Part shown: one piece after another, positions 1 to 64,000 of the stretch
Numbering within the stretch: the first letter of the stretch is position 1
Layout: every line of letters starts with the position of its first letter
Assembly (NCBI RefSeq): GCF_003697845.1
Contig: NZ_RDQE01000005.1
Location: 1-64,000, forward strand
Length of the DNA stretch: 64,000 nt
Direction: 5' to 3'
Source of the DNA: Halobellus captivus
GTDB lineage: Archaea > Halobacteriota > Halobacteria > Halobacteriales > Haloferacaceae
Notes under the pieces: model-generated
What the model was told of the DNA's origin: nothing
Databases searched by the model: none
The model's input: the letters and a program-made list of their open reading frames with translations, nothing else
Translations under genes and position numbers: made by a program

Positions 1-15
1 ATCTCGTCTAAACAG

Positions 16-35
16 CCGCCGAGGCGGGCGTTTTT
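16..35 (+). terminator. Possible terminator of an upstream gene
   Basis: A short GC-rich inverted repeat (CCGCC-GA-GGCGG) is followed by a run of five T. Archaeal termination mainly needs the oligo-T tract, so this could end a plus-strand gene lying left of the window. The upstream gene is not visible, so this is weak. Confidence 0.3.
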
Positions 36-144
36 GGGCATAAATCACTTTGAAAACGCACCGCCTCACCTTTCAATCCTTATCTGAACACCGCCCACGG
101 CTGCGGGTCAACCGTTAAGTCGCGGTCGGTCGACCGTGTAGGTA

Positions 145-1821
145 ATGTACGACCCCGAAGAGCTGGCCGAGATCCGGGAGGCGAAGGAGTCCTGGGAGGC
201 GGGCACCTACGGCGACACCGTCGATCGGTTCGGGGAGCGCGAGGCGGCGTTCACGACCGACACCGGCGGCCAGTCCGTCGACCCGCTGTACACCCCCGCG
301 GACCTCCCGGACCACGACTACCGAGAGGACGTCGGGTTCCCCGGCGAGGAGCCGTACACCCGCGGCGTCTACTCGACGATGCATCGCGGGCGACTGTGGA
401 CGATGCGGCAGTACGCCGGGATGGGGACCGCCGCCGAGACCAACGAGCGGTTCCGGTACCTCATCGACGAGGGGTCCTCGGGGCTGTCGATGGCGTTCGA
501 CCTCCCGACGCAGATGGGGTACGACTCCGACGCCGCGATGGCCGAGGGGGAGGTCGGCCGCTCGGGAGTCGCCATCGACACGCTCGACGACTTCGAGACG
601 GTCTTCGACGGGATCCCGCTCGACGAGGTGTCGACGTCGATGACGATCAACGCGCCGGCCGCGGTTCTGCTCGCGATGTACGTCGCGATGGGCGATACGC
701 AGGGCGTTCCGCGGGAGGAACTCCGCGGAACCATCCAGAACGACATCATGAAGGAGTACGTCGCGCGGAACCTCTACATCTACCCGCCGGAGCCGTCGAT
801 GCGGCTCATCACCGATATCTTCGCGTTCTGTGCCGAGGAGGTCCCCGGGTTCAACACCATCTCCATCTCCGGGTACCACATCCGCGAGGCGGGCTCGACG
901 GCCGCCCAGGAGGTGGCGTTCACGCTCGCGAACGGGATCGAGTACGTCGAGGCCGCCCTCGACGCCGGGCTCGACGTCGACGAGTTCGCCCCGCAGCTCT
1001 CCTTCTTCTTCAACGCCCACAACAACGTCTTCGAGGAGGCCGCGAAGTTCCGGGCTGCCCGCCGCATGTGGGCGGGGATCATGGACGAGCGGTTCGACGC
1101 CGAGGACCCCAGATCGAAACAGCTCAAGTTCCACACGCAGACCGGCGGCTCCACGCTCACCGCCCAACAGATCGAGAACAACGTCGTCAGGGTGGCCTAC
1201 CAGGCGCTCGCGGCGGTGCTCGGCGGTACACAGAGCCTCCACACGAACGGGAAGGACGAGGCGCTCGCGCTCCCGACCGAGCAGTCGGTCCGGACCGCGC
1301 TGCGGACCCAGCAGATCCTCGCCCACGAGTCGGGCGCGGCGGACACGATCGACCCGCTCGCCGGGAGCTACTACGTCGAGAATCTCACCGACGGGATCGA
1401 ATCGGAGGCGTTCGAGATCATCGAGGAGATCGACCGTCGCGGCGGCGCGCTCGAGGCGGTCGAGAGCCAGTGGGTCCAACGGCAGATCCAGGACGTCGCC
1501 TTCGAGCGCCAGCGGGAGATCGAGGAGGGCGAGCGCGTGATCGTCGGCGTCAACGAGTTCCAGGTGGACGAGGAACCCGAGATGGATCTAGAGGAAGTCG
1601 ATCCCGAACAGGAGGCCGAACAGTGCGAGCGACTCCGGGGGGTGAGGGACGACCGCGACGACGAGGCCGTCGAGGCCGCGCTCGCGGCCGTCAGGGAGGC
1701 GGCCCGCGGCGAGGAGAACGTGATGCCCCCCGTCGTCGACGCGGTGAAGGCGTACGCGACCGTTCAGGAGATATCGGACGTCTTCCGTGACGAGTTCGGC
1801 GAATATAAGCCGGGTCGATGA
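145..1821 (+). CDS. mcmA: Methylmalonyl-CoA mutase, large (catalytic TIM-barrel) subunit
   Basis: This 558-residue protein matches the substrate-binding barrel half of adenosylcobalamin-dependent methylmalonyl-CoA mutase, which interconverts methylmalonyl-CoA and succinyl-CoA in propionate metabolism. The N-terminus ([20 protein letters not shown]) and the segment around residues 330-420 ([29 protein letters not shown]) are typical of the family. The B12-binding domain is absent, as usual in archaea, where a small separate subunit carries it; that subunit is not in the window. A TATA-like CGTTAAGT lies about 30 bp before the ATG. The stop overlaps the next start (ATGA). The epimerase acting on the same metabolite lies 1.9 kb downstream. 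Confidence 0.95.
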
Positions 1822-2279
1822 CGGCAGCCGACCAGTCGGCGACGACCGAACGGAACGATCCACCGTCCAGACGGCGGTTTCTCGCGGCGTTCGGGGCGGT
1901 CGCATCGGCGTCGACCGCCGGCTGTAGCGGCGGGTTTCCGGGGCGCAGCTCCGACGACTCCGACGACTCCGACGGTGACGACGACCCCAACGAGGTGATC
2001 GTCGAGAACGCCACCGCCTCGGCGGCCGAGATCGCGGTCCACGTGACGGACGCCGACGGCGGGACGCTCTTCGGCCACGTGTTCGCGCTCGGACCAGAGC
2101 GGATCGCCTCGCGTGAAGGAACGGAGGTGACCCCGGCAAGGATACGGGCGTTCACCCCGACCGGCGTCTCCCACGCGTGGGAGTACGATCCGAACCTGCC
2201 GATCGAGTTCGAGTGTGACCCGAAGGACGTCGGCCTCACCCTCCGGGAGGACGCGGTCGAGCCGTGGTACGACTGTTGA
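1818..2279 (+). CDS. Tat-exported lipoprotein of unknown function
   Basis: This 153-residue protein has a twin-arginine signal ([14 protein letters not shown]) followed by a haloarchaeal lipobox (TAGC) near residue 36, so it is probably exported folded and anchored by lipid on the cell surface. After the Cys comes an acidic Asp/Ser linker, then a domain of about 100 residues with no motif I recognise. Its ATG overlaps the stop of the mutase gene by four bases, which suggests cotranscription, but nothing in the sequence shows a role in propionate metabolism. The C-terminus is intact. Confidence 0.75.
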
Positions 2280-2354
2280 ACGACCGCCGCCGGCGACGGG
2301 ACGGAAATCGAGGCCTTCTCAGGTTCTCGGAGCGGAACCCTCGAGATCGAGGTC

Positions 2355-2669
2355 CTATCGAAGCCGTACCGCCGTGCCGTACGCCAGGATCTCCGCGCCG
2401 CTGTCGGCGATGGACGAGGTGGTGAACCGGACGTTGATCACTCCGTCGGCGCCGAGGGCCTCCGCCTCCTCGATCATCCGTTCTTGCGCCTGGTCACGCG
2501 CGTCCGTCATCAGCTCGGTGTATCCCTTCAACTCGCCGCCCGCGAGGTTCCGGAGACCCTGCGTGATGTCGCGGCCGAGGTTCCGCGCGCGGACCGTGTT
2601 CCCGCGGACGAGACCGAGCGTCTCGGTCACTTCCTTTCCGGCCACCGAATCCGTGTTGGAGAGCTCCAT
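2355..2669 (-). CDS. YbjQ/UPF0145 family protein
   Basis: This 104-residue protein matches the YbjQ (UPF0145) family, small oligomeric proteins sometimes described as putative heavy-metal binding; the real role is unknown. Family features are the central helix (AGGELKGYTELMTDAR), the conserved ALGADGVINVRF strand and the C-terminal EILAYGTAVRL. I chose the ATG at 2669 because a TATA-like GAGTTAAGTG lies about 27 bp upstream; a longer in-frame GTG start at 2693 would lie inside that promoter. It is monocistronic, facing the lipoprotein gene. Confidence 0.85.
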   Translation of the reverse strand: MELSNTDSVAGKEVTETLGLVRGNTVRARNLGRDITQGLRNLAGGELKGYTELMTDARDQAQERMIEEAEALGADGVINVRFTTSSIADSGAEILAYGTAVRLR

Positions 2670-2754
2670 GGACTCCGTACGTCGGGACGTCACTTAACTC
2701 ACGGCGGCGCCCGCTCCGAACCCCACTCGAGAACCGGCCCGTGACCGGTCGCGG

Positions 2755-3558
2755 TCAGTTCGCGCCGCGAACGACGTGGCCGTACTTCAACAGCGCGACG
2801 AACACCGACCCGCCGACCGCGTTGCCGACGGTCGCGAGCCCGAGGAACCAGAGATAGTCGGTGAGGGTGACCGCGGGCGAGACGAACAGGCCGAAGAGCA
2901 CCTCGACGTTGCCGGCGATCGAGTGCGGCAGGTGGAGCAGGCCGATCGTCCCGGCGACCACCCAGACCAGGATCAGTCGGCTCGTCGTCTCCTGGGCGGC
3001 CGTGATCAGCCACGCCAGAAGCCCCATCAGCCAGCCGGCGAAGACGCCGCCGACGAACAGCCACGGTAGGTCGTGGCTGACGAGTTTGATCGCGATCTCC
3101 GCGAACGCGTCGGGCGAGACGACGCCGAGCCCGGGCATCAGGAGGACCACGAGCTGGGTGAAACACAGCCCGCCGACGAGGTTGCCGGCGTAGACGAGCC
3201 CCCAGAGCCGGCCCAGGTCGCGGAGCGACGCCTGCCCGTCGAGGACGGGGATCACCGCCAGGGTGGTGTGTTCGGTGAAGAGCTCCGACCGACCGAGGAT
3301 CACGAACATGAACCCGATGGAGTAGACGCTGGCCAACAGTAGCTCGGTCGTGAGGTCGCCGAAACTCGCGGGCGAGAGCGTCAACACCACCGCCATCATC
3401 AGCGGCCCGAACCCGATGTCGAGCCCCGCCGACAGTCCCGAGAGCAGAAGGCCGGATCGCTCGCGGTTCATCTCGTGAAGCGCGGTTTCGAGGATCGAGT
3501 CGAGGATGCTCCGGGAGGTCTTCTGTTCGGTCGACGCGTCGGCGCTCTGGTCGGACAC
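2755..3558 (-). CDS. Formate/nitrite transporter (FNT) family channel
   Basis: This integral membrane protein of about 267 residues has six hydrophobic segments in the FNT (FocA/NirC/YfdC) pattern, pentameric channels for small monovalent anions. Typical features are ELFTEHT near the second helix, NLVGG in the middle, and LHLPHSIAGNVE near the fifth helix, whose His corresponds to the central-pore His of FNT channels. The Ser/Asp-rich N-terminus looks cytoplasmic and YfdC-like. Start choice is uncertain: GTG 3558 is preferred, and a TTG at 3591 would add 11 residues. The substrate cannot be told from sequence, and no formate or nitrite enzyme lies next to it. Confidence 0.85.
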   Translation of the reverse strand: MSDQSADASTEQKTSRSILDSILETALHEMNRERSGLLLSGLSAGLDIGFGPLMMAVVLTLSPASFGDLTTELLLASVYSIGFMFVILGRSELFTEHTTLAVIPVLDGQASLRDLGRLWGLVYAGNLVGGLCFTQLVVLLMPGLGVVSPDAFAEIAIKLVSHDLPWLFVGGVFAGWLMGLLAWLITAAQETTSRLILVWVVAGTIGLLHLPHSIAGNVEVLFGLFVSPAVTLTDYLWFLGLATVGNAVGGSVFVALLKYGHVVRGAN

Positions 3559-3688
3559 GGCTCGTCCGGACTTTCTCGTCCGCTCACCCAAGTCTTTCCA
3601 TCGGGGCGGTTCCGACCGCCGGCCACGACCCTGACCGGGGATCGACCCGCTCGATCCCTATAAGTCGTGAGGGGACGACCGGGGAGCC

Positions 3689-4075
3689 GTGCGCTTCGAT
3701 CACGCCGGCATCGCCACGCGCGACGCCGCCGACCTCGCCGAACCGTTCGCGGACCTCCTCGACGCCCCGGTCGTTCACGAGGAGACGTTCGACGGGATGG
3801 AGGTCGTCTTCCTCGAACTCGACGGCGGCGGATTCCTCGAACTGTTGGAGCCCACCGAGGGAGGGGCCATCGCCGACTACCTCGACCGCGAGGGGCCGGG
3901 GATCCACCACGTCGCGTTCGCGACGGACGACCTCCCGGGAGCGCTCGACCGCGCCCGCGACCTCGGCGTCGACCTCGTCGACGAGGAGCCACGGCCCGGC
4001 GCGTGGGGCCACGAGGTGGCGTTCCTTCACCCCCGATCGACCGGCGGGGTGCTCGTGGAGTTCGTCGAGAAGTGA
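3689..4075 (+). CDS. mce: Methylmalonyl-CoA epimerase
   Basis: This 128-residue single-domain protein of the vicinal-oxygen-chelate (glyoxalase) fold converts (S)- and (R)-methylmalonyl-CoA, feeding the mutase encoded upstream. The opening FDHAGIATRD, the VFLELDGGGFLELLEP strand, GPGIHHVAFATDD and the terminal VLVEFVEK carry the expected His and Glu metal ligands. The GTG start is supported by a TATA-like CCTATAAG centred about 28 bp upstream, giving a leaderless transcript. It is separated from the mutase by two minus-strand genes, so the two are neighbours but not an operon. Confidence 0.93.
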   Translation: MRFDHAGIATRDAADLAEPFADLLDAPVVHEETFDGMEVVFLELDGGGFLELLEPTEGGAIADYLDREGPGIHHVAFATDDLPGALDRARDLGVDLVDEEPRPGAWGHEVAFLHPRSTGGVLVEFVEK

Positions 4076-4114
4076 GGAACGGGACGGCCCGATCGTCGCA
4101 GGCGGCGGTTTCAG

Positions 4115-5563
4115 TTACGCGTCGTCTTCGTCGACGCCGTCCGCGAGTTCGGCCGCGATCCCGGTGTAGCCGGCCGGAGTCAACGCCCGGAGTTCCTCGC
4201 GCACCGCCGGGTCGACGTCGAGATCGTCGAACAGCGCGCGGAAGTCCTCGAGGGTGACCCGCGAGCCGCGGGTGAGCTCCTTGACTCGCTCGTAGGCGTC
4301 GGTGTCGCCCTCACGCCGGAGGATCGTCTGGACCGCCTCCCCGATGATCTCGGGGGTCGCCTCCAGCTCCTCGCGCATGACGGTCTCGTTGGGTACCACC
4401 TTCGAGAGCCCGTCGGCGGTCTTCGAGTAGCCGATCAGACAGTGGGCGAACGCGGCACCGACGTTGCGTTTCACCGTCGAGTCCGAGAGGTCACGCTGGA
4501 GCCGCGAGGTCGTCACGTAGTCGGCGAGGAACCGCAGGTCCGCGTTCGCCTTCGAGAGGTTGCCCTCGCTGTTCTCGAAGTCGATCGGGTTCACCTTGTG
4601 CGGCATCGTCGACGAGCCGGTCTCGCCCTCGACGGCGCGCTGGCCGAGGTAGCGGTCGGAGACGTACAGCCAGGCGTCGAGGTCCAGATCGAGAAGGACG
4701 TCGTTCACCCCGGACAGCGCGTCGAGGAGCGCGGCGAGGTCGTCACACGGGTTCACCTGCGTCGCGAGCGCGACGTGATCGAATCCGAGCCCCTCGACGA
4801 CCGACCGCGAGACGCCCTCCCAGTCGACGTCGGGGTAGGCGGCGACGTGGGCGGCGTAGGTCCCGGACGCGCCGGCGAGCTTGCCCGAGAGGTCGTCGGT
4901 CGCGCTCTCGACGCGGCCGAGCGTCCGGCCGAGCCGCGCGGCGTAGACGGCCATCTCCTTGCCGAACGTCGTCGGCGTCGCCGGCTGGCCGTGCGTCCGG
5001 GCGAGCATCGGCGTGTCGCGGTGCTCGTGGGCCAGCTCCACGAGCGCGTCGCGCACCTCCCGGACCGCGGGCACGAGTACCTCACGGACCGCCGGCTCGA
5101 CGAGCAGCCGGTGGGCGAGGTTGTTGACGTCCTCGCTCGTGAGCCCGAAGTGGATCCACGGGAACAGCGCCGTCGGGTCCTCGAGCGTCCCGGCCTCGCC
5201 GAGCTCCTCCAGACGAACCCGCAGGAAGTACTCGACGGCCTTCACGTCGTGGTTGGTCGCGGCGTACCCCGCCGCGCCCTCGACCTCCAGGTCCTTGATC
5301 AGTCGGGCGTCCTCCGCGGCGAACGACTCGTGGAGGTCGCGCAGGGCCGCGACGGCCGCCTCGTCGAGTGCGACGGGAGTCGCGTCGAGGCCGGCCAGTT
5401 CGATCAGGTACTCGACCTCCACGCGGGTCCGCGCCCGCATGAGCGCCGCCTCGCTCGCGTACGGCGAGAGCGGCGCGGTTCGGCCGGCGTACCGCCCGTC
5501 GAGCGGCGAGACGGCCGCGAGCGGATCGGCGCGCGAGAGTCCCGAGATCGGATCGTCGGTCAT
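4115..5563 (-). CDS. purB: Adenylosuccinate lyase
   Basis: This 482-residue fumarase/aspartase-superfamily enzyme catalyses two steps of purine synthesis: SAICAR to AICAR plus fumarate, and adenylosuccinate to AMP plus fumarate. The superfamily signature GSSTMPHKVNPIDFENSEGN lies near residue 315, and the THGQPATPTTFGKE segment supplies another active-site His. I chose the ATG before TDDPISGL because upstream in-frame sequence has no protein-like character and a T-rich box lies about 27 bp before it. The gene is divergent from the purine fusion gene, so two steps of one pathway share an intergenic region. Confidence 0.95.
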   Translation of the reverse strand: MTDDPISGLSRADPLAAVSPLDGRYAGRTAPLSPYASEAALMRARTRVEVEYLIELAGLDATPVALDEAAVAALRDLHESFAAEDARLIKDLEVEGAAGYAATNHDVKAVEYFLRVRLEELGEAGTLEDPTALFPWIHFGLTSEDVNNLAHRLLVEPAVREVLVPAVREVRDALVELAHEHRDTPMLARTHGQPATPTTFGKEMAVYAARLGRTLGRVESATDDLSGKLAGASGTYAAHVAAYPDVDWEGVSRSVVEGLGFDHVALATQVNPCDDLAALLDALSGVNDVLLDLDLDAWLYVSDRYLGQRAVEGETGSSTMPHKVNPIDFENSEGNLSKANADLRFLADYVTTSRLQRDLSDSTVKRNVGAAFAHCLIGYSKTADGLSKVVPNETVMREELEATPEIIGEAVQTILRREGDTDAYERVKELTRGSRVTLEDFRALFDDLDVDPAVREELRALTPAGYTGIAAELADGVDEDDA

Positions 5564-5731
5564 GTCCGCGAGTGCCCCCGGAGCGCGCAAAAGCGTGTCG
5601 ATGGCGCTACCCACAGAGGTGTATAGTGTCGCCCGGTAAACGGCGATCTCTCGGCGAACCTGTCCGCGATCGTGTATACTCGGCCGCGGGCGACCGTAAC
5701 GGATAAACGCGGCCGGTCGGAGGGATCCGAC

Positions 5732-7336
5732 ATGAAGATCGCCGGACTCGCCAGCAACCGGGGACGGAACCTGCGACATATCGCCGACGTCGCGCCGGGC
5801 GGCGCGGAGCTGTCGGTCGCCTTGACGAACCGCGAGGGCGCGCCGGTCATCGAGGCCGCCGCCGAGCGCCGGATCCCGACCGAGGTCGTCGCCCGCGAGG
5901 AGGGCGAGTCGCGGGAGAGCCACGAGCGTCGGATCCTCGACCGGTTGGCGGATTACGACTTCGATATCGTCTGTCTCGACGGCTACATGCGGGTCCTCAC
6001 CGACGAGTTCCTCTCGGCCGCCCCGACGACGCTGAACGTCCACCCCTCGTTACTGCCGGCGTTCCCCGGCACCGACGCCCACGAGCAGGTGCTCGAGGCG
6101 GGCGTCAGGACGACCGGCTGTACCGTCCACGTCGTCACCGAGGCCGTCGACGACGGCCCGATCCTCACCCAGGAGCCGGTCCCCGTCTACGACGACGACG
6201 ACGCCGCATCGTTGAAAGAGCGCGTCCTCCACGAGGCGGAGTTCACGGCGTACCCGCGAGCAGTCCGGTGGTTCGCGGAGGGCGCGGTCGAGATCGAGAC
6301 GGACGAGGACGGGACCCCCGAGTCGGTGCAGATCGACGGCGACACCGGCGGTTCCTTCCCCGCCCGGCGGTTCGTCTCGGAGGACCGTGCCGACACGCTT
6401 CGCTACGGCGAGAACCCCCACCAGGACGCGGCGCTGTACGCCGATCCCGCCTGCGAGGAGGCGAGCGTCGTCGGCGCGGAGGGCTTGAATCCCGGCTCGA
6501 AGGGGATGGGATACAACAACTACAACGACGCCGACGCCGCGCTCGGACTGATCAAGGAGTTCGACGACCCCGCGGCCGCCGTGATCAAACACACCAATCC
6601 CGCCGGCTGCGCGACGAGCGACACCCTCGCGGACGCGTACGACCGAGCGCTCCGGACCGACGCCAAATCGGCGTTCGGCGGGATCGTCGCCCTGAACCGC
6701 CGGTGTGACGCCGACACCGCCGAGGCGATCGCGGAGTCGTTCAAGGAGGTCGTCGTCGCGCCCGGCTACACCGACAGCGCGCTCGACGTGCTCACCGAGA
6801 AGAAGAACCTCCGCGTGCTCGACGCCGGCCCGCTCGGCGACGGCGAGGAGCGCTTCTCCGAGCGCTTCGTCGAGAAGCCGATCGTCGGCGGGAGACTCGT
6901 CCAGGAGCGCGACCTCCAGTCGCCGACCGCCGCCGACCTCGAGTTCGTCACCGACCGCGAGCCGACCGAGGAGCAGGTCGAGACGATGCTGTTCGCCTGG
7001 CGGACGCTCAAACACGTCAAGTCGAACGGGATCCTGTTCGCGACCGGCACCGAGACGGTCGGCGTCGGCATGGGACAGGTCTCCCGCGTCGACGCGGTCA
7101 CCCTCGCGGCGATGAAGGCCGAGAAGGACGCGGAGGGGAAGTCCGCGGAGGGCACGGTGATGGCCTCTGACGCGTTCTTCCCGTTCCCGGACGCGATCGA
7201 GGAGGCGGCCGAGGCGGGGATCGAGGCCGTGATCCAGCCCGGCGGCTCCGTCAACGACGAGGACGTGATCGCCGCCGCCGACGAACACGACATGGCGATG
7301 GCGTTCACCGGGTCGCGCTGCTTCCGCCACGACTGA
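5732..7336 (+). CDS. purH: PurN-like formyltransferase fused to the AICAR formyltransferase domain of PurH
   Basis: The 534-residue product has two parts. Residues 1-190 look like glycinamide ribonucleotide formyltransferase (PurN), with NVHPSLLPAFPG, the DDGPILTQE segment and a formyl-folate fold. Residues 215-534 are the AICAR formyltransferase half of PurH, with LRYGENPHQDAALY, GMGYNNYNDADAAL, the KHTNPAG active-site segment and SDAFFPFPD near the end. The usual N-terminal IMP-cyclohydrolase (MGS-like) domain of PurH is replaced, so IMP cyclohydrolase must come from another gene. A GATAAAC box about 28 bp before the ATG supports the start. It ends five bases from the convergent aroD. Confidence 0.9.
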   Translation: MKIAGLASNRGRNLRHIADVAPGGAELSVALTNREGAPVIEAAAERRIPTEVVAREEGESRESHERRILDRLADYDFDIVCLDGYMRVLTDEFLSAAPTTLNVHPSLLPAFPGTDAHEQVLEAGVRTTGCTVHVVTEAVDDGPILTQEPVPVYDDDDAASLKERVLHEAEFTAYPRAVRWFAEGAVEIETDEDGTPESVQIDGDTGGSFPARRFVSEDRADTLRYGENPHQDAALYADPACEEASVVGAEGLNPGSKGMGYNNYNDADAALGLIKEFDDPAAAVIKHTNPAGCATSDTLADAYDRALRTDAKSAFGGIVALNRRCDADTAEAIAESFKEVVVAPGYTDSALDVLTEKKNLRVLDAGPLGDGEERFSERFVEKPIVGGRLVQERDLQSPTAADLEFVTDREPTEEQVETMLFAWRTLKHVKSNGILFATGTETVGVGMGQVSRVDAVTLAAMKAEKDAEGKSAEGTVMASDAFFPFPDAIEEAAEAGIEAVIQPGGSVNDEDVIAAADEHDMAMAFTGSRCFRHD

Positions 7337-7341
7337 GCGGG

Positions 7342-8052
7342 CTACCCGTCCGCCTCTGCGTCCGTCTCCAACAGCCCGTCGACCAGCCCGCGGAGCGTCG
7401 CGAGCGGGTACTGGCCGGGGGCGGTCGCGTCCGCCGCGTCGACCGGGGCGTACCCGATCCGCGACCCGTACACCGGAGCGACCGCGCGGGTGTGTCGACC
7501 GGGCTCGCCCATACACATCGTCGCGACGCGGTGGCCCGCCGCGGTCGCCTCGTGGGTCGCCCGCAACATCGCGAGCGCGTCCTCGCGGGCGTTCGCGGTG
7601 GTCGCCAGCTTCCCCACGTCTCCCTCGCTCGCCGCGTCCGCGAGCAGGTCCGAGAGCGTCCCGACCTCCGGCGTCGACTCGAAGTCGTGGACCGAGGCGA
7701 TCACCGACACCCCCTCCTCGCGGGCGCTCTCACGCAGGGCAGTCGCGTGCGACCGCTCGCCCGTCGGCGCGTTCCCGCGGAGCGCGGCGAGCTCGACGTC
7801 GACCGCGACGACCGCGTCGTGTGCGATCGCCTCCGCGAGCGCGTCGTATCGGCCGAGGTCGGCCGCCTCCCCGCCCTCCCACTCGGCGCGGTTCGTGACG
7901 ACGAGCGGGAGCGCCCCGTCGTACGCCGCGAGCTGATCCAGCGGGTCGGCGGCGAGGTCCATGCGGAACTCCACGGCGTCGGCGGCCTCGCGGGCGCGCG
8001 GCTCCGCGGACAGGTCGCCGGTGCTCGCCGCGAGAACGAACTCCTCGAACAT
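7342..8052 (-). CDS. aroD: 3-Dehydroquinate dehydratase, type I
   Basis: This 236-residue class I dehydroquinase dehydrates 3-dehydroquinate to 3-dehydroshikimate in the shikimate pathway through a Schiff base. Visible residues are EFRMD near residue 28, the catalytic His in VIASVHDFE, the Schiff-base Lys in EGDVGKLA, and the substrate-binding segment MCMGEPGRHTRAVAP. Length fits the family. The gene is convergent with purH and lies just downstream of a small membrane-protein gene on the same strand. No other aro gene is in the window. Confidence 0.95.
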   Translation of the reverse strand: MFEEFVLAASTGDLSAEPRAREAADAVEFRMDLAADPLDQLAAYDGALPLVVTNRAEWEGGEAADLGRYDALAEAIAHDAVVAVDVELAALRGNAPTGERSHATALRESAREEGVSVIASVHDFESTPEVGTLSDLLADAASEGDVGKLATTANAREDALAMLRATHEATAAGHRVATMCMGEPGRHTRAVAPVYGSRIGYAPVDAADATAPGQYPLATLRGLVDGLLETDAEADG

Positions 8053-8077
8053 GCTCGGGTCTTCGGCGGTCGGGGAC

Positions 8078-8485
8078 TTAGCTCTCCCCGTCCGAGCGGG
8101 GCTCGCCGCCGGGGGGCTCGTCGGTTTGCGGTCCGGTGCGTGTCGTCCGGAGCCACCCGGCGACGACCGCGAGGAGTCCCCCGACGAGCAGGACGGCAGA
8201 GAGCGCGTCGAGGCCGCCGGCGACCCCGTCGACGCCGAGTGCGAGGATCGCGGCCCCGAGCGCCGTCATCGCGACCCCGCGGAACCGGTCGGGCGTCAGG
8301 CGACGGCCCGCGACCGACCGGGTCGAACCCGCCCCCGCGAGCAGGTACGCGACGCCGGCGAACCCGCATCCCGCGCCGGCGACGAGGAGGGCGACGCGGT
8401 CCCCGCCGGCGTCGGTCGTGACGAGGAACCAGCCGGCGACCGCGACGAGCGAGACGCCGGAGAGGAGGTCACGGGAACGGGGCAT
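8078..8485 (-). CDS. Small membrane protein of unknown function
   Basis: This 135-residue protein has four hydrophobic stretches (roughly residues 8-25, 30-50, 68-88 and 92-110) and an acidic, Pro-rich soluble tail of about 25 residues. It lies between aroD and the TFB gene on the same strand with short gaps, so it could share a transcript with either. I recognise no family; composition suggests a conserved haloarchaeal membrane protein with no visible catalytic motif. Confidence 0.65.
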   Translation of the reverse strand: MPRSRDLLSGVSLVAVAGWFLVTTDAGGDRVALLVAGAGCGFAGVAYLLAGAGSTRSVAGRRLTPDRFRGVAMTALGAAILALGVDGVAGGLDALSAVLLVGGLLAVVAGWLRTTRTGPQTDEPPGGEPRSDGES

Positions 8486-8534
8486 GGTCGTAGTGTCGTG
8501 TTCGGCCGGTAGAAGCGAACGGTTCGAACCGAAC

Positions 8535-9506
8535 TTACGCGACGAGGCCGTCCTCGGCCTCGAGCAGTTCGTGGTAGCGGTTCCGGATGGTGACCTCGGA
8601 GATGTCCGCGACCTCCGAGACCGCGGCCTGCGTCGTCTTCTCGTTGGTGAGAAGGGCGGCGGCGTAGACGGCGGCGGCCGCGAGCCCGACCGGCGACTTG
8701 CCGCTGTGGACGCCCTTCTCCTTGGCGTTCTTCAGGAGTCCCTTCGCGCGCATCTCCGACTCCTCGGAGAGCTCCAGGTCGGAGGCGAACCGCGGGACGT
8801 ACTGTTCGGGGTCGGCGGGCTTGACCTCCAGTTTGAGCTCGCGGACGACGTAGCGGTACGTCCGCGCGATCTCCGCCTTCTCCACGCGGGAGACGTCGGC
8901 GATCTCGTCGAGGCTGCGCGGGACGCCGGCCATCCGGGCGGCGGCGTAGACGCACGACGTGGAGACGCCCTCGATGGATCGGCCGGGGAGGAGGTCCTCG
9001 TCGAGCGCGCGGCGGTAGATGACCGAGGCGGTCTCGCGGACGTTGTCCGGGAGCCCGAGCGCGCTCGCCATCCGGTCGATCTCGCCGAGCGCCTGCTTCA
9101 GGTTGCGCTCCTTCGAGTCGCGTGTGCGGAACCGCTCGTTCCACTTGCGGAGCCGCTGCATCTTCTGGCGCTGGCGCGCGCCGAGCGAGCGGCCGTAGGC
9201 GTCCTTGTCGCGCCAGTCGATGTTGGTCGACAGCCCCTTGTCGTGCATCGTGTTCGTCGTGGGCGCGCCCACGCGGGACTTCTCGTCCTTCTCGCGGGAG
9301 TCGAACGCGCGCCACTCCGGCCCGCGGTCGACCGAGTCCGCCTCGACGACGAGTCCACAGTCGACACAGACCGTCTCGCCGTGTTCCTCGTCGTTGACGA
9401 CCTGTCCGTCACACTCCGGACAGCTCAGCGTCTCGTCAGTGCCCTCCGATTCCTCCTCCGTCTCCCCACGGGTGCGACTCCCCCGGGTATGTAGTCGTTC
9501 GGTCAT
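8535..9506 (-). CDS. tfb: Transcription initiation factor IIB (TFB)
   Basis: This 323-residue TFB recruits RNA polymerase to TBP-bound promoters. The N-terminal zinc ribbon (CPEC near residue 29, CVDC near 47) is followed by the B-reader/linker region (GPEWRAFDS, TNIDWRDKDAYGRSL) and two cyclin-like repeats (residues about 125-215 and 220-315). The C-terminal repeat contains the VTIRNRYHELLE recognition helix for the BRE. Haloarchaea usually have several TFBs; which paralogue this is cannot be said. It is monocistronic and divergent from the corrinoid-binding-fold gene. Confidence 0.95.
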   Translation of the reverse strand: MTERLHTRGSRTRGETEEESEGTDETLSCPECDGQVVNDEEHGETVCVDCGLVVEADSVDRGPEWRAFDSREKDEKSRVGAPTTNTMHDKGLSTNIDWRDKDAYGRSLGARQRQKMQRLRKWNERFRTRDSKERNLKQALGEIDRMASALGLPDNVRETASVIYRRALDEDLLPGRSIEGVSTSCVYAAARMAGVPRSLDEIADVSRVEKAEIARTYRYVVRELKLEVKPADPEQYVPRFASDLELSEESEMRAKGLLKNAKEKGVHSGKSPVGLAAAAVYAAALLTNEKTTQAAVSEVADISEVTIRNRYHELLEAEDGLVA

Positions 9507-9763
9507 AGCTCTCTGTCCCCCGGTTTAATCGAGAACGCCCGGGAGCAGTCTTGTCCGATAAACGGGCGAACGTAACTTAAAGGACCCGGAACGTGTCGCC
9601 GTGCGGGCGACGAATGGACACGATCGATCACGACCGACTTCGGCGGGTTTCGAGGGAAGGCCCGCCGATCGCCCGGGCGATCCCTCGGAGGCCCGCCGAT
9701 CCCGACTCGCCGTGGCCCGTCACGATCCGAACGTTTTCGAGCGACGGGGTGAATCCGTCACGT

Positions 9764-10528
9764 ATGTCGGATCCACGCGTCGTCTCGCTCGCGCCGAGCG
9801 CGACCTCGACCCTCTCGGCGCTCGGCGCGGCCGAGTGCCTGGTGGGCGTCACCCACCACTGCGATCCGCCGCCGGAGTCCGGGGCGGCACACGGGACCGA
9901 CCCCGTCGCCGTCGGCGGGTGGGTCACTCCCTCCCTCGACCGGGTCGCGGCACTGGATCCGGACGTGGCGTTCACGAGCGACGCCCTTCAGGCCGACGTC
10001 GCCGCCGACTGCCGGGAGCGGGGACTGGCCGTCGACCACCGGGAGCCGGCGACGCTCGAGGACGTGCTCGCGGACTTCCGGGGGATCGCCCGGACAGTTG
10101 GACGACCGGACGCGGGCGAGAGGCTGGCCGCCGACGCCCGCGAGCGACTCGAGGCGGTCGCCGACGCGACCGGGGACCGCCCCCGTCCCGTCGTCTACTG
10201 TGAGGAGTGGTCGGACCCGCCGATGGCCGCGGGCAACTGGGTCCCGGACGCGGTCCGCGCCGCCGGCGGCCGGTACCCGTTCGTCGAGGCGGGCGAGCGC
10301 TCCCGGGAGGTCGACCCCGCGAGCGTCGCGGCCGCCGACCCCGATCACGTCGTCGTCCACGTCTGCGGGCGCGGCGACCGGGTCGACCCCGCGAGCGTCG
10401 CCGACCGAGAGTGGATCGACGCGCCGGTTCACGTGATCGACGACGCGCTGTTGAACCAGCCGAGTCCCGCGCTGATCGACGGGATCGAGCGGCTCGCGGG
10501 ACTGTTCGGCATCGACGGATACTCGTGA
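9764..10528 (+). CDS. BtuF-like helical-backbone metal/corrinoid-binding protein without signal peptide
   Basis: This protein of about 254 residues has the class III periplasmic-binding fold seen in BtuF. It opens VVSLAPSATSTLSALGA, followed by GVTHHCDPP, GGWVTPSLDRVAALDPDVAF and a conserved YCEEWSDPPMAAGNWV segment typical of cobalamin-binding proteins. Unlike true ABC binding proteins, it has no signal peptide or lipobox when started at the ATG preceded by ACGTTTTC about 29 bp upstream. It therefore probably stays in the cytoplasm and may handle corrinoids there. The next gene starts 20 bp downstream on the same strand. Confidence 0.75.
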   Translation: MSDPRVVSLAPSATSTLSALGAAECLVGVTHHCDPPPESGAAHGTDPVAVGGWVTPSLDRVAALDPDVAFTSDALQADVAADCRERGLAVDHREPATLEDVLADFRGIARTVGRPDAGERLAADARERLEAVADATGDRPRPVVYCEEWSDPPMAAGNWVPDAVRAAGGRYPFVEAGERSREVDPASVAAADPDHVVVHVCGRGDRVDPASVADREWIDAPVHVIDDALLNQPSPALIDGIERLAGLFGIDGYS

Positions 10529-10548
10529 CCCCGCGACCGACTCGTCGT

Positions 10549-11082
10549 ATGCGAGTCGGCGTCGGCAGCGGAAATCCGGTGAAGCGACGCGCGGTCGAAC
10601 GGGCGCTCGAGGCGGACGGAGACGTCGAACACGGGACCGTCGGATCGGTCGAGTCCGTCCGGGTCGACTCCGGCGTGAGCGAGCAGCCGACCGGCCACGC
10701 CGAGACGGTCGCCGGCGCGGAGAACCGTGCCGCGGCTGTCCTCGAGTCGGGTGAATACGACCTCGGCGTCGGCCTCGAGGGTGGCGTGGCCCGGTTCGAG
10801 GGCGTCGACGGGCTCTTCCTCGTGATGTGGGCGTCCGTCGACGACGGCGACCGCGTCGGCCGCGGGAGCGGACCGAGCCTCCGGCTCCCGGACGACGTCG
10901 CCGACCGCGTCGAGAGCGGGGCGGAGCTCGGCCCCGTCATGGACGACGTGCTCGACACCACGGGCGTCGCGAGACGCGGCGGGGCCGCGGGAGTGCTGAC
11001 GAACGGCGGCGTCGACCGCGCCGGTGCGCTCTCGGCGGCCGTTTCCGGAGCGCTCGGCCCGTTCGTCTCCGACCTGTACTGA
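10549..11082 (+). CDS. Inosine/xanthosine triphosphatase (YjjX family)
   Basis: This 177-residue protein starts VGVGSGNPVKRRAVERAL, the NTP-binding opening of the YjjX/Maf-Ham1-like NTPase family, which hydrolyses non-canonical ITP and XTP to clean the nucleotide pool. Other features are the SGVSEQP segment, GAENRA, the EYDLGVGLEGGV strand and GAAGVLTNGGVDRAGAL near the end. It lies 20 bp after the corrinoid-binding-fold gene and may be cotranscribed, although no functional link is evident. Confidence 0.85.
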   Translation: MRVGVGSGNPVKRRAVERALEADGDVEHGTVGSVESVRVDSGVSEQPTGHAETVAGAENRAAAVLESGEYDLGVGLEGGVARFEGVDGLFLVMWASVDDGDRVGRGSGPSLRLPDDVADRVESGAELGPVMDDVLDTTGVARRGGAAGVLTNGGVDRAGALSAAVSGALGPFVSDLY

Positions 11083-11249
11083 CGGCGGGGCGTCCTCGGA
11101 CGTGACATCGAGCGCCGATTCGGAGTTCGTACCGAAACGGACCGCCGGCGGAGGCCACACGGACCCGTTTGGCGTCGAAATCGCATGACGTAGCGGTGTT
11201 AACTCGGTCTACCAACCGCCTTTTGAGGACGCCTTTCCTGTGTGGTGAC

Positions 11250-11504
11250 ATGAGCACGGCACGCGTGGAGTCCGTCGCGGTCGAACCGTCCGGCCTCTCG
11301 GAAAAACAGCTCCGGATCCTCGAGTATCTCCGGGCCAACGCGGACGATCGGACCTACTTCAAATCGCGGCTGATCGCCGACGAGCTCGGCCTCTCCGCGA
11401 AGGAGGTCGGCGCGAACATGGGCGCCGTCGCCGACGCGGCCGGCGAGATAGACGTCGAGAAGTGGGGGTACTCCTCGGGCACGACGTGGATGGTGACGGC
11501 CTAG
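11250..11504 (+). CDS. Small haloarchaeal wHTH-like protein (DUF7123 type)
   Basis: This 84-residue protein consists almost entirely of one helix-turn-helix-like unit (EKQLRILEYLRAN, LIADELGLSAKEVGANM, KWGYSSGTTWMVTA). It resembles a family of short haloarchaeal proteins annotated as DUF7123, probably nucleic-acid binding; I recall this rather than having checked it. The ATG was chosen over an upstream in-frame ATG at 11169 because the first residues of the longer form are unlike the family and a T-rich box lies about 28 bp before 11250. Confidence 0.75.
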   Translation: MSTARVESVAVEPSGLSEKQLRILEYLRANADDRTYFKSRLIADELGLSAKEVGANMGAVADAAGEIDVEKWGYSSGTTWMVTA

Positions 11505-11532
11505 CGAGGAGCGCTCGTCGAACGCGAACGCG

Positions 11533-12135
11533 TCAGGGATCGTAGCTGACGAGCGAGGCCGCGTCGTCGGCGAACGCGACCGCGTCGGCGTCGAAGGAGT
11601 CGGCGTAGCGCACGACGAGCGTCAACAACCGCTCCGGTTCGGTCAGGACGTAGCCGTCGGTGCGGTCGAGGAGGTCGGCCGCGGCCAGCTCGCCCGCCGC
11701 GGCGCTTATCGTCGGCCGGGAGACGCCGAGCGCGTCGGCGAGCTCCGCGCCGGTCACGTCGGGGTCCGAGAGCAGCGCGAGGACCATTCCCCGCGGCGTC
11801 TCCCGGCGGAGGTAGCCGAGCGCCCGTTTGTCCAGGTCGTCGAACCGGCCCGCCGGGAAGTACCGGCGGTAGTCGGCGTCCTTTCGCGACTCGATCTCAC
11901 CCGCCTCCTCGAGCTTCCGGAGGTGGTACTGCGCCTCGCCCGTGCCGAGCCGGAGGTCGTCACGGAGCTTCGAGAAGTGCGCGCCCGGCGTCGAGGGGAC
12001 GTACCCGCGGATGGCCTCCCGGGTCTCGTTCGCGTCGTCCGCGGCGCTCGCGGATCCGACGAACGGGGCGGCCGCTCCGACGGCGGCGAACCGCCGCAGC
12101 GTCCGACGTTTCCGTTCGTCGACCTCCTCGGTCAT
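11533..12135 (-). CDS. Two-domain winged-helix regulator with a Tat-like N-terminus
   Basis: The 200-residue product has two winged-helix units. The first, about residues 40-100, includes GAHFSKLRDDLRLGTGEAQYHLRKLEEAGEI; the second, about 105-165, includes VTGAELADALGVSRPTISAAAGELAAADLL. Both look like DNA-binding repressor folds. The first 32 residues (KRRTLRRFAAVGAAAPFVGSASA) look like a twin-arginine signal or membrane anchor, which is unusual for such a protein. The start is the internal ATG, followed by an acidic TEEVDE. The target is unknown. Confidence 0.75.
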   Translation of the reverse strand: MTEEVDERKRRTLRRFAAVGAAAPFVGSASAADDANETREAIRGYVPSTPGAHFSKLRDDLRLGTGEAQYHLRKLEEAGEIESRKDADYRRYFPAGRFDDLDKRALGYLRRETPRGMVLALLSDPDVTGAELADALGVSRPTISAAAGELAAADLLDRTDGYVLTEPERLLTLVVRYADSFDADAVAFADDAASLVSYDP

Positions 12136-12210
12136 CACCCGTGGTAAGCGGGTACGCGGCAAAAGCGCTTCGTTCGGATCGACGCCGGGGTGTCTGCGAC
12201 GACCGACGGC

Positions 12211-13347
12211 TCAGGTCTCCTCCGCCGGCTCGACCTCGCCGTCGGGGACCTCCTCGTCCATCTCCTGGATGACCTCGTCGGCCGACCGGATGTTCGAGCC
12301 CGCGTCGCCGGACTTGACCGCCTCGGCCTCCTTCTCGAGCTCCTCGACGTCCATCTGGGCCGCCTCGTCGATCTGGCCGAGGATCTCGTCGATGTCGTCG
12401 AGCCCGAGCATCTTGCGGGTGTCGTCGTCGAACTCGAGGCCCTCGAGGCCGTCCATCTGCTGGACGTCGGAGCCGGAGAGTGCCTTGCCGTAGCGCCCGA
12501 CGAGGCTCGTGAGCTCCTGGGGTAGCACGAACGTGGTCGACTCGCCCTTGCCGATCTCCTCCAACGTCTCCATGCCGCGCTCGATGATGGCCCGCTCGCC
12601 CATCGACTCGGCCGACCGCGCGCGCAACACGGTCGAGATGGAGTCCCCCTGCGCCTCGAGGATCTGGCTCTGTTTCTCCCCCTGCGCGCGGATGATGTTC
12701 GACTGCTTGTCACCCTCGGCCTGCTCGACGGCCGACCGGCGTTCCCCCTGCGCCTCGAGGATCATCGCCCGACGGCGACGCTCCGCGGAGGTCTGTTGCT
12801 CCATCGCCTGCTGGACGTCCTTCGAGGGGTTGACCTCGCGGACCTCGACGCTCTCGACGCGGATCCCCCACTCGTCCGTCGGCTCGTCCAGCTCCTTGCG
12901 GATCTTCGCGTTGATCTCCTGACGCTTGTTCAGCGTGTCGTCGAGCTCCATGTCGCCGAGGACGGCCCGGAGCGTGGTCTGTGCCAGGTTCGAGACGGCG
13001 TTCTTGTAGTTGTCGACCTCGAGGAACGCCTTCTTCGCGTCCATCACCTTGATGTAGACCACCGCGTCCGCGGTCACCGGCGAGTTGTCCCGCGTGATCG
13101 CCTCCTGACGCGGCACGTCCAGCGTCTGCGTCCGCATGTCGAACGCGTACGTCCGCGACACGAACGGCGGGATGAAGTTGATTCCGGGCTCGAGCAGCTT
13201 CCGGTACTCGCCGAACACCGTCAACGCCTCCTTGTCGTAGGCGTCGACGATCGCGACGGACTGCCAGAGCGTGACGACCACCAACATGAGAAACAGGAGG
13301 CCGACGCTCACCAGTCCGAAACCGGCTTGGAGGGGAAGTGGGTCCAT
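12211..13347 (-). CDS. SPFH/band 7 (stomatin-prohibitin) membrane protein
   Basis: This 378-residue protein has one N-terminal membrane helix (about residues 8-30) followed by an SPFH domain (VDAYDKEALTVFGEYRKLLEPGINFIPPFV, then the QTLDVPRQEAITRDNSPVTADA core). A long charged helix follows (residues 180-270; repeated QAEGDKQSNIIRAQGEKQSQILEAQGD), then an acidic tail of about 90 residues. SPFH proteins form membrane-associated oligomers that scaffold proteases and lipid domains. A TATA-like CTATTAAG lies about 25 bp upstream. No NfeD or protease partner is adjacent. Confidence 0.9.
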   Translation of the reverse strand: MDPLPLQAGFGLVSVGLLFLMLVVVTLWQSVAIVDAYDKEALTVFGEYRKLLEPGINFIPPFVSRTYAFDMRTQTLDVPRQEAITRDNSPVTADAVVYIKVMDAKKAFLEVDNYKNAVSNLAQTTLRAVLGDMELDDTLNKRQEINAKIRKELDEPTDEWGIRVESVEVREVNPSKDVQQAMEQQTSAERRRRAMILEAQGERRSAVEQAEGDKQSNIIRAQGEKQSQILEAQGDSISTVLRARSAESMGERAIIERGMETLEEIGKGESTTFVLPQELTSLVGRYGKALSGSDVQQMDGLEGLEFDDDTRKMLGLDDIDEILGQIDEAAQMDVEELEKEAEAVKSGDAGSNIRSADEVIQEMDEEVPDGEVEPAEET

Positions 13348-13471
13348 GGCGTTGATTGGGCCATCGGAGGCTTAATAGTTCGCCTGTGACCGAACGTCGG
13401 AACGATCGAGCGCCGCCCGCCGCCGACCGCCGATAACAAACCCTAAAAGCGGGGTCGTCGACCGATCCGGT

Positions 13472-14215
13472 ATGTCTCTGCGGGTCGGTCGGTTGGGTCT
13501 CGCCGACGCGGTCACCGTGGCCAACGCCGCGGTCGGCTTCCTCGCGGTCGTCGCCGCCACCGTCGATCCCGCGTTGGCGGCCCGACTGATCCTGTTGGCC
13601 GCCATCGCAGACGGGCTCGACGGGGTGGTCGCCAGACACCGCGGGTCGACGCCGGCGGGGCCGTACCTCGACTCGCTGGCGGACGTCGCGTCCTTCGGCG
13701 TCGCGCCCGCGACCCTCGTCGCGGTGATCGTCCTCGAAACCGGGCCGGTCGAAGACGGAACCCTCCTCGTCGCGTCCGGGATCGGAGCCGCCGCCCTCTT
13801 CGTCGCGCTGGCGGTCGCCCGTCTCGGACTGTACACGGCGTACGACAGCGGGAGTCGCGAGACCGTCGGGGTGCCGACGACGCTCGCGGCGACGGTACTC
13901 GCCGCCGCGGTGCTCGCGGGCTACACCAACCCGGTTCCGCTCGTCGTCGCGACCGCGGTCTTCGCGGTTCTCATGGGGTCGACGGTGACGTATCCCGACC
14001 TCCACGCGCAGGACGCGCTCGTGATGGGGTTCGTCCAGGCGGCGGTGGTCCTGACGCCGGTCGCGCACGCGCTTACGGACGTGTTCCCCCCGTGGATCGG
14101 CGAGGGGTTCGCGTTCGCGCTGTTGTTCCTCTCGGGTGGCTACCTCCTCCTGGGCCCGCACTTCTACTGGGGTGACGGCATCCGACCGCCCGAGGACGAC
14201 ATTGACCGGGCGTGA
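13472..14215 (+). CDS. pssA: CDP-alcohol phosphatidyltransferase, probable archaetidylserine synthase
   Basis: This 247-residue integral membrane enzyme carries the CDP-alcohol phosphotransferase signature near residue 50: D-x2-DG-x2-AR, then G-x3-D-x3-D (DGLDGVVAR and GPYLDSLAD), with a seven-residue gap where eight or nine is more usual. The following SFGVAPATLV matches phosphatidylserine-synthase-type members, so serine is the likely head group added to CDP-archaeol, though other alcohols cannot be excluded. About seven hydrophobic helices follow. A CCTAAAAG box about 26 bp before the ATG supports the start. Confidence 0.85.
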   Translation: MSLRVGRLGLADAVTVANAAVGFLAVVAATVDPALAARLILLAAIADGLDGVVARHRGSTPAGPYLDSLADVASFGVAPATLVAVIVLETGPVEDGTLLVASGIGAAALFVALAVARLGLYTAYDSGSRETVGVPTTLAATVLAAAVLAGYTNPVPLVVATAVFAVLMGSTVTYPDLHAQDALVMGFVQAAVVLTPVAHALTDVFPPWIGEGFAFALLFLSGGYLLLGPHFYWGDGIRPPEDDIDRA

Positions 14216-14231
14216 CGCGCGTCTTGAACGT

Positions 14232-14312
14232 CGCTAACGGATGACGTTCGCCGTCAACGGGTGAACATCCACCGCTAACGGGTACGATCCGTTGCTAACG
14301 GCTGCGATCGGA
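14232..14312. repeat. Four degenerate direct repeats of about 20-21 bp (GCTAACGG core)
   Basis: The core GCTAACGG occurs at 14233, 14274 and 14294, with a variant GTCAACGG at 14253. Successive starts are 20, 21 and 20 bp apart, close to two turns of the helix. The block lies between the convergent stops of pssA and psmB, so it is not an obvious promoter. It could be a protein-binding array, a terminator-associated repeat or a decayed minisatellite. Confidence 0.6.
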
Positions 14313-14346
14313 CGATAGCCGAAAAAGCAGATCCAGGCGGAAGCCG

Positions 14347-15078
14347 TTACAGGAGACCGTCGAAGTCCTTGTGGCGGGTGATGTCGACGCCCTCGTCGGT
14401 GACGACGGCGACGTTGATCCCGTTGCCGGACGCGAGGTCGCGCTCGACGGCGGACTGGATCGCCTTCGCGGCGATGGTCCTCGCCTCGTCGACGGTGACG
14501 TCGTCGTGATACTCCTGTTCTAAGACCCCGAGCGCGTACTGCGAACCGGATCCGGTGACGGTGTACTCCTCCTCGGTGGTCCCGCCGAGCGCGTCGATGG
14601 AGTAGATGTGGGCCCCCTCGTCGTCGACGCCGCCCAGGATCGGCTGGACGATGAAGAACGCGCCCGTACGGAGGAGGTTTCCGGTGAGCGTCGAGAGCGC
14701 CTCCATCGACATGTCCTTGCCGCGACGGGCCTCGTAGAGGTTGGTCTCCGCCTTGAGCGTGGAGATGAGGTTCTGGGCGGCGGAGACGGAGCCCGCGATG
14801 GTCAGCGCGCCACGGGGGTGGATCTCCTCGACCTTCTGGACGTCCTTCGAGGAGACCATCCCGCCGAGGGAGGCGCGCATGTCCGTCGCCATCACGACGC
14901 CGTCGGCAGTGCGGATGCCGACCGTCGTCGTTCCGGTCTTCATCTCGCCCTCGCCGTCGGCCTGTGCGGCGCGGCGCTCGCTGTGTTCGAACTCGCCGAG
15001 CTCCGGCCCGAAGACCGGCTGGTCGCGGCCGAGTTCGAGGGACGCCCCGTCGGAGAGATCGTCGGTCGGTGTTCGCAT
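14347..15078 (-). CDS. psmB: Proteasome beta subunit
   Basis: This 243-residue beta subunit of the 20S proteasome is made with a propeptide of about 49 residues. Self-cleavage in KTG/TTTVGI exposes the N-terminal catalytic Thr. Downstream, GVVMATDMRAS (Asp), SKDVQKVEEI (Lys) and TGSGSQYALGVLE carry the other active-site elements. The ATG before RTPTDDLSDG fits haloarchaeal propeptides. A 57-codon gene lies 181 bp upstream on the same strand. The alpha subunits are not in the window. Confidence 0.95.
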   Translation of the reverse strand: MRTPTDDLSDGASLELGRDQPVFGPELGEFEHSERRAAQADGEGEMKTGTTTVGIRTADGVVMATDMRASLGGMVSSKDVQKVEEIHPRGALTIAGSVSAAQNLISTLKAETNLYEARRGKDMSMEALSTLTGNLLRTGAFFIVQPILGGVDDEGAHIYSIDALGGTTEEEYTVTGSGSQYALGVLEQEYHDDVTVDEARTIAAKAIQSAVERDLASGNGINVAVVTDEGVDITRHKDFDGLL

Positions 15079-15259
15079 TACCGCCTCGTTGGCCCCTCGC
15101 GCTGATAAAGGCAACCCTTCGGGGACCCGCCGCCGGTTCCGACGACCATATCCGGGGCGGACGGCCGTCGAGAGACGATGCGGTCGCTGGTGGGGTCGAG
15201 ACGGTCGCTGAGGAGTGACGAGACGGACGGAAAGACGGCGGAAAAACCGAACGTTCGGG

Positions 15260-15433
15260 TTACTCCTCGACGGCCTCGATCGCCTCGCCGGTGGTCTCGA
15301 CGAGTCGGTGGATGGGGATGTTGATGCCGAGCTGCTTGCGGGCGAAGACGGCCACGGGGAACGCGGAGATCCCGATGGCAACGGTCGCCTGGTGGAGGCC
15401 GAAGAGGGCCGCCGTGCGGATGCGGTCGAACAT
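15260..15433 (-). CDS. 57-residue conserved-looking small protein
   Basis: A 57-residue protein starts MFDRIRTAALFGLHQATVAI, continues through a hydrophobic GISAFPVAVFARKQLG segment and ends in an acidic amphipathic stretch (HRLVETTGEAIEAVEE). It has one possible membrane helix (residues 14-32). Support for a real gene is a strong TATA sequence (TATATATAC in either reading) about 30 bp before the ATG, high-GC third positions and the psmB gene following on the same strand. Function is unknown. Confidence 0.65.
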   Translation of the reverse strand: MFDRIRTAALFGLHQATVAIGISAFPVAVFARKQLGINIPIHRLVETTGEAIEAVEE

Positions 15434-15601
15434 GGGTCTTCGATAGCCCGCAGTCGAGGGACGTATATATACCTTGTGTCAGACGCCTCGTCACTACCCC
15501 GACGCAGTCATGCGATTTCTCCCGACTTACCCGATCCGTGAAACGTCCGCCGGAGATCGGCGATGGACGCGTATCCCAAGTCCGACGAACGCGGCTCGTT
15601 T

Positions 15602-15690
15602 CCATAACTTATGGGAATCCACCGGGACGCATGCGCCTACCTGTGGACGCCTCACCGATGGATACCGCCGGGTATCGAACGGGCTATTAC
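15602..15690 (+). promoter_or_regulatory. Promoter of the UDG-family gene with inverted repeats
   Basis: A TATA-like GCTATTAC at 15683-15690 sits about 27 bp before the GTG start. Directly upstream, at 15661-15676, is a perfect inverted repeat GATACC-N4-GGTATC. A second, CCATAA-C-TTATGG, lies at 15602-15614. The placement of the first next to the BRE/TATA would suit a repressor or activator site. The regulator is unknown. Confidence 0.45.
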
Positions 15691-15713
15691 GGGGCGACCG
15701 CATAGCTGGTCGC

Positions 15714-16409
15714 GTGCAGAACGTCACCGATCGCACGCGAAACCCGTTCGGGATGCGACCGGACTGTCCGTCGTTCGTCCCGGGGTACGGGGACGCCAAC
15801 GCCGACTTCCACGTGATCGGCGACCATCCGGGCGTCCACGGCGGGGTCGAGGAAGGGATCCCGTTCACGGGGGAGCCCTGGTCGTCGGCGTTCCTCGGCG
15901 CGTTGACCGACGGCGACCTCCTCGCGACGATAGGGGAGGACGACGGGGGCGACAGGAGGGTTGAAGACGAGGACGTCGGGGAGAGCGAGGACCGCGACTC
16001 CGACCCGATCGTGACGAACCGGACGTTCCTCTCGTACCTCCATATGTGTCTCCCGGACGGGGAGCCGACGCCCACGTCGTACGACGACATGGAACGGTAC
16101 TTCGACGCGGAGCTTCGGGCGATCGCCGCCCACGTCCTCCTCCCGGTGGGCGCGAGGGCCACCGACCACGTCCTTCGACAGTACACCGCCCGCGCCTGGA
16201 AGACCGAGGTCGACATGGACGCGCTCCACGGCGAGGAGCTGCTCGGGTCGGGATGGCTCGTTCTCCCGATCAAGGAGCCCGCAGCGTGGGACGACGGCGA
16301 CGCGGACGAGTTAATCGAGGCACTCCGACGGCTTCAGTCGACCGACTTCCGGCGAGAGAGCGACCTCGGCCGCTTCATGGCCGGCAGCGACCCGTACCTG
16401 GTCAGATGA
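15714..16409 (+). CDS. Uracil-DNA glycosylase superfamily protein
   Basis: This 231-residue protein opens VTDRTRNPFGM, and the next part, FHVIGDHPGVHGGVEEGIPF, resembles the GxxPG...PF active-site loop of uracil-DNA glycosylases. A second active-site-like segment (WLVLPIKEPAAW) lies near residue 185. Family 4/5 iron-sulfur Cys ligands are not evident. An acidic insertion (residues 75-95) interrupts the fold. The GTG start is supported by the TATA box above it. Repair activity is an inference; the substrate-contacting residues cannot be verified here. Confidence 0.7.
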   Translation: MQNVTDRTRNPFGMRPDCPSFVPGYGDANADFHVIGDHPGVHGGVEEGIPFTGEPWSSAFLGALTDGDLLATIGEDDGGDRRVEDEDVGESEDRDSDPIVTNRTFLSYLHMCLPDGEPTPTSYDDMERYFDAELRAIAAHVLLPVGARATDHVLRQYTARAWKTEVDMDALHGEELLGSGWLVLPIKEPAAWDDGDADELIEALRRLQSTDFRRESDLGRFMAGSDPYLVR

Positions 16410-16734
16410 GTCGAGGGCGTCGTGAGATGAGTCGAGGGAGGTGACGCTCCCACACGCGAGACACGAGCCCCGCCGCGGAAGCGTCGAATTTCGACTCGAA
16501 TACGAGGACAATATCGGACGTTCGTCCCGGAGAGCCCGATATCTACTCGACGATCGATGAACTTCACGCGATTCGGGTGGATATATTTGACACCACTGCG
16601 CGTATTTTATACGATACCCGACTTTCGTATCGACGACGCCCGGATCGATCGGGCGTCGGCCGCAGGACTGGTACTCCAACGCGCGGCTTGGTCAGACCGG
16701 CCCGCGCGGGCCGGTTTTCCGACGGAGTCGAGGA
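16410..16734. other. Gene-free convergent intergenic stretch
   Basis: These 325 bp lie between two convergent genes. The left end has a duplicated AGATGAGTCGAGGG, one copy over the UDG-family stop codon and one 21 bp later. The centre (16560-16640) is AT-rich with several TATA-like words but no plausible coding sequence. A GC-rich palindrome sits near the right end (listed separately). I see no RNA gene. Confidence 0.5.
16697..16718 (+). terminator. 18-bp palindrome followed by TTTT
   Basis: CCGGCCCGCGCGGGCCGG is a perfect palindrome followed by four T on the plus strand. It could end plus-strand transcription running toward the minus-strand gene that stops at 16735. Its distance from the UDG-family gene (nearly 290 bp) makes this uncertain. 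Confidence 0.4.
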
Positions 16735-17928
16735 TCAGACGGCGTGCCCCTCGAGCAGCGCGTCGACGTACTGTCCGACGTGGTCGTCCATCCGCCGCTT
16801 GAACCCGTTCTGCCGTGCGAGTCGGTCGATCTCTCGAGAGACGTACGTGCCGTACTGGACCGCCTTCTTGTCGGCCGTGCGCACCGACTCGGGAACGCGT
16901 CCGGTCGCGGCGCGACGGAGCGCCACCTTCCGCTCGTCGGCCGTCGCGAGCAGGTCACCGGGCAGGCGGAGCGCGGCGTCGACGACGCGGTCGTCCAGGA
17001 GGGGCGCGACGGGCTCGACCCCGGCGGCCCGCAGCGTGAGCACGTCGCGTTCGAGTTGACGGGGCAGCGTCCGGACCGTCTCGTCTCGCGCGCCCCGGAC
17101 GGTGTCGGCCTCGACGCGGTGGTCGTTCGCGGGGTCGACGACCTTGCTGTAGCCGCCGAACAGCTCGTCCGCCCCTTGGCCGACCGTCAGGCGTTCGATC
17201 CCGTCGGCCGCGGCCGCCTCCGCGGTCAGGTACAGCGGAACGGCGATGTTGAGGTCCATGGGGTTCCGTCGACCGGTCGCGGCCGCGATCTCGGGGATCG
17301 CCCGCCGGAGGTCGTCGTGGGTGAGCTCGACGGTCCGCAGATCACGGTCCATCGCTGCCGCGGCCTCTCGGGCGGCCGCGACGTCGTGACACCCCTCGAA
17401 TCCCGCGACGTAGCAGGGCACGTCGGGAACCGCGCTCGCGATGAGCGCCGAGTCGACCCCCCCGGAAAAGGCCACGGCGAGCCGACCGCTCGAGGTGGCA
17501 GCGTCCTCGACGGCGAGGTCCGACAGCGCCGTCTCGATCGCGTCGTCGACGGCGGCCCGTGCGGGTTCCGGATCCGAGGCGGGGAACGTCGGGAGCGACC
17601 AGCGACGCCCGGTTTCCGTCGCCGACACGACCGATCCGGCCGGAACCGGGTCCGGATCCCGGAGGCACCCCCGATCGAAGCTCCACGCGTCGGGATCGGT
17701 CGGGTCGGTCGCGTCGGCCTCGACGAACAGGGGCTGGCGGCCGAGCACGTCGCGGACGAGGACGGGATCGTCGGCGTCGTCCTCCGAGGCCGGGGGACTC
17801 GCGAGCAGGCCGGCGAAGCCGCGGGTCCCGGGAAGCGGGTCACGGTCGCGGACCGCGCCGGCGACGAGGCTCGCCGACGCGCCGCGGAGGCGGCTCTCGC
17901 CGGTCTCACCGTCTCGATCGGGAGTCAT
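16735..17928 (-). CDS. Asparagine-synthase-like ATP pyrophosphatase without glutaminase domain
   Basis: The 397-residue protein has an asparagine synthetase C-terminal ATP-PPase domain: AFSGGVDSALIAS (PP-loop, near residue 150), NPMDLNIAVPLYLTAE and GQGADELFGGYSKV. The N-terminal part lacks the Cys-2 glutamine amidotransferase active site and is short and acidic, so it would need ammonia or a different substrate; it may act in a modification pathway rather than making asparagine. Its ATG overlaps the stop of the upstream PHP gene (ATGA), implying coupled translation. Confidence 0.8.
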   Translation of the reverse strand: MTPDRDGETGESRLRGASASLVAGAVRDRDPLPGTRGFAGLLASPPASEDDADDPVLVRDVLGRQPLFVEADATDPTDPDAWSFDRGCLRDPDPVPAGSVVSATETGRRWSLPTFPASDPEPARAAVDDAIETALSDLAVEDAATSSGRLAVAFSGGVDSALIASAVPDVPCYVAGFEGCHDVAAAREAAAAMDRDLRTVELTHDDLRRAIPEIAAATGRRNPMDLNIAVPLYLTAEAAAADGIERLTVGQGADELFGGYSKVVDPANDHRVEADTVRGARDETVRTLPRQLERDVLTLRAAGVEPVAPLLDDRVVDAALRLPGDLLATADERKVALRRAATGRVPESVRTADKKAVQYGTYVSREIDRLARQNGFKRRMDDHVGQYVDALLEGHAV

Positions 17929-18608
17929 CGGAACTCGGCGATCGTCCGGAACGCCCGGCGTTTCGCCCCGCCGGCGAACTGTCGCAACGAGACGCGCCAC
18001 GGGGTGCGCTTCCCGACGACGCTGGTCCGGCCGTCGGCGACGGCTTCGAGGATCGCGTCGGCCGAGCGCTCGTCCGCGCCGACCTCGGTGACCGCCTGGC
18101 CGACCATCTCGGAGATGTGCGCGTCGCTGCCGGCGGTCATGGGGAGGTTCCGGCGGACCGCGAACGTCTCCGCCTGGCGGTTCGCTCGGCCCGTGAAGAG
18201 CCGGGAGTTGTATACTTCGATCGCGTCGGCGCGCGCGAGCTGATCGTCGGAGACGTGCGCGGCGACGCCGTGGCGCGTCTTCTGGAAGGGATGTGGAACG
18301 ACCGCGATCCCGCCGGCCTCGCGGATCCGGTCGAGCGTCTCGTCGAAGGGGAGTCCGCTGGGAACGAGCTCGTCGATCCCGAACGCCAGCACGTGGCCCG
18401 CGGCGGAGGTCACCTCCATGCCGACGATCCCCACGAGCCCGTACTCGGAGGCCTTCTCGGCCGCCTCGATGCTCGCGTCGATCTCGTCGTGGTCCGTGAC
18501 GGCGAGCGCGTCGAGGTCGACCGCGGCGGCCTGCTCCAGGAGGAGGTCGACCGGGTCACGCCCGTCGTGGGACAGCGCCGAGTGGGAGTGCAGCTCGACC
18601 GATAGCAC
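17925..18608 (-). CDS. PHP-domain phosphoesterase
   Basis: This 227-residue PHP (polymerase/histidinol phosphatase) protein is a metal-dependent phosphoesterase. Metal ligands appear as ELHSHSALSHDG at the N-terminus, AVTDHDEID, the GMEVT Glu, VVPHPFQK and a late SDAHISEM. The GTG at 18608 is preferred over an in-frame GTG at 18641: the CTTTTTATC between them is a TATA box 27 bp before 18608, and the conserved VELHSHS then starts the protein. It is first in a two-gene unit with the asparagine-synthase-like gene. The substrate is unknown. Confidence 0.85.
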   Translation of the reverse strand: MLSVELHSHSALSHDGRDPVDLLLEQAAAVDLDALAVTDHDEIDASIEAAEKASEYGLVGIVGMEVTSAAGHVLAFGIDELVPSGLPFDETLDRIREAGGIAVVPHPFQKTRHGVAAHVSDDQLARADAIEVYNSRLFTGRANRQAETFAVRRNLPMTAGSDAHISEMVGQAVTEVGADERSADAILEAVADGRTSVVGKRTPWRVSLRQFAGGAKRRAFRTIAEFR

Positions 18609-18953
18609 GCCCGGACGTTCGTGGCTGTCGATAAAAAGCACCCCGATACGAGCGGGATCCCGGATCCTCGCCGCCGACGGTAACGAAACCCGTTCGCGCG
18701 GACAAGAACACCCTTAAGAACCCCGACGGCGACCTCCAGGTGGGAACAGCACAGCTGCGGATCCGACTCGCCGGGGCCTCTTCACCCACGGCTTGGGAAC
18801 GTAGCGGTGCACCGCCGCCTCCGACGACCGGGGCCGAGACGCCCGTTTCGCGGGCCCTCGCCGGAACCGCTCGCGTTCGCAAGCGTTCCGAGGTCCGGGT
18901 CGTGCGGAGTCGCGGTCACGTACTCGCGGTTGTGCCGTTCCAATTTCAAGACA
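18609..18953. other. Long GC-rich upstream region of rps15
   Basis: These 345 bp lie between divergent genes. The left 30 bp hold the PHP promoter. A TATA-like CCTTAAGA at about 18710 points rightward, which would give an rps15 leader of roughly 215 nt; no closer promoter is seen. The leader contains several possible GC hairpins (for example around 18880-18895, CTCGCGTTCGCAAGCG). I see no tRNA or coding sequence; an unrecognised small RNA remains possible. Confidence 0.4.
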
Positions 18954-19421
18954 ATGGCACGAATGCACACGCGCCGTCGCGGTTCGTCCGGTTCGGACAA
19001 GCCGGCGACGGACGAGAACCCGGAGTGGAGCGACGTCGACGCCGAGGACATCGAGTCCCGCGTCGTCGAACTGGCGGAACAGGGCGAGGACCCGAGCGTC
19101 ATCGGGATCAAGCTGCGCGACGAGGGCGTCAAGGGCGTCCCGGTACCCGACGTCAAACTCGCCACCGGCAAGAAGATCACCGAGATCCTCGAGGAACACG
19201 ACGCCGAGTCCGACCTACCCGAGGACCTGCGGCACCTGCTGGCCCGCGCGGTTCGCCTGCGCGAGCACATGGCCGAGAACGGACAGGACCACCAGAACAA
19301 GCGCGCGCTCCAGAACACGGAGTCGAAGATCCGGCGCCTCGCGAACTACTACCGCGGCGACGAGATCGACGAGGACTTCGTCTACACCTACGAGAACGCC
19401 GCCGAACTCCTCGAGGAGTAA
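18954..19421 (+). CDS. rps15: Small ribosomal subunit protein S15 (uS15)
   Basis: This 155-residue archaeal uS15 binds 16S rRNA in the 30S platform. It begins MARMHTRRRGSSGSDKP, as archaeal S15 proteins do, and continues with the archaeal/eukaryotic N-terminal extension (PSVIGIKLRDEGVKGVPVPD). It ends with the S15 helical core (HLLARAVRLREHMAEN, KRALQNTESKIRRLANYYR). It heads a cluster with a DHH-fold protein, Pcc1 and S3Ae. Confidence 0.97.
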   Translation: MARMHTRRRGSSGSDKPATDENPEWSDVDAEDIESRVVELAEQGEDPSVIGIKLRDEGVKGVPVPDVKLATGKKITEILEEHDAESDLPEDLRHLLARAVRLREHMAENGQDHQNKRALQNTESKIRRLANYYRGDEIDEDFVYTYENAAELLEE

Positions 19422-19456
19422 GGCCCGCATCGACCCGAACTCACCGACACACGCTC

Positions 19457-20617
19457 GTGACCGAGACCACCGCAGAACCCGGGCCCGCCCCCGACGCGCT
19501 CGCCAGCGTCCTCGCCGACGCGCCGTTCGTCCGGCTCGTCGCGACCGACGACGGCGACGCGCTTGCCGCGGCGGGAACGCTCGCCCGCGCGCTCCGCGAG
19601 CGTGCGGTGCCGTTTCAGGTCCGGATCGCACGCGATCCGGTCACCGACGCCGCCGGCGACGATGTCGCAGTGGCTCTCGGAGCCGACCGAGGTCCACACG
19701 CGATACCGGCTGGTCGACGACCCGCGAGCACGACCGCCTTCGCGGTCGCCCGCGAGTTGGGCGTCGATCCCGACCCGGTGATCGCGTTGGCCGGCGTCGT
19801 CGCCGCGGGCTCCGTGCCCGGGACCGACGGCTCGGGCGACGTGCTCGAGGCCGCGGAACGCGTCGGAGCCGTCACCCGGCGTCCCGGCGTGGCGGTACCG
19901 ACCGCGGACCTGGCGGACGGGATCGCGGCCTCGACGCTTCTCCGGACGCCGTACTCCGGCGACGTCGAGGCGACCCGGGCCGCCCTCGCGGCGCTCGACC
20001 TCCCGGCGGAACTCGACGAGGACGCCCACAGGCGGCTCGCCTCGCTGGTCGCCGTGGACGTCGCCGGCGCGGAGGACGCGAGCACGCGGAGCGCGTCGGC
20101 GGTCGAGCGCGCGCTTCGACCGTACGCGATCGACTCGTCGGCCGGCCCGTTCGAGACGGTCGGCGGCCACGCCGACGTCCTCGAGGCCCTCGCGCGCGAG
20201 GAGCCGGGAACGGGCGTCGCGCTGGCGCTCGCGGCCGACCCGGGCGACGGGCTCCGGACGGCCGCGGTCGACGCCTGGCGGTCCCACGGAACGGCCGCCC
20301 ACCGCGCGCTCGACGACGCGACGACCGGCCGATACGACGGCTGTCTCGTCGCCCGCGTCGACGCGCCGGCGAGCACGCTCCCCACGGTCGCCCGGATACT
20401 CCGGGACTTCCGGTCGCCGGAGCCCGTCGCGATCGTTCTCGACGAGTCGTCGGGACGGATCGCGGCGGCCGCGACCGAGGACCGCGGGATCGGCGACGCC
20501 TGCCGGTCGGCCGCCAACGAGGCGGGCGGCGACGGCTGGGGGGGCGGAACCCGCGGCGGGATCGCCGTCGACGGGGACCCGACGGACGCGCTGGCCGCGA
20601 TCCGGGGGGCGCTATGA
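19457..20617 (+). CDS. RecJ/DHH-fold protein with degenerate catalytic motifs
   Basis: The 386-residue protein is shaped like the archaeal RecJ-type proteins encoded between S15 and S3Ae in haloarchaea. The nuclease motifs look eroded: the first motif reads ATDDGDALAAAG rather than one with the usual DxD after His, and where DHH is expected the sequence reads LGADRGPH. It is therefore probably not an active phosphoesterase and may be a structural partner of a nuclease or replisome; that is inference. It starts at a GTG 35 bp after rps15 and its end overlaps pcc1 (ATGA). Confidence 0.65.
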   Translation: MTETTAEPGPAPDALASVLADAPFVRLVATDDGDALAAAGTLARALRERAVPFQVRIARDPVTDAAGDDVAVALGADRGPHAIPAGRRPASTTAFAVARELGVDPDPVIALAGVVAAGSVPGTDGSGDVLEAAERVGAVTRRPGVAVPTADLADGIAASTLLRTPYSGDVEATRAALAALDLPAELDEDAHRRLASLVAVDVAGAEDASTRSASAVERALRPYAIDSSAGPFETVGGHADVLEALAREEPGTGVALALAADPGDGLRTAAVDAWRSHGTAAHRALDDATTGRYDGCLVARVDAPASTLPTVARILRDFRSPEPVAIVLDESSGRIAAAATEDRGIGDACRSAANEAGGDGWGGGTRGGIAVDGDPTDALAAIRGAL

Positions 20618-20991
20618 CGGGCGACGAGCAAGCGGAGGCCGGCACCGCCGGCCCCGGATCCCGGACCGCGGCGGTCCGGACGACCCACGCCGACGCCGAA
20701 CTCGTCGCCGACGCGCTCGCCCCCGACGACACCGACTCGATGGCGGTACGCGTCGACGGCGACGCGATCGACTGCCGGATCGAGCGGCCGACGACGGGCG
20801 GGTTGCGCTCGACCGTCGGCGACTACGTGGTGAACCTGCGGGTCGCGGAGCGGGTCATCGAACGGGCACGCGAACACCGAACCGCCGACGGGACGGCCGT
20901 CGACGCAACGGCTACCGACGAGTCGACCGCCGACGCGGCGGAGACACGAGACACCGACACGGACACACGACACACCGACACCAACACATGA
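20614..20991 (+). CDS. pcc1: KEOPS complex subunit Pcc1
   Basis: This 125-residue protein is Pcc1, the small dimerising subunit of the KEOPS complex that makes the t6A modification at position 37 of ANN-decoding tRNAs. The family core IDCRIERPTTGGLRSTVGDYVVNLRVAERV spans residues 48-80. The N-terminal 15 and C-terminal 40 residues (repeating DTDT/HTD) are low-complexity acidic extensions. It overlaps the genes on both sides (ATGA at each junction), so it is translated with the DHH protein and S3Ae. Confidence 0.85.
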   Translation: MTGDEQAEAGTAGPGSRTAAVRTTHADAELVADALAPDDTDSMAVRVDGDAIDCRIERPTTGGLRSTVGDYVVNLRVAERVIERAREHRTADGTAVDATATDESTADAAETRDTDTDTRHTDTNT

Positions 20992-21629
20992 GCGAACGAT
21001 CAGTTTCCAAGAGCAGAGAACAGAAACGCTGGTACGACGTACTGGCACCCGAACAGTTCGACCGCGCGGAGCTCGGCGAGACCCTCGCCGAGGAGCCCGA
21101 TCAGGTCATCGGCCGCACGATCACGACCACGCTGGGCGAGCTCACCGGCGACTCCAGCGCGAACAACACGAAGCTCACGTTCAAGATCACCGACGTGGGC
21201 AGCGACACGGCCTACACCGAGTTCATCAAGTACGAACTGACGCGCGACTACCTGCGCTCTCTCGTCCGCCGCGGCGCCTCGAAGGTCGAGGCGTCGATCA
21301 CGGTCGTGACGACCGACGACTACCGGATCCGCGTCCAGCCCGTCGCGTTGACGACCAAGAAGGCGGACCGCTCCCAGGAGAAGGCGATCCGGCGCGTCAT
21401 GATCGACAAGGTCCACGACGCCGCCGAGGAGCGCACCTTCGAGTCGTTCGTCGACGCGATCGTCGACGGAAACCTCTCGTCGGCGGTCTACGCCGACGCG
21501 AAGACTATCTACCCGCTGCGCCGCGTCGAGGTCCAGAAGCTGACCCTCGAGGCGCGCCCCGAGGAGATCGCCGCCGAGGAGGAGGCCGCCGTCGAGGTCG
21601 ACGCCGACGACGTGGCGGTCGACGAGTAG
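20988..21629 (+). CDS. rps3ae: Small ribosomal subunit protein S3Ae (eS1)
   Basis: This 213-residue archaeal/eukaryotic eS1 sits near the mRNA exit of the 30S subunit. Recognisable segments are KRWYDVLAPEQFDRAELGET, SSANNTKLTFKITDV, FIKYELTRDYLRSLVRRG and IYPLRRVEVQKLTLE. The last 25 residues are an acidic tail. It is the last gene of the rps15-DHH-pcc1 unit; its ATG overlaps the pcc1 stop. Confidence 0.96.
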   Translation: MSERSVSKSREQKRWYDVLAPEQFDRAELGETLAEEPDQVIGRTITTTLGELTGDSSANNTKLTFKITDVGSDTAYTEFIKYELTRDYLRSLVRRGASKVEASITVVTTDDYRIRVQPVALTTKKADRSQEKAIRRVMIDKVHDAAEERTFESFVDAIVDGNLSSAVYADAKTIYPLRRVEVQKLTLEARPEEIAAEEEAAVEVDADDVAVDE

Positions 21630-22103
21630 TCGCGATCGACGAGCGGTCGCGGTCGACGACCACCCGTTTCCTTCGTTTATCATCCCCGGTGAGCGACGGT
21701 GCCGATCCGCCATCGACACGACGGAAACATCAGAAATACATTTATATATCTATTCATATATAAGATATCGAGATCGAATCGAGTGGTTGATGAAGACGGC
21801 ATATATCGGAATTTATCGGCACGAAATAGTGATCTAGATCCAATATAGAGCGATAGAAATGAAAATAGAGATATTATTCTTACCTTGACGGATCTCTAAT
21901 ATAGATAAACTATCAAGTGTTTTCACTAACATAACAGATATAAAATACTTATGAGACGCTCATCCGGATCCCTCACGCGTTCGGTCCGGAAGCGGGGAGC
22001 GGTCACGGACGGTCACGGAGAGAGAGGGAGACGCTGGCCCGCGGAACCCCGCGGATCGGGGATCGCCGGAAACCATTATTGTGCGGGCGCGAAAACGGAG
22101 GGT
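21630..22103. other. AT-rich gene-free stretch upstream of the stress-protein gene
   Basis: From about 21720 to 21955 base composition drops sharply, with many overlapping TATA/ATAT words, against the GC-rich neighbours. No protein-like frame crosses it. The following 150 bp are GC-rich again, with an open but implausible reading frame. Just before the next gene a TTATTG box lies about 28 bp upstream of its ATG. No origin-recognition repeats, transposase remnant or RNA gene were seen. Confidence 0.5.
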
Positions 22104-22505
22104 ATGTACGAGATCCTGGCCGCGATAGACGAGGACGCGGACGGAGTCGGCGCTCAGATCGACGCGATCGGGGAGATAGCGGAGGAAGCCGACGAGGTCG
22201 TCGTCCACCTCCTTCACGTGTTCACCGACAACCCGACCGGCGCGTCGGTCACGCAGGTCGACTCGGCCCGCGAGGCGATCAAACGGCTGAGAGAGCGCGG
22301 CATCACGGTTCATCCGGAGGAGACCAGCGGCGACCCGGCGACGCAGATCCTCGAACACGCCGAGCGGGAGGACGTCGACCAGATCTGCGTCGGCGGGCGA
22401 AAGCGGTCGCCGACTGGGAAGGCGCTCTTCGGCAGCGTCACCCAGGACGTGATCCTCGGAACCGAACGACCGGTCCTAGTCTGCGGACGCGGATCGGGGT
22501 CGTAG
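22104..22505 (+). CDS. Universal stress protein (UspA) family
   Basis: This 133-residue single-domain UspA-fold protein starts YEILAAIDEDADGV and has the nucleotide-binding C-terminal motif near residue 100 (GGRKRSPTGKALFGSV, i.e. G-x2-G-x9-G-S/T), followed by VTQDVILGTERPVLVC. Members often bind ATP and dimerise; the specific role is unknown. The ATG was chosen because the family core begins there and a TATA-like box sits about 28 bp upstream. It is monocistronic. Confidence 0.85.
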   Translation: MYEILAAIDEDADGVGAQIDAIGEIAEEADEVVVHLLHVFTDNPTGASVTQVDSAREAIKRLRERGITVHPEETSGDPATQILEHAEREDVDQICVGGRKRSPTGKALFGSVTQDVILGTERPVLVCGRGSGS

Positions 22506-22596
22506 CCGCCTCGTCCCGGCCGAGGACCGTCGAGCGATCGCGACGATCCACGGTCACTCGACACGCTAATGTACGTGGTTACTCACGGTGTGAACG

Positions 22597-23481
22597 ATGC
22601 GTGTAAGCGTACTCGGAGCCGGGACCATGGGCCACGGTATCGCACAGGTCGCCGCGATGGCGGGATACGACGTGACGATCCGCGACATCGAGGAGTCCAT
22701 CCTCGAGTCGGGCGTCGAGGCGATCGAGTCGAACCTCCAGGGCGGCGTCGACAGGGACAAAGTGACCGAAGCGGAGAAGGCGGCGACCCTGGAGCGGATC
22801 GACACGACGACCTCGCTTCCCGACGCCGTCGGCGACGCGGAGTTCGTCGTCGAGGCGGTCCCCGAGCGGATGGACCTGAAACGGGAGACGTTCGAGGAGG
22901 TGGCCGCCAACGCACCGGCGGAGGCGGTGATCGCGACCAACACCTCCTCGCTCTCGATAACCGAGATCGCGAGCGTCCTCGACCGGCCCGGACGGGCGAT
23001 CGGCCTCCACTTCTTCAACCCCGTCCACATCATGGGGCTCGTCGAGGTCGTCGTCGCCGAGCAGACCGACGAGGCGACGCTCTCGGCGGCGACGGAGTTC
23101 GTCGAGGCGATCGACAAGGATCCGGTGACGGTCACCGACTCGGCCGGGTTCGCCTCCTCCCGGCTCGGCGTCGCGGTCGGGGTCGAGGCGATCCGGATGC
23201 TCGAGGAGGGCGTCGCGGGACCGGAGGACATCGACGCCGCGATGGAGCTCGGCTACAACCACCCGATGGGGCCGATCGAGCTGTGTGACGTGGTCGGGCT
23301 CGACGTGCGGCTCGACATCCTCGAGTACCTCCGCGAGGAGCTCGGCGAGCGCTTCCGCCCGCCGCAGCTGCTCAAACGCAAGGTCCGTGCCGGCAAGCTC
23401 GGGAGGAAGAGCGGCGAGGGCTTCTACGTCTGGGAGGACGGCGAGGTCGTCGGCGTGAGCGGCGACTGGGGTGAGCAGTGA
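22597..23481 (+). CDS. hbd: 3-Hydroxyacyl-CoA dehydrogenase (PaaH/Hbd type)
   Basis: This 294-residue NAD-dependent enzyme oxidises 3-hydroxyacyl-CoA to 3-oxoacyl-CoA. The Rossmann motif VLGAGTMGHGIAQVAAM is at the N-terminus, the catalytic His is in GLHFFNPVHIMGLVEVV, and the C-terminal domain carries NHPMGPIELCDVVGLD and KVRAGKLGRKSGEGFY. It is first in the catabolic island and would serve as PaaH in a phenylacetate-type route or in general beta-oxidation. Its stop overlaps the next ATG (TGATG). Confidence 0.93.
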   Translation: MRVSVLGAGTMGHGIAQVAAMAGYDVTIRDIEESILESGVEAIESNLQGGVDRDKVTEAEKAATLERIDTTTSLPDAVGDAEFVVEAVPERMDLKRETFEEVAANAPAEAVIATNTSSLSITEIASVLDRPGRAIGLHFFNPVHIMGLVEVVVAEQTDEATLSAATEFVEAIDKDPVTVTDSAGFASSRLGVAVGVEAIRMLEEGVAGPEDIDAAMELGYNHPMGPIELCDVVGLDVRLDILEYLREELGERFRPPQLLKRKVRAGKLGRKSGEGFYVWEDGEVVGVSGDWGEQ

Positions 23482-24308
23482 TGGCGGGGACGTCGACGGC
23501 GACCGAGTCGGCGGCGGCCGACAGCGACACCGTCTCGGTCTCGGTGGGCGACCGCGTCGAGGGCGTCGCGACGGTGACGCTCTCGCGGCCGGAGGCGCGC
23601 AACGCGCTCAACGCGGAGCTTCGAGGGGACCTGGTCGCGGTGTTCGAGGCGATCGCGGACGACGACGCGGTCCGGGTCGTCGTGTTGACCGGCGACGACG
23701 AGAGCGGCGCGTTCGTCGCCGGCGCGGACGTGACCGAACTCCGCGAGCGCGACGCGCTCGGACAGCGCGAGGCGAGCGAGCGGCCGCGGGTCTTCGAGCA
23801 CGTCGAGGACTGCCCGAAGCCGACCATCGCCCGCGTGAACGGCCACGCGCTCGGCGGCGGACTCGAGCTCGCGATGGCCTGCGACGTGCGGATCGCCGCC
23901 GAGGGCGGAAAGATCGGCCAGCCCGAGATCAACCTCGGGATCATCCCCGGCGGCGGCGGTACGCAACGGCTTCCCCGTCTCGTGGGGACGGGACAGGCGA
24001 TGAAGCTGATCTGCTCCGGCGAACTCGTCGACGCGGCGGCGGCCGCCGACCTCGGGATCGTCGAGGAGGCGTATCCCGCGGAGGAGCTCGACGACCGCGT
24101 CTACGACCTCGCCGGATCGATGGCCGAGAAGAGCCCGGTCGCCCTCGAGTTCGCGAAGACCGCGGTCAAAGCGAGCGAACGGATGGACCTCGAGACCGGC
24201 ATCGACTACGAGGCCGAGCTGTTCGCCCAGTTGTTCGCGACCGCGGACAAGGACGAGGGGATAGACGCGTTCCTCGAGGACCGCGAGCCGGAGTGGAAGG
24301 GTCGGTAG
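23481..24308 (+). CDS. Enoyl-CoA hydratase (crotonase family)
   Basis: This protein of about 275 residues hydrates trans-2-enoyl-CoA. The oxyanion-hole region and both catalytic Glu residues are present: GGGLELAMACD and GQPEINLGIIPGGGGTQRLP, followed by EEAYPAEEL. The first 20 residues are a Ser/Ala/Asp-rich extension. It is translationally coupled to the upstream dehydrogenase, so the pair would carry out successive beta-oxidation steps (PaaF plus PaaH equivalents). A GTG three bases earlier is an alternative start. Confidence 0.92.
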   Translation: MAGTSTATESAAADSDTVSVSVGDRVEGVATVTLSRPEARNALNAELRGDLVAVFEAIADDDAVRVVVLTGDDESGAFVAGADVTELRERDALGQREASERPRVFEHVEDCPKPTIARVNGHALGGGLELAMACDVRIAAEGGKIGQPEINLGIIPGGGGTQRLPRLVGTGQAMKLICSGELVDAAAAADLGIVEEAYPAEELDDRVYDLAGSMAEKSPVALEFAKTAVKASERMDLETGIDYEAELFAQLFATADKDEGIDAFLEDREPEWKGR

Positions 24309-24326
24309 GCTCGGAAACCGCGCGCC

Positions 24327-24857
24327 CTACACCGACTCCGTGCTTCCGTCTCCACGCTCGGTTCTCCCGTCCCTACGCTCGCGCCGTTCGATCAGTTCGT
24401 GATTCTCCAGGGTCAACACCGTCTCGTCCGCGTCGTTCGTGACCGTGATCGACTCGTGGATGATGCCGGTTTCCGGGTCGCTCTCCGACGGACGGGTGTC
24501 GAGCACCTCGTCGACGACGCCGATCTCGTCGCCCGGGCGGACCGGCGCGTGCCACCGCACGTCGTCGATCCCGAGTCCCGCGATCACCGCGCGGTCGCGT
24601 CGGACCGCCTCGACGAGCAGTCGGACCGACAGTGAAAGGGTGTGGTAGCCGCTGGCCACGAGTCCCCCGAACCGTCCCTCGGCGGCCGCATCGGGGTCGG
24701 TGTGCATCGGAAGCGGATCGAACCGCTCGGCGAACTCGATCACCTCCGACTCGGTGACGGTCGTGCTCCCGCAGTCGATGACGGTTCCCGGCTCCACGTC
24801 CTCGAAGTAGATCGCGTCGTCCGCGTCCCCGTTGACGGCATCCGCGTCCTGGCTCAT
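24327..24857 (-). CDS. MaoC-family (R)-hydratase / hot-dog dehydratase
   Basis: This 176-residue hot-dog-fold protein has the MaoC pattern: YFEDVEPGTVIDCGSTTVTESEVIEFAERFDPLPMHTDP carries the Asp-x4-His catalytic pair, followed by GLVASGYHTLSLSVRLLVE and WHAPVRPGDEI. MaoC proteins hydrate enoyl-CoAs to (R)-3-hydroxyacyl-CoAs; in PaaZ a related domain opens the oxepin-CoA ring. A TATA-like GATAAAGG lies about 40 bp upstream of the ATG. It is convergent with the crotonase gene. A link to ring opening is inference from context. Confidence 0.82.
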   Translation of the reverse strand: MSQDADAVNGDADDAIYFEDVEPGTVIDCGSTTVTESEVIEFAERFDPLPMHTDPDAAAEGRFGGLVASGYHTLSLSVRLLVEAVRRDRAVIAGLGIDDVRWHAPVRPGDEIGVVDEVLDTRPSESDPETGIIHESITVTNDADETVLTLENHELIERRERRDGRTERGDGSTESV

Positions 24858-24989
24858 GGGAGACGGGTCACGTCGGGGTCGCATGCGTCTTTCCCTTTAT
24901 CGTGGCGGAGGCGGACGATGCGGCGGAAGGTGGATTACGTGAACGGTACGGAGGGGCGAGTGGTGCGAGCGGACCGTCCGCCCCGACGC

Positions 24990-25781
24990 TCACTCTCCCG
25001 AGAACTCCGGGTCGCGGTCCTCGCGGAAGGCATCGACGCCCTCCTCGTGGTCGGCCGTCCGCAGGAGCGTGCTCTGGGCGAGCGACTCCAGAACCCCCGC
25101 CGTCCGCAGGTCGCTGTCGCGGGCCTCGTTTATCACGCGTTTCGTCAGGCCGATCGCCTGCGTGGGGCCGTCGGCCAGGTCCGCGGCGTACTCGCGGGCG
25201 GCGTCCTCGGGATCCGCCTCGACGCGCTCGACGAGCCCGACGTCGTGGGCGCGCTGGCCGTCGATCAGCTCGCCGCTGAATATCAGGTCCTTGGCCCGCC
25301 CGGGACCCACGAGCTGGACGAACCGCGAGCACCCGCCGAGTCCGGGGATGAGCCCGATGTTGTGCTCCGGAAACCCGAGCGTGGCGTCGGGGGCCGCGAT
25401 ACGGACGTCACACGCCAGCGCGAGCTCGAGCCCCCCGCCGACGCAGGTGCCCTCGACTGCGGCGAGCACTGGCGTCTCCGTCGTCTCGATCCGCTCGAAC
25501 GCGCGGCCGAGCACGCGGGAGTTCGTCCGGAACTCGGCGGTGGTCCACTCGCGGGCCGTCTCGAAGAGGCCGACGTCGGCCCCGACCGAGAACACGTCGC
25601 CGTCGCCGGCGACGACCCCGGCACGGACCGACTCCTCGTCGAGGACGGCGACCGCCTCCGCGAGGTCCGCGCGCATCTCCTGGCTGATCGCGTTCACCGG
25701 GGGGTTCGAGAGGCGGATCGTGGCGACGCCGTCCTCGACGTCGACGTCGACCGTCTCGAACTCGTAGTCGTCGAGCGACAT
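24990..25781 (-). CDS. Enoyl-CoA hydratase/isomerase
   Basis: This crotonase-family protein of about 263 residues has both catalytic Glu positions (GGGLELALACD and LGFPEHNIGLIPGLGG) and the C-terminal EGVDAFREDRDPEF. It is the last gene of the livKHMGF unit: a GTG at 25787 overlaps the livF stop (GTGA), and the chosen ATG is two codons further in. Its place in a transporter operon suggests that the imported compound is processed as a CoA thioester. Whether it is a hydratase or isomerase cannot be decided. Confidence 0.9.
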   Translation of the reverse strand: MSLDDYEFETVDVDVEDGVATIRLSNPPVNAISQEMRADLAEAVAVLDEESVRAGVVAGDGDVFSVGADVGLFETAREWTTAEFRTNSRVLGRAFERIETTETPVLAAVEGTCVGGGLELALACDVRIAAPDATLGFPEHNIGLIPGLGGCSRFVQLVGPGRAKDLIFSGELIDGQRAHDVGLVERVEADPEDAAREYAADLADGPTQAIGLTKRVINEARDSDLRTAGVLESLAQSTLLRTADHEEGVDAFREDRDPEFSGE

Positions 25782-25783
25782 CG

Positions 25784-26506
25784 TCACCGCACCCCCAGAT
25801 AGGTCTCCATCGCCTCGCGGTCGTTCAACAGCTCGTCCGCGGGCGACTCGTGGACCACCTCGCCCGTCTCGATGACGTACGCACGGTCGGCCAGCCCGAG
25901 CGCCATCTCGGCGTTCTGCTCGACGAGGAGGACCGTGACCCCCTCGTCGTTGAGCTCCCTGATGATGTCGGCCACGTCCTCGACGATCTGGGGCGCGAGT
26001 CCCTCGCTCGGCTCGTCGAGGAGCAACAGATCGGTCTCGGGGCCGACGAGCGCGCGGGCGATGGCGAGCATCTGCTGTTCGCCGCCGCTCATCGTGCCCG
26101 CGTGCTGGTCGCGGCGCTCGTCGAGCCGGGGGAACCTCTCGTAGACGCGTTCGATCTGCGTCGTTCGGTCGTCCTCACCGCCGCGGGCGGCGAGCCGAAG
26201 GTTCTCGGCGACCGTCAGCCCGCCGAACACTCGTCGCTCCTCGGGGACCCACGAGATCCCGCGTCGTCGCACGTCGTGCGGGTCCAGGTCCTGTATCTCC
26301 TCGCCGTCCATCTCGATCGTCCCCTCGGCGGCGGGGGTGAGACACATCACGCTCCGAAGCGTGGTCGTCTTCCCGGCCCCGTTGCGGCCGACGAGGGCGA
26401 CGACCTCCCCCGAATCGACCGACATCGACACGTCGAAGAGGACGTGGCTCTCGCCGTAGTAGGTGTCTATCCCGTCGACGGAGAGCAGCTCCGACATCTC
26501 ACTCAC
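25784..26506 (-). CDS. livF: Branched-chain-type ABC importer, ATP-binding protein LivF
   Basis: This 240-residue ATPase of the HAAT (hydrophobic amino acid and analogue) ABC importer family has Walker A GRNGAGKTTT near residue 40, signature TMSGGEQQML, Walker B LLLLDEPSEGLAP and the switch region VLLVEQNAEMAL. The LivF-type RVFGGLTVAENLRL is present. It overlaps livG upstream and the crotonase downstream. Given the neighbours, the cargo may be an aromatic or other organic acid rather than an amino acid. Confidence 0.93.
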   Translation of the reverse strand: MSEMSELLSVDGIDTYYGESHVLFDVSMSVDSGEVVALVGRNGAGKTTTLRSVMCLTPAAEGTIEMDGEEIQDLDPHDVRRRGISWVPEERRVFGGLTVAENLRLAARGGEDDRTTQIERVYERFPRLDERRDQHAGTMSGGEQQMLAIARALVGPETDLLLLDEPSEGLAPQIVEDVADIIRELNDEGVTVLLVEQNAEMALGLADRAYVIETGEVVHESPADELLNDREAMETYLGVR

Positions 26507-27251
26507 CCCCCAGGTAGGCGCGCTGAACCGCCTCGTTTCGACTGATCTCGTCGGGCGTTCCGCGGGCGATCAGTTCGCCGTTGTTCATCACCGCGATCCG
26601 TTCCGAGACGTTCATCACTATCTCCATGTCGTGTTCGATGAGGACGACCGTCGCGTCCTCGGCGATGTTCTCGATGAGCGAGACGGTCGCGTCCGTCTGT
26701 TCCGGTCCCATCCCGGCGGTCGGCTCGTCCATGAGCAGGAGGTCCGGACCGGTCGCGAGCGCGATCCCGATCTCGAGGTGCCGGCGCTGTCCGTACGCCA
26801 GGTTCGCCGCCGTCCGGTCGGCGACGTCGAGCAGGCCGATCCGCTCCAACACGGCCTCCGCCTCGTCGGTCGCCTCCGAGAGCGAGGCGTGGTGTGCGAG
26901 GAAGTCGTCGGGAGCGAACCCCGTCCGGTCGGCCTGCGTCGCCAGCCGGACGTTCTCGAGCGCCGACAGCTCCGCGAAGAAGTTCGTGATCTGGAAGGAC
27001 CTGACGATCCCCCGCCCGACGATCTCGTGTGGCTCGAGCCCGCCGATCGGGTCGCCGCGGAACTCGATCGACCCCTCGGTCGGGGCGTGCTTGCCGGTGA
27101 AGAGGTTGAACAGCGTGGTCTTTCCTGCGCCGTTCGGGCCGATGATCGAGCTGATCCCGCCCTCCGGGATCGACAGCGACACGTCGCTGACGGCGGTCAG
27201 TTTGCCGAACCGTTTCGTCACCGAGTCCGTTCGGAGGAGCGGCTCGCTCAT
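26499..27251 (-). CDS. livG: Branched-chain-type ABC importer, ATP-binding protein LivG
   Basis: This 250-residue ATPase has Walker A GPNGAGKTTLFN near residue 38, a signature loop written LAYGQRRHLEI as is common in LivG, Walker B LLLMDEPTAGMGPEQ and the H-loop VLIEHDMEIVM. It pairs with LivF to drive the importer. Its stop region overlaps the livF start by eight bases, and it follows livM after about 30 bp. Confidence 0.93.
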   Translation of the reverse strand: MSEPLLRTDSVTKRFGKLTAVSDVSLSIPEGGISSIIGPNGAGKTTLFNLFTGKHAPTEGSIEFRGDPIGGLEPHEIVGRGIVRSFQITNFFAELSALENVRLATQADRTGFAPDDFLAHHASLSEATDEAEAVLERIGLLDVADRTAANLAYGQRRHLEIGIALATGPDLLLMDEPTAGMGPEQTDATVSLIENIAEDATVVLIEHDMEIVMNVSERIAVMNNGELIARGTPDEISRNEAVQRAYLGGE

Positions 27252-27282
27252 CGCCGGTCCCCTCCGTGTGATGGGTTCCCCG

Positions 27283-28362
27283 TCATTTCAGAACCTTCTC
27301 GCGGTAGTTCGCCAGCGCGTCACGGACGTTCCCGAGCGCGTCCTTCGGGTCGTCCCGCAGGGAGACCAGCACGCCCGCGAGCCCCTGCGGGGCGAAGACG
27401 ACGACGACGACGAAGACGGCCCCGAGGATCACCTCCCAGGCCGCGAACCCGCTGAGCTGTTCTTCGAGCAGTATCACGACGCCGGCACCGAGCATCGGCC
27501 CCCACAGCGTGCCGAGACCGCCGAGGAGCAGCATCACGACGAGCTCTCCGCTCAGCGTCCAGTGGAGCAGCTGCGGCTGTGCGAGGCTCTGGAAGGGGAC
27601 GTACAGTCCGCCGGCAAGCCCGGCGAACCCTCCGCTTATCGCGAAGCCGATCACCTTGTAGCGCTCGACGTCGTAGCCGATGAACGCCATTCGGTCCTCG
27701 TTCTCGCGGACCCCCTGGAGCACGCGGCCGAACGGGGAGTTCGCGATCCGCACGATCGCCAGAAGCGAGAGCGCGACCAGCGCGAGCGTGAGGAAGTAGT
27801 AGTTCAACCGGCTGGAGAGGTCGACGACGCCGAAGGCCTCGAGCGCCGCGAGCCCGACGAGCCCGTTGTCGCCGCCGGTGATCGTCTCGACGCCGAGAAT
27901 CGACGCCGGCAGGTCCGCGAAGGCGGCGACGTAGAAGATCTGTGCGAACGCCAGCGTCAACATGGCGAAGTAGATCCCCCGCGCCCGGACGCTGAACCAG
28001 CCGATGAAGGCGGCCACGACCACGCCGGTGAGGACCGCCGCGGGCAACACGACGAGCGCGTTGGGGGTGACGTGGGTGACCAACAGCGCGACCGCGTAGC
28101 CGCCCGCGCCGAACATCGCCGCGTGGCCGAACGACAGCAGGCCGGCGTAGCCGAACACGAAGTCGAGGCTGAGCGCCAACAGCGCGAACGCCAGGATCTG
28201 GACGAGTAGGTACAGCCAGAAGGGCCGGACGGACGCGGCGATGGGCCCGAGAACCGCGAGTGCGGCGATCAGCGCGAGGATCCCGAAGCGCCCGCGGTTC
28301 GTGAGGATCCCGTCGGTAGTCGGGGACGCCTCGCGCGGGTCGAAGGCATCGAGCAGCCCCAT
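27283..28362 (-). CDS. livM: Branched-chain-type ABC importer, permease LivM
   Basis: This 359-residue permease has about nine hydrophobic segments. The family block LDFVFGYAGLLSFGHAAMFG lies near residue 70, and the cytoplasmic coupling loop (GRVLQGVRENEDRMAFIGYD) near residue 220 is the contact for the ATPases. The C-terminus (residues 325-359) is cytoplasmic and charged. Its start abuts livH: the two genes share base 28362. Confidence 0.93.
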   Translation of the reverse strand: MGLLDAFDPREASPTTDGILTNRGRFGILALIAALAVLGPIAASVRPFWLYLLVQILAFALLALSLDFVFGYAGLLSFGHAAMFGAGGYAVALLVTHVTPNALVVLPAAVLTGVVVAAFIGWFSVRARGIYFAMLTLAFAQIFYVAAFADLPASILGVETITGGDNGLVGLAALEAFGVVDLSSRLNYYFLTLALVALSLLAIVRIANSPFGRVLQGVRENEDRMAFIGYDVERYKVIGFAISGGFAGLAGGLYVPFQSLAQPQLLHWTLSGELVVMLLLGGLGTLWGPMLGAGVVILLEEQLSGFAAWEVILGAVFVVVVVFAPQGLAGVLVSLRDDPKDALGNVRDALANYREKVLK

Positions 28363-29240
28363 TATGCGGCCTCCGTGGCGCCGAAGAGTCCGTTCGGTCT
28401 GACCATCAGGACGACGGCCATCATGGCGAAGAGGAAGATGTCCGTGACCGACGGCGCGATGAGCGCCCCGTAGGCGGTGACGAGCCCGACCAACAGCGCG
28501 CCGTACACCGCGCCCTTGAAGCTACCGAGGCCGCCGATGACGACGATCACGAACGCCTCGATGATCACGCCGAATCCCATGCCCGGGCTGACGGACCGGG
28601 ACGCTCCCAGGAGAACGCCCGCGATTCCCGCGAGGATCGCGCCGAAGACGAAGACGCCGGTGAACACCTTCGAGACGTCGATCCCCAGCGCGTCGACCAT
28701 CTCGGTGTCGTGTGCGCTCGCACGCATCAGGATCCCGAGGTCGCTCCGGTCGATCATCAGCCAGACGGCGGCGATGAGGACCGTGCTGATCGCGAGCACG
28801 AACAGCCAGTAGACCGGGTACTGGACCGGACCGACCGAGACCGTTCCCGAGAGCATCTCCGGGGCCTCGATCCGAAGCGACTGGCCGCCCCAGATCTCGA
28901 CGACCAGCCCCTGGACCATGATGGCGATCCCGAACGTCAACAGGATGTGATACAGCGGGTTCCGGCCGTACAGCGCGCGGAGGCCGAACACCTCGATGGC
29001 CGCGCCGACGACGCCGACCGCGAGCGGCGCGATCAGAAGCGCCAGCCAGAAGCTCCCGAACTGCGAGGCGACGGTGACGCCGAGGTATCCGCCGATCATG
29101 TACAGCGAGCCGTGCGCGAAGTTGATCACGTCGAGCATGCCGAAGATCAGCGTCAGTCCGGCCGCGACGAGCGCGAGCGTCATGCCGAGCTGGACGCCGA
29201 GCATGGTCGCCCTGAGGACGCTCGAGAACTCGGCGAGCAT
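28362..29240 (-). CDS. livH: Branched-chain-type ABC importer, permease LivH
   Basis: This 292-residue permease has about eight hydrophobic segments. The LivH blocks ALVAAGLTLIFGMLDVINFAHGS (residues 22-45) and ILMRASAHDTEMVDALGID (coupling loop, about 190) are clear, as is GGLGSFKGAVYGALLVG near the end. The internal ATG was chosen because an in-frame longer form would add an Arg-rich stretch unlike the family. It lies 66 bp downstream of the binding-protein gene. Confidence 0.92.
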   Translation of the reverse strand: MLAEFSSVLRATMLGVQLGMTLALVAAGLTLIFGMLDVINFAHGSLYMIGGYLGVTVASQFGSFWLALLIAPLAVGVVGAAIEVFGLRALYGRNPLYHILLTFGIAIMVQGLVVEIWGGQSLRIEAPEMLSGTVSVGPVQYPVYWLFVLAISTVLIAAVWLMIDRSDLGILMRASAHDTEMVDALGIDVSKVFTGVFVFGAILAGIAGVLLGASRSVSPGMGFGVIIEAFVIVVIGGLGSFKGAVYGALLVGLVTAYGALIAPSVTDIFLFAMMAVVLMVRPNGLFGATEAA

Positions 29241-29306
29241 CAGGGATCGCCCCCGTGTGCGGACGCGGTCGGGTCGCCGTCCCGATTCCATGGTCCTTCC
29301 ATCGAT

Positions 29307-30551
29307 CTAGAGCGAGCAGCCCCAATCGGGGAGCTCGATGTCGTCGATGGTGGCGACGACCTCGTTTTCCACCCCGTCGTCGCCCTCGACGACCTCCCGG
29401 ACGTCCATGCTCTGGAGCGGCTCGTTCGTGCCGGGGTCGAAGCTGAACTCCCCGCGCGGGCTGTCGAGTTCCGCGCCCGAGAGCGCCGCGGCGAGGTCGG
29501 ACGCGTCGGTCGAGTCGGCGTTGCTGGCGGCGACGTCGAGCGCCTGGGCCGAGTCGTACCCCTGGCAGGCGTAGACGTTCGGCTGGCGGTCGAACTCCCC
29601 GCTGTAGTTCGAGACGAACGTCTGGTTGCGGTCGGTCTCCTTCGTCGCGGTGTAGTGGAGAAGCGAGTACTTCCCCAGCGCCGCCTCCCCCTGTGCGGGC
29701 AGGGTGTCCTCCGAGAGCAGGAAGCCGCTCCCCGTTTGTGTGAGGTTCTCGTCGAGCCCGAAGTCGCTGAACTGGGTGATGTAGTTGACCGCGTCGCCGC
29801 CGGCAAAGAAGGAGAAGACGGCGTCCGCGCCGCTGTCCTCGATGTCGCCGAGGAACGGCGAGTAGTCCTCCGTCCCGAGCGGAGCGGCGACCTCGTCGAC
29901 GACCTCGCCGCCGACCTCCTCGAACGCCTCCTGGAAGAAGGTCTTCGAGTTCTGCCCGAACGCGTAGTCGGCGTACGACAACGCGACGTTGTCGGCGACG
30001 TTGTCGTACACCCACTGGGCCAGCGGGGCGGAGGTCTGCCAGTCGTTGAACGAGGTCCGGAAGTGGAGGTCCATACAGCCGTCCTGGGTGACGCGGTAGT
30101 CGCCGGCGTTGGCGTTGAGCCAGATGGCGCTCGACTCCTGTTGGACGGTCTGCATCATCGCGATCGCCACCGCGCTCGACACGGGACCGACCAGGGCGTC
30201 GACGCCCTCCTCGACGAGGAACTCCCGGGTGATCGACACGCCCGTGTCGGTGTCACCGCTCGTGTCGCGCTGGACGGTCTCGACCTCGTAGCCGCCCAGT
30301 TGACCGTCGTTCTGTTCGAGGTAGAGGTCGAAGCCGTTCATGATGCTCTCGCCGAGCAGCGCGTACGTCCCCGAGGTCGGCAGGACGTGGCCGACCGTGA
30401 GAGTGTCGTCGCCGCCGTCACCGGCACAGCCGGCGAGCGCTGTCGCCCCTACCGCGGCACTGCCGGCGAGGAAGCGGCGGCGCGACGTCGTCGACGCCGA
30501 TCGGTTCGTCGGTTCCCGACTGCCCGTACTGGTCCCTGAATCGTGAGACAT
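29307..30551 (-). CDS. livK: Branched-chain-type ABC importer, substrate-binding lipoprotein
   Basis: This 414-residue type I periplasmic-binding protein carries a twin-arginine signal (SRRRFLAGSAAVGA) and lipobox (LAGC) near residue 42, so it is exported by Tat and lipid-anchored outside the membrane. The mature part follows the LivK/HAAT pattern (VGHVLPTSGTYALLGESIMNG, then VDALVGPVSSAVA). The ATG is supported by an AT-rich TATA box about 28 bp upstream. It leads the operon livK-livH-livM-livG-livF-crotonase. The ligand cannot be read from sequence; a CoA-activated acid is plausible from context. Confidence 0.92.
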   Translation of the reverse strand: MSHDSGTSTGSREPTNRSASTTSRRRFLAGSAAVGATALAGCAGDGGDDTLTVGHVLPTSGTYALLGESIMNGFDLYLEQNDGQLGGYEVETVQRDTSGDTDTGVSITREFLVEEGVDALVGPVSSAVAIAMMQTVQQESSAIWLNANAGDYRVTQDGCMDLHFRTSFNDWQTSAPLAQWVYDNVADNVALSYADYAFGQNSKTFFQEAFEEVGGEVVDEVAAPLGTEDYSPFLGDIEDSGADAVFSFFAGGDAVNYITQFSDFGLDENLTQTGSGFLLSEDTLPAQGEAALGKYSLLHYTATKETDRNQTFVSNYSGEFDRQPNVYACQGYDSAQALDVAASNADSTDASDLAAALSGAELDSPRGEFSFDPGTNEPLQSMDVREVVEGDDGVENEVVATIDDIELPDWGCSL

Positions 30552-30659
30552 GTCCTCACCCTCGTCGAAGTTACGTTTATATTTTTCGTTACAGATGATC
30601 GCTTCTGACGGTTCGATACTGATAGGATTTATATGAAACGATCGTGGAGGAGGGATCAC
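30552..30659. promoter_or_regulatory. Divergent promoter region, importer operon and CoA transferase
   Basis: These 108 bp separate two divergent operons. Toward livK, AAAAATATAAACG is centred about 28 bp before the ATG; toward the CoA transferase, GGATTTATATG ends about 27 bp before its ATG. The close pairing suggests joint control of uptake and CoA activation. No clear inverted repeat stands out. Confidence 0.6.
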
Positions 30660-31556
30660 ATGTCAACAGAACCCTCGGAGACGCTCTCCGACGCAGTGTC
30701 GCGGATCCCGTCGGGGAGCTCCGTCGCGACCGGTCTCGCGCTCGAACACGCGATCCCGTTCGCGGCGGGACACGAACTCGTCCGACAGGGGACCGACGAC
30801 CTCACCCTGATCGGTCCGATAAGCGACCTCCTCTTCGACCAGCTTATCGGCTGCGGCGCGGTCTCGCGGGTCCGGGCGGCGTGGGTCGGCAACGTCAGCG
30901 CGGGTACCGGCTACCGGTTCCGCGAGGCCGTCGAGAACGACGGGATCGACGTCGAGAACCACTCGAACTTCAGCGTCGCGCTCGCGCTCCGGGCCGGCGC
31001 GCTCGGCGTTCCGTACCTCCCCACCAGGTCGCTCCTCGGAAGCGACGTCTTCGCCGAGAGCGACCTGTTCGAGCGTGGGACCGACCCGTTCGGCGGCGAG
31101 GAGGTCGCGTTGGTCCCGGCGATCGAACCGGACTGGACGATCGTCCACGCCCAGCGGGCCAGCCCCGAGGGCGACGTTCACCTCTGGGGGAACACCGGGA
31201 TCGTCGACCCGGCGGTCGGCGCGGCCGAGAACGTGCTCGTGACCGCCGAGGAGGTCGTCGAACCGGCGGTGATCCACAGCGACCCGAGCCGGACCGCGAT
31301 CACCAGGGAGCAGGTGTCGGCGGTGGTGGAGTGCCCGTGGGGGGCTCACCCCTCGCCGGTCGCCGGCCACTACAACCGCGACAACGAGTACTACCTCCGC
31401 TATCACGGCGCGACTGACACCCAGGCGGCCTTCGACGAGTGGGCCGGCGAGTGGGTGTACGGGGTCGAAGACCGCGAGGAATACATGGGACTGGTGGACG
31501 CGGACCTGTCGATAACCGAGCCGACGGTCGCCGCGGAGGTGCGCTATGGCCAGTGA
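30660..31556 (+). CDS. CoA transferase family, subunit A
   Basis: This 298-residue class I CoA-transferase-fold protein resembles the alpha subunit of glutaconate CoA-transferase and of the IpdA-type ring hydrolases. Recognisable blocks are SGSSVATGLALEHAIPFAAGHELV, the glycine-rich GNVSAGTGYRFREAVENDGI, and the WTIVHAQRASPEGDVHLWG segment that follows a hinge. It overlaps subunit B by 11 bases. CoA transfer to an organic acid is the default call; ring-opening hydrolysis, as in IpdAB, is an alternative. Confidence 0.85.
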   Translation: MSTEPSETLSDAVSRIPSGSSVATGLALEHAIPFAAGHELVRQGTDDLTLIGPISDLLFDQLIGCGAVSRVRAAWVGNVSAGTGYRFREAVENDGIDVENHSNFSVALALRAGALGVPYLPTRSLLGSDVFAESDLFERGTDPFGGEEVALVPAIEPDWTIVHAQRASPEGDVHLWGNTGIVDPAVGAAENVLVTAEEVVEPAVIHSDPSRTAITREQVSAVVECPWGAHPSPVAGHYNRDNEYYLRYHGATDTQAAFDEWAGEWVYGVEDREEYMGLVDADLSITEPTVAAEVRYGQ

Positions 31557-32316
31557 GACGTACGCGCCCCGGGAGCTGATGGTGAGCGCGGCGGCCGCCG
31601 AGATCGAGGACGGCGACACCGCGTTCGTGGGGATGCGTCTCCCGCTCATCGCCTTCCAGCTCGCCGTCAGCACGCACGCTCCCGACTCGATGGCGGTCTA
31701 CGAGAGCGGCGTGGTGCGGGACGGCCCGGCGGACGGGTTCATCCACACGATGTGTGACCTTCCGAACCTGAACCACGCGGTCTCGACGACCGGGATGATC
31801 GACATCATGAGCCGGCTCCAGCGCGGGGACGTCGACGTGGGGTTCCTCGGCGGGGCGGAGGTCGACCGATACGGCAACCTGAACACGACGCGAGTCCGGG
31901 CCGGAGACGAGGAGATCCGGCTTCCCGGTAGCGGCGGCGCCTGCGACATCGCCTGTATGGCCGGACGGACCGTCCTCCTGATGCCACACGAGTCCCGCCG
32001 GTTCGTCGAGGAGGTGAACTACGTCACCAGTCCGGGCCACGCCGACGACGGCTCGGGGCGCGGGAACCACCCGGCACCGGGCGGGGGTCCGGACGCGCTC
32101 GTTACCTCGAAGGCGACCTTCGGGTTCGCCGACGGCGAGCTGTTCCTCCGGAGCGTCCATCCCGGCGTCGACCGCGAGGCGATGCTCGCGGACTTCCCGT
32201 GGACCGTTCGAACCGCACCCGAGATCGGCGAGGGACCGGTGACGACGACGCCTGAACCGACCGACGAGGAGCTCGAGCTGATCCGGACGTTCGACCCCGA
32301 CGGGTTCTGGACCTGA
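31546..32316 (+). CDS. CoA transferase family, subunit B
   Basis: This 256-residue partner of the upstream subunit has the beta-type CoA-transferase blocks: FVGMRLPLIAFQLAVSTHAPDS, MAVYESGVV (the Glu in ESG is where the CoA-transferase catalytic Glu normally sits), FLGGAEVDRYGNLNTT and the glycine-rich LPGSGGACDIACM. Presence of this Glu favours true transferase chemistry over the Glu-less hydrolase variants. It is cotranscribed with subunit A; the CoA ligase follows after 149 bp with its own promoter. Confidence 0.85.
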   Translation: MASETYAPRELMVSAAAAEIEDGDTAFVGMRLPLIAFQLAVSTHAPDSMAVYESGVVRDGPADGFIHTMCDLPNLNHAVSTTGMIDIMSRLQRGDVDVGFLGGAEVDRYGNLNTTRVRAGDEEIRLPGSGGACDIACMAGRTVLLMPHESRRFVEEVNYVTSPGHADDGSGRGNHPAPGGGPDALVTSKATFGFADGELFLRSVHPGVDREAMLADFPWTVRTAPEIGEGPVTTTPEPTDEELELIRTFDPDGFWT

Positions 32317-32465
32317 ACGCGGCCGGCCGAACCCCGGGGAAAGCGGGCCGACCACGCACGTCGAAGTCCCGCGAATCGGGATCGCCCGGAACGCGGTTCG
32401 AACACGATGTGACGCGATAGCAACCGTTAAGTGTTCCATATAAGATCGTGAGGATAGACTCACAG

Positions 32466-34088
32466 ATGCAGTCCAACGTCCCGACGGAGTACCTGCCAGA
32501 CGAATCGGACTCGCCGGACTACGTGTACACCCTCCCCGAGGCGCACTATCCCAAGCACGTCAACACGACCGACCAGCTCGTCGATCGGCACGTCCGCGAG
32601 GGACGGGGGGACAACGTCGCCGTCCACTTCGAGGACGAGACGATAACCTACGAGGAGCTTCAAGAGCGGGTGAACCGCATGGGCAACGCCCTTCGGGACC
32701 TCGGCGTCGAGTCGGGCGACCGGGTCCTGGTCCGGTTCCCGAACCGGCCCGAGCCGCTGATCACGTGTCTCGCGGTCCAGAAGATCGGCGGCGTCGCCAT
32801 GCCGTCGATGAAGCTGCTCCGCGCCAAGGAGCTGCGGTACATCGTCAACAATGCCGAGGCGACCACGATCGTCGTCTACGACGACCTCCTGGACGAGGTG
32901 GACGAGGCGCTGCCCGATCTGGACACCGTTGAGGACGTCGTCGTCGCGGAACGGAACGGGATCGAACACGACCACCACGGTTACGACGAGCTGACGGACG
33001 CGGCGAGTCCGGAGCTCGAGGCCGCGGACACCGAGCGCGACGACCTGGCGTTGATGCTGTACACGAGCGGGACGACGGGTCGTCCGAAGGGCGCGATCCA
33101 CACCCACCGGCAGATGCTCGCGACGGCGGACACGTACGCGCGGTACTGCCTCGAGCCGACCGAGGAGGACGTGTTCGGCGGCAACCCGCCGCTCCCGTTC
33201 GCGTACGGGTTCGGCGATCTCGTCACGTTCCCACTGCGGTTCGGCGCGAGCACGAGCCTGACGCAGGACGCGAGCCCGGGCGATCTGCTCGAGTCGGTCG
33301 AGAACCACGGGATCACGGTGCTGTGTTCGATCCCCACGGCGTTCAACCAGATGCTCGCGAAGTTCCCGGACGGGCCCGAGGAGTACGACGTCTCCTCGCT
33401 GCGGGTCGGGATGAGCGCCGGCGAGCCGCTGACGCCGACGACGTTCGAGCAGTTCCGCGAGGAGTACGGGATCAAACTGCTCGACGGGATCGGAACCACC
33501 GAGATGCTCCACATCTTCGTGAGCCACCACCACGAGGGGGAGGTCGACCCGACGGCGACGGGGTTCCCGGTACCGGGCTACGAGTGTAAGATCATCGACC
33601 CGGACACCGGCGAGGAGTGCGACCGGGGCGAGCCCGGGATGCTCGCGGTCCGCGGACCGACGGGCATCGAGTACTGGAACCGCCCGGAGAAACAGGACGA
33701 CGCGGTCGAGGACGGCTGGTCGTTCCCCGGCGACATCTTCGCCCAGCGCGAGGACGGTCGGCTGGAGTACAAGTCGCGCGCGGACGACCTCATCGTCTCC
33801 AGCGGCTACAACATTCCCGGTCCGGAGGTCGAAGCGGTCGTGGAGGAACACGAGGACGTCGCCGAGGTCGCCGTCGTGGGCGCTCCCCACGAACAGCGCG
33901 GCGAGATCGTGAAGGCGTTCGTCGTCACGGCCGACGGCGTGACCGGTGACGACGAGCTCGTGGAGGAGATCCAGAACCACGTGAAGAACACGCTCGCACC
34001 GTACAAGTACCCGCGTGCGGTCGAGTTCGTGTCGGAGCTGCCCCGGACCGAGACCGGCAAGATCCGTCGCAAGGAACTCCGCGAATAG
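32466..34088 (+). CDS. AMP-forming acyl/aryl-CoA ligase (benzoate- or 2-aminobenzoate-CoA ligase-like)
   Basis: This 540-residue adenylate-forming ligase activates a carboxylic acid to its CoA thioester. Motifs are LMLYTSGTTGRPKGAIHTHR (ATP loop, near residue 195), DGIGTTEMLHIF (near 340), GWSFPGDIF and the C-terminal RTETGKIRRKEL with the catalytic Lys. The spacing and the PLPFAYGFGDLVTFPLRFGAS segment recall benzoate/2-aminobenzoate-CoA ligases more than phenylacetate-CoA ligase PaaK. A CCATATAAG box about 27 bp upstream supports the ATG. Substrate specificity is not provable here. Confidence 0.85.
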   Translation: MQSNVPTEYLPDESDSPDYVYTLPEAHYPKHVNTTDQLVDRHVREGRGDNVAVHFEDETITYEELQERVNRMGNALRDLGVESGDRVLVRFPNRPEPLITCLAVQKIGGVAMPSMKLLRAKELRYIVNNAEATTIVVYDDLLDEVDEALPDLDTVEDVVVAERNGIEHDHHGYDELTDAASPELEAADTERDDLALMLYTSGTTGRPKGAIHTHRQMLATADTYARYCLEPTEEDVFGGNPPLPFAYGFGDLVTFPLRFGASTSLTQDASPGDLLESVENHGITVLCSIPTAFNQMLAKFPDGPEEYDVSSLRVGMSAGEPLTPTTFEQFREEYGIKLLDGIGTTEMLHIFVSHHHEGEVDPTATGFPVPGYECKIIDPDTGEECDRGEPGMLAVRGPTGIEYWNRPEKQDDAVEDGWSFPGDIFAQREDGRLEYKSRADDLIVSSGYNIPGPEVEAVVEEHEDVAEVAVVGAPHEQRGEIVKAFVVTADGVTGDDELVEEIQNHVKNTLAPYKYPRAVEFVSELPRTETGKIRRKELRE

Positions 34089-34195
34089 TCGCTGCCGTTT
34101 CGCTGCCGTCTCGCCGCCGCTTCGCTGTCTTCTCGCCGTCGTTTCCTCACTGTTCCGTCTCGCCGCCGTTTCGTCGCTTTTCGGTCTCGCCGAGG
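34089..34195. repeat. Degenerate 11-bp tandem repeat
   Basis: Starting at the base after the ligase TAG, units like TCGCTGCCGTT, TCGCTGCCGTC, TCGCCGCCGCT, TCGCTGTCTTC and TCGCCGTCGTT follow head to tail, then decay with two slightly longer units. The top strand is pyrimidine-rich. It could assist termination of the ligase transcript or be a minisatellite. Confidence 0.65.
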
Positions 34196-34249
34196 AGCCA
34201 GGAGAGCGACGGCATCCCCCCCGACGCGGTTCCGTCCCCCCGACCGGAC

Positions 34250-34633
34250 GTATACGAACATGTATACAGAGATCCCACCGCTCGGATCGACGGTCGCGTT
34301 CCGTCGGTTCACGTCGTCCAACCAAGGGAGAAGGTCGTCGATATCGACCCGTGTTCGGACGAGAGAACGCCGTTATTCCGGGTCGTCATCCCCTAGGATG
34401 CCGTATACATTTTCGTATACATCGTGATCGGCAGGCGAGTCGTTTGTGAACGAACGACACTCAGGGTTGGAACGAAGGCGGGATCTCGTCGGAACGTGGT
34501 TCGCCGGCCAGTAATAACACAGACTAAGTATGTGTTATACTTTCGCCGGCGATGGTGGACTCGTAACACGGACTAAGGGCGTGTCTTCAATTGGCCGGAC
34601 CCGTATTCGATTTTCGTATACGATACCGTATAC
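34250..34633. repeat. Three exact GTATAC-N6-GTATAC elements
   Basis: Pairs of the palindrome GTATAC separated by exactly six bases occur at 34250-34267, 34403-34420 and 34616-34633. The spacers differ (GAACAT, ATTTTC, GATACC), so only the paired hexamers are conserved, which is how operator sites look. A single GTATAC with a weaker partner also lies upstream of the paaA TATA box. Confidence 0.75.
34514..34587. repeat. Duplicated palindromic element around GACTAAG
   Basis: ATAACACA-N9-TGTGTTAT is a perfect inverted repeat at 34514-34538 with GACTAAG in its spacer. A diverged copy (TAACACG, GACTAAGG, GCGTGTC) starts about 50 bp later at 34564. Both are preceded by a CGCCGGC word. Function unknown; binding sites or ends of a decayed mobile element are possible. 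Confidence 0.5.
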
Positions 34634-34785
34634 ACTCTCGTGATTCACCGATCAGGGTCCGCGTCGAGCCATCGTCGAACTCCCGCTCGGCTCGCGACCG
34701 CGTCGCTTGCGACATCGCTGGCGGCGGCACGGACTGCCAGGAGAGAGATCGGAGGAAGGAGGCGGATCCGGACGGGGGCGCGCGT

Positions 34786-35070
34786 TCAGGGACTTTCGTC
34801 GGTCTCTAACTTGAGATCCGAGAGGGGCCGGGCGATACAGGTCAGCACGTAGCCCTCCTCCTTCTCGCCGTCCGAGAGGAACATCCCCTCGGTCTGGTCG
34901 ACCTCGCCGTCGCCCTCACACTTCGCCGAGCAGACGCCGCAGACGCCCATTCGACACTGGTAGGGCAGGTCGATGCCGACCTCCTCGGCGGCCTCGAGAA
35001 CCGACTTGTCGGCCGGGACCTCGATGGTCTTCCCGCGGTCGGCGAGCTCGACCGTGTACGTCTCCACCAT
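34786..35070 (-). CDS. 2Fe-2S plant-type ferredoxin
   Basis: This 94-residue ferredoxin has the plant-type cluster motif: QCRMGVCGVCSAKC near residue 39 gives C-x4-C-x2-C, and the fourth Cys is in YVLTCIARP near 77. It resembles the C-terminal ferredoxin domain of the epoxidase reductase PaaE, but here it stands alone with no flavin/NAD domain. It lies 670 bp from paaA on the opposite strand, next to an acetyltransferase gene. It is the likely electron donor to the PaaABC oxygenase, by context. Confidence 0.9.
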   Translation of the reverse strand: MVETYTVELADRGKTIEVPADKSVLEAAEEVGIDLPYQCRMGVCGVCSAKCEGDGEVDQTEGMFLSDGEKEEGYVLTCIARPLSDLKLETDESP

Positions 35071-35076
35071 GGCGCT

Positions 35077-35571
35077 CTACCGGTTCCCCGCGGACGTCTC
35101 GTAGACGTGCTCGACCGGCTCGAAGCCGAGCTCCTCGTAGAGCGCCGCGGCCTCGTCGTCGCCCTCGAGCACGTCGATACGGAAGAACTCCACCTCGTGG
35201 GGGGGTCCGGCGAACCACTCCTCGGCCGCCTCAAGGAGCGCCTTCCCGACGCCCTGGCCGCGGTGGTCGGGATCGACGTAGTGGCCGTTGATGTAGCCGT
35301 GGTCCTGGAGCCGGAAGATCGGGTGATCGCCCATCACGCGGGCCTCGAGGACGCCGATCAGTTCCCCGGAGGACTCCGCCTCCGCGACGACGACGGTGCC
35401 GTACTTGGAGTCGACGAGTTGGTTCTCGAAGTAGCGGATCCAGCGCTCGTCCGCGTTCTCCTTGTGACGGTATCGGTCGTCGTACTCCGAGAGGTGATCG
35501 GTGAACCCGTGCCAGAGCTCGATCAGCTCCTCCGCGTCCTCGCTCGTCGCGTGCCGCACTTCGTATGCCAT
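35077..35571 (-). CDS. GNAT-family N-acetyltransferase
   Basis: This 164-residue GNAT protein starts YEVRHATSEDAEELIELW. The acetyl-CoA motif VDPDHRGQGVGKALLEAAEEW lies near residue 100, and ALYEELGFEPVE is at the end. The ATG is supported by a TATA-like TTTTTTATC about 27 bp upstream. It ends six bases before the ferredoxin start, so the two are probably cotranscribed, but whether it acts in the aromatic pathway is unknown. Confidence 0.85.
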   Translation of the reverse strand: MAYEVRHATSEDAEELIELWHGFTDHLSEYDDRYRHKENADERWIRYFENQLVDSKYGTVVVAEAESSGELIGVLEARVMGDHPIFRLQDHGYINGHYVDPDHRGQGVGKALLEAAEEWFAGPPHEVEFFRIDVLEGDDEAAALYEELGFEPVEHVYETSAGNR

Positions 35572-35669
35572 GTGCGCTCCGTCGGCCCCGACTGATAAAA
35601 AAGATCGTGTCGACGGGTTCACTCGACCCTCGAGAGGCGATCGGCGGATCGGCCTCGGAGGGCGTCATC

Positions 35670-35730
35670 GATACGCGAATCGTATACAGAAAACAATTAT
35701 AATGCTGGCCTCCGAACGGGTAATTAGCCG
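35670..35730 (+). promoter_or_regulatory. paaA promoter with a GTATAC half-site
   Basis: TATA-like sequences (TTATAAT at about 35697-35703, TAATTAG at about 35721) precede paaA. Just upstream, at 35671-35685, ATACG-N5-CGTAT forms an inverted repeat that overlaps a GTATAC at 35682, the hexamer seen in pairs in the nearby repeat region. A regulator binding here would contact the BRE/TATA area. The regulator is unidentified. Confidence 0.5.
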
Positions 35731-35738
35731 ATCCGACC

Positions 35739-36659
35739 ATGCCCACAGAGAAACAGTTGAAAAAGCAGCTTCAAAACGGGAAGATGATCGAGAGCGAGGC
35801 GGAGATGACCGAGGGCTACAAGAAGGCCCTCAAACGGATCCTGCTCGTCTCCGGGGACACCGAGCTGATGAGCGCGCCCGCCTACTACGACCAGTCGCTG
35901 AACGCGCCGTCGATCGACGCCCGCGCGTCGTGTATCAGCGTCGTCCAGGACGAGCTCGGCCACGGTCACATCGCCTACCGCCTGCTGGAGGACCTCGGCG
36001 AGGACCGCCAGGAGCTGATCTACGAGCGCGAGCCCCACGAGTTCCGGAACACGTACGGGTTCGACCAGCACCTCGAGAACTTCGCGGAGCTCGTGACCGC
36101 TCACGGCATCTTCGACCGCGCGGGGATGGTGCTTCTCGGCGACATCTACGAGAACACGTCGTACGCGCCCTGGAAGCGCGCGCTGACGAAGGTCGAGAAG
36201 GAGGAGCAGTTCCACCTCCGGCACGGCGAGACGTGGATGCGTCGACTCGCCAACAAGAGCGACAAGACCCACGGGCGGCTCCAGGACGCCGTCGACTGGA
36301 TGTTCCCCATGGGCGTCGAGTGGTTCGGCATGTCCGACGAACAGAAGCGCAACACCGAGCAGCTCGACTACCGCATCAAGGGCAAATCGAACGACGAGCT
36401 CAGACAGGACTGGCTCTCGCGGACGCTCCCGCTGATGGAGGAGCTCGAACTCGACGTGCCGGCCCACTACGACGAGGAGGCGGACGAGTACGTCCTCGAG
36501 TACGACATGCCGGTCGCGTTCGACCAGGAGAACAAGGAGTGGCGCTTCGACGAGCCGATCTCCTGGGACGACGTGATCGACCGCTGGCGCAACCGCGGGC
36601 CGGCCAACGAGAAGTACGTGAACATGATCCAGTCCGGTGAAGTGAGCGTGCAGGTGTAA
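35739..36659 (+). CDS. paaA: Ring-1,2-phenylacetyl-CoA epoxidase, catalytic subunit PaaA
   Basis: This 306-residue diiron oxygenase catalytic subunit epoxidises the CoA-activated aromatic ring. The four-helix bundle ligands are visible as VVQDELGHGHIAY (Glu about 72, His about 75, the positions known in bacterial PaaA) and EKEEQFHLRHGE near residue 152. The N-terminus is PaaA-like (ESEAEMTEGYKKALKRIL). It leads paaA-paaD-paaB-paaC-zinc ribbon with gaps of a few bases. No PaaE reductase is encoded next to it. Confidence 0.93.
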   Translation: MPTEKQLKKQLQNGKMIESEAEMTEGYKKALKRILLVSGDTELMSAPAYYDQSLNAPSIDARASCISVVQDELGHGHIAYRLLEDLGEDRQELIYEREPHEFRNTYGFDQHLENFAELVTAHGIFDRAGMVLLGDIYENTSYAPWKRALTKVEKEEQFHLRHGETWMRRLANKSDKTHGRLQDAVDWMFPMGVEWFGMSDEQKRNTEQLDYRIKGKSNDELRQDWLSRTLPLMEELELDVPAHYDEEADEYVLEYDMPVAFDQENKEWRFDEPISWDDVIDRWRNRGPANEKYVNMIQSGEVSVQV

Positions 36660-36661
36660 CG

Positions 36662-37054
36662 ATGTCGGCGAAACAACGAACCGGCGGCGCCTCGGGACCG
36701 TCCCACGAAAGCGAGTTCGTCCAGCGGCGTCGAGCCGGCGCCTCGACCTTCGAGGAGCAGCTGTGGACGGAGCTCGACGGGATCCCGGACCCGCACATCC
36801 CGGTGAGCCTGGTCGAGATGGCGATGGTCTACGACGTGACGGCCGATGACGGCCACGTCGACGTGGAGATGTCCTTCCCGTGTATGGGCTGTCCGGCCTA
36901 CGACATGATCAAGAACGACGTCCGGAGCTGTCTCCGCGTGGTCGACGGCGTCGACTCAGTCGACGTCGACGTGGTATGGGACCCGGTGTGGTCGAAGGAC
37001 ATGCTCACCGAGCCGGTGCGCGAGAAAATGCGGAACTCGGGGATCAGCCTATGA
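36662..37054 (+). CDS. paaD: PaaD-type MIP18/DUF59 iron-sulfur assembly factor (N-terminal part only)
   Basis: This 130-residue protein has a MIP18/DUF59 domain (LDGIPDPHIPVSLVEMAMVYDV, then SFPCMGCPAYDMIKNDVR with the reactive Cys, then VDVDVVWDPVWSKDMLTE). PaaD is needed to mature the epoxidase system. Bacterial PaaD also has a C-terminal zinc-binding region, which is missing here; the protein ends EKMRNSGISL. The zinc ribbon encoded three genes on appears to be the detached part. It overlaps paaB by four bases. Confidence 0.88.
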   Translation: MSAKQRTGGASGPSHESEFVQRRRAGASTFEEQLWTELDGIPDPHIPVSLVEMAMVYDVTADDGHVDVEMSFPCMGCPAYDMIKNDVRSCLRVVDGVDSVDVDVVWDPVWSKDMLTEPVREKMRNSGISL

Positions 37055-37266
37055 CGGGAACCACCAAGTACGCGGTGTTCGGGCGGCGAAACGAGGGGGA
37101 TGACACGCTCCACCTCGGCACCGTCTCCGCCCACAGCGACCGGCTGGCGAAGACGTACGCGTACAACACCTACGACGAGGAGGACTGGAACTACCTCGCG
37201 GTCGTGCGCGAGGAGGACCTACTCGAGGTCGAGGGCGGCAACGTCCGCCGGGAGGTGCCACAATGA
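37051..37266 (+). CDS. paaB: Phenylacetyl-CoA epoxidase subunit PaaB
   Basis: This 71-residue PaaB (YAVFGRRNEGDDTLHLGTVSA, then AKTYAYNTYDEEDWNYLAVVREEDL) is the small bridging subunit of the epoxidase, shorter than many bacterial PaaB proteins (about 95). It overlaps paaD upstream and paaC downstream by four bases each, consistent with coupled translation of complex subunits. Confidence 0.9.
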   Translation: MTGTTKYAVFGRRNEGDDTLHLGTVSAHSDRLAKTYAYNTYDEEDWNYLAVVREEDLLEVEGGNVRREVPQ

Positions 37267-38027
37267 GCGAGTGGCCCGCGGCGGCGGTCGACTACGTACA
37301 GGCGATCACGGACACGAAGCTCGTGTTGGGCCACCGCTACGCACAGTGGAGCCTCGCCGGCCCCTCGCTCGAGGACGACATCGGCGGCTCCAGCGCCGCC
37401 CAGGAGGAGGTCGGCCACGTCCGACAGCTCTTCCGGAAGCTGGAGTCACAGGGCCGCGACGGCGACTGGCTCCGGGGCGACCGCGACCCGGAGGAGTTCG
37501 CCAACGCCTCGTGTCTCGACGCCATCGACGGCGACTGGACGGAGTACATGGCCACGATCGCCCCGGTCGACCGCGCGGCGTGGTACATGCTCGACGCCGT
37601 CGACCGCGACGACATGGACGGGATGATCACGAAGATGGGCGAGGACGAGTACTTCCACCTGGAGTATCACGACGCCCGCCTCGAGACGCTGGCCGACGAG
37701 AGCCCGGAGAAGCTCCGGTCGACGCTGGCGGAGACGCTCCCGTCGGCGCTCGCGCTGATCGGTCCCGAGAACCTCGACGACGACGCCGATCCGCTCGTGG
37801 ACGCCGGGTTCACGAGCCAGTCGGTCGAGGGGATCCGTGAGCGGTTCGTCGACCACTACCGCGACCTCTTCGCCGACACGGACGTGTCGCTCGAGGACGT
37901 CGACTGGGACGCGCCGGACGCCGACGCGTGGGACGAGACCAGACGCCGCGTCGGCGGCGGCGGGATCCGGAAGGAGGACCTCGTCCAGATCCGTGGCGAA
38001 CGGAACGCCGAGTTCGCGATCGAGTGA
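37263..38027 (+). CDS. paaC: Phenylacetyl-CoA epoxidase subunit PaaC
   Basis: This 254-residue ferritin-like subunit pairs with PaaA. It keeps diiron-like positions (AAQEEVGHVRQLF near residue 45 and KMGEDEYFHLEYHDARLE near 130), although in bacteria PaaC is structural and catalysis is by PaaA. It follows paaB with a four-base overlap and is followed after three bases by the zinc-ribbon gene. Confidence 0.92.
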   Translation: MSEWPAAAVDYVQAITDTKLVLGHRYAQWSLAGPSLEDDIGGSSAAQEEVGHVRQLFRKLESQGRDGDWLRGDRDPEEFANASCLDAIDGDWTEYMATIAPVDRAAWYMLDAVDRDDMDGMITKMGEDEYFHLEYHDARLETLADESPEKLRSTLAETLPSALALIGPENLDDDADPLVDAGFTSQSVEGIRERFVDHYRDLFADTDVSLEDVDWDAPDADAWDETRRRVGGGGIRKEDLVQIRGERNAEFAIE

Positions 38028-38030
38028 CCC

Positions 38031-38195
38031 ATGAGCGAGTCCGAAGACACCGTCGTTGAGTGTCCGCACTGCGGGTCGGCCGACGTCGACAAGGAGTCCG
38101 CGTTCGGCAGCGAGATCTCGAAGACGCAGTACTACTGTAACGGCTGTCACACCGTCTTCGAGCGGATCAAGTACGACGGACGACAGCCCGAGTAG
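38031..38195 (+). CDS. 54-residue zinc ribbon, detached PaaD C-terminal domain
   Basis: The 54-residue protein has two Cys pairs, VECPHCGSADVDKES and YYCNGCHTVFERIKYDG, a rubredoxin-like zinc ribbon. The spacing and the central GSEISKTQYYC resemble the C-terminal zinc-binding region of bacterial PaaD (CPxCGS...FGxTxCKxxYxCxxCxEPF). It starts three bases after paaC, so it belongs to the epoxidase operon. The likely role is to complete PaaD function in trans. The assignment is by motif and position. Confidence 0.8.
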   Translation: MSESEDTVVECPHCGSADVDKESAFGSEISKTQYYCNGCHTVFERIKYDGRQPE

Positions 38196-38354
38196 GGCCC
38201 GGCGGGCGGCCGAAGCGGCTGCCCGGGTACTCGAACGAAAGACCGTCGACGGCGAGAGAACCGCCGAGACGCCCGCTATCGGCGGATCTATCGGATCCTC
38301 ACGAACGATCGTAATGAGAACATACATATAGGACGAATTCGATCGGTGGATCGT

Positions 38355-39197
38355 ATGAAATCGTTCAGCGAGCTGGATCTAGAGTACTTCCAGACCGACT
38401 TGGAGGACCACATCGGAACCATCCGTCTCGACCGCCCGCCGGCGAACGCGCACAACATCGACGTACTGCTCGAGTTACAGCGCGTGGTCGAGACGGTCCG
38501 GTTCGACGAGGAGGTTCGCGCCGCCCTCTTCGGCAGCGCGAGCGAGAAGTTCTTCTCGACCGGGTTCGACATCAAGGAGCTCCAGACCGAGTCCGGCAAG
38601 CAGGTCGGCTACGCGAGCCAGACGAGCAAGGAGATCATCATGAAGATGCGGACGACCGACACGATCTTCATCGCGATGGTGAACGGTCACTGCATGGGCG
38701 GCGGCCTGGAGCTCGCGCTCGCGTGTGACTTCCGGTTCGTCGGCGACGACGACGGCTACAACGTCGGGATGCCCGAGATCCACCTCGGGCTCATCGCCGG
38801 CGAGGCGGGCACACAGCTGCTCCCGCGGTACATCGACCGGTCGACCGCGCTGAAGATGATGATCACCGGCGAGACGCTCACGCCCCAGGAGGCGACCGAC
38901 CGGGACATCTTCGACGAGATCCACCCGCCCGACGAGGTCGAGGACGCCGCCCGCGAGCTCGCCGCGCAGATCGTCGAGAAGTCGCACATGGCCGTCGGCC
39001 ACAACAAGCTGGCCGTCAACGAGGGTCTCGAGCTTCCGCTCTGGGACGCGCTCGCACACGAGCGGGAGCTCCAGAACCGCCTGCTCGGCTCCGACGTGGC
39101 GAAGGAGGGCGTCGACGCCTTCCTCGGCGACCACGAGCCCGACTTCCTCGGCGTCGAACTCGGCGACAAGGAACCGGGCGCGCCCGGCGAGGAGTAG
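38355..39197 (+). CDS. Enoyl-CoA hydratase/isomerase
   Basis: This 280-residue crotonase-family enzyme has both Glu positions (MGGGLELALACDF and GMPEIHLGLIAGEAGTQLLP) and the FSTGFDIKEL oxyanion segment. The C-terminus adds about 15 residues (LGDKEPGAPGEE). An ACATATAGG box about 27 bp before the ATG gives it its own leaderless promoter although it follows the paa genes. It may act as a PaaF-like hydratase; the exact step is unknown. Confidence 0.9.
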   Translation: MKSFSELDLEYFQTDLEDHIGTIRLDRPPANAHNIDVLLELQRVVETVRFDEEVRAALFGSASEKFFSTGFDIKELQTESGKQVGYASQTSKEIIMKMRTTDTIFIAMVNGHCMGGGLELALACDFRFVGDDDGYNVGMPEIHLGLIAGEAGTQLLPRYIDRSTALKMMITGETLTPQEATDRDIFDEIHPPDEVEDAARELAAQIVEKSHMAVGHNKLAVNEGLELPLWDALAHERELQNRLLGSDVAKEGVDAFLGDHEPDFLGVELGDKEPGAPGEE

Positions 39198-39251
39198 GGC
39201 GACCGATCCGGCGAGGGTCGATCGGACGGACCGAGAACGAGCGGGGACCGA

Positions 39252-40406
39252 CTAGAGGCCGAGCGCCTCGCCCGCGACCGTCGTCTTCTGTATCTCCGTC
39301 GTGCCGCCGATGATGCTCAGGATCTTCGCGTCCCGGTAGTACCGCTCCAAGGGGAGGTCGGTGCGGTACCCCTTCCCGCCGTGGACCTGGATCGCGTTTC
39401 GCGTGACGAACTCGGCGGCCTCGCTCGCGACGTACTTCGCCTTGCTCGAGGTCCGCGTGTCGCCCTCGCCGTCGGCGATCCGCTTCGCGGAGTCGTACAC
39501 CAGGTGCCGGGCCCCGTCGAGTTCGGCGTCCATGTCCGCGACGAGCACCTGGACCGCCTGGTAGTTCCCGACCGGCTGGCCGCCCTGCTCGCGGTCGCCC
39601 GCGTACGCGATCGCGTCGTCGAAGGCCGCCCGCGCGATCCCGGTGCCGATCGCGCCGAGCCCGGTTCGGGCCATGTCGATGGTGCCCATCGCGATCCGGA
39701 ACCCCCGTCCGACCTCGCCGAGCAGCGCGTCGTCGCCGACGCGCACGTCGGAGAGCGTCGAGTCCCCGGTGACGTGCCCGCGCATCCCCATGTACTCGAC
39801 GCGCTCGAAGTCGAACCCCTCCCGGTCGTCGGTGCCGGGAACGAGGAAGACGCTGACGCCGTGGCCCTCCTCGGGTGCGGGGCGTTTCCGGGCGACGACG
39901 AGGTGGAGGTCGGCGACGCCCGCGTTCGTCCCGAACGCCTTCTCGCCGGAGAGCAGGTACCCCTCGTCGTCAGCGGCCGCCACGGTCGACAGCTCGCTCG
40001 GCGAGCTGCCGGCGTCGGGCTCGGTCAGGAGCATCGAGCCGACCGTCTCGCCGCGCGCCATGGGTTCGAGGTATCGCTCCTTCTGGTCGTCCGTGCCGAA
40101 CTCGGCGACGGGAAGCGCGGCGAAGGTGTGGCCCTGGATCGTCTCGGCGACCGCGCCGGACGCCTCGGCGATCCGCTCGATCGCGAGACAGTACGAGAGG
40201 AAGTCGGAGCCCTCGCCGCCGTACGCCTCCGGGAGGAGGATCCCGAGCAGGCCCCGATCGCCCGCCTCCTCGATCACCTCCCGGGGGAACTCGTCGGTGC
40301 GTTCGATGCGGTCGGCCGCCGGCTCCACGACCTCCGTCGCGAACGACGCGGCCCGGTCGCGTATCTCCCGATGCTCGTCGGTGAGCGCGCTCTCGATGAG
40401 GCTCAT
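39252..40406 (-). CDS. Acyl-CoA dehydrogenase homologue lacking the usual catalytic Glu
   Basis: This 384-residue protein has the acyl-CoA dehydrogenase fold: LTEPDAGSSPSELSTVAA for FAD, GMRGHVTGDSTLSDV, and the C-terminal AIQVHGGKGYRTDLPLERYYRDAK. In short-chain enzymes the base is the Glu of YEGT; here the segment reads IIGGTTEIQ, so it is Gly. The alternative base position in isovaleryl/long-chain enzymes (DLER) reads DMART. It may use another residue or another chemistry. It is convergent with the crotonase gene and has the TnpB element just upstream. Confidence 0.88.
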   Translation of the reverse strand: MSLIESALTDEHREIRDRAASFATEVVEPAADRIERTDEFPREVIEEAGDRGLLGILLPEAYGGEGSDFLSYCLAIERIAEASGAVAETIQGHTFAALPVAEFGTDDQKERYLEPMARGETVGSMLLTEPDAGSSPSELSTVAAADDEGYLLSGEKAFGTNAGVADLHLVVARKRPAPEEGHGVSVFLVPGTDDREGFDFERVEYMGMRGHVTGDSTLSDVRVGDDALLGEVGRGFRIAMGTIDMARTGLGAIGTGIARAAFDDAIAYAGDREQGGQPVGNYQAVQVLVADMDAELDGARHLVYDSAKRIADGEGDTRTSSKAKYVASEAAEFVTRNAIQVHGGKGYRTDLPLERYYRDAKILSIIGGTTEIQKTTVAGEALGL

Positions 40407-40551
40407 ACGGGCCTACACGCGCGGGCAGGGCGGATAAAGGTTCCCGGAGCGGTACGCGCCGATCGGGACGGGCCTACCTGAATCAAGGAGAGAGTCCCGC
40501 CGTTTACGACGGGCGTGAATCCGACAACTGTAGAATAACCGTTGACGTCGC

Positions 40552-40683
40552 TCAGTCCTGGGTATCCAAGTCGTCGGCCGCGTGAACAAGCATCCCGCGC
40601 CACGTTAGCCCATACTTGTTTTTCACGTCTCTCAACCGCTCGTACTGTTCCTCGTCCGGCACTTCGATGTGGATGTTCGTCAC
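40552..40683 (-). CDS. 43-residue ORF inside the TnpB element
   Basis: A GTG-started 43-residue ORF reads TNIHIEVPDEEQYERLRD, then VKNKYGLTWRGMLVHAADDLD. A beta strand followed by two helices would suit a short ribbon-helix-helix-like protein. A TATA-like ACATAAATC lies about 27 bp before the GTG, and the same AT patch serves tnpB in the other direction. I recall similar short proteins annotated in haloarchaea, but have not checked. It could regulate the element. Confidence 0.55.
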   Translation of the reverse strand: MTNIHIEVPDEEQYERLRDVKNKYGLTWRGMLVHAADDLDTQD

Positions 40684-40739
40684 ACTTTGATCTATGAATA
40701 ACCATAGATTTATGTTTTGCTCTCCCGTTGAAGTGATCG
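40684..40739. promoter_or_regulatory. Shared divergent promoter in the TnpB element
   Basis: One AT-rich patch (CATAGATTTATG, about 40702-40715) lies 27-30 bp from both the tnpB ATG at 40740 and the GTG of the small ORF at 40683, so it can serve as TATA element in both directions. Confidence 0.5.
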
Positions 40740-42013
40740 ATGAAGCGGACCAACACGTTCGACGTGGTTCCTCAGTCCGAGCAGGACGAGGAGTTGCTTC
40801 GACGCCTGTTGGACGCTTCTGCCGCTCTCTGGAACGAAATCAACTACGAGCGTCGCGAGAACTACGCCGATCCCGACGCCGACGTGTGGGAGATAAGCGA
40901 GTACCGCGGCCGCTACGGCGGGACGCTCGGCGCGTCAACCGTTCAGCAAATCGAACGGAAGAACCGCGAAGCGTGGCGGTCGTTCTTCGCGCTCCAACAG
41001 AAGGGCAAAGCCAACGGCAAACCCAGTTTCTGGGCAACGCCGAAGACGGGCGGGAACTCAGAACGTACATCCGCAATACGTCATACTCGGTCGAGTGGGG
41101 CGACTACTCTCGGCTCGAAATTCTGGTCGGAAAAGACTTGAAAGACGAGTACGGGCTTGGGCGTCAAGAGCGCCTGCGGCTCGAAGTCCGAGGCGAGCCC
41201 AACTGGACGGAGTACGACAAGCAGGGTCGGTTGGAGTTGTTCTACGACGAAAACGCACAGACATTCAGGGCCTTTCAGCCAGTCACTATCGACAATTCTC
41301 GACTGGTACACCCACTGGCCGACGAAACGGCCGCGCTGGATATTGGTGCGAACAACCTCGTCGCCTGTACGACTACGACCGGCCAGCGGTATCTCTACGA
41401 GGGGCGCGACTTGTTCGAGCGGTTCCGCGAGACGACCCGAGAGATCGCCCGGCTACAATCGCTCTTGGACGACGGTCGGTACAGCAGCCACCGGATACGC
41501 TCGCTGTATCGGCGGCGAACGCGACGACGCGATCACGCTCAAGACGCACTCGCTCGCGACCTCATCGAACGCCTGTACGAGGACGGCGTCGCCACGGTGT
41601 ACGTCGGCGCGTTGACGGACGTACTCGACACACACTGGTCGGTGGAGACGAACGCGAAGACGCACAATTTCCGGGCGTTCCGGGCGTTCATAGACCGCCT
41701 CGCGTGTACCGCCGAGGAGTACGGTATTTCGGTGGAGGTGCGATCGGAAGCATGGACCTCACAAGAGTGCCCGAACTGCGGGTCAACCGACCGGACGACG
41801 CGCCACCGAGACACGCTGACGTGTTTGTGCGGGTTCGAGGGACACGCGGACCTTACGGCGTCAGAGACGTTCCTGAAGCGGCAGACGACGGTAACACGGC
41901 CGATGGCACGGCCTGTGCGCCTCAAGTGGAACGACCACGAATGGTCAGAGTCACCACGCTCTTGTTCCAACGAGGAGCGCACGAACCCGCAAGTTGCCTC
42001 CGTGGGCCGGTAA
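40740..42013 (+). pseudogene. tnpB: tnpB, RNA-guided-nuclease-type protein gene with a frameshift
   Basis: Frame 1 encodes the N-terminus ([15 protein letters not shown] to GKPSFW) and the rest continues one frame over from [23 protein letters not shown] to the stop at 42013. The break is at about 41031-41035, where TTCTGGGCAAC looks like TTCTGGGGCAAC with one G lost. Together they cover a full IS1341-type TnpB, with [12 protein letters not shown] (first RuvC Asp), CPNCGS...[12 protein letters not shown] (zinc finger and last Asp). The second acidic position reads YVGALTDVL, with Ala where I would expect an acidic residue. Either the gene is dead or the G run is a sequencing error. Confidence 0.85.
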
Positions 42014-42062
42014 ACGGTACCCCCAGCGTGAGGAAACCTCGCCGTTTACGGCGAGGAGGATG

Positions 42063-43514
42063 TCATTCCAGGTTGACGTTGACGTTCTTCGTCTGGGTGT
42101 ACTCGCGCAGCGCCTCGGTGCCCTGCTCGCGGCCGAGTCCGCTCTCCTTGAACCCGCCGAACGGCGTTTGGGGCTGCGTGACGGGGTACTCGTTGACGCT
42201 CACCATCCCATAGTCGAGCCGGTCCGCGACGGTGTGAGCCGTCTCCAGGTCGCTCGTCCAGACCCCCGCCATGAGCCCGTACGGCGAGTCGTTCGCGATC
42301 TCGATCGCCTCCTCGCGGTCGGCGAACTCGATCACCGACAGCACCGGCCCGAAGATCTCCTCGCGGGCGACCGTCATGTCGTTGGTCACGTCGGTGAGGA
42401 CGGTCGGCTCGACGAAGTGGCCGGCCTCCTTGCCCGCCGGGACGCCTCCGCCACATGCGACGGTCGCGCCCTCCTCACGGCCGGCCTCGATGTACTCCAG
42501 CACCTCCGCCTGCTGGCTCCCGCTGACGGTCGGTCCCATCCGCCCGTCGTCGTCGATTCCGCTGCCGAGCGGGATGGACTCGGCGCGCTCGACGACGCAC
42601 TCGACGACCTCGTCGTGGATCGACTCGTGAACGAGGAGCCGGGAGCCGGCCCAACACATCTGTCCGGCGTTCATGAAGATCCCGTAGTGACAGCCGGCGG
42701 CCGCGGCGTCGAGGTCGGCGTCGGGGAAGACGAGGTTCGGCCCCTTCCCCCCGAGTTCGAGCGTGACGCCGGTCACGTTCGCGGCGGCGCGTTCCATCAC
42801 GCCCTTCCCGACGCCGGTGCTGCCCGTGAACGCGACGTGTGCCACGTCCGGGTGTTCGGCGAGGCGGTTCCCCGCGACGCTCCCGCGGCCGGGAACGACG
42901 TTCACGACGCCGTCCGGAAGGCCCGCCTCCTCCGCCGCGACCGCGTAGTAGAGCGCCGAGAGGGGCGTGGTGCTCGACGGTTTGAGAACCGCGGTGTTGC
43001 CGCAGGCGAGCGCGGGAGCGAGGCTCCGGCCGGCCAGCTGGAACGGGTAGTTCCATGGGATCACGTGGGCGGTGACGCCGACTGGCTCGCGGACGGTGTA
43101 GTTCAGCCGATCGCCGGGGACGGGGACCTGATCGCCCTCGATCTTGTCGGTCCAGCCGGCGTAGTAGCGGAACGTCTCGATCGCCATCTCGACGTCGAGC
43201 GACGCCTCGAACGGGGTCTTCCCGTTGTCGTGGGACTCGACCGCGACGATCTCGTCTTGCCGCTCCTCGATGGCGTCGGCCATCGCGTGAAGGCGCGCGC
43301 CGCGCTCGCGCGGGTCGAGCGACCGCCACTCGCCGTCGCGGGCCATCGCGTCGTCCGCGGCGGCGACGGCGCGGTCCACGTCGACCTCGGCCGCCTCCGC
43401 GACCTCGGCGTACGGCTCCTCCGTCGCGGGGTCCTCGGTGTGGAACGTCGTTCCTCCCTCGGCCGCGGTCCACTCGCCGTCGATATACAGCTCTGTCGGG
43501 CCGGCGTAGCTCAT
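42063..43514 (-). CDS. Aldehyde dehydrogenase (NAD(P)-dependent)
   Basis: This 483-residue aldehyde dehydrogenase has PWNYPFQLAGRSLAPALACGN for cofactor binding, GSTGVGKGV, the general-base Glu in LELGGKGPN (about 250) and the catalytic Cys in NAGQMCWAGSRL (about 285). In a phenylacetate route an enzyme of this class oxidises the semialdehyde formed by ring opening (the ALDH half of PaaZ); that role is inference. The ORF ends NVNVNLE and its stop codon lies inside the terminal AGGATGTCA of the adjacent TnpB element. The ATG before SYAGPTELYIDGEW is the family start. Confidence 0.92.
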   Translation of the reverse strand: MSYAGPTELYIDGEWTAAEGGTTFHTEDPATEEPYAEVAEAAEVDVDRAVAAADDAMARDGEWRSLDPRERGARLHAMADAIEERQDEIVAVESHDNGKTPFEASLDVEMAIETFRYYAGWTDKIEGDQVPVPGDRLNYTVREPVGVTAHVIPWNYPFQLAGRSLAPALACGNTAVLKPSSTTPLSALYYAVAAEEAGLPDGVVNVVPGRGSVAGNRLAEHPDVAHVAFTGSTGVGKGVMERAAANVTGVTLELGGKGPNLVFPDADLDAAAAGCHYGIFMNAGQMCWAGSRLLVHESIHDEVVECVVERAESIPLGSGIDDDGRMGPTVSGSQQAEVLEYIEAGREEGATVACGGGVPAGKEAGHFVEPTVLTDVTNDMTVAREEIFGPVLSVIEFADREEAIEIANDSPYGLMAGVWTSDLETAHTVADRLDYGMVSVNEYPVTQPQTPFGGFKESGLGREQGTEALREYTQTKNVNVNLE

Positions 43515-43609
43515 GCGGCTCGGGATCGCTTCCGCGCGGATAAAACGCTGTGGACGCCGGAACTCGATGGGATCGAGATGGGGTTCCGGAACCGAGCCGA
43601 TTCGGAGGC

Positions 43610-43653
43610 GAGCGGAGACGGAGACGAGCGGAGACGGAGACGAGCGGAGACGG
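43610..43653. repeat. 16-bp tandem repeat between divergent genes
   Basis: GAGCGGAGACGGAGAC is repeated 2.75 times in the intergenic region between the aldehyde and alcohol dehydrogenase genes. It lies about 95 bp upstream of the first ATG and 140 bp before the second. Confidence 0.6.
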
Positions 43654-43746
43654 CGGAGGTCGGGGGACTCGGAGTCGATCGAGTCGCGAGGACGCTCGCG
43701 GATGAGCGAACGTTTATGTGTAACACTACCCATGATGTTCGTGGAC

Positions 43747-44856
43747 ATGGAGATAGACGCCGCAGTCGTACGGGAGGAGTCCGGGCCGTTCGAGATCGAG
43801 ACGCTGGAGCTGGACGACCCCCAGCCCGGGGAGGTGTTGGTCCGCGTCGTGGGCGCGGGGCTGTGTCACACGGACATCGCCGTCAGGGACCAGTACTACC
43901 CGACCCCGCTGCCGGCGGTGCTCGGCCACGAGGGGTCTGGCGTCGTCGAGGCGGTCGGGGAGGGAGTCACGAAGGTGGAAGCCGGCGATCGGGTCGTGCT
44001 CACCTTCGATCACGACGGGACCTGTCGGAACTGCCGGGAGGGCGACGTGGCGTACTGCGACGACTTCTTCGCGCACAACTTCGCGGGACGGCGGGTCACG
44101 GACGGCTCCTCGCCGATCCGCGACGACGGCGAGGAGGTGAGCGGGATGTTCTTCGGCCAGTCCTCCTTCGCGACCCACTCGATCGCCACCGAGCGGAACG
44201 TCGTTCCCGTCGGCGACGACGTCCCCCTCGAGCTACTCGGACCGCTCGGCTGCGGGGTCCAGACGGGTGCGGGCGCGGTCATCAACACGCTCGACCCGCA
44301 GGCGGCCTCCTCCATCGTCGTGTTCGGGACCGGGTCGGTCGGCCTGAGCGCGGTCATGGCCGCGGACCTGAAGGGGTGTACCGACGTCGTCGCCGTCGAC
44401 CTCATGGAGTCCAGACTCGAGAAGGCGCTCGAGTTGGGCGCCACCCACGCGATCGATCCGACGAGCGTCGACGACACGGTCGACGCGATCCACGAACACC
44501 TCGGCGGCGGCGCGGACTACAGCGTCGAGACGACGGCGAACACGGACGTCCTCCGACAGGCGGTCGACTGCCTGCGCCAGAACGCCGACTGCGCGGTCGT
44601 CGGCGCGCCGCCGCTCGGAACCGAGGTCGAACTCGACGTGAACAACGTCCTGTTCGGACGGAACGTCAAGGGCGTCATCGAGGGGAACTCCATGCCGGAC
44701 CTCTTCATCCCCGACCTGATCGAGCTCTACCGCGCCGGGAAGTTCCCGTTCGACGAGCTCGTCACCTACTACGACTTCGAGGACATCGAGCGGGCGATAG
44801 CGGAGCAGGAGGCGGGCGAGGCGATCAAGCCGGTCCTTCGCGTGAGCGAGCCGTAG
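43747..44856 (+). CDS. Zinc-dependent alcohol dehydrogenase (aryl-alcohol type)
   Basis: This 369-residue MDR-family dehydrogenase resembles benzyl/aryl-alcohol dehydrogenases. Catalytic zinc ligands are in GLCHTD (about 39), LGHEGSGVV (about 62) and PLGCGVQTGAGA (about 168). The Rossmann motif is VVFGTGSVGLSAVMAA. In the structural-zinc loop the first Cys is replaced: DHDGTCRNCREGDVAYC has three Cys and an Asp/His. A GTTTATGT box lies about 30 bp before the chosen ATG; ATGs at 43732 and 43735 are alternatives. Divergent from the aldehyde dehydrogenase, it could supply it with an aldehyde. Confidence 0.9.
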   Translation: MEIDAAVVREESGPFEIETLELDDPQPGEVLVRVVGAGLCHTDIAVRDQYYPTPLPAVLGHEGSGVVEAVGEGVTKVEAGDRVVLTFDHDGTCRNCREGDVAYCDDFFAHNFAGRRVTDGSSPIRDDGEEVSGMFFGQSSFATHSIATERNVVPVGDDVPLELLGPLGCGVQTGAGAVINTLDPQAASSIVVFGTGSVGLSAVMAADLKGCTDVVAVDLMESRLEKALELGATHAIDPTSVDDTVDAIHEHLGGGADYSVETTANTDVLRQAVDCLRQNADCAVVGAPPLGTEVELDVNNVLFGRNVKGVIEGNSMPDLFIPDLIELYRAGKFPFDELVTYYDFEDIERAIAEQEAGEAIKPVLRVSEP

Positions 44857-44944
44857 GCGGGCAGGCTCCGGGCCGCCGCCGGCGGGTCGGAACCGCTCGT
44901 CCGGATCCCTATGGATTTTTACTGTAGGACCGAAACGGGGACCC

Positions 44945-46114
44945 ATGCGAGACGTGTATGTGCTCGGAGCCGGGCAGTCGTCGTTCGGCTCGTTTCCGGA
45001 GGAGACGTACCTCACGCTGTTCGACGACGCCTTCGACGCGGCGCTCGACAGCGTCGACGGCGAGTTCGACCCGGGGGAGATAGAGGAGGCGTACCTCGGT
45101 ACCCTCGGCGTCGGCGGCCGACAGATCGGGTTGAGCGGCCCCGCGGTGACCGAACACCTCGGGCTCCACGGCGTGCCGACGACGCGCGTCGAGAACGCGT
45201 GTGCCGCGAGCGGATTCGCCTTCCGGCAGGCGGTCACCGCCGTCAAGTCGGGGGTGGTCGACGTCGCGCTCGCGGGAGGGTACGAGGTGATGACCGACGC
45301 CAGCTCCGATCACACCCGCTGGTGGCTCGGCGTCAGCGGCGAGACCGAGTGGGAGCGCACGAGCGGCACGACGTTCGCCGGGGTGTACGCCCAGATGGCG
45401 AGCGCGCACATGGACGAGTACGGGACGACGGCCGAGGACCTGAGCCGCGTCGCCGTGAAGAACCACGCGAACGGGGCGAAGAACCCGAAGGCGCACCTCG
45501 GGTTCGAGTGCTCGCTCGAGGACGCCGTGTCGGCGCCGAGCGTCGCCGACCCGCTGAACCTCTACCACTGCTGTCCGACGACCGACGGCGCGAGCGCGGC
45601 CATCGTCGTGAGCGAGGAGGTCGCCCGGGAGGCGAGCGACGCGGCGGTCCAGGTCGCCGGCGCGGGCGCGGCGAGCGGGCGGGTCGGGCTGTTCCAGCGG
45701 GAGTCGCTGACGAGCGTCCCCGCGAGCGTCACCGCGGGCGAGTCGGCCTACGAGCAGGCGGGGATCGCCCCCGACGACCTCGACTTCGCCGAGGTCCACG
45801 ACTGCTTCGCCATCGCCGAGCTGCTCGCCTACGAGGACCTCGGGTTCTGCGAGCGCGGCGAGGCCGGCCGGCTCCTCCGGGAGGGCGTCACCGATCCCGA
45901 CGGCGAACTCCCCGTCAACACCTCCGGCGGGCTCAAATCGAAGGGACATCCCATCGGCGCGACCGGGACCGGCCAGATCGTCGAGGCGTTCAAACAGCTC
46001 CGCGGGGAGGCGTACGTCCAGGTCGACGACCCGAAGTACGGGCTGACACACAACGTCGGTGGGAGCGGGGGCGGCGTTACCGTCCACGTGCTCGAACGGG
46101 GTGAGTTCGCGTGA
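44945..46114 (+). CDS. Thiolase (archaeal acetyl-CoA acetyltransferase/SCP2-thiolase type)
   Basis: This 389-residue thiolase has the nucleophilic Cys in RVENACAASG (about 86), and the other catalytic positions in FAEVHDCFAIAE (about 283) and SKGHPIGATGTGQ (about 336). It would cleave a 3-oxoacyl-CoA, the last step of the route (PaaJ-like), or condense acetyl-CoA. Archaeal thiolases of this type act in a complex with a DUF35 protein; here the next gene, overlapping by four bases, carries DUF35 fused to an HMG-CoA-synthase-like domain. Confidence 0.92.
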   Translation: MRDVYVLGAGQSSFGSFPEETYLTLFDDAFDAALDSVDGEFDPGEIEEAYLGTLGVGGRQIGLSGPAVTEHLGLHGVPTTRVENACAASGFAFRQAVTAVKSGVVDVALAGGYEVMTDASSDHTRWWLGVSGETEWERTSGTTFAGVYAQMASAHMDEYGTTAEDLSRVAVKNHANGAKNPKAHLGFECSLEDAVSAPSVADPLNLYHCCPTTDGASAAIVVSEEVAREASDAAVQVAGAGAASGRVGLFQRESLTSVPASVTAGESAYEQAGIAPDDLDFAEVHDCFAIAELLAYEDLGFCERGEAGRLLREGVTDPDGELPVNTSGGLKSKGHPIGATGTGQIVEAFKQLRGEAYVQVDDPKYGLTHNVGGSGGGVTVHVLERGEFA

Positions 46115-47553
46115 GGGGGATCGCCGCCGCCGGGGCGTACGTGCCCCGGTTCCGGCTCACGACGGACGAACTCGCGGAGGCGTGGGGGACGAGCCACGCG
46201 AGCGGTATCGAGCGGAAGGCGGTGCCCGCCGCCGACGAGGACGCCCTGACGATGGCCGTCGAAGCGGCCGAGCGCGCGCTGTCGAGCGACGCGGTCGACC
46301 GCGACGATCTGACGCTCGCGGCCGTGGCGACGACGACGACGCCGGCCGAGGAGGGCGAGCTGCTCCCGCGGCTCGCGCGGGCGCTCGACCTCCCTCGATC
46401 GGTGGCGACGGCGACGGTCGGCGGCCACACGGCGGCGGGAGCCGAGGCGCTCTCACGGGCGCTCGACGCCGAGGGGCCGGCGCTCGTCGTCGCCGCCGAC
46501 TGTCCGGCGGGCGAGCCGGCCGAGGGCGACCACCCGCTCGGGGCCGGCGCGGCGGCGTTCGTCGTCGACGACGACGCGCCCGCGACCGTGACCGGCACCG
46601 CCTGGTATACCGAGGAGACGCCGGGCGTCCGGTTCCGCGAGCGCGGCGGGGAGGAGGTGGCGTCGCTCGACGTCACGACCTATCAGCGGAACGCGATCCG
46701 CGAGGCGGTCACGGAGGCCGTCTCGTCGCTTCCGGTCGACCCCGCGGACGCCGACGCCGCGTCGGTCCACCAGCCGGACGGCCGGTTCCCGTACCGGGCG
46801 ACCGCGGACCTCCCGGTCTCGAACGGGGCGGTCGCGGCGGGGACCGTCGTGGACCGGATCGGCGACGCCGGGGCCGCAACGGTCCCGCTCGGACTGCTCG
46901 CCGCCCTCGACGCGGACGACACGGGGAGTGACGAGGGCGACGCCGAGAGCGCCGGGACGTCGATCGCGGCCTTCTTCGGCGGCGGCACCGCGGCCGCGGT
47001 CGCCGTCGGGGGCGGACTCGCCGTCGAGGGGATAGACGACCTCGAGGACGGGACGACGATCGACTACGCCTCGTACCTCCGCGAGCGGGGATACGTCGTG
47101 AGCGGCGACGTCGCCGGCGGCGGGGCCCACGTCAGCCTGCCGAACTGGCGGCGGTCGCTCGACCAGCGCTACCGGCTCGTCGCGGGGGTCTGTCCGGAGT
47201 GCGGCGGCGTCTCGTTCCCGCCGGAGGGTGCCTGCCAGTCGTGTCACTCGCGGATCGAGTTCGAGGAGTTCGAGGCCCCCCGGACCGGGACGGTCCGGGC
47301 CCTGACCGTCATCGGGCAGGGCGGCGCGCCGCCGGAGTTCGCGGAGCTCCAGCAGCGCGACGGCGCGTACGCCGTGGCGATCGTCGAGCTCGAGGCCGCG
47401 GCGGGACGCGTCCGGCTCCCCGCCCAGGTCACCGACGCGGACCCGGCCGACGTCGACGTCGGCGACGAGGTCCGGGCGACGGTCCGGCGGATCTACGAGC
47501 AGGAGGGCGTCCCCCGCTACGGGGTCAAGTTCGAGCCGATCGAGTCCGAGTGA
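46111..47553 (+). CDS. HMG-CoA-synthase-like domain (no active-site Cys) fused to DUF35 zinc-ribbon/OB-fold
   Basis: This 480-residue protein has a thiolase-superfamily domain, residues 1-310, resembling HMG-CoA synthase (IAAAGAYVPRFRLTTDELAEAWG, then NAIREAVTEAVSSLPVDPAD, VHQPDGRFPYRATADL). The region where the catalytic Cys is expected reads TATVGGHTAAGAEAL, with no Cys. Residues 345-480 are a DUF35 unit: zinc ribbon (CPECGG, CQSCHS near 360-377) and OB-fold (GTVRALTVIGQGG). It starts at a GTG overlapping the thiolase stop. It is probably a non-catalytic scaffold for the thiolase. Its end overlaps the convergent hydrolase gene by 37 bp. Confidence 0.82.
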   Translation: MRGIAAAGAYVPRFRLTTDELAEAWGTSHASGIERKAVPAADEDALTMAVEAAERALSSDAVDRDDLTLAAVATTTTPAEEGELLPRLARALDLPRSVATATVGGHTAAGAEALSRALDAEGPALVVAADCPAGEPAEGDHPLGAGAAAFVVDDDAPATVTGTAWYTEETPGVRFRERGGEEVASLDVTTYQRNAIREAVTEAVSSLPVDPADADAASVHQPDGRFPYRATADLPVSNGAVAAGTVVDRIGDAGAATVPLGLLAALDADDTGSDEGDAESAGTSIAAFFGGGTAAAVAVGGGLAVEGIDDLEDGTTIDYASYLRERGYVVSGDVAGGGAHVSLPNWRRSLDQRYRLVAGVCPECGGVSFPPEGACQSCHSRIEFEEFEAPRTGTVRALTVIGQGGAPPEFAELQQRDGAYAVAIVELEAAAGRVRLPAQVTDADPADVDVGDEVRATVRRIYEQEGVPRYGVKFEPIESE

Positions 47554-48485
47554 GTGCCCGGGCGGACCCGGTACGCGACCGGGTCGTCCTCGCACCGTTC
47601 GACCGCGCCGATCGCCGCGAGCCGACGGAGGTGTGCCGACGCCTCGCCCGCGCCGAACTTCGCGTGGATCCCGCGCATCTCGCCGAACAGCTCCCGCGCG
47701 ACCGTCCACGGCGTGGCCGCGCCCGCCGCGGGAAGCGCGTCGAGGACCCGTCGTGCGCGCTCGCGGTGGTGTTCGCGAACCGACGCCGCCTCGCTCGCCA
47801 CGTCGACGGTCGTCCCGTGACCGGGCTCGCCGCGGTCGAAGGCGTCGGCGACGCGGTCGACGGAGCGGAGATACGCCGCGAGCGGGTCGTCGGTCCGCGT
47901 GTCGCTTCCGCCGACGTTCGGCGTGTACGTCGGCAACAGCAGGTCGCCGAGGAACAGCGTGTCGCCGCGCGATCCGTCGTACACGAACGAGGCGTGACCC
48001 GCGGTGTGACCCGGGGTAGAGAGGAGTTCGACGCCCGCGACGACGTCCCCGTCGGAGAGTTCGTGAACGTCGTAGGTGTCGGGGAGCGGCGAGGGGCGGT
48101 CCGCCTCGACGAGCGGGGTTCGCACGTCCCTCGGCACCCCCCACCGTCGGAGCGCGGCGGCGTCGCGGTCGAGTCTGCGGGCGCGTTCGTCCGCGTACGA
48201 CGCCACGAGCGGCGCGTCGGCCGCGTGCATGGCGATCCGGGCGTCCGCGGCGTCCGCGAGCCGGGTCGCCAGCCCCGCGTGGTCGGCGTGCCAGTGGGTC
48301 ACGAGGACGTGCTCGACGTCGTCGAGCGCGAGGTCGGCGTCCGCGATCCCCGCACGCAGGGCCCCCCACGGCTCGTCCCCCGGCGGTCCGGGATCGACGA
48401 CGACGCCGGCGTCGGGAAGGACGTACGCGCCGTTGACGCCCTCCGGCGATCCCGTGCCGACGGCGACGCGAACCGCGTCCGTCAC
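47517..48485 (-). CDS. Metallo-beta-lactamase-fold hydrolase
   Basis: This 322-residue MBL hydrolase has the metal motif VTHWHADHAGLA near residue 62, later ligands in STPGHTAGHASF and FLGDLLLP, and a His near residue 225 (EPGHGTTV). A winged-helix-like C-terminus (PWTVARELFGEMRGIHAKF, AHLRRLAAIGAVE) recalls the LACTB2/thioesterase-like subgroup, so thioester hydrolysis is possible. Its start overlaps the upstream UbiD-like gene (ATGA), placing it in that operon. Confidence 0.87.
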   Translation of the reverse strand: MTDAVRVAVGTGSPEGVNGAYVLPDAGVVVDPGPPGDEPWGALRAGIADADLALDDVEHVLVTHWHADHAGLATRLADAADARIAMHAADAPLVASYADERARRLDRDAAALRRWGVPRDVRTPLVEADRPSPLPDTYDVHELSDGDVVAGVELLSTPGHTAGHASFVYDGSRGDTLFLGDLLLPTYTPNVGGSDTRTDDPLAAYLRSVDRVADAFDRGEPGHGTTVDVASEAASVREHHRERARRVLDALPAAGAATPWTVARELFGEMRGIHAKFGAGEASAHLRRLAAIGAVERCEDDPVAYRVRPGTHSDSIGSNLTP

Positions 48486-49930
48486 GCGCCGTCACCTCTC
48501 GACGCGGCGTCGTCGTACGGCGGCGGGTCCTCGATCCCGTCGTCCCCGGCCCGTGACGCCGTCAGCGTCTCCCATCGTTCGAGTGCGGACTCGCGGATCC
48601 CCTCCGGGAACGACGACTCGAACGTGACGCGCGGCGCGATGTAGTCCTCGTCCCACCGTGGATCCCAGATGGCGCTGATGTACAGCCGCGACCCGGTCTC
48701 GCCGTCCCGGCGGTAGACCGGCGCGGTCGCCGCCGGGGCGTTGGGGTCGCTGAACACCCAGTCGTTGCCCGGGTGCGCCTTCACCCACATGTCGTCGAGC
48801 GCGCGGGCGAGGTCGGTCGGCCGCGCGTACTCGTCCAGCACCAACACCTTGTCGAAGTAGTCGGAGAACGAGAACAGCGCGTTCGCGAGCTGCCAGTCGA
48901 AGCCGGCGTACAGGATCTCGCTCGAGACGAGACAGAGGCCGAGCCGACTCTCGACGGGGAGCTGTACCCAGGAGACGGGCGAGACCCCCCAGTAGCCGTT
49001 CACGCGGCGGTACAGCGTCGCCGCCTCGACGAGGCTCATGAGGTGGACGTCGTCCGCGAGGGGCGCGCCGAGCGGGACGAACGGCACCGTCGGATCCTCC
49101 CGCAGGCGGATCCCCTCCGCCTCGAACGAGAGCGTGGCGGTCTCGGTCGCCCGTTCCCAGGTCGCCTCCGGGCCGGAGACCGGGGCGTCGGTGGGATCGG
49201 CGACGCCGTCGATCCGTACCTCCGCGCTCGCGGGCACGACACGCCCGTCGACCCGCGCGAGCGGGACGTCGGCGAGCCCGGCGGCGCGTTCCGGCACGGC
49301 GGGAACGGTCCGGTCCTGCGTCCATCCCTGGAGCGCGGCGACGAGCGTCGCCGCCTCGACGCCGAGCGACACGCTCGCGGCCCGCCCGCCCTCGAACCAC
49401 TCGTCGACCGCCCCCGGAACGACCACCCTGAGCGTCGATCCCCGGTGGACGGTCCCCCGGACCGGCGCCCACGTCGTGGTCCCGTCGCGTTCGACCGCGA
49501 TCACGCCCTGCGTGACGCCCTGTCGTCCGGCGTCGTCGACGCCCGGGAGGCCGAGCGCGTAGAGGTCGTCCCCCGCGTCGCGGTCGGCGGCCGGGTCGAG
49601 AAGGACCGCGTCCGAGAGCGGGGTCGTCTCCCACCGCGAGAGCACGTCGAGGAGGTCGACGCAGCCGACGTCGTGACCCAGCCCGAGGCCGGCAGCGATC
49701 CGTCGCCACGGGCGGTTCTCCCGGCCGGATATCTGGTCGGGGCCGGCGTAGACGCCGCTGGCGTACGCGACCCGGCCGGCCGTCTCGTCGAACCGGAGCG
49801 CGGCGCAGTTGTGCCGGAGCGCCTCGGTCGCGACGACCGCCGCCTCGGTGTCCCAGTGGACGCGGTCGCCTATCTCCAGGAGGTCCCCGCGCTCGCGGAG
49901 GTCGTCGAGGTGATCGGAGAGGGTCGTCAC
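48482..49930 (-). CDS. UbiD-family protein lacking the EGPFG catalytic motif
   Basis: The 482-residue protein aligns by pattern with UbiD decarboxylases: NRPWRRIAAGLGLG, WAPVRGTVHRGSTLRVVVPG in place of the prFMN-binding strand, and PASAEVRIDGVADP. The GxxEGPFGxYxGY segment with the catalytic Glu pair is absent; the text runs APVSGPEATWERATETATLSF instead. It may be a non-catalytic partner of the UbiD encoded immediately upstream, to which it is coupled by a GTGA overlap. The C-terminal 200 residues (SWVQLPVESRLGLCLVSSEI, FSFSDYFDKVLVLDE) retain the UbiD second domain. Confidence 0.75.
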   Translation of the reverse strand: MTTLSDHLDDLRERGDLLEIGDRVHWDTEAAVVATEALRHNCAALRFDETAGRVAYASGVYAGPDQISGRENRPWRRIAAGLGLGHDVGCVDLLDVLSRWETTPLSDAVLLDPAADRDAGDDLYALGLPGVDDAGRQGVTQGVIAVERDGTTTWAPVRGTVHRGSTLRVVVPGAVDEWFEGGRAASVSLGVEAATLVAALQGWTQDRTVPAVPERAAGLADVPLARVDGRVVPASAEVRIDGVADPTDAPVSGPEATWERATETATLSFEAEGIRLREDPTVPFVPLGAPLADDVHLMSLVEAATLYRRVNGYWGVSPVSWVQLPVESRLGLCLVSSEILYAGFDWQLANALFSFSDYFDKVLVLDEYARPTDLARALDDMWVKAHPGNDWVFSDPNAPAATAPVYRRDGETGSRLYISAIWDPRWDEDYIAPRVTFESSFPEGIRESALERWETLTASRAGDDGIEDPPPYDDAASRGDGA

Positions 49931-51429
49931 GGTTCGACCTCCGTCGGGTCGATCCCCGGCAGCCCGTCGGGGTCCGCGCCCGCCCCGGCGAGCAGCGTCC
50001 GCGCCCAGTACCGCGTCTCCCCGTCGGCCGCCTCCGCGGCCGCCTCCGCGTCGTCGTCGCGGTCGCGGGTGGCGTCGATGTACGCCTTGGCGGTCTTCGC
50101 CTTCGAGGTGCCCGTCTGGGCGTTCCCCTTCTCGTCCGGCGTCTGGTAGATGTTCAACGGCACCTTCGGCATCGACGCGACGCCGAACTGGTGGAAGTCC
50201 TCGTCGGGGTCCGCGTACAGCGCGAGCGCCTCCAGTACGGCGCGCTGGTCGAGCGGGTCGACGTCGCCGTCGACGAACACGAAGAAGTCGACGTGGAGCA
50301 TGCCCCAGGTGGTGAAGATGAAGTTCGCCAGCTCGTGGAGCTCGCCGGGGGCCGTCGCGTCCGTCGAGATGACGTAGACGGTCCGCGGCGTCGACTGCCA
50401 GGGGACACAGCGGTCCACGTCGAACCCGCCGGCGCGCAGCCCGAGCGTCGCGTCCGGCCCGACACAGCCGATCTCCATCGAGCTGGTGGAGTTCTCCGTG
50501 TGACCCACGCCCGTCCCCTCGACGCAGAAGGGGATGATCGGGTCCGTCCGTCGGGTGATCGCGGTCACCTCGAGGGCGGGCATCGACCGCCGCGGCCCGT
50601 GCATGTACCCGAAGTAGTCGCCGAAGGGTCCCTCGTCGCGGCGCACGTCGGGACGGATCTCGCCCTCGATGACGAGCTCCGCGTCGGCCGGGACGAGGAG
50701 GTCGTTCGTCTCGCAGGGGACGAGGTCGATCGGCGCGCCCTTCAGGCCGCCGGCGAACTCGGCCTCGCTGCGGCCCGTCGGGATCCACATCACCGAGCTG
50801 TACTGTACCGCCGGGTCGGCCCCGACGACGATCGCGACCGGCATCGGCTCGTCGCGCCGCTCGTACTTGTAGTAGAAGAGGTTCGGCGTCTGCTCGCCGG
50901 CGAGCAGGAGCACGCTCGCGGTCCGGCTGTCGTGGACCATCACGCGGTGATACGAGTAGTCGATCCACGCCGAGTCCGGGTCCGGCGCCACGAGGGTGTG
51001 GAGGTTCGAGTACCGGCCCCCGTCGCCCGCGTGGATGTAGGGCCACGGGTAATCGAGCAGGTCCACGTCCTCGCCGGTCTCGATCACCTCCTTACACGGT
51101 GCGTCGCGCCGATCGACCGTCTCCGGCGACCGCTGGTCCTTGAGCCGCCGGATCGTCTCGTCGTAGAACTCCCGGCGCGAGGCGTCCGGCGGGATGTCCA
51201 TGCCGAGGGCGATCCGGTCCCAGGGCCGGCGCTGTGACCCCCGATACGGGTCGCCGACGAGGCGTGCGCCGTCCGCCGACTCGAAGAGGGGGATCGGGCC
51301 GTCGTTCTCGTTCGCGAGCATCGTGAGCGCGCTCGCCTCCAGGTTCCACGACACCGGGTCGTCGATCCGGACGAGGTCGTCTCGCATCTCCACCTCTCCG
51401 AGGTATCCGCGGAAGCCGTCGACCGTCAT
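49927..51429 (-). CDS. UbiD-type prenylated-FMN decarboxylase
   Basis: This 500-residue reversible (de)carboxylase uses prenylated FMN. The binding region YSNLHTLVAPD...WIDYSYHRVMVHD is near residue 150, and the catalytic segment IEGEIRPDVRRDEGPFGDYFGY near 260 holds the Arg/Glu residues of UbiD. FCVEGTGVGHTENS follows. UbiD enzymes act on aromatic or unsaturated acids such as hydroxybenzoates. It sits between a hypothetical gene and the degenerate UbiD, with overlaps on both sides. No UbiX (prFMN synthase) gene is in the window. Confidence 0.9.
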   Translation of the reverse strand: MTVDGFRGYLGEVEMRDDLVRIDDPVSWNLEASALTMLANENDGPIPLFESADGARLVGDPYRGSQRRPWDRIALGMDIPPDASRREFYDETIRRLKDQRSPETVDRRDAPCKEVIETGEDVDLLDYPWPYIHAGDGGRYSNLHTLVAPDPDSAWIDYSYHRVMVHDSRTASVLLLAGEQTPNLFYYKYERRDEPMPVAIVVGADPAVQYSSVMWIPTGRSEAEFAGGLKGAPIDLVPCETNDLLVPADAELVIEGEIRPDVRRDEGPFGDYFGYMHGPRRSMPALEVTAITRRTDPIIPFCVEGTGVGHTENSTSSMEIGCVGPDATLGLRAGGFDVDRCVPWQSTPRTVYVISTDATAPGELHELANFIFTTWGMLHVDFFVFVDGDVDPLDQRAVLEALALYADPDEDFHQFGVASMPKVPLNIYQTPDEKGNAQTGTSKAKTAKAYIDATRDRDDDAEAAAEAADGETRYWARTLLAGAGADPDGLPGIDPTEVEP

Positions 51430-51923
51430 CCGCCGTCGCTCCCGCCCGTCAGCTCGCGTTGCTCGCGCTGTACCTTCAGGTCGACGTACTCGTTGACGAG
51501 CTCCGGGTACCGTTCGGAGAGGTGTTCGTACATCACCTTTCGACTGGCCTCCGAGATGGACGAGTAGACGCCGACCTCGACGAGGTACGCCAGAAGCGTC
51601 TTCACCTCGTCGGAGCGCGTGTTGATGACGTTCGCCCCCTCGGCCGTCTCCTCCATCACCCGCTCGAGCGTCTCCCTGTCGACGCCCTTCGCGTCGATGT
51701 CGGTCTCCAACACCTCGATGTACCACCGCTCCTCGGTGTTCTCGTGCGGACCGCTGACGACCGTCAACGGGACGGGGTCGGACAGCTCATCGGCGTCCCG
51801 ACTCACGTACGCTCGCGTGCTGAAGATCTCCTTCGTCTCGGCGTCGGTCACCTGGATGCTGACCTCCCCCCGTTCGGGATCGGGCGGGAGGTTGGTCTCG
51901 GACGTGACGTATTCGTCGGGCAT
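51426..51923 (-). CDS. 165-residue protein of the UbiD operon, function unknown
   Basis: I do not recognise this 165-residue protein. The first half looks like a beta-rich domain (GEVSIQVTDAETKEIFSTRAYVS, then ERWYIEVLETDI). The second half is helical and includes LLAYLVEVGVYSSISEASRKVMYEHL, which has the look of a ribbon-helix-helix-like or tetramerising segment. Being first in the operon and overlapping the ubiD gene (ATGA), it could be a third subunit or a regulator. A TATA-like AT patch lies about 35 bp upstream. Confidence 0.7.
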   Translation of the reverse strand: MPDEYVTSETNLPPDPERGEVSIQVTDAETKEIFSTRAYVSRDADELSDPVPLTVVSGPHENTEERWYIEVLETDIDAKGVDRETLERVMEETAEGANVINTRSDEVKTLLAYLVEVGVYSSISEASRKVMYEHLSERYPELVNEYVDLKVQREQRELTGGSDGG

Positions 51924-51983
51924 GCTGAGATATGTCCCTACTCGAATCCCCCGCGTAAAGTACTATTGAGTATTCGAGGCTAA

Positions 51984-53490
51984 AACCCCGTCCTTCAGGG
52001 TGGGGATACAGCCGACAATCCCCTACAACCTACTGCCGATAGCAAGGCCGAATATTCCACGTTCTCAACCCGAACATATACATATATGAGAGTATAAGTG
52101 ATTATACAGGCGTTTCGAGATGCTGGAAGTCCACCGTACCCACCGAGCGAACATCCTCAACCACTCACAAGTAGAGGAACCGCTCGACCACCACGGGTGG
52201 AGCACCAGCAAACTCTGGAACGTCGCCAACTACCACTCCCGCAACGTGTGGGACGAAACCGGCGAGATTCCCGACCACGGCGACCTCAAAAACGAGTTGA
52301 AGACCCATCCAAAATACAAGGGACTACACAGTCAGTCCAGTCAGCGCGTTCTGGAGGAGCTCGCTGAATCCTTCAACTCATGGTACAAGAAGAGGAAATC
52401 CGATGACCGTGCGAATCCACCCGGCTACCGCAAGAAAAACTACTACGACGACAACGATAATCGCGTCCACGAAGAACACCCGCGTTCAACCGTGACGTGG
52501 AAACAGAACGGCATCAAACACGACTCGAAGAACAACCGCGTCCGTCTCTCGAAAGGCGCGAATCATAAGGAACACCCGAAAGCGTGGGAATACATCCTTG
52601 TCGAGTATGAAACTCGGCCCGGAGTCACTGTCGAGAACCTGCAACAAGTTCGTGCAGTCTACGACAAGGCAAAGGGACGCTGGGAACTCCACCTTGTCTG
52701 CAAAGACGAAATCGAGACGCCTAACGCACCCGGCGAGGAGACGGCGGGTATCGACCTTGGAATCTGTAACTTCGCCACGGTCGCGTACAGCACCGAAGAA
52801 GCTGACCTCTACCCCGGTAATCGCTTGAAGCAGGACGGGTACTACTTCCCGAAAGAAATCGCCAAGTGCGATGATTCAGGCGGTTCTGAAGCGACTCGTC
52901 TCCACGCGAAATGGTCGGAGCGCCGGACCCACTTCTTCCACAGCCTCGCAAAACACATTGTTGAGAAGTGTGTTGAGCGGGGGGTTGGCCGTATCAACGT
53001 CGGAAAACTCGCTGGTGTCCGCGAGGACGACAACGGCAAGTCGAAGAACTGGGGTAAACACGGCAACCTCGACCTGCATGGCTGGGCGTTCGACAGATTC
53101 TCGAACATCCTCGAATACAAGGCGGAGGTCGAAGGCATCGAAGTCGTAGAAGTTTCAGAGCGCGACACGAGTAAGACGTGTTGCGTCTGCGGTAGAGAAG
53201 ACGAGAGTCAGCGTGTCGAGCGTGGGTTGTACGTATGTGAAGCGTGTGATGCTGCGTTCAACGCTGACGTGAATGGGGCGGAGAATATCCGTCTCGACAT
53301 CACTCAAAGTAACTCCGAGTCTGTACCCGGTTTGGGTGGGGATAGGAGTACCGGCTGGTTGGCACAGCCCGGAGTCTACCTTTACGACTTGTCCAGGGGA
53401 TTCTTACCGCGGGAACAAGTGGTAGACTGCAAACCTTAATATCCCAATTGCTGTCGGGAATCCTCGCCCTTCAGGGCGGGGAGGATGTCA
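51984..53490 (+). mobile_element. TnpB-only IS200/IS605-type element (IS1341-like), intact
   Basis: The left hairpin CCCCGTCC-TTCA-GGGTGGGG is at 51986-52005 and the right hairpin CCTCGCCC-TTCA-GGGCGGGG at 53462-53481, followed by AGGATGTCA as in the first element. There is no TnpA. A guide RNA is expected to span the tnpB 3' end and right hairpin, but its limits cannot be read. The element lies just upstream of the UbiD operon and ends about 100 bp from the SMC-like gene. Boundaries are estimates. Confidence 0.78.
52120..53439 (+). CDS. tnpB: TnpB, RNA-guided nuclease-type protein
   Basis: This intact 439-residue TnpB has a basic N-terminal RNA-binding half, a RuvC-like core with GIDLGICNFATVAYS (first Asp, about 215), RINVGKLAGVREDDNGKSKN (second motif region), a zinc finger CCVCGRED...CEACDAAF and NADVNGAENIR (last Asp). 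In well-studied relatives TnpB with its omega-RNA cuts DNA next to a short target motif and helps the element persist. Codon usage is less GC-rich than in neighbouring genes. TATA-like ATTATACA precedes the ATG by about 20 bp. Confidence 0.92.
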   Translation: MLEVHRTHRANILNHSQVEEPLDHHGWSTSKLWNVANYHSRNVWDETGEIPDHGDLKNELKTHPKYKGLHSQSSQRVLEELAESFNSWYKKRKSDDRANPPGYRKKNYYDDNDNRVHEEHPRSTVTWKQNGIKHDSKNNRVRLSKGANHKEHPKAWEYILVEYETRPGVTVENLQQVRAVYDKAKGRWELHLVCKDEIETPNAPGEETAGIDLGICNFATVAYSTEEADLYPGNRLKQDGYYFPKEIAKCDDSGGSEATRLHAKWSERRTHFFHSLAKHIVEKCVERGVGRINVGKLAGVREDDNGKSKNWGKHGNLDLHGWAFDRFSNILEYKAEVEGIEVVEVSERDTSKTCCVCGREDESQRVERGLYVCEACDAAFNADVNGAENIRLDITQSNSESVPGLGGDRSTGWLAQPGVYLYDLSRGFLPREQVVDCKP

Positions 53491-53594
53491 ACCTGTCCGG
53501 CGTCGCCGATCCCGACCAGCGGACCGACCCGGCCAGCGGACCGAGACAGTCCAGCACCGAGACGGTCCGGCACCGCTCCCGCCCGCCCTCTGCC

Positions 53595-55373
53595 TCACGT
53601 CGACGCGTCGGCGCTGACGACGTCCCACTCCGCGGGATCGACGACGGACGCCTCGAGGGCGTCGTGTTCGGGATACGCCGTGAACACGAGGTACTCCGCG
53701 TGCCCGTCGAGGTACTCGACGAGCGTCGAGAGGTTCCCCGCCGAGAGGCCGCCGAGCCGGTCGAGAAGCAGGACCGGGACGTCCTCGCCGACCTCGAACG
53801 CCTCGTGACCGGCCAGCGCGGCGACGATCCCGAGCAGCTCCAGCTCCCCCTCGCTCAGCGCGTCGAGCGAGGCGGTCCGGCCGTCGCGCGCGACGACCAG
53901 CTCGAACTCGCTCGTCAGCCGCGCGGTCTCGAAGCTCGTGTCGAACCGGTCGAGGAGGTCGGCGATCGCCCCGTCGAACGCCTCCCGCGTCCGGCGTTTC
54001 ATCTCCGTCTTCCGGTTCCGCAGCGTCTCGATCTCCTCGCTCAGCGCCTCCCGCTCGTCCGCCAGCGTGGAGCGCTTGTCGGCGCGACGCTCCAGGTCCT
54101 CCAGCTCGTCGCGGCGCTCCTCGAGTTCGGTCTCCACCCGCGCGAGCTCGCTCGCGACGTCGGCGACCTCCTCGTCGCGCTCCGCGACCGTCTCCTCGAG
54201 CGACTCGATCCGCTCGTCGAGCTCGGAGCGGTGGTCGCGCGCGGACTCGAGGCTCTCGGCTCTGTCGGCCAGTTTGGCCTCGAGGTCGCCGATCCGGCGG
54301 TCGAGCTCGTCGCGGCGCTGCGTCGCGTTCCGGATCCGGTCGCGACGGGACTCGAGCTCCTCCACGCGGTCGTCGTACTCGGCGCGCTCGGCCGTGAGCT
54401 CGGAGATGCGGTCGCTGAGCGCCTCGAGGTGCTCGCGGAGGGTCTCCTCGTCGGTCTCGGTGCCGCAGAGCCAACAGGCCACGTCGTCGCCGAGAAGCCC
54501 CCGGTCGCGGTCGGTGAGCAGCTCCACGCGGCCCTCCGTCAGCACTCGCCGGTTCGCCGAGTAGACGGCGCGCAGAAGCTCCACGTCGGTCCGGATCGAC
54601 TCCCGACGGTCGCGGATCCGCGAGAGCTCCTCGCTCACGTCCTCCTCGGGGACGGTGAGCGACTCGCGTTCCTCCCGGAGCTCCGACAGCGTCCCCTCGA
54701 TGCGATCGACCGCGTCGGACAGGCGGTCGACGCGGCGGTCGGTTCGGGAGCGTTCCGCTCGCAGACGGCTCAGCTCCTCGCGTTCGGCCTCCTCGCCGTC
54801 CGCGTCGTCGGCGTCCGCGAGGGAGTTCCGGCGCTCCGTCAGCTCCTCGAGCCGATCGTCGAGCCGGGTCACCTCCTCTTGAACCGACGGAAGCCGGTTC
54901 GCGGCGTCCTCGGCGTTCGACAGTTCGGCGTCGACGCTCGAGCGCTCGGACCGGAGCTCCGCGATCCGCTCCTCGATGTTCTCGAACTCCAACGGTTTCG
55001 TCAGGAGGTCCGCGAGGTCGTCGCCGCGCCGGACCGCGTCCCGGATCGCGTTGTCCTCGTCGAGAAACGCGTACAGGTCCGCCCGGATCCGGTCGTACTC
55101 GTCCTCGAGCAGCCCGGATCCGCGAGTGACGACGGTTCCGTCCTGCCGCCGGAGTTCGACCGCGTAGGAGTCGTCCGGGGTCTCGAGTTCGACCCTGCCC
55201 GCGTCGGCGCCCTCGGTGAGCGGCGCCGCCGTTCCCATCGCCGTCTCGATGGCCTGGAGGAAGCTCGATTTCCCCTGCCAGTTCGTGGCGCGCACCACGT
55301 TGTTCCCCGGGGCGATCCTCGCGGAACCCCGACGGATGCCGGCGACGTTCTCGATCGTGAGCTCCCAACCCAT
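53595..55373 (-). CDS. Archaea-specific SMC/Rad50-related coiled-coil ATPase
   Basis: This 592-residue protein has a split ATPase head and a long coiled coil. Walker A-like NWQGKSSFLQAIETA is near residue 32, coiled coils span about 120-280 and 320-470, with a CxxC hook-like ACWLCGTETDEE near 300. The signature ALSEGELELLG (about 520) and Walker B VPVLLLDRLGGLS are in the C-terminus. Walker A lacks the first Gly of GxxGxGKS, and the Walker B Glu is replaced by Arg. I recall such proteins beside rdfA in haloarchaea; here they are divergent neighbours, suggesting a shared role. Confidence 0.85.
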   Translation of the reverse strand: MGWELTIENVAGIRRGSARIAPGNNVVRATNWQGKSSFLQAIETAMGTAAPLTEGADAGRVELETPDDSYAVELRRQDGTVVTRGSGLLEDEYDRIRADLYAFLDEDNAIRDAVRRGDDLADLLTKPLEFENIEERIAELRSERSSVDAELSNAEDAANRLPSVQEEVTRLDDRLEELTERRNSLADADDADGEEAEREELSRLRAERSRTDRRVDRLSDAVDRIEGTLSELREERESLTVPEEDVSEELSRIRDRRESIRTDVELLRAVYSANRRVLTEGRVELLTDRDRGLLGDDVACWLCGTETDEETLREHLEALSDRISELTAERAEYDDRVEELESRRDRIRNATQRRDELDRRIGDLEAKLADRAESLESARDHRSELDERIESLEETVAERDEEVADVASELARVETELEERRDELEDLERRADKRSTLADEREALSEEIETLRNRKTEMKRRTREAFDGAIADLLDRFDTSFETARLTSEFELVVARDGRTASLDALSEGELELLGIVAALAGHEAFEVGEDVPVLLLDRLGGLSAGNLSTLVEYLDGHAEYLVFTAYPEHDALEASVVDPAEWDVVSADAST

Positions 55374-55521
55374 AGCGGCCCTTCGTAGGGGCCGCGTTAA
55401 GTTTTACTACTCCGGAACCCGACGGTCGGACAACCGATGGCACGAGTACGGCGGATCGACCGGGCGGGCGTCCCGTTCCCGGGAACGAAACGACACGTCC
55501 GACGGGACGAGCGCTCACCGC
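55374..55521. promoter_or_regulatory. Divergent control region of the SMC-like gene and rdfA
   Basis: An AT patch (GTTAAGTTTTACTAC, 55396-55410) is the only TATA-like sequence between the two divergent genes. Between it and the SMC-like ATG lies an inverted repeat GCGGCCC-N7-GGGCCGC (55375-55395), placed to act as an operator or a leader hairpin. The patch is 112 bp from the rdfA ATG. Confidence 0.5.
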
Positions 55522-56178
55522 ATGAGCTGTAAGATCGACGCCGCGATCGAGGAGTACGGGATCGACGTCGCCCAGCCGGAATACGACGACGTCGACGACT
55601 ATCTGCTCCGACGGTGGCGGGGCGACGACGGTCGGCCGGCCGACGGCTACCGGACGCTCACCGACTGGTTCAACAAGCGGCTGCTCAAGCGGGTGTACGA
55701 CGACCACAACCGCGCGGCGACCGGGGTTCGGCTCGACGGCGAGTACGAGGCGTTGCGGTCCGACGACGACCTCGTCCGCCGGGAGGTCGCCGACGACCTC
55801 CGGGGAGAGGGCATCGACGTCGAGGCGCTGACCGCGAGCATGCCCTCGTGGAGCACGATGCGACACCACCTGAAGGACTGCCTCGACGGAGCGAAGCCGA
55901 CGGAGACGGCGACGTCGGAGTGGGAACTCGAGAGCGTTCGGATCGCCGCCGACCGCGCCGCGGAGAAGGCCGAGAAGGCGGTCGGGTCGCTGGCGTCGAA
56001 GGGGGAACTGGTGGACGGCGAGACCGCCGAGGTCGACGTCGACGTCCAGTTGACCTGTCCCGTCTGTCACGTCCGAACCCCGTTCCGCGAGGCCGTCGAC
56101 CGCGGGTACGTCTGTCGGGAACACGCGGAGAGCCGAACCGAAGGCGACCCGAAGCCGATCGAGGGTCGGACCGACTAG
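55522..56178 (+). CDS. rdfA: Rod-determining factor RdfA
   Basis: This 218-residue protein matches the haloarchaeal RdfA family, needed for rod-shaped cells in Haloferax. It begins MSCKIDAAIEEYGIDVAQPEYDD, continues YRTLTDWFNKRLLKRVYDDHNR, and has a variable middle with EWELESVRIAADRAAEKAEKA. It ends in a zinc-ribbon-like TCPVCHVRTPFREAVDRGYVC. The SMC-like gene is divergent from it. The call rests on my memory of the family and on the conserved neighbour. Confidence 0.8.
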   Translation: MSCKIDAAIEEYGIDVAQPEYDDVDDYLLRRWRGDDGRPADGYRTLTDWFNKRLLKRVYDDHNRAATGVRLDGEYEALRSDDDLVRREVADDLRGEGIDVEALTASMPSWSTMRHHLKDCLDGAKPTETATSEWELESVRIAADRAAEKAEKAVGSLASKGELVDGETAEVDVDVQLTCPVCHVRTPFREAVDRGYVCREHAESRTEGDPKPIEGRTD

Positions 56179-56216
56179 GACCGAGAACGGACGAACCGGT
56201 CCGTCGTCGCCGCGCG

Positions 56217-56981
56217 TCAGTCGAAGTCGGGACGGCGTCCCTCGAGGAACGCCTCGACGCCCTCGCGATGGGCGTCGGTGTCGTACGCGAGCGTCTGAAA
56301 GTGGGCCTCGCGCCGGAGCCCGTCGTCGATCGACCGTCCGAGGTTCTCGTGGATCGCCTCCTTCGCCAACGCGAGGTTCTCGGTCGGGCGGGCGGCGAGC
56401 GTCTCGAGCAGGTCGTCGACGGCCGCCTCGAGTTCGCCGTCGGGCGCGACCTCGTTTATCAGATCGAGCGCCGCGGCGCGCTCGGCGTCGATCAGCTCGC
56501 CGGTAAAGGCGAGCTCCTTGGCGGTTCTGAGCCCGACGAGTCGGGGGAGCGTCACGGTTCCGCCGAGGTCGGGGACGAGGCCGACGTTGATGAACGACGC
56601 GCCGAACCGCGCGTCGGGGGCGGCGTACGCGAAGTCCGCGGCCGCGACGAGCGAGAGCCCCGCGCCGACCGCGTCGCCGTTCACCTTCGCCACCACGGGG
56701 AGCGGCGCGGTGAGAACGGCCTCGGCGACCCGACCGAGCGTCGCGCGAACGCGGTCGTGCGCCTCCCGGGCGCTCTCCTCCCGCTCGGCCATCGCCTGGA
56801 TGTCCCCGCCCGCACTGAACGCGTCGCCCGTGCCGGTTATCACGACGGCGTCGAGCGAATCGGGATCGAGCTCCTCCAGCACGCCCGCCAGTTCACGGGC
56901 GACGTCGGCGGTGAGCGCGTTCTTCGAGTCGGGGCGATCGAACGTGACGTGTCTGACGGCGTCCTCGTCGCGAACGTGCAT
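56217..56981 (-). CDS. Crotonase-family isomerase, PaaG-like
   Basis: This 254-residue crotonase-fold protein lacks both hydratase Glu residues: GAGLSLVAAADF has Ser, and the second segment reads FGASFINVGLVPDLGGTVTLPRLVG. The Asp of VPDLGGT is the catalytic Asp position in PaaG and related enoyl-CoA isomerases, so isomerase activity is more likely than hydration. It could convert the ring epoxide to the oxepin-CoA for the epoxidase at 35.7 kb, although it lies 18 kb away. It is convergent with rdfA. Confidence 0.82.
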   Translation of the reverse strand: MHVRDEDAVRHVTFDRPDSKNALTADVARELAGVLEELDPDSLDAVVITGTGDAFSAGGDIQAMAEREESAREAHDRVRATLGRVAEAVLTAPLPVVAKVNGDAVGAGLSLVAAADFAYAAPDARFGASFINVGLVPDLGGTVTLPRLVGLRTAKELAFTGELIDAERAAALDLINEVAPDGELEAAVDDLLETLAARPTENLALAKEAIHENLGRSIDDGLRREAHFQTLAYDTDAHREGVEAFLEGRRPDFD

Positions 56982-57411
56982 GTGCGTACCGTCCGACCGG
57001 CGCGTATATATGGGTTGCCGGTCGGAAGGGCGGGCAGGGACGCTCGGGAAAGAAACATCGGAATAACAGTATGTATAGACAAAATATGTGATTTGAAAGA
57101 TATTTATCCAAGAGGCGTGAATAAATTACATCTAAAGTACTATAAACTGCTTTGAGGTCTGCTTCCCAGAGATTCGAGATATCGTTGATGACGACTAGAG
57201 ATCGCGTCTATCGTACATTCAGCGGGTTTATATTCCAATTAGTTCGAAATAGACGGACTAGTGCGATATACAAACTTCTTGGTATTACTCATATACTATC
57301 AGAACAACTGTATTATTTCGGTCGTGAACGGCGACGCTCGACGGCGATCGGAGGCGAACGACGATATCCGGGAGACGAAACGTTGAAACGCCGTTCGGGC
57401 GAATCACGGGT
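56982..57411. other. AT-rich gene-poor stretch upstream of rpoL
   Basis: From about 57045 to 57320 the sequence is AT-rich with no frame of haloarchaeal character. An open frame from 57152 (beginning MRSASQRFEISL) crosses it, but it is rich in Ile/Tyr/Arg, unlike neighbours, and runs past the rpoL start in another frame. It may be a decayed foreign insertion. The last 90 bp hold the rpoL upstream region. Confidence 0.45.
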
Positions 57412-57690
57412 ATGGAACTGCGGGTAATCGAGAAGACCGACACGGAACTCCGCATCGAGATCGCCGGCGAGGACCACACGTTCATGAACGTGCTGAAGGG
57501 CGCGCTGTTGGAGACCGAGGACGTCGCCGCCGCGACCTACGACATGAACCCCGAGCAGTCCGGCGGCCAGACCGACCCCGTGCTCACGGTGAAATCCGAG
57601 TCCGGGGACCCCCTCGACGCCGTCGAGGCGGCGGCAGGGGCGATCACCGACCGGACGACCGCGCTTCGCGACGCCGTCACGGCGGCCTGA
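57412..57690 (+). CDS. rpoL: DNA-directed RNA polymerase subunit L (Rpo11)
   Basis: This 92-residue archaeal RpoL pairs with RpoD to nucleate the polymerase assembly platform. Family blocks are [38 protein letters not shown], the [18 protein letters not shown] strand and the final helix [16 protein letters not shown]. Length and all blocks fit. It is monocistronic, 110 bp before the glycosyltransferase gene. Confidence 0.95.
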
Positions 57691-57800
57691 GCGCGTCGGT
57701 CGCCTCGTTCTCCCCCGATCCCCCACGTTCTATCGACTCCCGTTTCGGCCGCGAGCCGCGAGGGACCATAGCTAAGTAGCGAGTCTCCGATCGTGGACGT

Positions 57801-58847
57801 ATGCCGCCGAGCGTACTCATGTTAGGATGGGGGTATCCGCCGAACGTCACCGGCGGGTTGGACGTCCACGTCGGGGAGCTGTTCTCCGGACTGCGAGACG
57901 AGTTCGACGTCGACGCCAAGCTGGTGTTGCCGGCGGAGCTGGCGCCCGAGGACGAGCCGGGACTGGAGGGCGTCGAGACCGGCGAGGGCGACGTCGCGAC
58001 CCGAGTGGGGCGTCTCAGCGACCGCTTCGTCGAGCTCGCCCCCGACTACGACGTGATCCACACCCACGACTGGTTCGGATACGGACCGGGACGGGAGGCG
58101 TCGCGGGCCTCGGACGCGACGTGGGTGTCCTCGTTCCACTCGCTGGCGAGCGACCGGAACATCGACCCGCCCACGCGCGAGGTCGAGACCGAGCGACGGC
58201 TCGCGAACGCCGCGGACACGAACATCGCCGTGAGCGAGATCGTCCGCGAGGACATCCGGGAGCTGTACGGAGCCGACTCGCGCGTCGTCTACAACGGCTT
58301 CTCGACGCCGAAGTTCTCCGGGAAGGACGTCCGCGAGGACCTCGGGATCGACGGCGAGATGCTGTTCTTCGTCGGGCGACACACAGACCAGAAGGGGATC
58401 TCACACCTGCTGTACGCGATGAAGAAGCTCCGCGGACGCGACGTCACGCTCGTCGTGGGCGGCTCCGGCCACCAGACGGAACAGCTGAAGCGGTTCGTCG
58501 AGCTGGTGGGCATCGAGGAGAAGGTGGAGTTCGTGGGCTACGTGCCCGAGGCGGAACTGGGCGACTACTACGCCGCGAGCGACGCGTTCGTCTCCCCCTC
58601 CTTCGCCGAGCCGTTCGGGATCACGATCACGGAGGCGCTCGAGGCGGGAACGCAGGTCGTCTCGACGCGCTGCGGGGCCGCGGAGATCCTCCCCGAGGGC
58701 TGTCTGATCGAGGTCACCCCGGACTCGGAGTCGATCGTCGACGGGCTGGCGGCCGCGCTCGACCGGGAGTCGCCGCCGGAGTACGAGCGCCGCGACTGGT
58801 CGGCGGTCGCCGAGGACACGCTCGCGGTCTACGAGGACGTCGCGTAG
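57801..58847 (+). CDS. Glycosyltransferase family 4 (glycogen-synthase-like)
   Basis: This 348-residue GT-B enzyme starts MLGWGYPPNVTGGLDVHVGEL, the nucleotide-sugar glucan synthase opening, then YDVIHTHDWFGYGPG, FVGRHTDQKGISHLLYAM and the E-x7-E segment SFAEPFGITITEALEAG near residue 270. It transfers sugar from an activated donor and may make a glycan or glucan; the acceptor is unknown. It is much shorter than bacterial GlgA. Confidence 0.88.
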   Translation: MPPSVLMLGWGYPPNVTGGLDVHVGELFSGLRDEFDVDAKLVLPAELAPEDEPGLEGVETGEGDVATRVGRLSDRFVELAPDYDVIHTHDWFGYGPGREASRASDATWVSSFHSLASDRNIDPPTREVETERRLANAADTNIAVSEIVREDIRELYGADSRVVYNGFSTPKFSGKDVREDLGIDGEMLFFVGRHTDQKGISHLLYAMKKLRGRDVTLVVGGSGHQTEQLKRFVELVGIEEKVEFVGYVPEAELGDYYAASDAFVSPSFAEPFGITITEALEAGTQVVSTRCGAAEILPEGCLIEVTPDSESIVDGLAAALDRESPPEYERRDWSAVAEDTLAVYEDVA

Positions 58848-58897
58848 GCGGTCCCTGAGACGTCTGCGCTCGGATCCGGTCGCCAAGCGGCGTTCGT

Positions 58898-59239
58898 CTA
58901 CTCCTCCCGGAACACGTCGATCTCGGTCACCGGCTCCGGATGCCGAACCCGGAAGCCGTCCGCCGTCTCGATCACGCCGCGGGTGCTCTCGACCGCCCCG
59001 CGGTACGGGGTTCCGTCGTCCTCGCGGGCCGCCGCGCCCTGATACGGCGAGGTGTACGGTGAGGCGTACGACGACTCCGAGACCGGCTCGTCGAAGTCCT
59101 CCGGCGGGAGGTAGATCCGTTCGCCGCCCGGCGATCGGACGACGACGGCCACGTCACGCGTCCCGGTCACCTCGATGACGGTCCGCTCCGCAGTGACGCG
59201 AGTGTCGATCCCGACCTCGCTCGTCTCGATGTCGGCCAT
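58898..59239 (-). CDS. Haloarchaeal protein of unknown function (DUF7510-like)
   Basis: This 113-residue acidic protein has an N-terminal strand-rich part (VTAERTVIEVTGTRDVAVVVRS, then GGERIYLPPEDFDEPV) and a Tyr/Ser/Pro-rich middle (SSYASPYTSPYQ). The RIYLPPEDF block is one I associate with a haloarchaeal domain of unknown function, from memory. It is divergent from the RPA operon by 112 bp; no catalytic residues are evident. Confidence 0.7.
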   Translation of the reverse strand: MADIETSEVGIDTRVTAERTVIEVTGTRDVAVVVRSPGGERIYLPPEDFDEPVSESSYASPYTSPYQGAAAREDDGTPYRGAVESTRGVIETADGFRVRHPEPVTEIDVFREE

Positions 59240-59351
59240 GTGCCCCTCTGTGGACGGGAACGGTTTAGCTGTGCCGGACGTTCGGACGCTCGGTCGCGGA
59301 TCGGAACCCCCGGGTGAACCCTTTTGTGCGGTCGCGTCGAACTCGCGACCG

Positions 59352-60626
59352 ATGGACGTCAACAGCCATGCCGAGGAGCTCGCCTCCGACCTCGGCGTAG
59401 ACAAGGCGGAGGTCAAAGCGGACCTGGAGAACCTACTCGAGTACAGCGTTCCGATCGACGAGGCCAAACAGAGCGTCCGCCGGAAGCACGGCGGCGGAGG
59501 CGGCGGGTCGAGTCCGACGCCCGAGTCGGTCGACCTCGTCGAGATCACGACCGACCACGGCAACGTCACGGCCACCGTCCGCGTGCTCACCCGTGGCACC
59601 AGAACGATCCGATACCAGGGCGACGACCTCACGATCCGGGAGGGGGAGCTCGCCGACGGAACCGGAACGATCTCCTACACCGCCTGGCAGGACTTCGGGT
59701 TCGAGCCGGGCGACTCACTGACGATCGGCAACGCCGGCGTCCGCGAGTGGGACGGCGAGCCCGAGCTCAACCTCAACGAGTCGACGACGGTCGCGATCGC
59801 GGACGAGCCCGTCGCGGTCGACCACGAGGTCGGCGGCGACCGCGACCTCGTCGATATCGCCGCGGGCGACCGCGGCCGCAACGTGGAGGTGCGCGTCCTG
59901 GAGGTCGAGTCGAAGACCATCTCGGGACGCGACGGCGAGACCGAGATCCGCGAGGGCGTCGTGGGCGACGAGACCGCGAAGCTCCCCTTCACCGACTGGG
60001 ACCCGCGCCCGGATCTCGAGGTCGGCGCGGACCTCCGGATCGAGGACGTGTACGCCCGCGAGTTCCGGGGGGTTCCCTCGATCAACCTCACCGAGTTCAC
60101 GACGGTGACGCCGCTCTCGGAGCCCGTCTCGGTCGCCGAGAGCGCGCCGCGGCTCTCGGTCGGCGAGGCGGTCGCCTCCGGCGGGATGTTCGACGTCGAG
60201 TTCGTCGGAAACGTCCTCGAGGTGCGCGACGGCTCGGGACTCATCGAGCGCTGCCCGGAGTGCGGTCGGGTGACCCAGAACGGCCAGTGTCGGAGCCACG
60301 GCGAGGTCGACGGCGAGGACGACCTCCGCGTGAAGGCGATACTCGACGACGGCACCGACACCGTCACCGTCGTGCTCGACGACGAGCTCACGGCCGAGGT
60401 GTACGGCGGCGGGCTCGACGAGGCGCTCGCGGCCGCGAAGGACGCGATGGACAAGGACGTGGTCGCGGAGTCGATAGCGGACACGCTCGTGGGCGGGGCC
60501 TACCGCGTCCGCGGGAGCCTCTCGGTCGACGAGTACGGCGCGACGCTCGACGCGACCGCCTTCGAGGAGGCCGACGACGACCCCGCGGAGTCCGCCCGCG
60601 CGGCGCTCGCGGAGGTGGGCCGATGA
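59352..60626 (+). CDS. rpa1: Replication protein A (single-stranded DNA-binding), multi-OB with zinc finger
   Basis: This 424-residue haloarchaeal RPA has a short helical N-terminus (AEELASDLGVDKAEVKADL), a Gly hinge (HGGGGGG, about 50), then OB-folds near residues 65-150 (GNVTATVRVLTRGTRTI), 165-250 (GRNVEVRVLEVESKTI) and 280-410. The third is interrupted by a zinc finger (ERCPECGRVTQNGQCRSHGE, about 298). It protects ssDNA in replication and repair. Being followed by an RPA-associated protein and a phosphoesterase matches the three-gene rpa1 operon described in Haloferax. Confidence 0.9.
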   Translation: MDVNSHAEELASDLGVDKAEVKADLENLLEYSVPIDEAKQSVRRKHGGGGGGSSPTPESVDLVEITTDHGNVTATVRVLTRGTRTIRYQGDDLTIREGELADGTGTISYTAWQDFGFEPGDSLTIGNAGVREWDGEPELNLNESTTVAIADEPVAVDHEVGGDRDLVDIAAGDRGRNVEVRVLEVESKTISGRDGETEIREGVVGDETAKLPFTDWDPRPDLEVGADLRIEDVYAREFRGVPSINLTEFTTVTPLSEPVSVAESAPRLSVGEAVASGGMFDVEFVGNVLEVRDGSGLIERCPECGRVTQNGQCRSHGEVDGEDDLRVKAILDDGTDTVTVVLDDELTAEVYGGGLDEALAAAKDAMDKDVVAESIADTLVGGAYRVRGSLSVDEYGATLDATAFEEADDDPAESARAALAEVGR

Positions 60627-62272
60627 GCGACGACGGGCCGGGCACCCGCGAGGTCGCCCACCGGCTGTTCGCCGCGGAGTTCGACGACGCCTCGCTGTCG
60701 TACTCCGAGAGCGACGAGGAACGGGCCCCGAACTACGTCGTGACGCCGACGGGCGCGCGGGTCAACCGGCTGTTCGTCGCGGGCGTGCTCACCGAGGTCG
60801 AGCGCGTCAACGACCGGACGAGCCGCGGCCGAGTGGTCGATCCCTCCGGGGCGTTCGTCACCTACGCGGGCCAGTACCAGCCGGACGAGCAGGCGTTCCT
60901 CGAGCGCGCTGAGCCGCCCACGTTCGTCGCGCTGACGGGAAAGGCCCGGACGTTCGAGCCGGAGGACTCCGACCGGGTGTTCACCTCCGTCCGTCCCGAG
61001 AGCCTCAACGAGGTCGACGCCGACGTCCGCGACCGGTGGGTGGTCTCCGCGGCCGAGCGGACCCTCGACCGGCTCGCCGTCCTCGACCGGGCGCTCGCGT
61101 CGGACCTCCGCGGCGACGACCTTCGCGGCGCGCTCGAGGCCGGCGGCGCACCCGCGTCGCTGGCGGCGGGGATCCCGAAGGCGATCGCCCACTACGACAC
61201 GTCCCCCGCGTACGTCGAGGCGGTCCGGCGGCTCGCGGTCGACGCGCTGGAGATGATCGCCGGCGATCGCGACGACGTTCGTGCCCCTGAGATCGCCCCC
61301 GACGCCGGCGGCGACGCGACGATCGGTCCCCTTCCGGACACCGACGTGCGGATCGAACCGACGGCGACCCACGGAACGAGCGAGGCGGCGACCGAGTCGA
61401 CGGGCGACGACGCAGGATCGGCGGAAACGCGGGACGAGCCGGCCGAATCGACGACCGGATCGGCCGACGTATCGGACGAGCCGACTATCGACGACGCGGA
61501 GTCGGACGAGTCCTCGCCCGACGCAGCCACGGCGACCGAACCGTTCGAGGACGGAACGGAGGAGGACGGAGTCGGTGCCGTGGGTGCTGGCGACGAGATC
61601 GGCGACTTCGACGGTTCCGACGGTCTCGACGATCCCGTCGAGTCCGATGCGCTCGACGGTCCCGACGGTCCGGGCGACGCCGAGGACGAAACCGGCCTCG
61701 GGGACTTCGATGACGACGGGATCGGCGGCGGTGGAGCCGACGGCGATGGGGTCGATTCCGGTGGAGCCGACGACGATGAGGTCGGCGATGCGGACCCGGA
61801 GACGACGGCTCCCGACGCCGCCGACGAGATGTACGAACTCGACGATGCGGAGCGCGAGGAGATAGAGTCGGAGTTCGGGACCGACTTCGCGACCGGCTCC
61901 GAGGTCGACGATCCGGGGGAGGCCGACATCGACGTGCCCGGACCCGAGGAGATGTCCGAGGGCGTCGGAGTCGACGACGGAGACGGGGCCGCGGCCACGA
62001 GCGACGACGACGGGCCGGGGTCCGCGGGAGACGACGGAGGGAGCGGGGACGACGAGGGGGACGACGCGGCCGCCGACGTCGACCTCGAGGCCGCCGCCGT
62101 CGAGAGGATGGAAGCGCTCGACGACGGCGACGGCGCGGACCGCGAGGCGGTCGTCGAGGCGGTCGCGTCCGAACACGGCGTCGACCCCGATACCGTCGAG
62201 GATGCCGTCCAGGACGCGTTGATGGGCGGGAAGTGTTACGAGCCGGGCGACGGACTGCTCAAAGCGATCTGA
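60623..62272 (+). CDS. rpap1: RPA-associated protein with long acidic linker
   Basis: The 549-residue protein has an N-terminal OB-fold domain (residues 1-130; TPTGARVNRLFVAGVLTEVE, VDPSGAFVTYAGQYQP), a helical region (140-215), a Glu/Asp/Gly/Ser/Thr-rich linker of about 260 residues (220-480), and a C-terminal winged-helix-like unit (REAVVEAVASEHGVDPDTVEDAVQDALMGGKCYEPG) like those in RPA32 C-termini. It overlaps rpa by four bases and the phosphoesterase by one. The long acidic linker is longer than I would expect for the family. Confidence 0.87.
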   Translation: MSDDGPGTREVAHRLFAAEFDDASLSYSESDEERAPNYVVTPTGARVNRLFVAGVLTEVERVNDRTSRGRVVDPSGAFVTYAGQYQPDEQAFLERAEPPTFVALTGKARTFEPEDSDRVFTSVRPESLNEVDADVRDRWVVSAAERTLDRLAVLDRALASDLRGDDLRGALEAGGAPASLAAGIPKAIAHYDTSPAYVEAVRRLAVDALEMIAGDRDDVRAPEIAPDAGGDATIGPLPDTDVRIEPTATHGTSEAATESTGDDAGSAETRDEPAESTTGSADVSDEPTIDDAESDESSPDAATATEPFEDGTEEDGVGAVGAGDEIGDFDGSDGLDDPVESDALDGPDGPGDAEDETGLGDFDDDGIGGGGADGDGVDSGGADDDEVGDADPETTAPDAADEMYELDDAEREEIESEFGTDFATGSEVDDPGEADIDVPGPEEMSEGVGVDDGDGAAATSDDDGPGSAGDDGGSGDDEGDDAAADVDLEAAAVERMEALDDGDGADREAVVEAVASEHGVDPDTVEDAVQDALMGGKCYEPGDGLLKAI

Positions 62273-63069
62273 TGGCCGCGGTCGAGCCGGTCGTCGACGA
62301 GCCGGCGGCCGTCGCCGACCTCGGCGCGGAGCGGGCGCTGCTCGTCGCGGACGTCCACGCCGGCATCGAGGTCGGCCTCCGCTACGAGCGTGGGGTGGAA
62401 CTCGAGAGCCGCGCGGACGAACGCGTCGACCGGCTGTGTTCGCTGATCGACGGGACCGGAGCCGACCGGATCGTCGTCCTCGGCGACCTCGCACACCGGA
62501 TCGGCGCGCCGGAGGGCGAGGAGCGCGAGGAGCTGGAGACGCTCGTGTCGGCGGTCACGGACCGCGTCCCGCTGACGCTGGTCGAGGGGAACCACGACGC
62601 GGGCGTCGCGGAGGCGTTCGCCGACGAGATCCAGGTGATCGGACCCGAGGGCGGCATCCTGCGGGAGGGCCCCCGTCCGGACGCCCGCCAGTCCGACCTC
62701 GCCGTCCTCCACGGGCACACCCGACCCGATCCCGCGATCCGGTCCGCGGACGTGGTCTGTATGGGCCACGAACACCCGCAGGTCAGACTCGAGGACGCGG
62801 TCGGCGGGTCGCGGACGGAGCGTGCGTGGCTTCGCGGCCCGCTGAAGCCCGCCGTCTTCGGCGACGAGGAGGCCTCGGACGGCGGGGGGGAGACCGCGGC
62901 TTCCGGTCCCGAACTCGTCGTGTTCCCGGCGTTCAACGAGCGCTCCGGCGGGACGTGGATCAACGTCGAGGGGGGGTCGTTCCTCTCGCCGTTCCTCCCG
63001 GAGGGGCTCGCCGCCGGCGACGCGTACCTCCTCGACGGGACTCGACTGGGGGACTTTCGACGGATCTGA
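62272..63069 (+). CDS. Calcineurin-like metallophosphoesterase of the RPA operon
   Basis: This 265-residue enzyme has the full set of metal motifs: LLVADVHAGIEVG (DxH), VVLGDLAHRIG (GDxxH/R), LVEGNHDAG (GNHD), AVLHGHTRPD and VCMGHEHPQV (GHxH). It is a DEAD-box-helicase-associated-type phosphoesterase; the partner here is the RPA pair, as in the Haloferax operon, where it is called rpe. Its ATG overlaps the upstream stop (TGATG). The substrate, probably nucleic acid, is not known. Confidence 0.9.
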   Translation: MAAVEPVVDEPAAVADLGAERALLVADVHAGIEVGLRYERGVELESRADERVDRLCSLIDGTGADRIVVLGDLAHRIGAPEGEEREELETLVSAVTDRVPLTLVEGNHDAGVAEAFADEIQVIGPEGGILREGPRPDARQSDLAVLHGHTRPDPAIRSADVVCMGHEHPQVRLEDAVGGSRTERAWLRGPLKPAVFGDEEASDGGGETAASGPELVVFPAFNERSGGTWINVEGGSFLSPFLPEGLAAGDAYLLDGTRLGDFRRI

Positions 63070-63105
63070 CCTGGCAGACTCGCCCGCGTCGTCGCGGCCG
63101 TCGGC

Positions 63106-64000
63106 TCACTCGACGGGGTCCTCGGAGAGCGGCCAGTCGCCCTCGACGCCCGTCGCGCGGTCGGTCGGCGTCCGCGCGTTCCGGTAGAGGTGCTCGAGGT
63201 TCTCCAGCGTGCGGTCGACGTCGAACCGCTCGACCGCGCCGCGCGTGTCGCGATCGGTCGAGAGACACGTCTCGATCGCCTCGGCCATCCCCCCGAAGTC
63301 GCCGCGTTCGAACCGCTCGCCGTTGTCGGGGCCGATCGTCTGGTCGAACGGCGGAACGTCGGCGGCGGCGACCGGGGTTCCGCAGGCGTTCGCCTCGAGC
63401 GTGGACAGCCCCAGCGTGTCGCCGGTTGAGGCCGTGACGAACGCGTCGATGGAGGAGTAGAAGGTCGGGAGGTCCTCCCGCGGGAGGAAATCACGGAGCT
63501 CCACGTTGTTCGGAGCGTCGCGCTCGAGCGCCTCGCGGCGCGGCCCCTCGCCGACCACGACGAACCGGTATTCGGGGAGCACCTCGGCCACACGGAGTAT
63601 CTCCTCGACGTTCTTCTCCATGCTGAGCCGGCCGCTGTAGCCGATCACGGTCCGTTCGGGATACCAGTCCTCGGCGGTCGGTTCGAAGAAGTCCATGTCG
63701 ATCCCGACCGGGAGCGGGACGTGTTCGACGTCGCGGTCGATCCGCTTCGTCGAGGCGGTCACGACGTCGAACGTCCGGAGGAACGCGTTCTCGAACGGGA
63801 CGTACAGCCGCGAGAGGGCCGACGCGACGGAGGCAATACCGATGCTCTGGTGGAAGTACTCCTCGAGCGGCGTGTGGTGGGTGTATATCGACGGGAGGTC
63901 GTGTTTCCGGGCGTAGTACCGTCCGAGCATCCCGACCGGGGCGGGGCCGTGACAGTGGACCACGTCGAGCTCCGGCAGCGTCGAGAGGCGGCGATACGTC
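63106..64000 (-). CDS. Glycosyltransferase family 4, partial at its N-terminus
   Basis: About 298 residues of a GT-B glycosyltransferase are present; the 5' end lies beyond the right edge. Visible parts are VVHCHGPAPVGMLGRYYARKHDLPSIYTHHTPLEEY, VIGYSGRLSMEKNVEEILRVAE, FVVVGEGPRREALERDAPN and the E-x7-E-like STGDTLGLSTLEANACGTPV, where the first Glu is replaced by Asp or Thr. This resembles diacylglycerol/lipid glucosyltransferase-type GT4 enzymes, with the acceptor unknown. It is convergent with the RPA operon. Confidence 0.85.
   Translation of the reverse strand, partial: TYRRLSTLPELDVVHCHGPAPVGMLGRYYARKHDLPSIYTHHTPLEEYFHQSIGIASVASALSRLYVPFENAFLRTFDVVTASTKRIDRDVEHVPLPVGIDMDFFEPTAEDWYPERTVIGYSGRLSMEKNVEEILRVAEVLPEYRFVVVGEGPRREALERDAPNNVELRDFLPREDLPTFYSSIDAFVTASTGDTLGLSTLEANACGTPVAAADVPPFDQTIGPDNGERFERGDFGGMAEAIETCLSTDRDTRGAVERFDVDRTLENLEHLYRNARTPTDRATGVEGDWPLSEDPVE

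Follow-up and report, generated by a model that had tools for sequence, protein, structure and literature searches.

Three copies of one strictly built repeat lie between the ends of two converging genes beside the phenylacetate (paa) genes, and the question raised by this locus is what such sites do so far from any evident promoter. The window (the whole stretch of DNA analysed, 64 kb) carries exact GTATAC-N6-GTATAC elements, here called A sites, at 34250-34267 (GTATAC-GAACAT-GTATAC), 34403-34420 (GTATAC-ATTTTC-GTATAC) and 34616-34633 (GTATAC-GATACC-GTATAC); these are the positions given in the initial annotation, which had also described their spacers, correctly, as unrelated. The third element is a triplet, with an extra half-site at 34603 extending it to GTATTC-N7-GTATAC-GATACC-GTATAC (34603-34633). 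A site 2 begins 153 bp past A site 1, and the exact pair of A site 3 begins 213 bp past A site 2.

The array is flanked by a paaK-like gene for an AMP-binding acyl-CoA ligase (32448-34088, plus strand), which converges on it and ends at 34088, and by fdx, a 2Fe-2S ferredoxin gene (34786-35070, minus strand) whose stop codon at 34786 has the array downstream of it; the convergent intergenic location is thus as first described. Within this gap there are also two palindromes of a second type, the B sites, both placed between A sites 2 and 3, which gives the order A1, A2, B1, B2, A3. B palindrome 1 reads AACACAGACTAAGTATGTGTT (34516-34536) and the imperfect B palindrome 2 reads AACACGGACTAAGGGCGTGTC (34565-34585); the latter lies 28 bp past B1 and 30 bp ahead of the exact pair of A site 3. 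On the far side of fdx, a weak A site, GATAC-N7-GTATAC (35670-35687, plus strand), abuts the BRE/TATA region AGAAAACAATTATAA (35688-35702, plus strand) of paaA (35739-36659, plus strand; PaaA_PaaC family), which is presumably the main target, and the earlier remark on a GTATAC with a weaker partner just before the paaA TATA element was accurate. The array lies about 1.05 kb from this weak paaA site in the window; the distance from array to paaA differs among species. A GNAT acetyltransferase gene (35077-35571 in the window) is found between fdx and paaA in nearly all paa loci examined, including those with a diverged PaaA.

Rarity and conservation of the A sites

The claim that the three elements are far beyond chance was borne out by 100 shuffles of the sequence, in which matches with up to two mismatches numbered 0.31 on average and three or more did not occur in any. 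At up to two mismatches there is no match in the 64 kb beyond the three, and when a spacer of 6 or 7 bp is allowed the sole further non-coding match is the paaA-promoter site; the single hexamer GTATAC is itself over-represented in the window (10 found against 2.4 expected). A genome-wide scatter of the motif would have spoken against a link to catabolic genes, and no such scatter was seen: exact copies number four in the 3.6-Mb genome, the array accounting for three, and there is one further copy with one mismatch. The fourth exact copy is at the end of a contig, in AT-rich sequence that has no clear gene next to it. Among the genomes of the family the exact motif occurs in 22, and in the 13 of these which have paaA the copies are at the paa locus. 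Of 31 paa loci, 24 have relaxed pairs of the form GTWWAC-N6/7-GTWWAC no more than 800 bp downstream of fdx, against three pairs in the neighbouring sequence (about 580 kb); two of these three belong to the promoter, in Haloferax, of the gene for the predicted ribbon-helix-helix (RHH) protein discussed below. In one genome (G024, L029 6826-7261) GTATAC was also seen many times in a roughly 126-bp tandem repeat that is unrelated to paa.

Alignment of the gap with those of Hrr. aquaticum L052 and Hrr. cibi L053 showed that all 36 half-site bases are identical in the three sequences, compared with 149 of the 323 surrounding bases (46%; Fisher p = 7.5e-12), while the B-site bases are also conserved above background (30/42 identical, p = 0.003). 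The order of the A sites is the same in all three and the spacings agree to within 1 bp: A site 1 has its equivalents at 8475 in L052 and 8430 in L053, and in both the following steps are 154 and 212 bp. B palindrome 1 is kept in both relatives, and the gaps on either side of B palindrome 2 are identical in them. A sites just downstream of fdx were also found in Halostella, Halopenitus, Haloarcula, Haloferax, Halobellus and several genera of other families, with a spacer of 6 or 7 bp and, in some lineages, GTAAAC or GTTTAC variants; the motif is therefore present in the orthologous gaps of relatives, where its absence would have weakened the case. A and B sites occur together in 34 of 40 paa loci, a number which includes several close relatives and so represents fewer independent cases, and there are usually one to three B sites per array. 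The convergent paaK-fdx layout is seen in 29 of the 40 loci; over all the haloarchaeal paa loci covered, nearly every one has such an array shortly downstream of fdx. In Haloferax and the compared Halobellus loci the array instead lies between genes of the same direction, and the operon downstream of it is one for an enoyl-CoA hydratase or hydroxyacyl-CoA dehydrogenase; in SHRA6 inversion of the GNAT-fdx pair has placed it upstream of the GNAT gene. In a few paa loci the RHH protein is present and no A pair is recognisable.

These data strongly support the view that the sites are conserved, resemble protein-binding sites and are tied to the paa locus, and that the same motif abuts the paaA BRE/TATA region. 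The recurrence of the motif at paa loci in different haloarchaeal families lends good support to the suggestion that a regulator of aromatic catabolism has its operators here, and from this pattern the A sites are very probably the operator of a regulator local to the paa cluster. Another suggestion made at the outset, that they mark a mobile element, fared differently. Two IS605 OrfB/TnpB genes do occur elsewhere in the window (40694-42013 and 52120-53439); against this, the sites stay in register and their half-sites are perfectly conserved although the rest of the gap diverges, many genera have them at this locus, the gap has no inverted repeats or insertion-sequence genes, and shuffling fails to reproduce the sites. 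An origin as mobile-element remnants or chance repeats is refuted by this cross-species conservation, and we give it practically no weight.

Candidate proteins for the A and B sites

The half-sites of the A sites are 6-bp palindromes repeating every 12-13 bp, about one helical turn, with triplets in places. RHH dimers recognise short palindromes and bind side by side, and this arrangement therefore fits an RHH binder. The candidate, 165 aa long and predicted to end in an RHH domain, is encoded at 51426-51923 on the minus strand next to UbiD-like genes and is conserved in the paa neighbourhood; apart from it, no conserved gene for a classical transcription factor was found in the 20-kb neighbourhood. 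Its distribution follows that of paaA closely. Of 148 family genomes, 23 have the gene, namely 23 of the 26 with paaA and none of the other 122, and in the three paaA genomes without it PaaA is diverged and no A pair is present. Of the 392 genomes of the order, 40 carry the close RHH form (E up to 1e-58); 39 of these are among the 40 whose PaaA is close (E below 1e-170), and one is among the other 352. The genomes that break the pattern are G267, whose RHH copy on the paaA contig is broken or partial, and G365. Some genomes without paaA do have weaker paralogs of the protein. In Halostella, Haloarcula and Halomicroarcula, which are outside the family, the RHH gene was predicted from the motif and then found in all three.

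The C-terminal region shows the RHH pattern, with a strand-like VINTRS, two helices and S-x-SEA-x-R. A profile of the protein matched ParD antitoxins in the PDB (E = 0.006 and 0.011) and also a CopG/Arc/MetJ antidote. With Pfam, ParD_antitoxin was matched by 3 of 12 members at a best E of 0.09, below the family cut-off; no Pfam family passes its cut-off for this protein and no curated family claims it. The predicted monomer model has helices at 105-116 and 123-138 and no modelled strand, the full-length predicted model gave no structural match, and the C-terminal domain folded alone gave a poor model in which the strand is not shown. An exact A pair is present at the RHH gene's own promoter in Haloferax, and no convincing A pair was seen at RHH-gene promoters outside that genus. 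Comparison by eye of the RHH strand residues with the GTATAC or GTAAAC type of site gave no clean rule, and no relatives of the protein were found on viral contigs. Taken together, the co-occurrence and the form of the operator make this protein the probable binder of the A sites, and an RHH-type reader is further supported by analogy with the vapB-like genes described below. The second of the IS605 OrfB (TnpB-like) genes of the aromatic cluster (52120-53439) lies just upstream of the RHH-like gene and may have altered its promoter; the first is at 40694-42013.

The B sites point to a second regulator. Outside Halorubrum most of them fit TTACA-N4-TA-N4-TGTAA, a palindrome common in many haloarchaeal genomes (G018, G042, G019 and G001 among them), with up to 27 copies per genome, while the reversed control is almost absent. 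In four genomes, 21 of the 48 listed palindrome sites lie within 600 bp of an IclR_C domain, where 0.35 would be expected, and the palindrome is thus probably a general haloarchaeal IclR operator. The B sites of most other genera have this form; those of Hrr. aquaticum, Hrr. cibi and the window do not. The Halorubrum type is AACAC-N2-ACTWAG-N3-GTGTT, which in three genomes is found only at the array gap, and an IclR protein was rejected as its binder because Hrr. aquaticum has B sites yet no IclR_C gene. The distance from the last B site to the next A site is 28-30 bp in nine loci, which suggests that the bound A- and B-proteins touch or cooperate. A strict 10.5-bp rule for this gap was discarded, as gaps of 18-19, 28-30 and 38-40 bp look helical and larger ones do not clearly do so.

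Two settings of the A site and the role of the array

The A site occurs in two kinds of setting. At the paaA promoter GTATAC-AGNAAA-N3-TTATA has a constant position in 23 promoters: the GATAC-N7-GTATAC design is common to them, and AGAAAACAATTATAA, or a near variant of it, comes after the right half-site, so that the site is in contact with the BRE/TATA region and its distance from it is fixed. A weak A site directly before the BRE/TATA region would suit repression or activation alike. The array sites have no such neighbours. Neither a TATA element nor a gene start adjoins them as in an ordinary promoter-proximal operator, and the earlier remark that their placement outside a promoter is odd was justified. 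A TATA-like word was found in only 2 of 122 flanks of array sites, compared with 4.4% of random 20-mers from the same gaps; A/T runs of at least 6 are limited to one in the window gap, inside B1, with none in the L052 gap; no conserved short reading frame was detected in the gaps of the window, L052 and L053, and the window gap has no tRNA and no Rfam match of note. Because TATA-like words and A/T runs are so few and no conserved reading frame or RNA family was detected, it is unlikely that the array is an ordinary promoter in Halorubrum.

The explanation that we prefer, and hold tentatively as a whole, is that the A sites are the operator of the local paa regulator, which would act both at the paaA promoter and through the distant array. 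The RHH protein would bind A sites at the array and at the weak paaA-promoter site; the strong array sites, together with the B sites for a second regulator (of IclR type outside Halorubrum), would load the regulator; and the loaded array would contact the weak paaA site about 1.05 kb away via a DNA loop or an extended nucleoprotein complex. Binding by the RHH protein, cooperation with the B-binding protein and action of the array on paaA are what we infer from the arrangement of the sites. Taken by itself, action of the array on paaA from a distance is possible, at somewhat less than even confidence. More doubtful is the general form of the proposal, a distal archaeal regulatory element in which a conserved complex of an RHH-type and a second regulator in the 3' convergent gap steers paaA from about 1 kb in an enhancer- or silencer-like manner. 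A loop to paaA would not be the whole story in Haloferax, the compared Halobellus loci and Haloarcula, since the paaA-promoter A site is missing there, as it is in some other loci.

The most serious rival is a hidden transcript: the array would then control a small RNA, an antisense RNA running into paaK or fdx, or a gene for a very short protein, none of them annotated, and the A and B sites would act in the ordinary way. At 434-1077 bp in the 29 convergent loci, the space between the converging genes is long, B-type sites elsewhere adjoin IclR genes and so are probably in ordinary promoters, and in SHRA6, Haloferax and Halobellus the array does lie upstream of genes, as described above. On the other hand, the sequence between the sites is unconserved, and the scarcity of TATA-like words and A/T runs and the lack of a conserved short frame or Rfam match speak against a hidden transcript as they do against an ordinary promoter; we rate it as less likely than the preferred reading. 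Other explanations are less likely again. That the array merely separates converging transcription units, or titrates the regulator as a decoy reservoir, with no promoter contact, would agree with its position mostly between convergent genes and with the presence of several strong array sites against one weak site at paaA; it is made improbable by the arrays between same-direction genes in Haloferax and Halobellus, and by the exact B-to-A gaps of 28-30 bp in nine loci, which suggest interplay of bound proteins over simple titration.

The sites might also belong to a VapB-type toxin-antitoxin regulator or another RHH protein encoded elsewhere. In eight unrelated genomes without paaA (L040-L046 and L051) an exact GTATAC-N6-GTATAC stands directly before vapB-like RHH antitoxin genes (Pfam VAPB_antitox), which are followed by PIN-domain toxin genes, and there the motif is likely to be an autoregulation operator. 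The genomes with this vapB copy lack paaA, however, and in genomes that have the motif at paa it was not seen before vapB, a distribution that fits two RHH proteins of like specificity and leaves a VapB reader of the paa sites very improbable. The likeness to VapBC autoregulation thus lies in the identical motif, while the vapB copy is a single site at a promoter with no paa genes.

Comparison with known systems

The preferred reading, a local regulator acting at the paaA promoter and through the array, has parallels in bacteria and in haloarchaea. Auxiliary operators that act through DNA looping are known from the lac, gal and ara systems, which resemble the paa locus in combining a weak promoter site with strong sites hundreds of bases off, all sharing one motif. 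The paa array differs in lying about 1 kb off, beyond two other genes and past their ends, in being mixed with a second site type, and in belonging to an archaeon with TBP/TFB promoters; looping here is a proposal. Local control of phenylacetate genes recalls PaaX and PaaR, but the haloarchaeal candidate is an RHH-like protein unrelated to PaaR, which is of the TetR family. Among haloarchaeal RHH transcription factors, CdrS and CdrL act in cell division and bind promoter regions at a symmetric motif (PMC8406309, PMC7439475). They would be like the candidate, given its predicted RHH domain, in being RHH-type regulators with a symmetric motif (the motifs being likened by description), whereas the candidate, at 165 aa, has an extra N-terminal domain and matches CdrS weakly. 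The non-Halorubrum B sites, which fit the palindrome found near IclR genes, are reminiscent of XacR-type haloarchaeal IclR regulators, and the Halorubrum B sites (AACAC..GTGTT) differ from these.

A 2026 survey reported that most Halobacteria with the phenylacetate pathway are without local regulators (PMC13186573); a candidate local paa regulator with almost exact co-occurrence, together with its operator, makes this gap testable. The table of archaeal regulatory elements in one review holds none that is distal to the promoter (PMC7408454). If our reading is true, the array is a control element acting at a distance, of a kind hardly known in archaea, and a promoterless conserved array with its counterpart at a promoter about 1 kb away would lend itself to testing in Haloferax, Halorubrum or Haloarcula species. 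No description of haloarchaeal GTATAC operators was found in the literature covered, which leaves out most subscription papers and makes the novelty provisional. Independently of the array, TTACA-N4-TA-N4-TGTAA could aid the mapping of IclR regulons in haloarchaea. More A sites were observed in Haloferax (L049/L050, about 12320-12500) between a short-chain dehydrogenase gene and transport/acyl-CoA dehydrogenase genes, and the regulon in this genus may thus be wider than paa.
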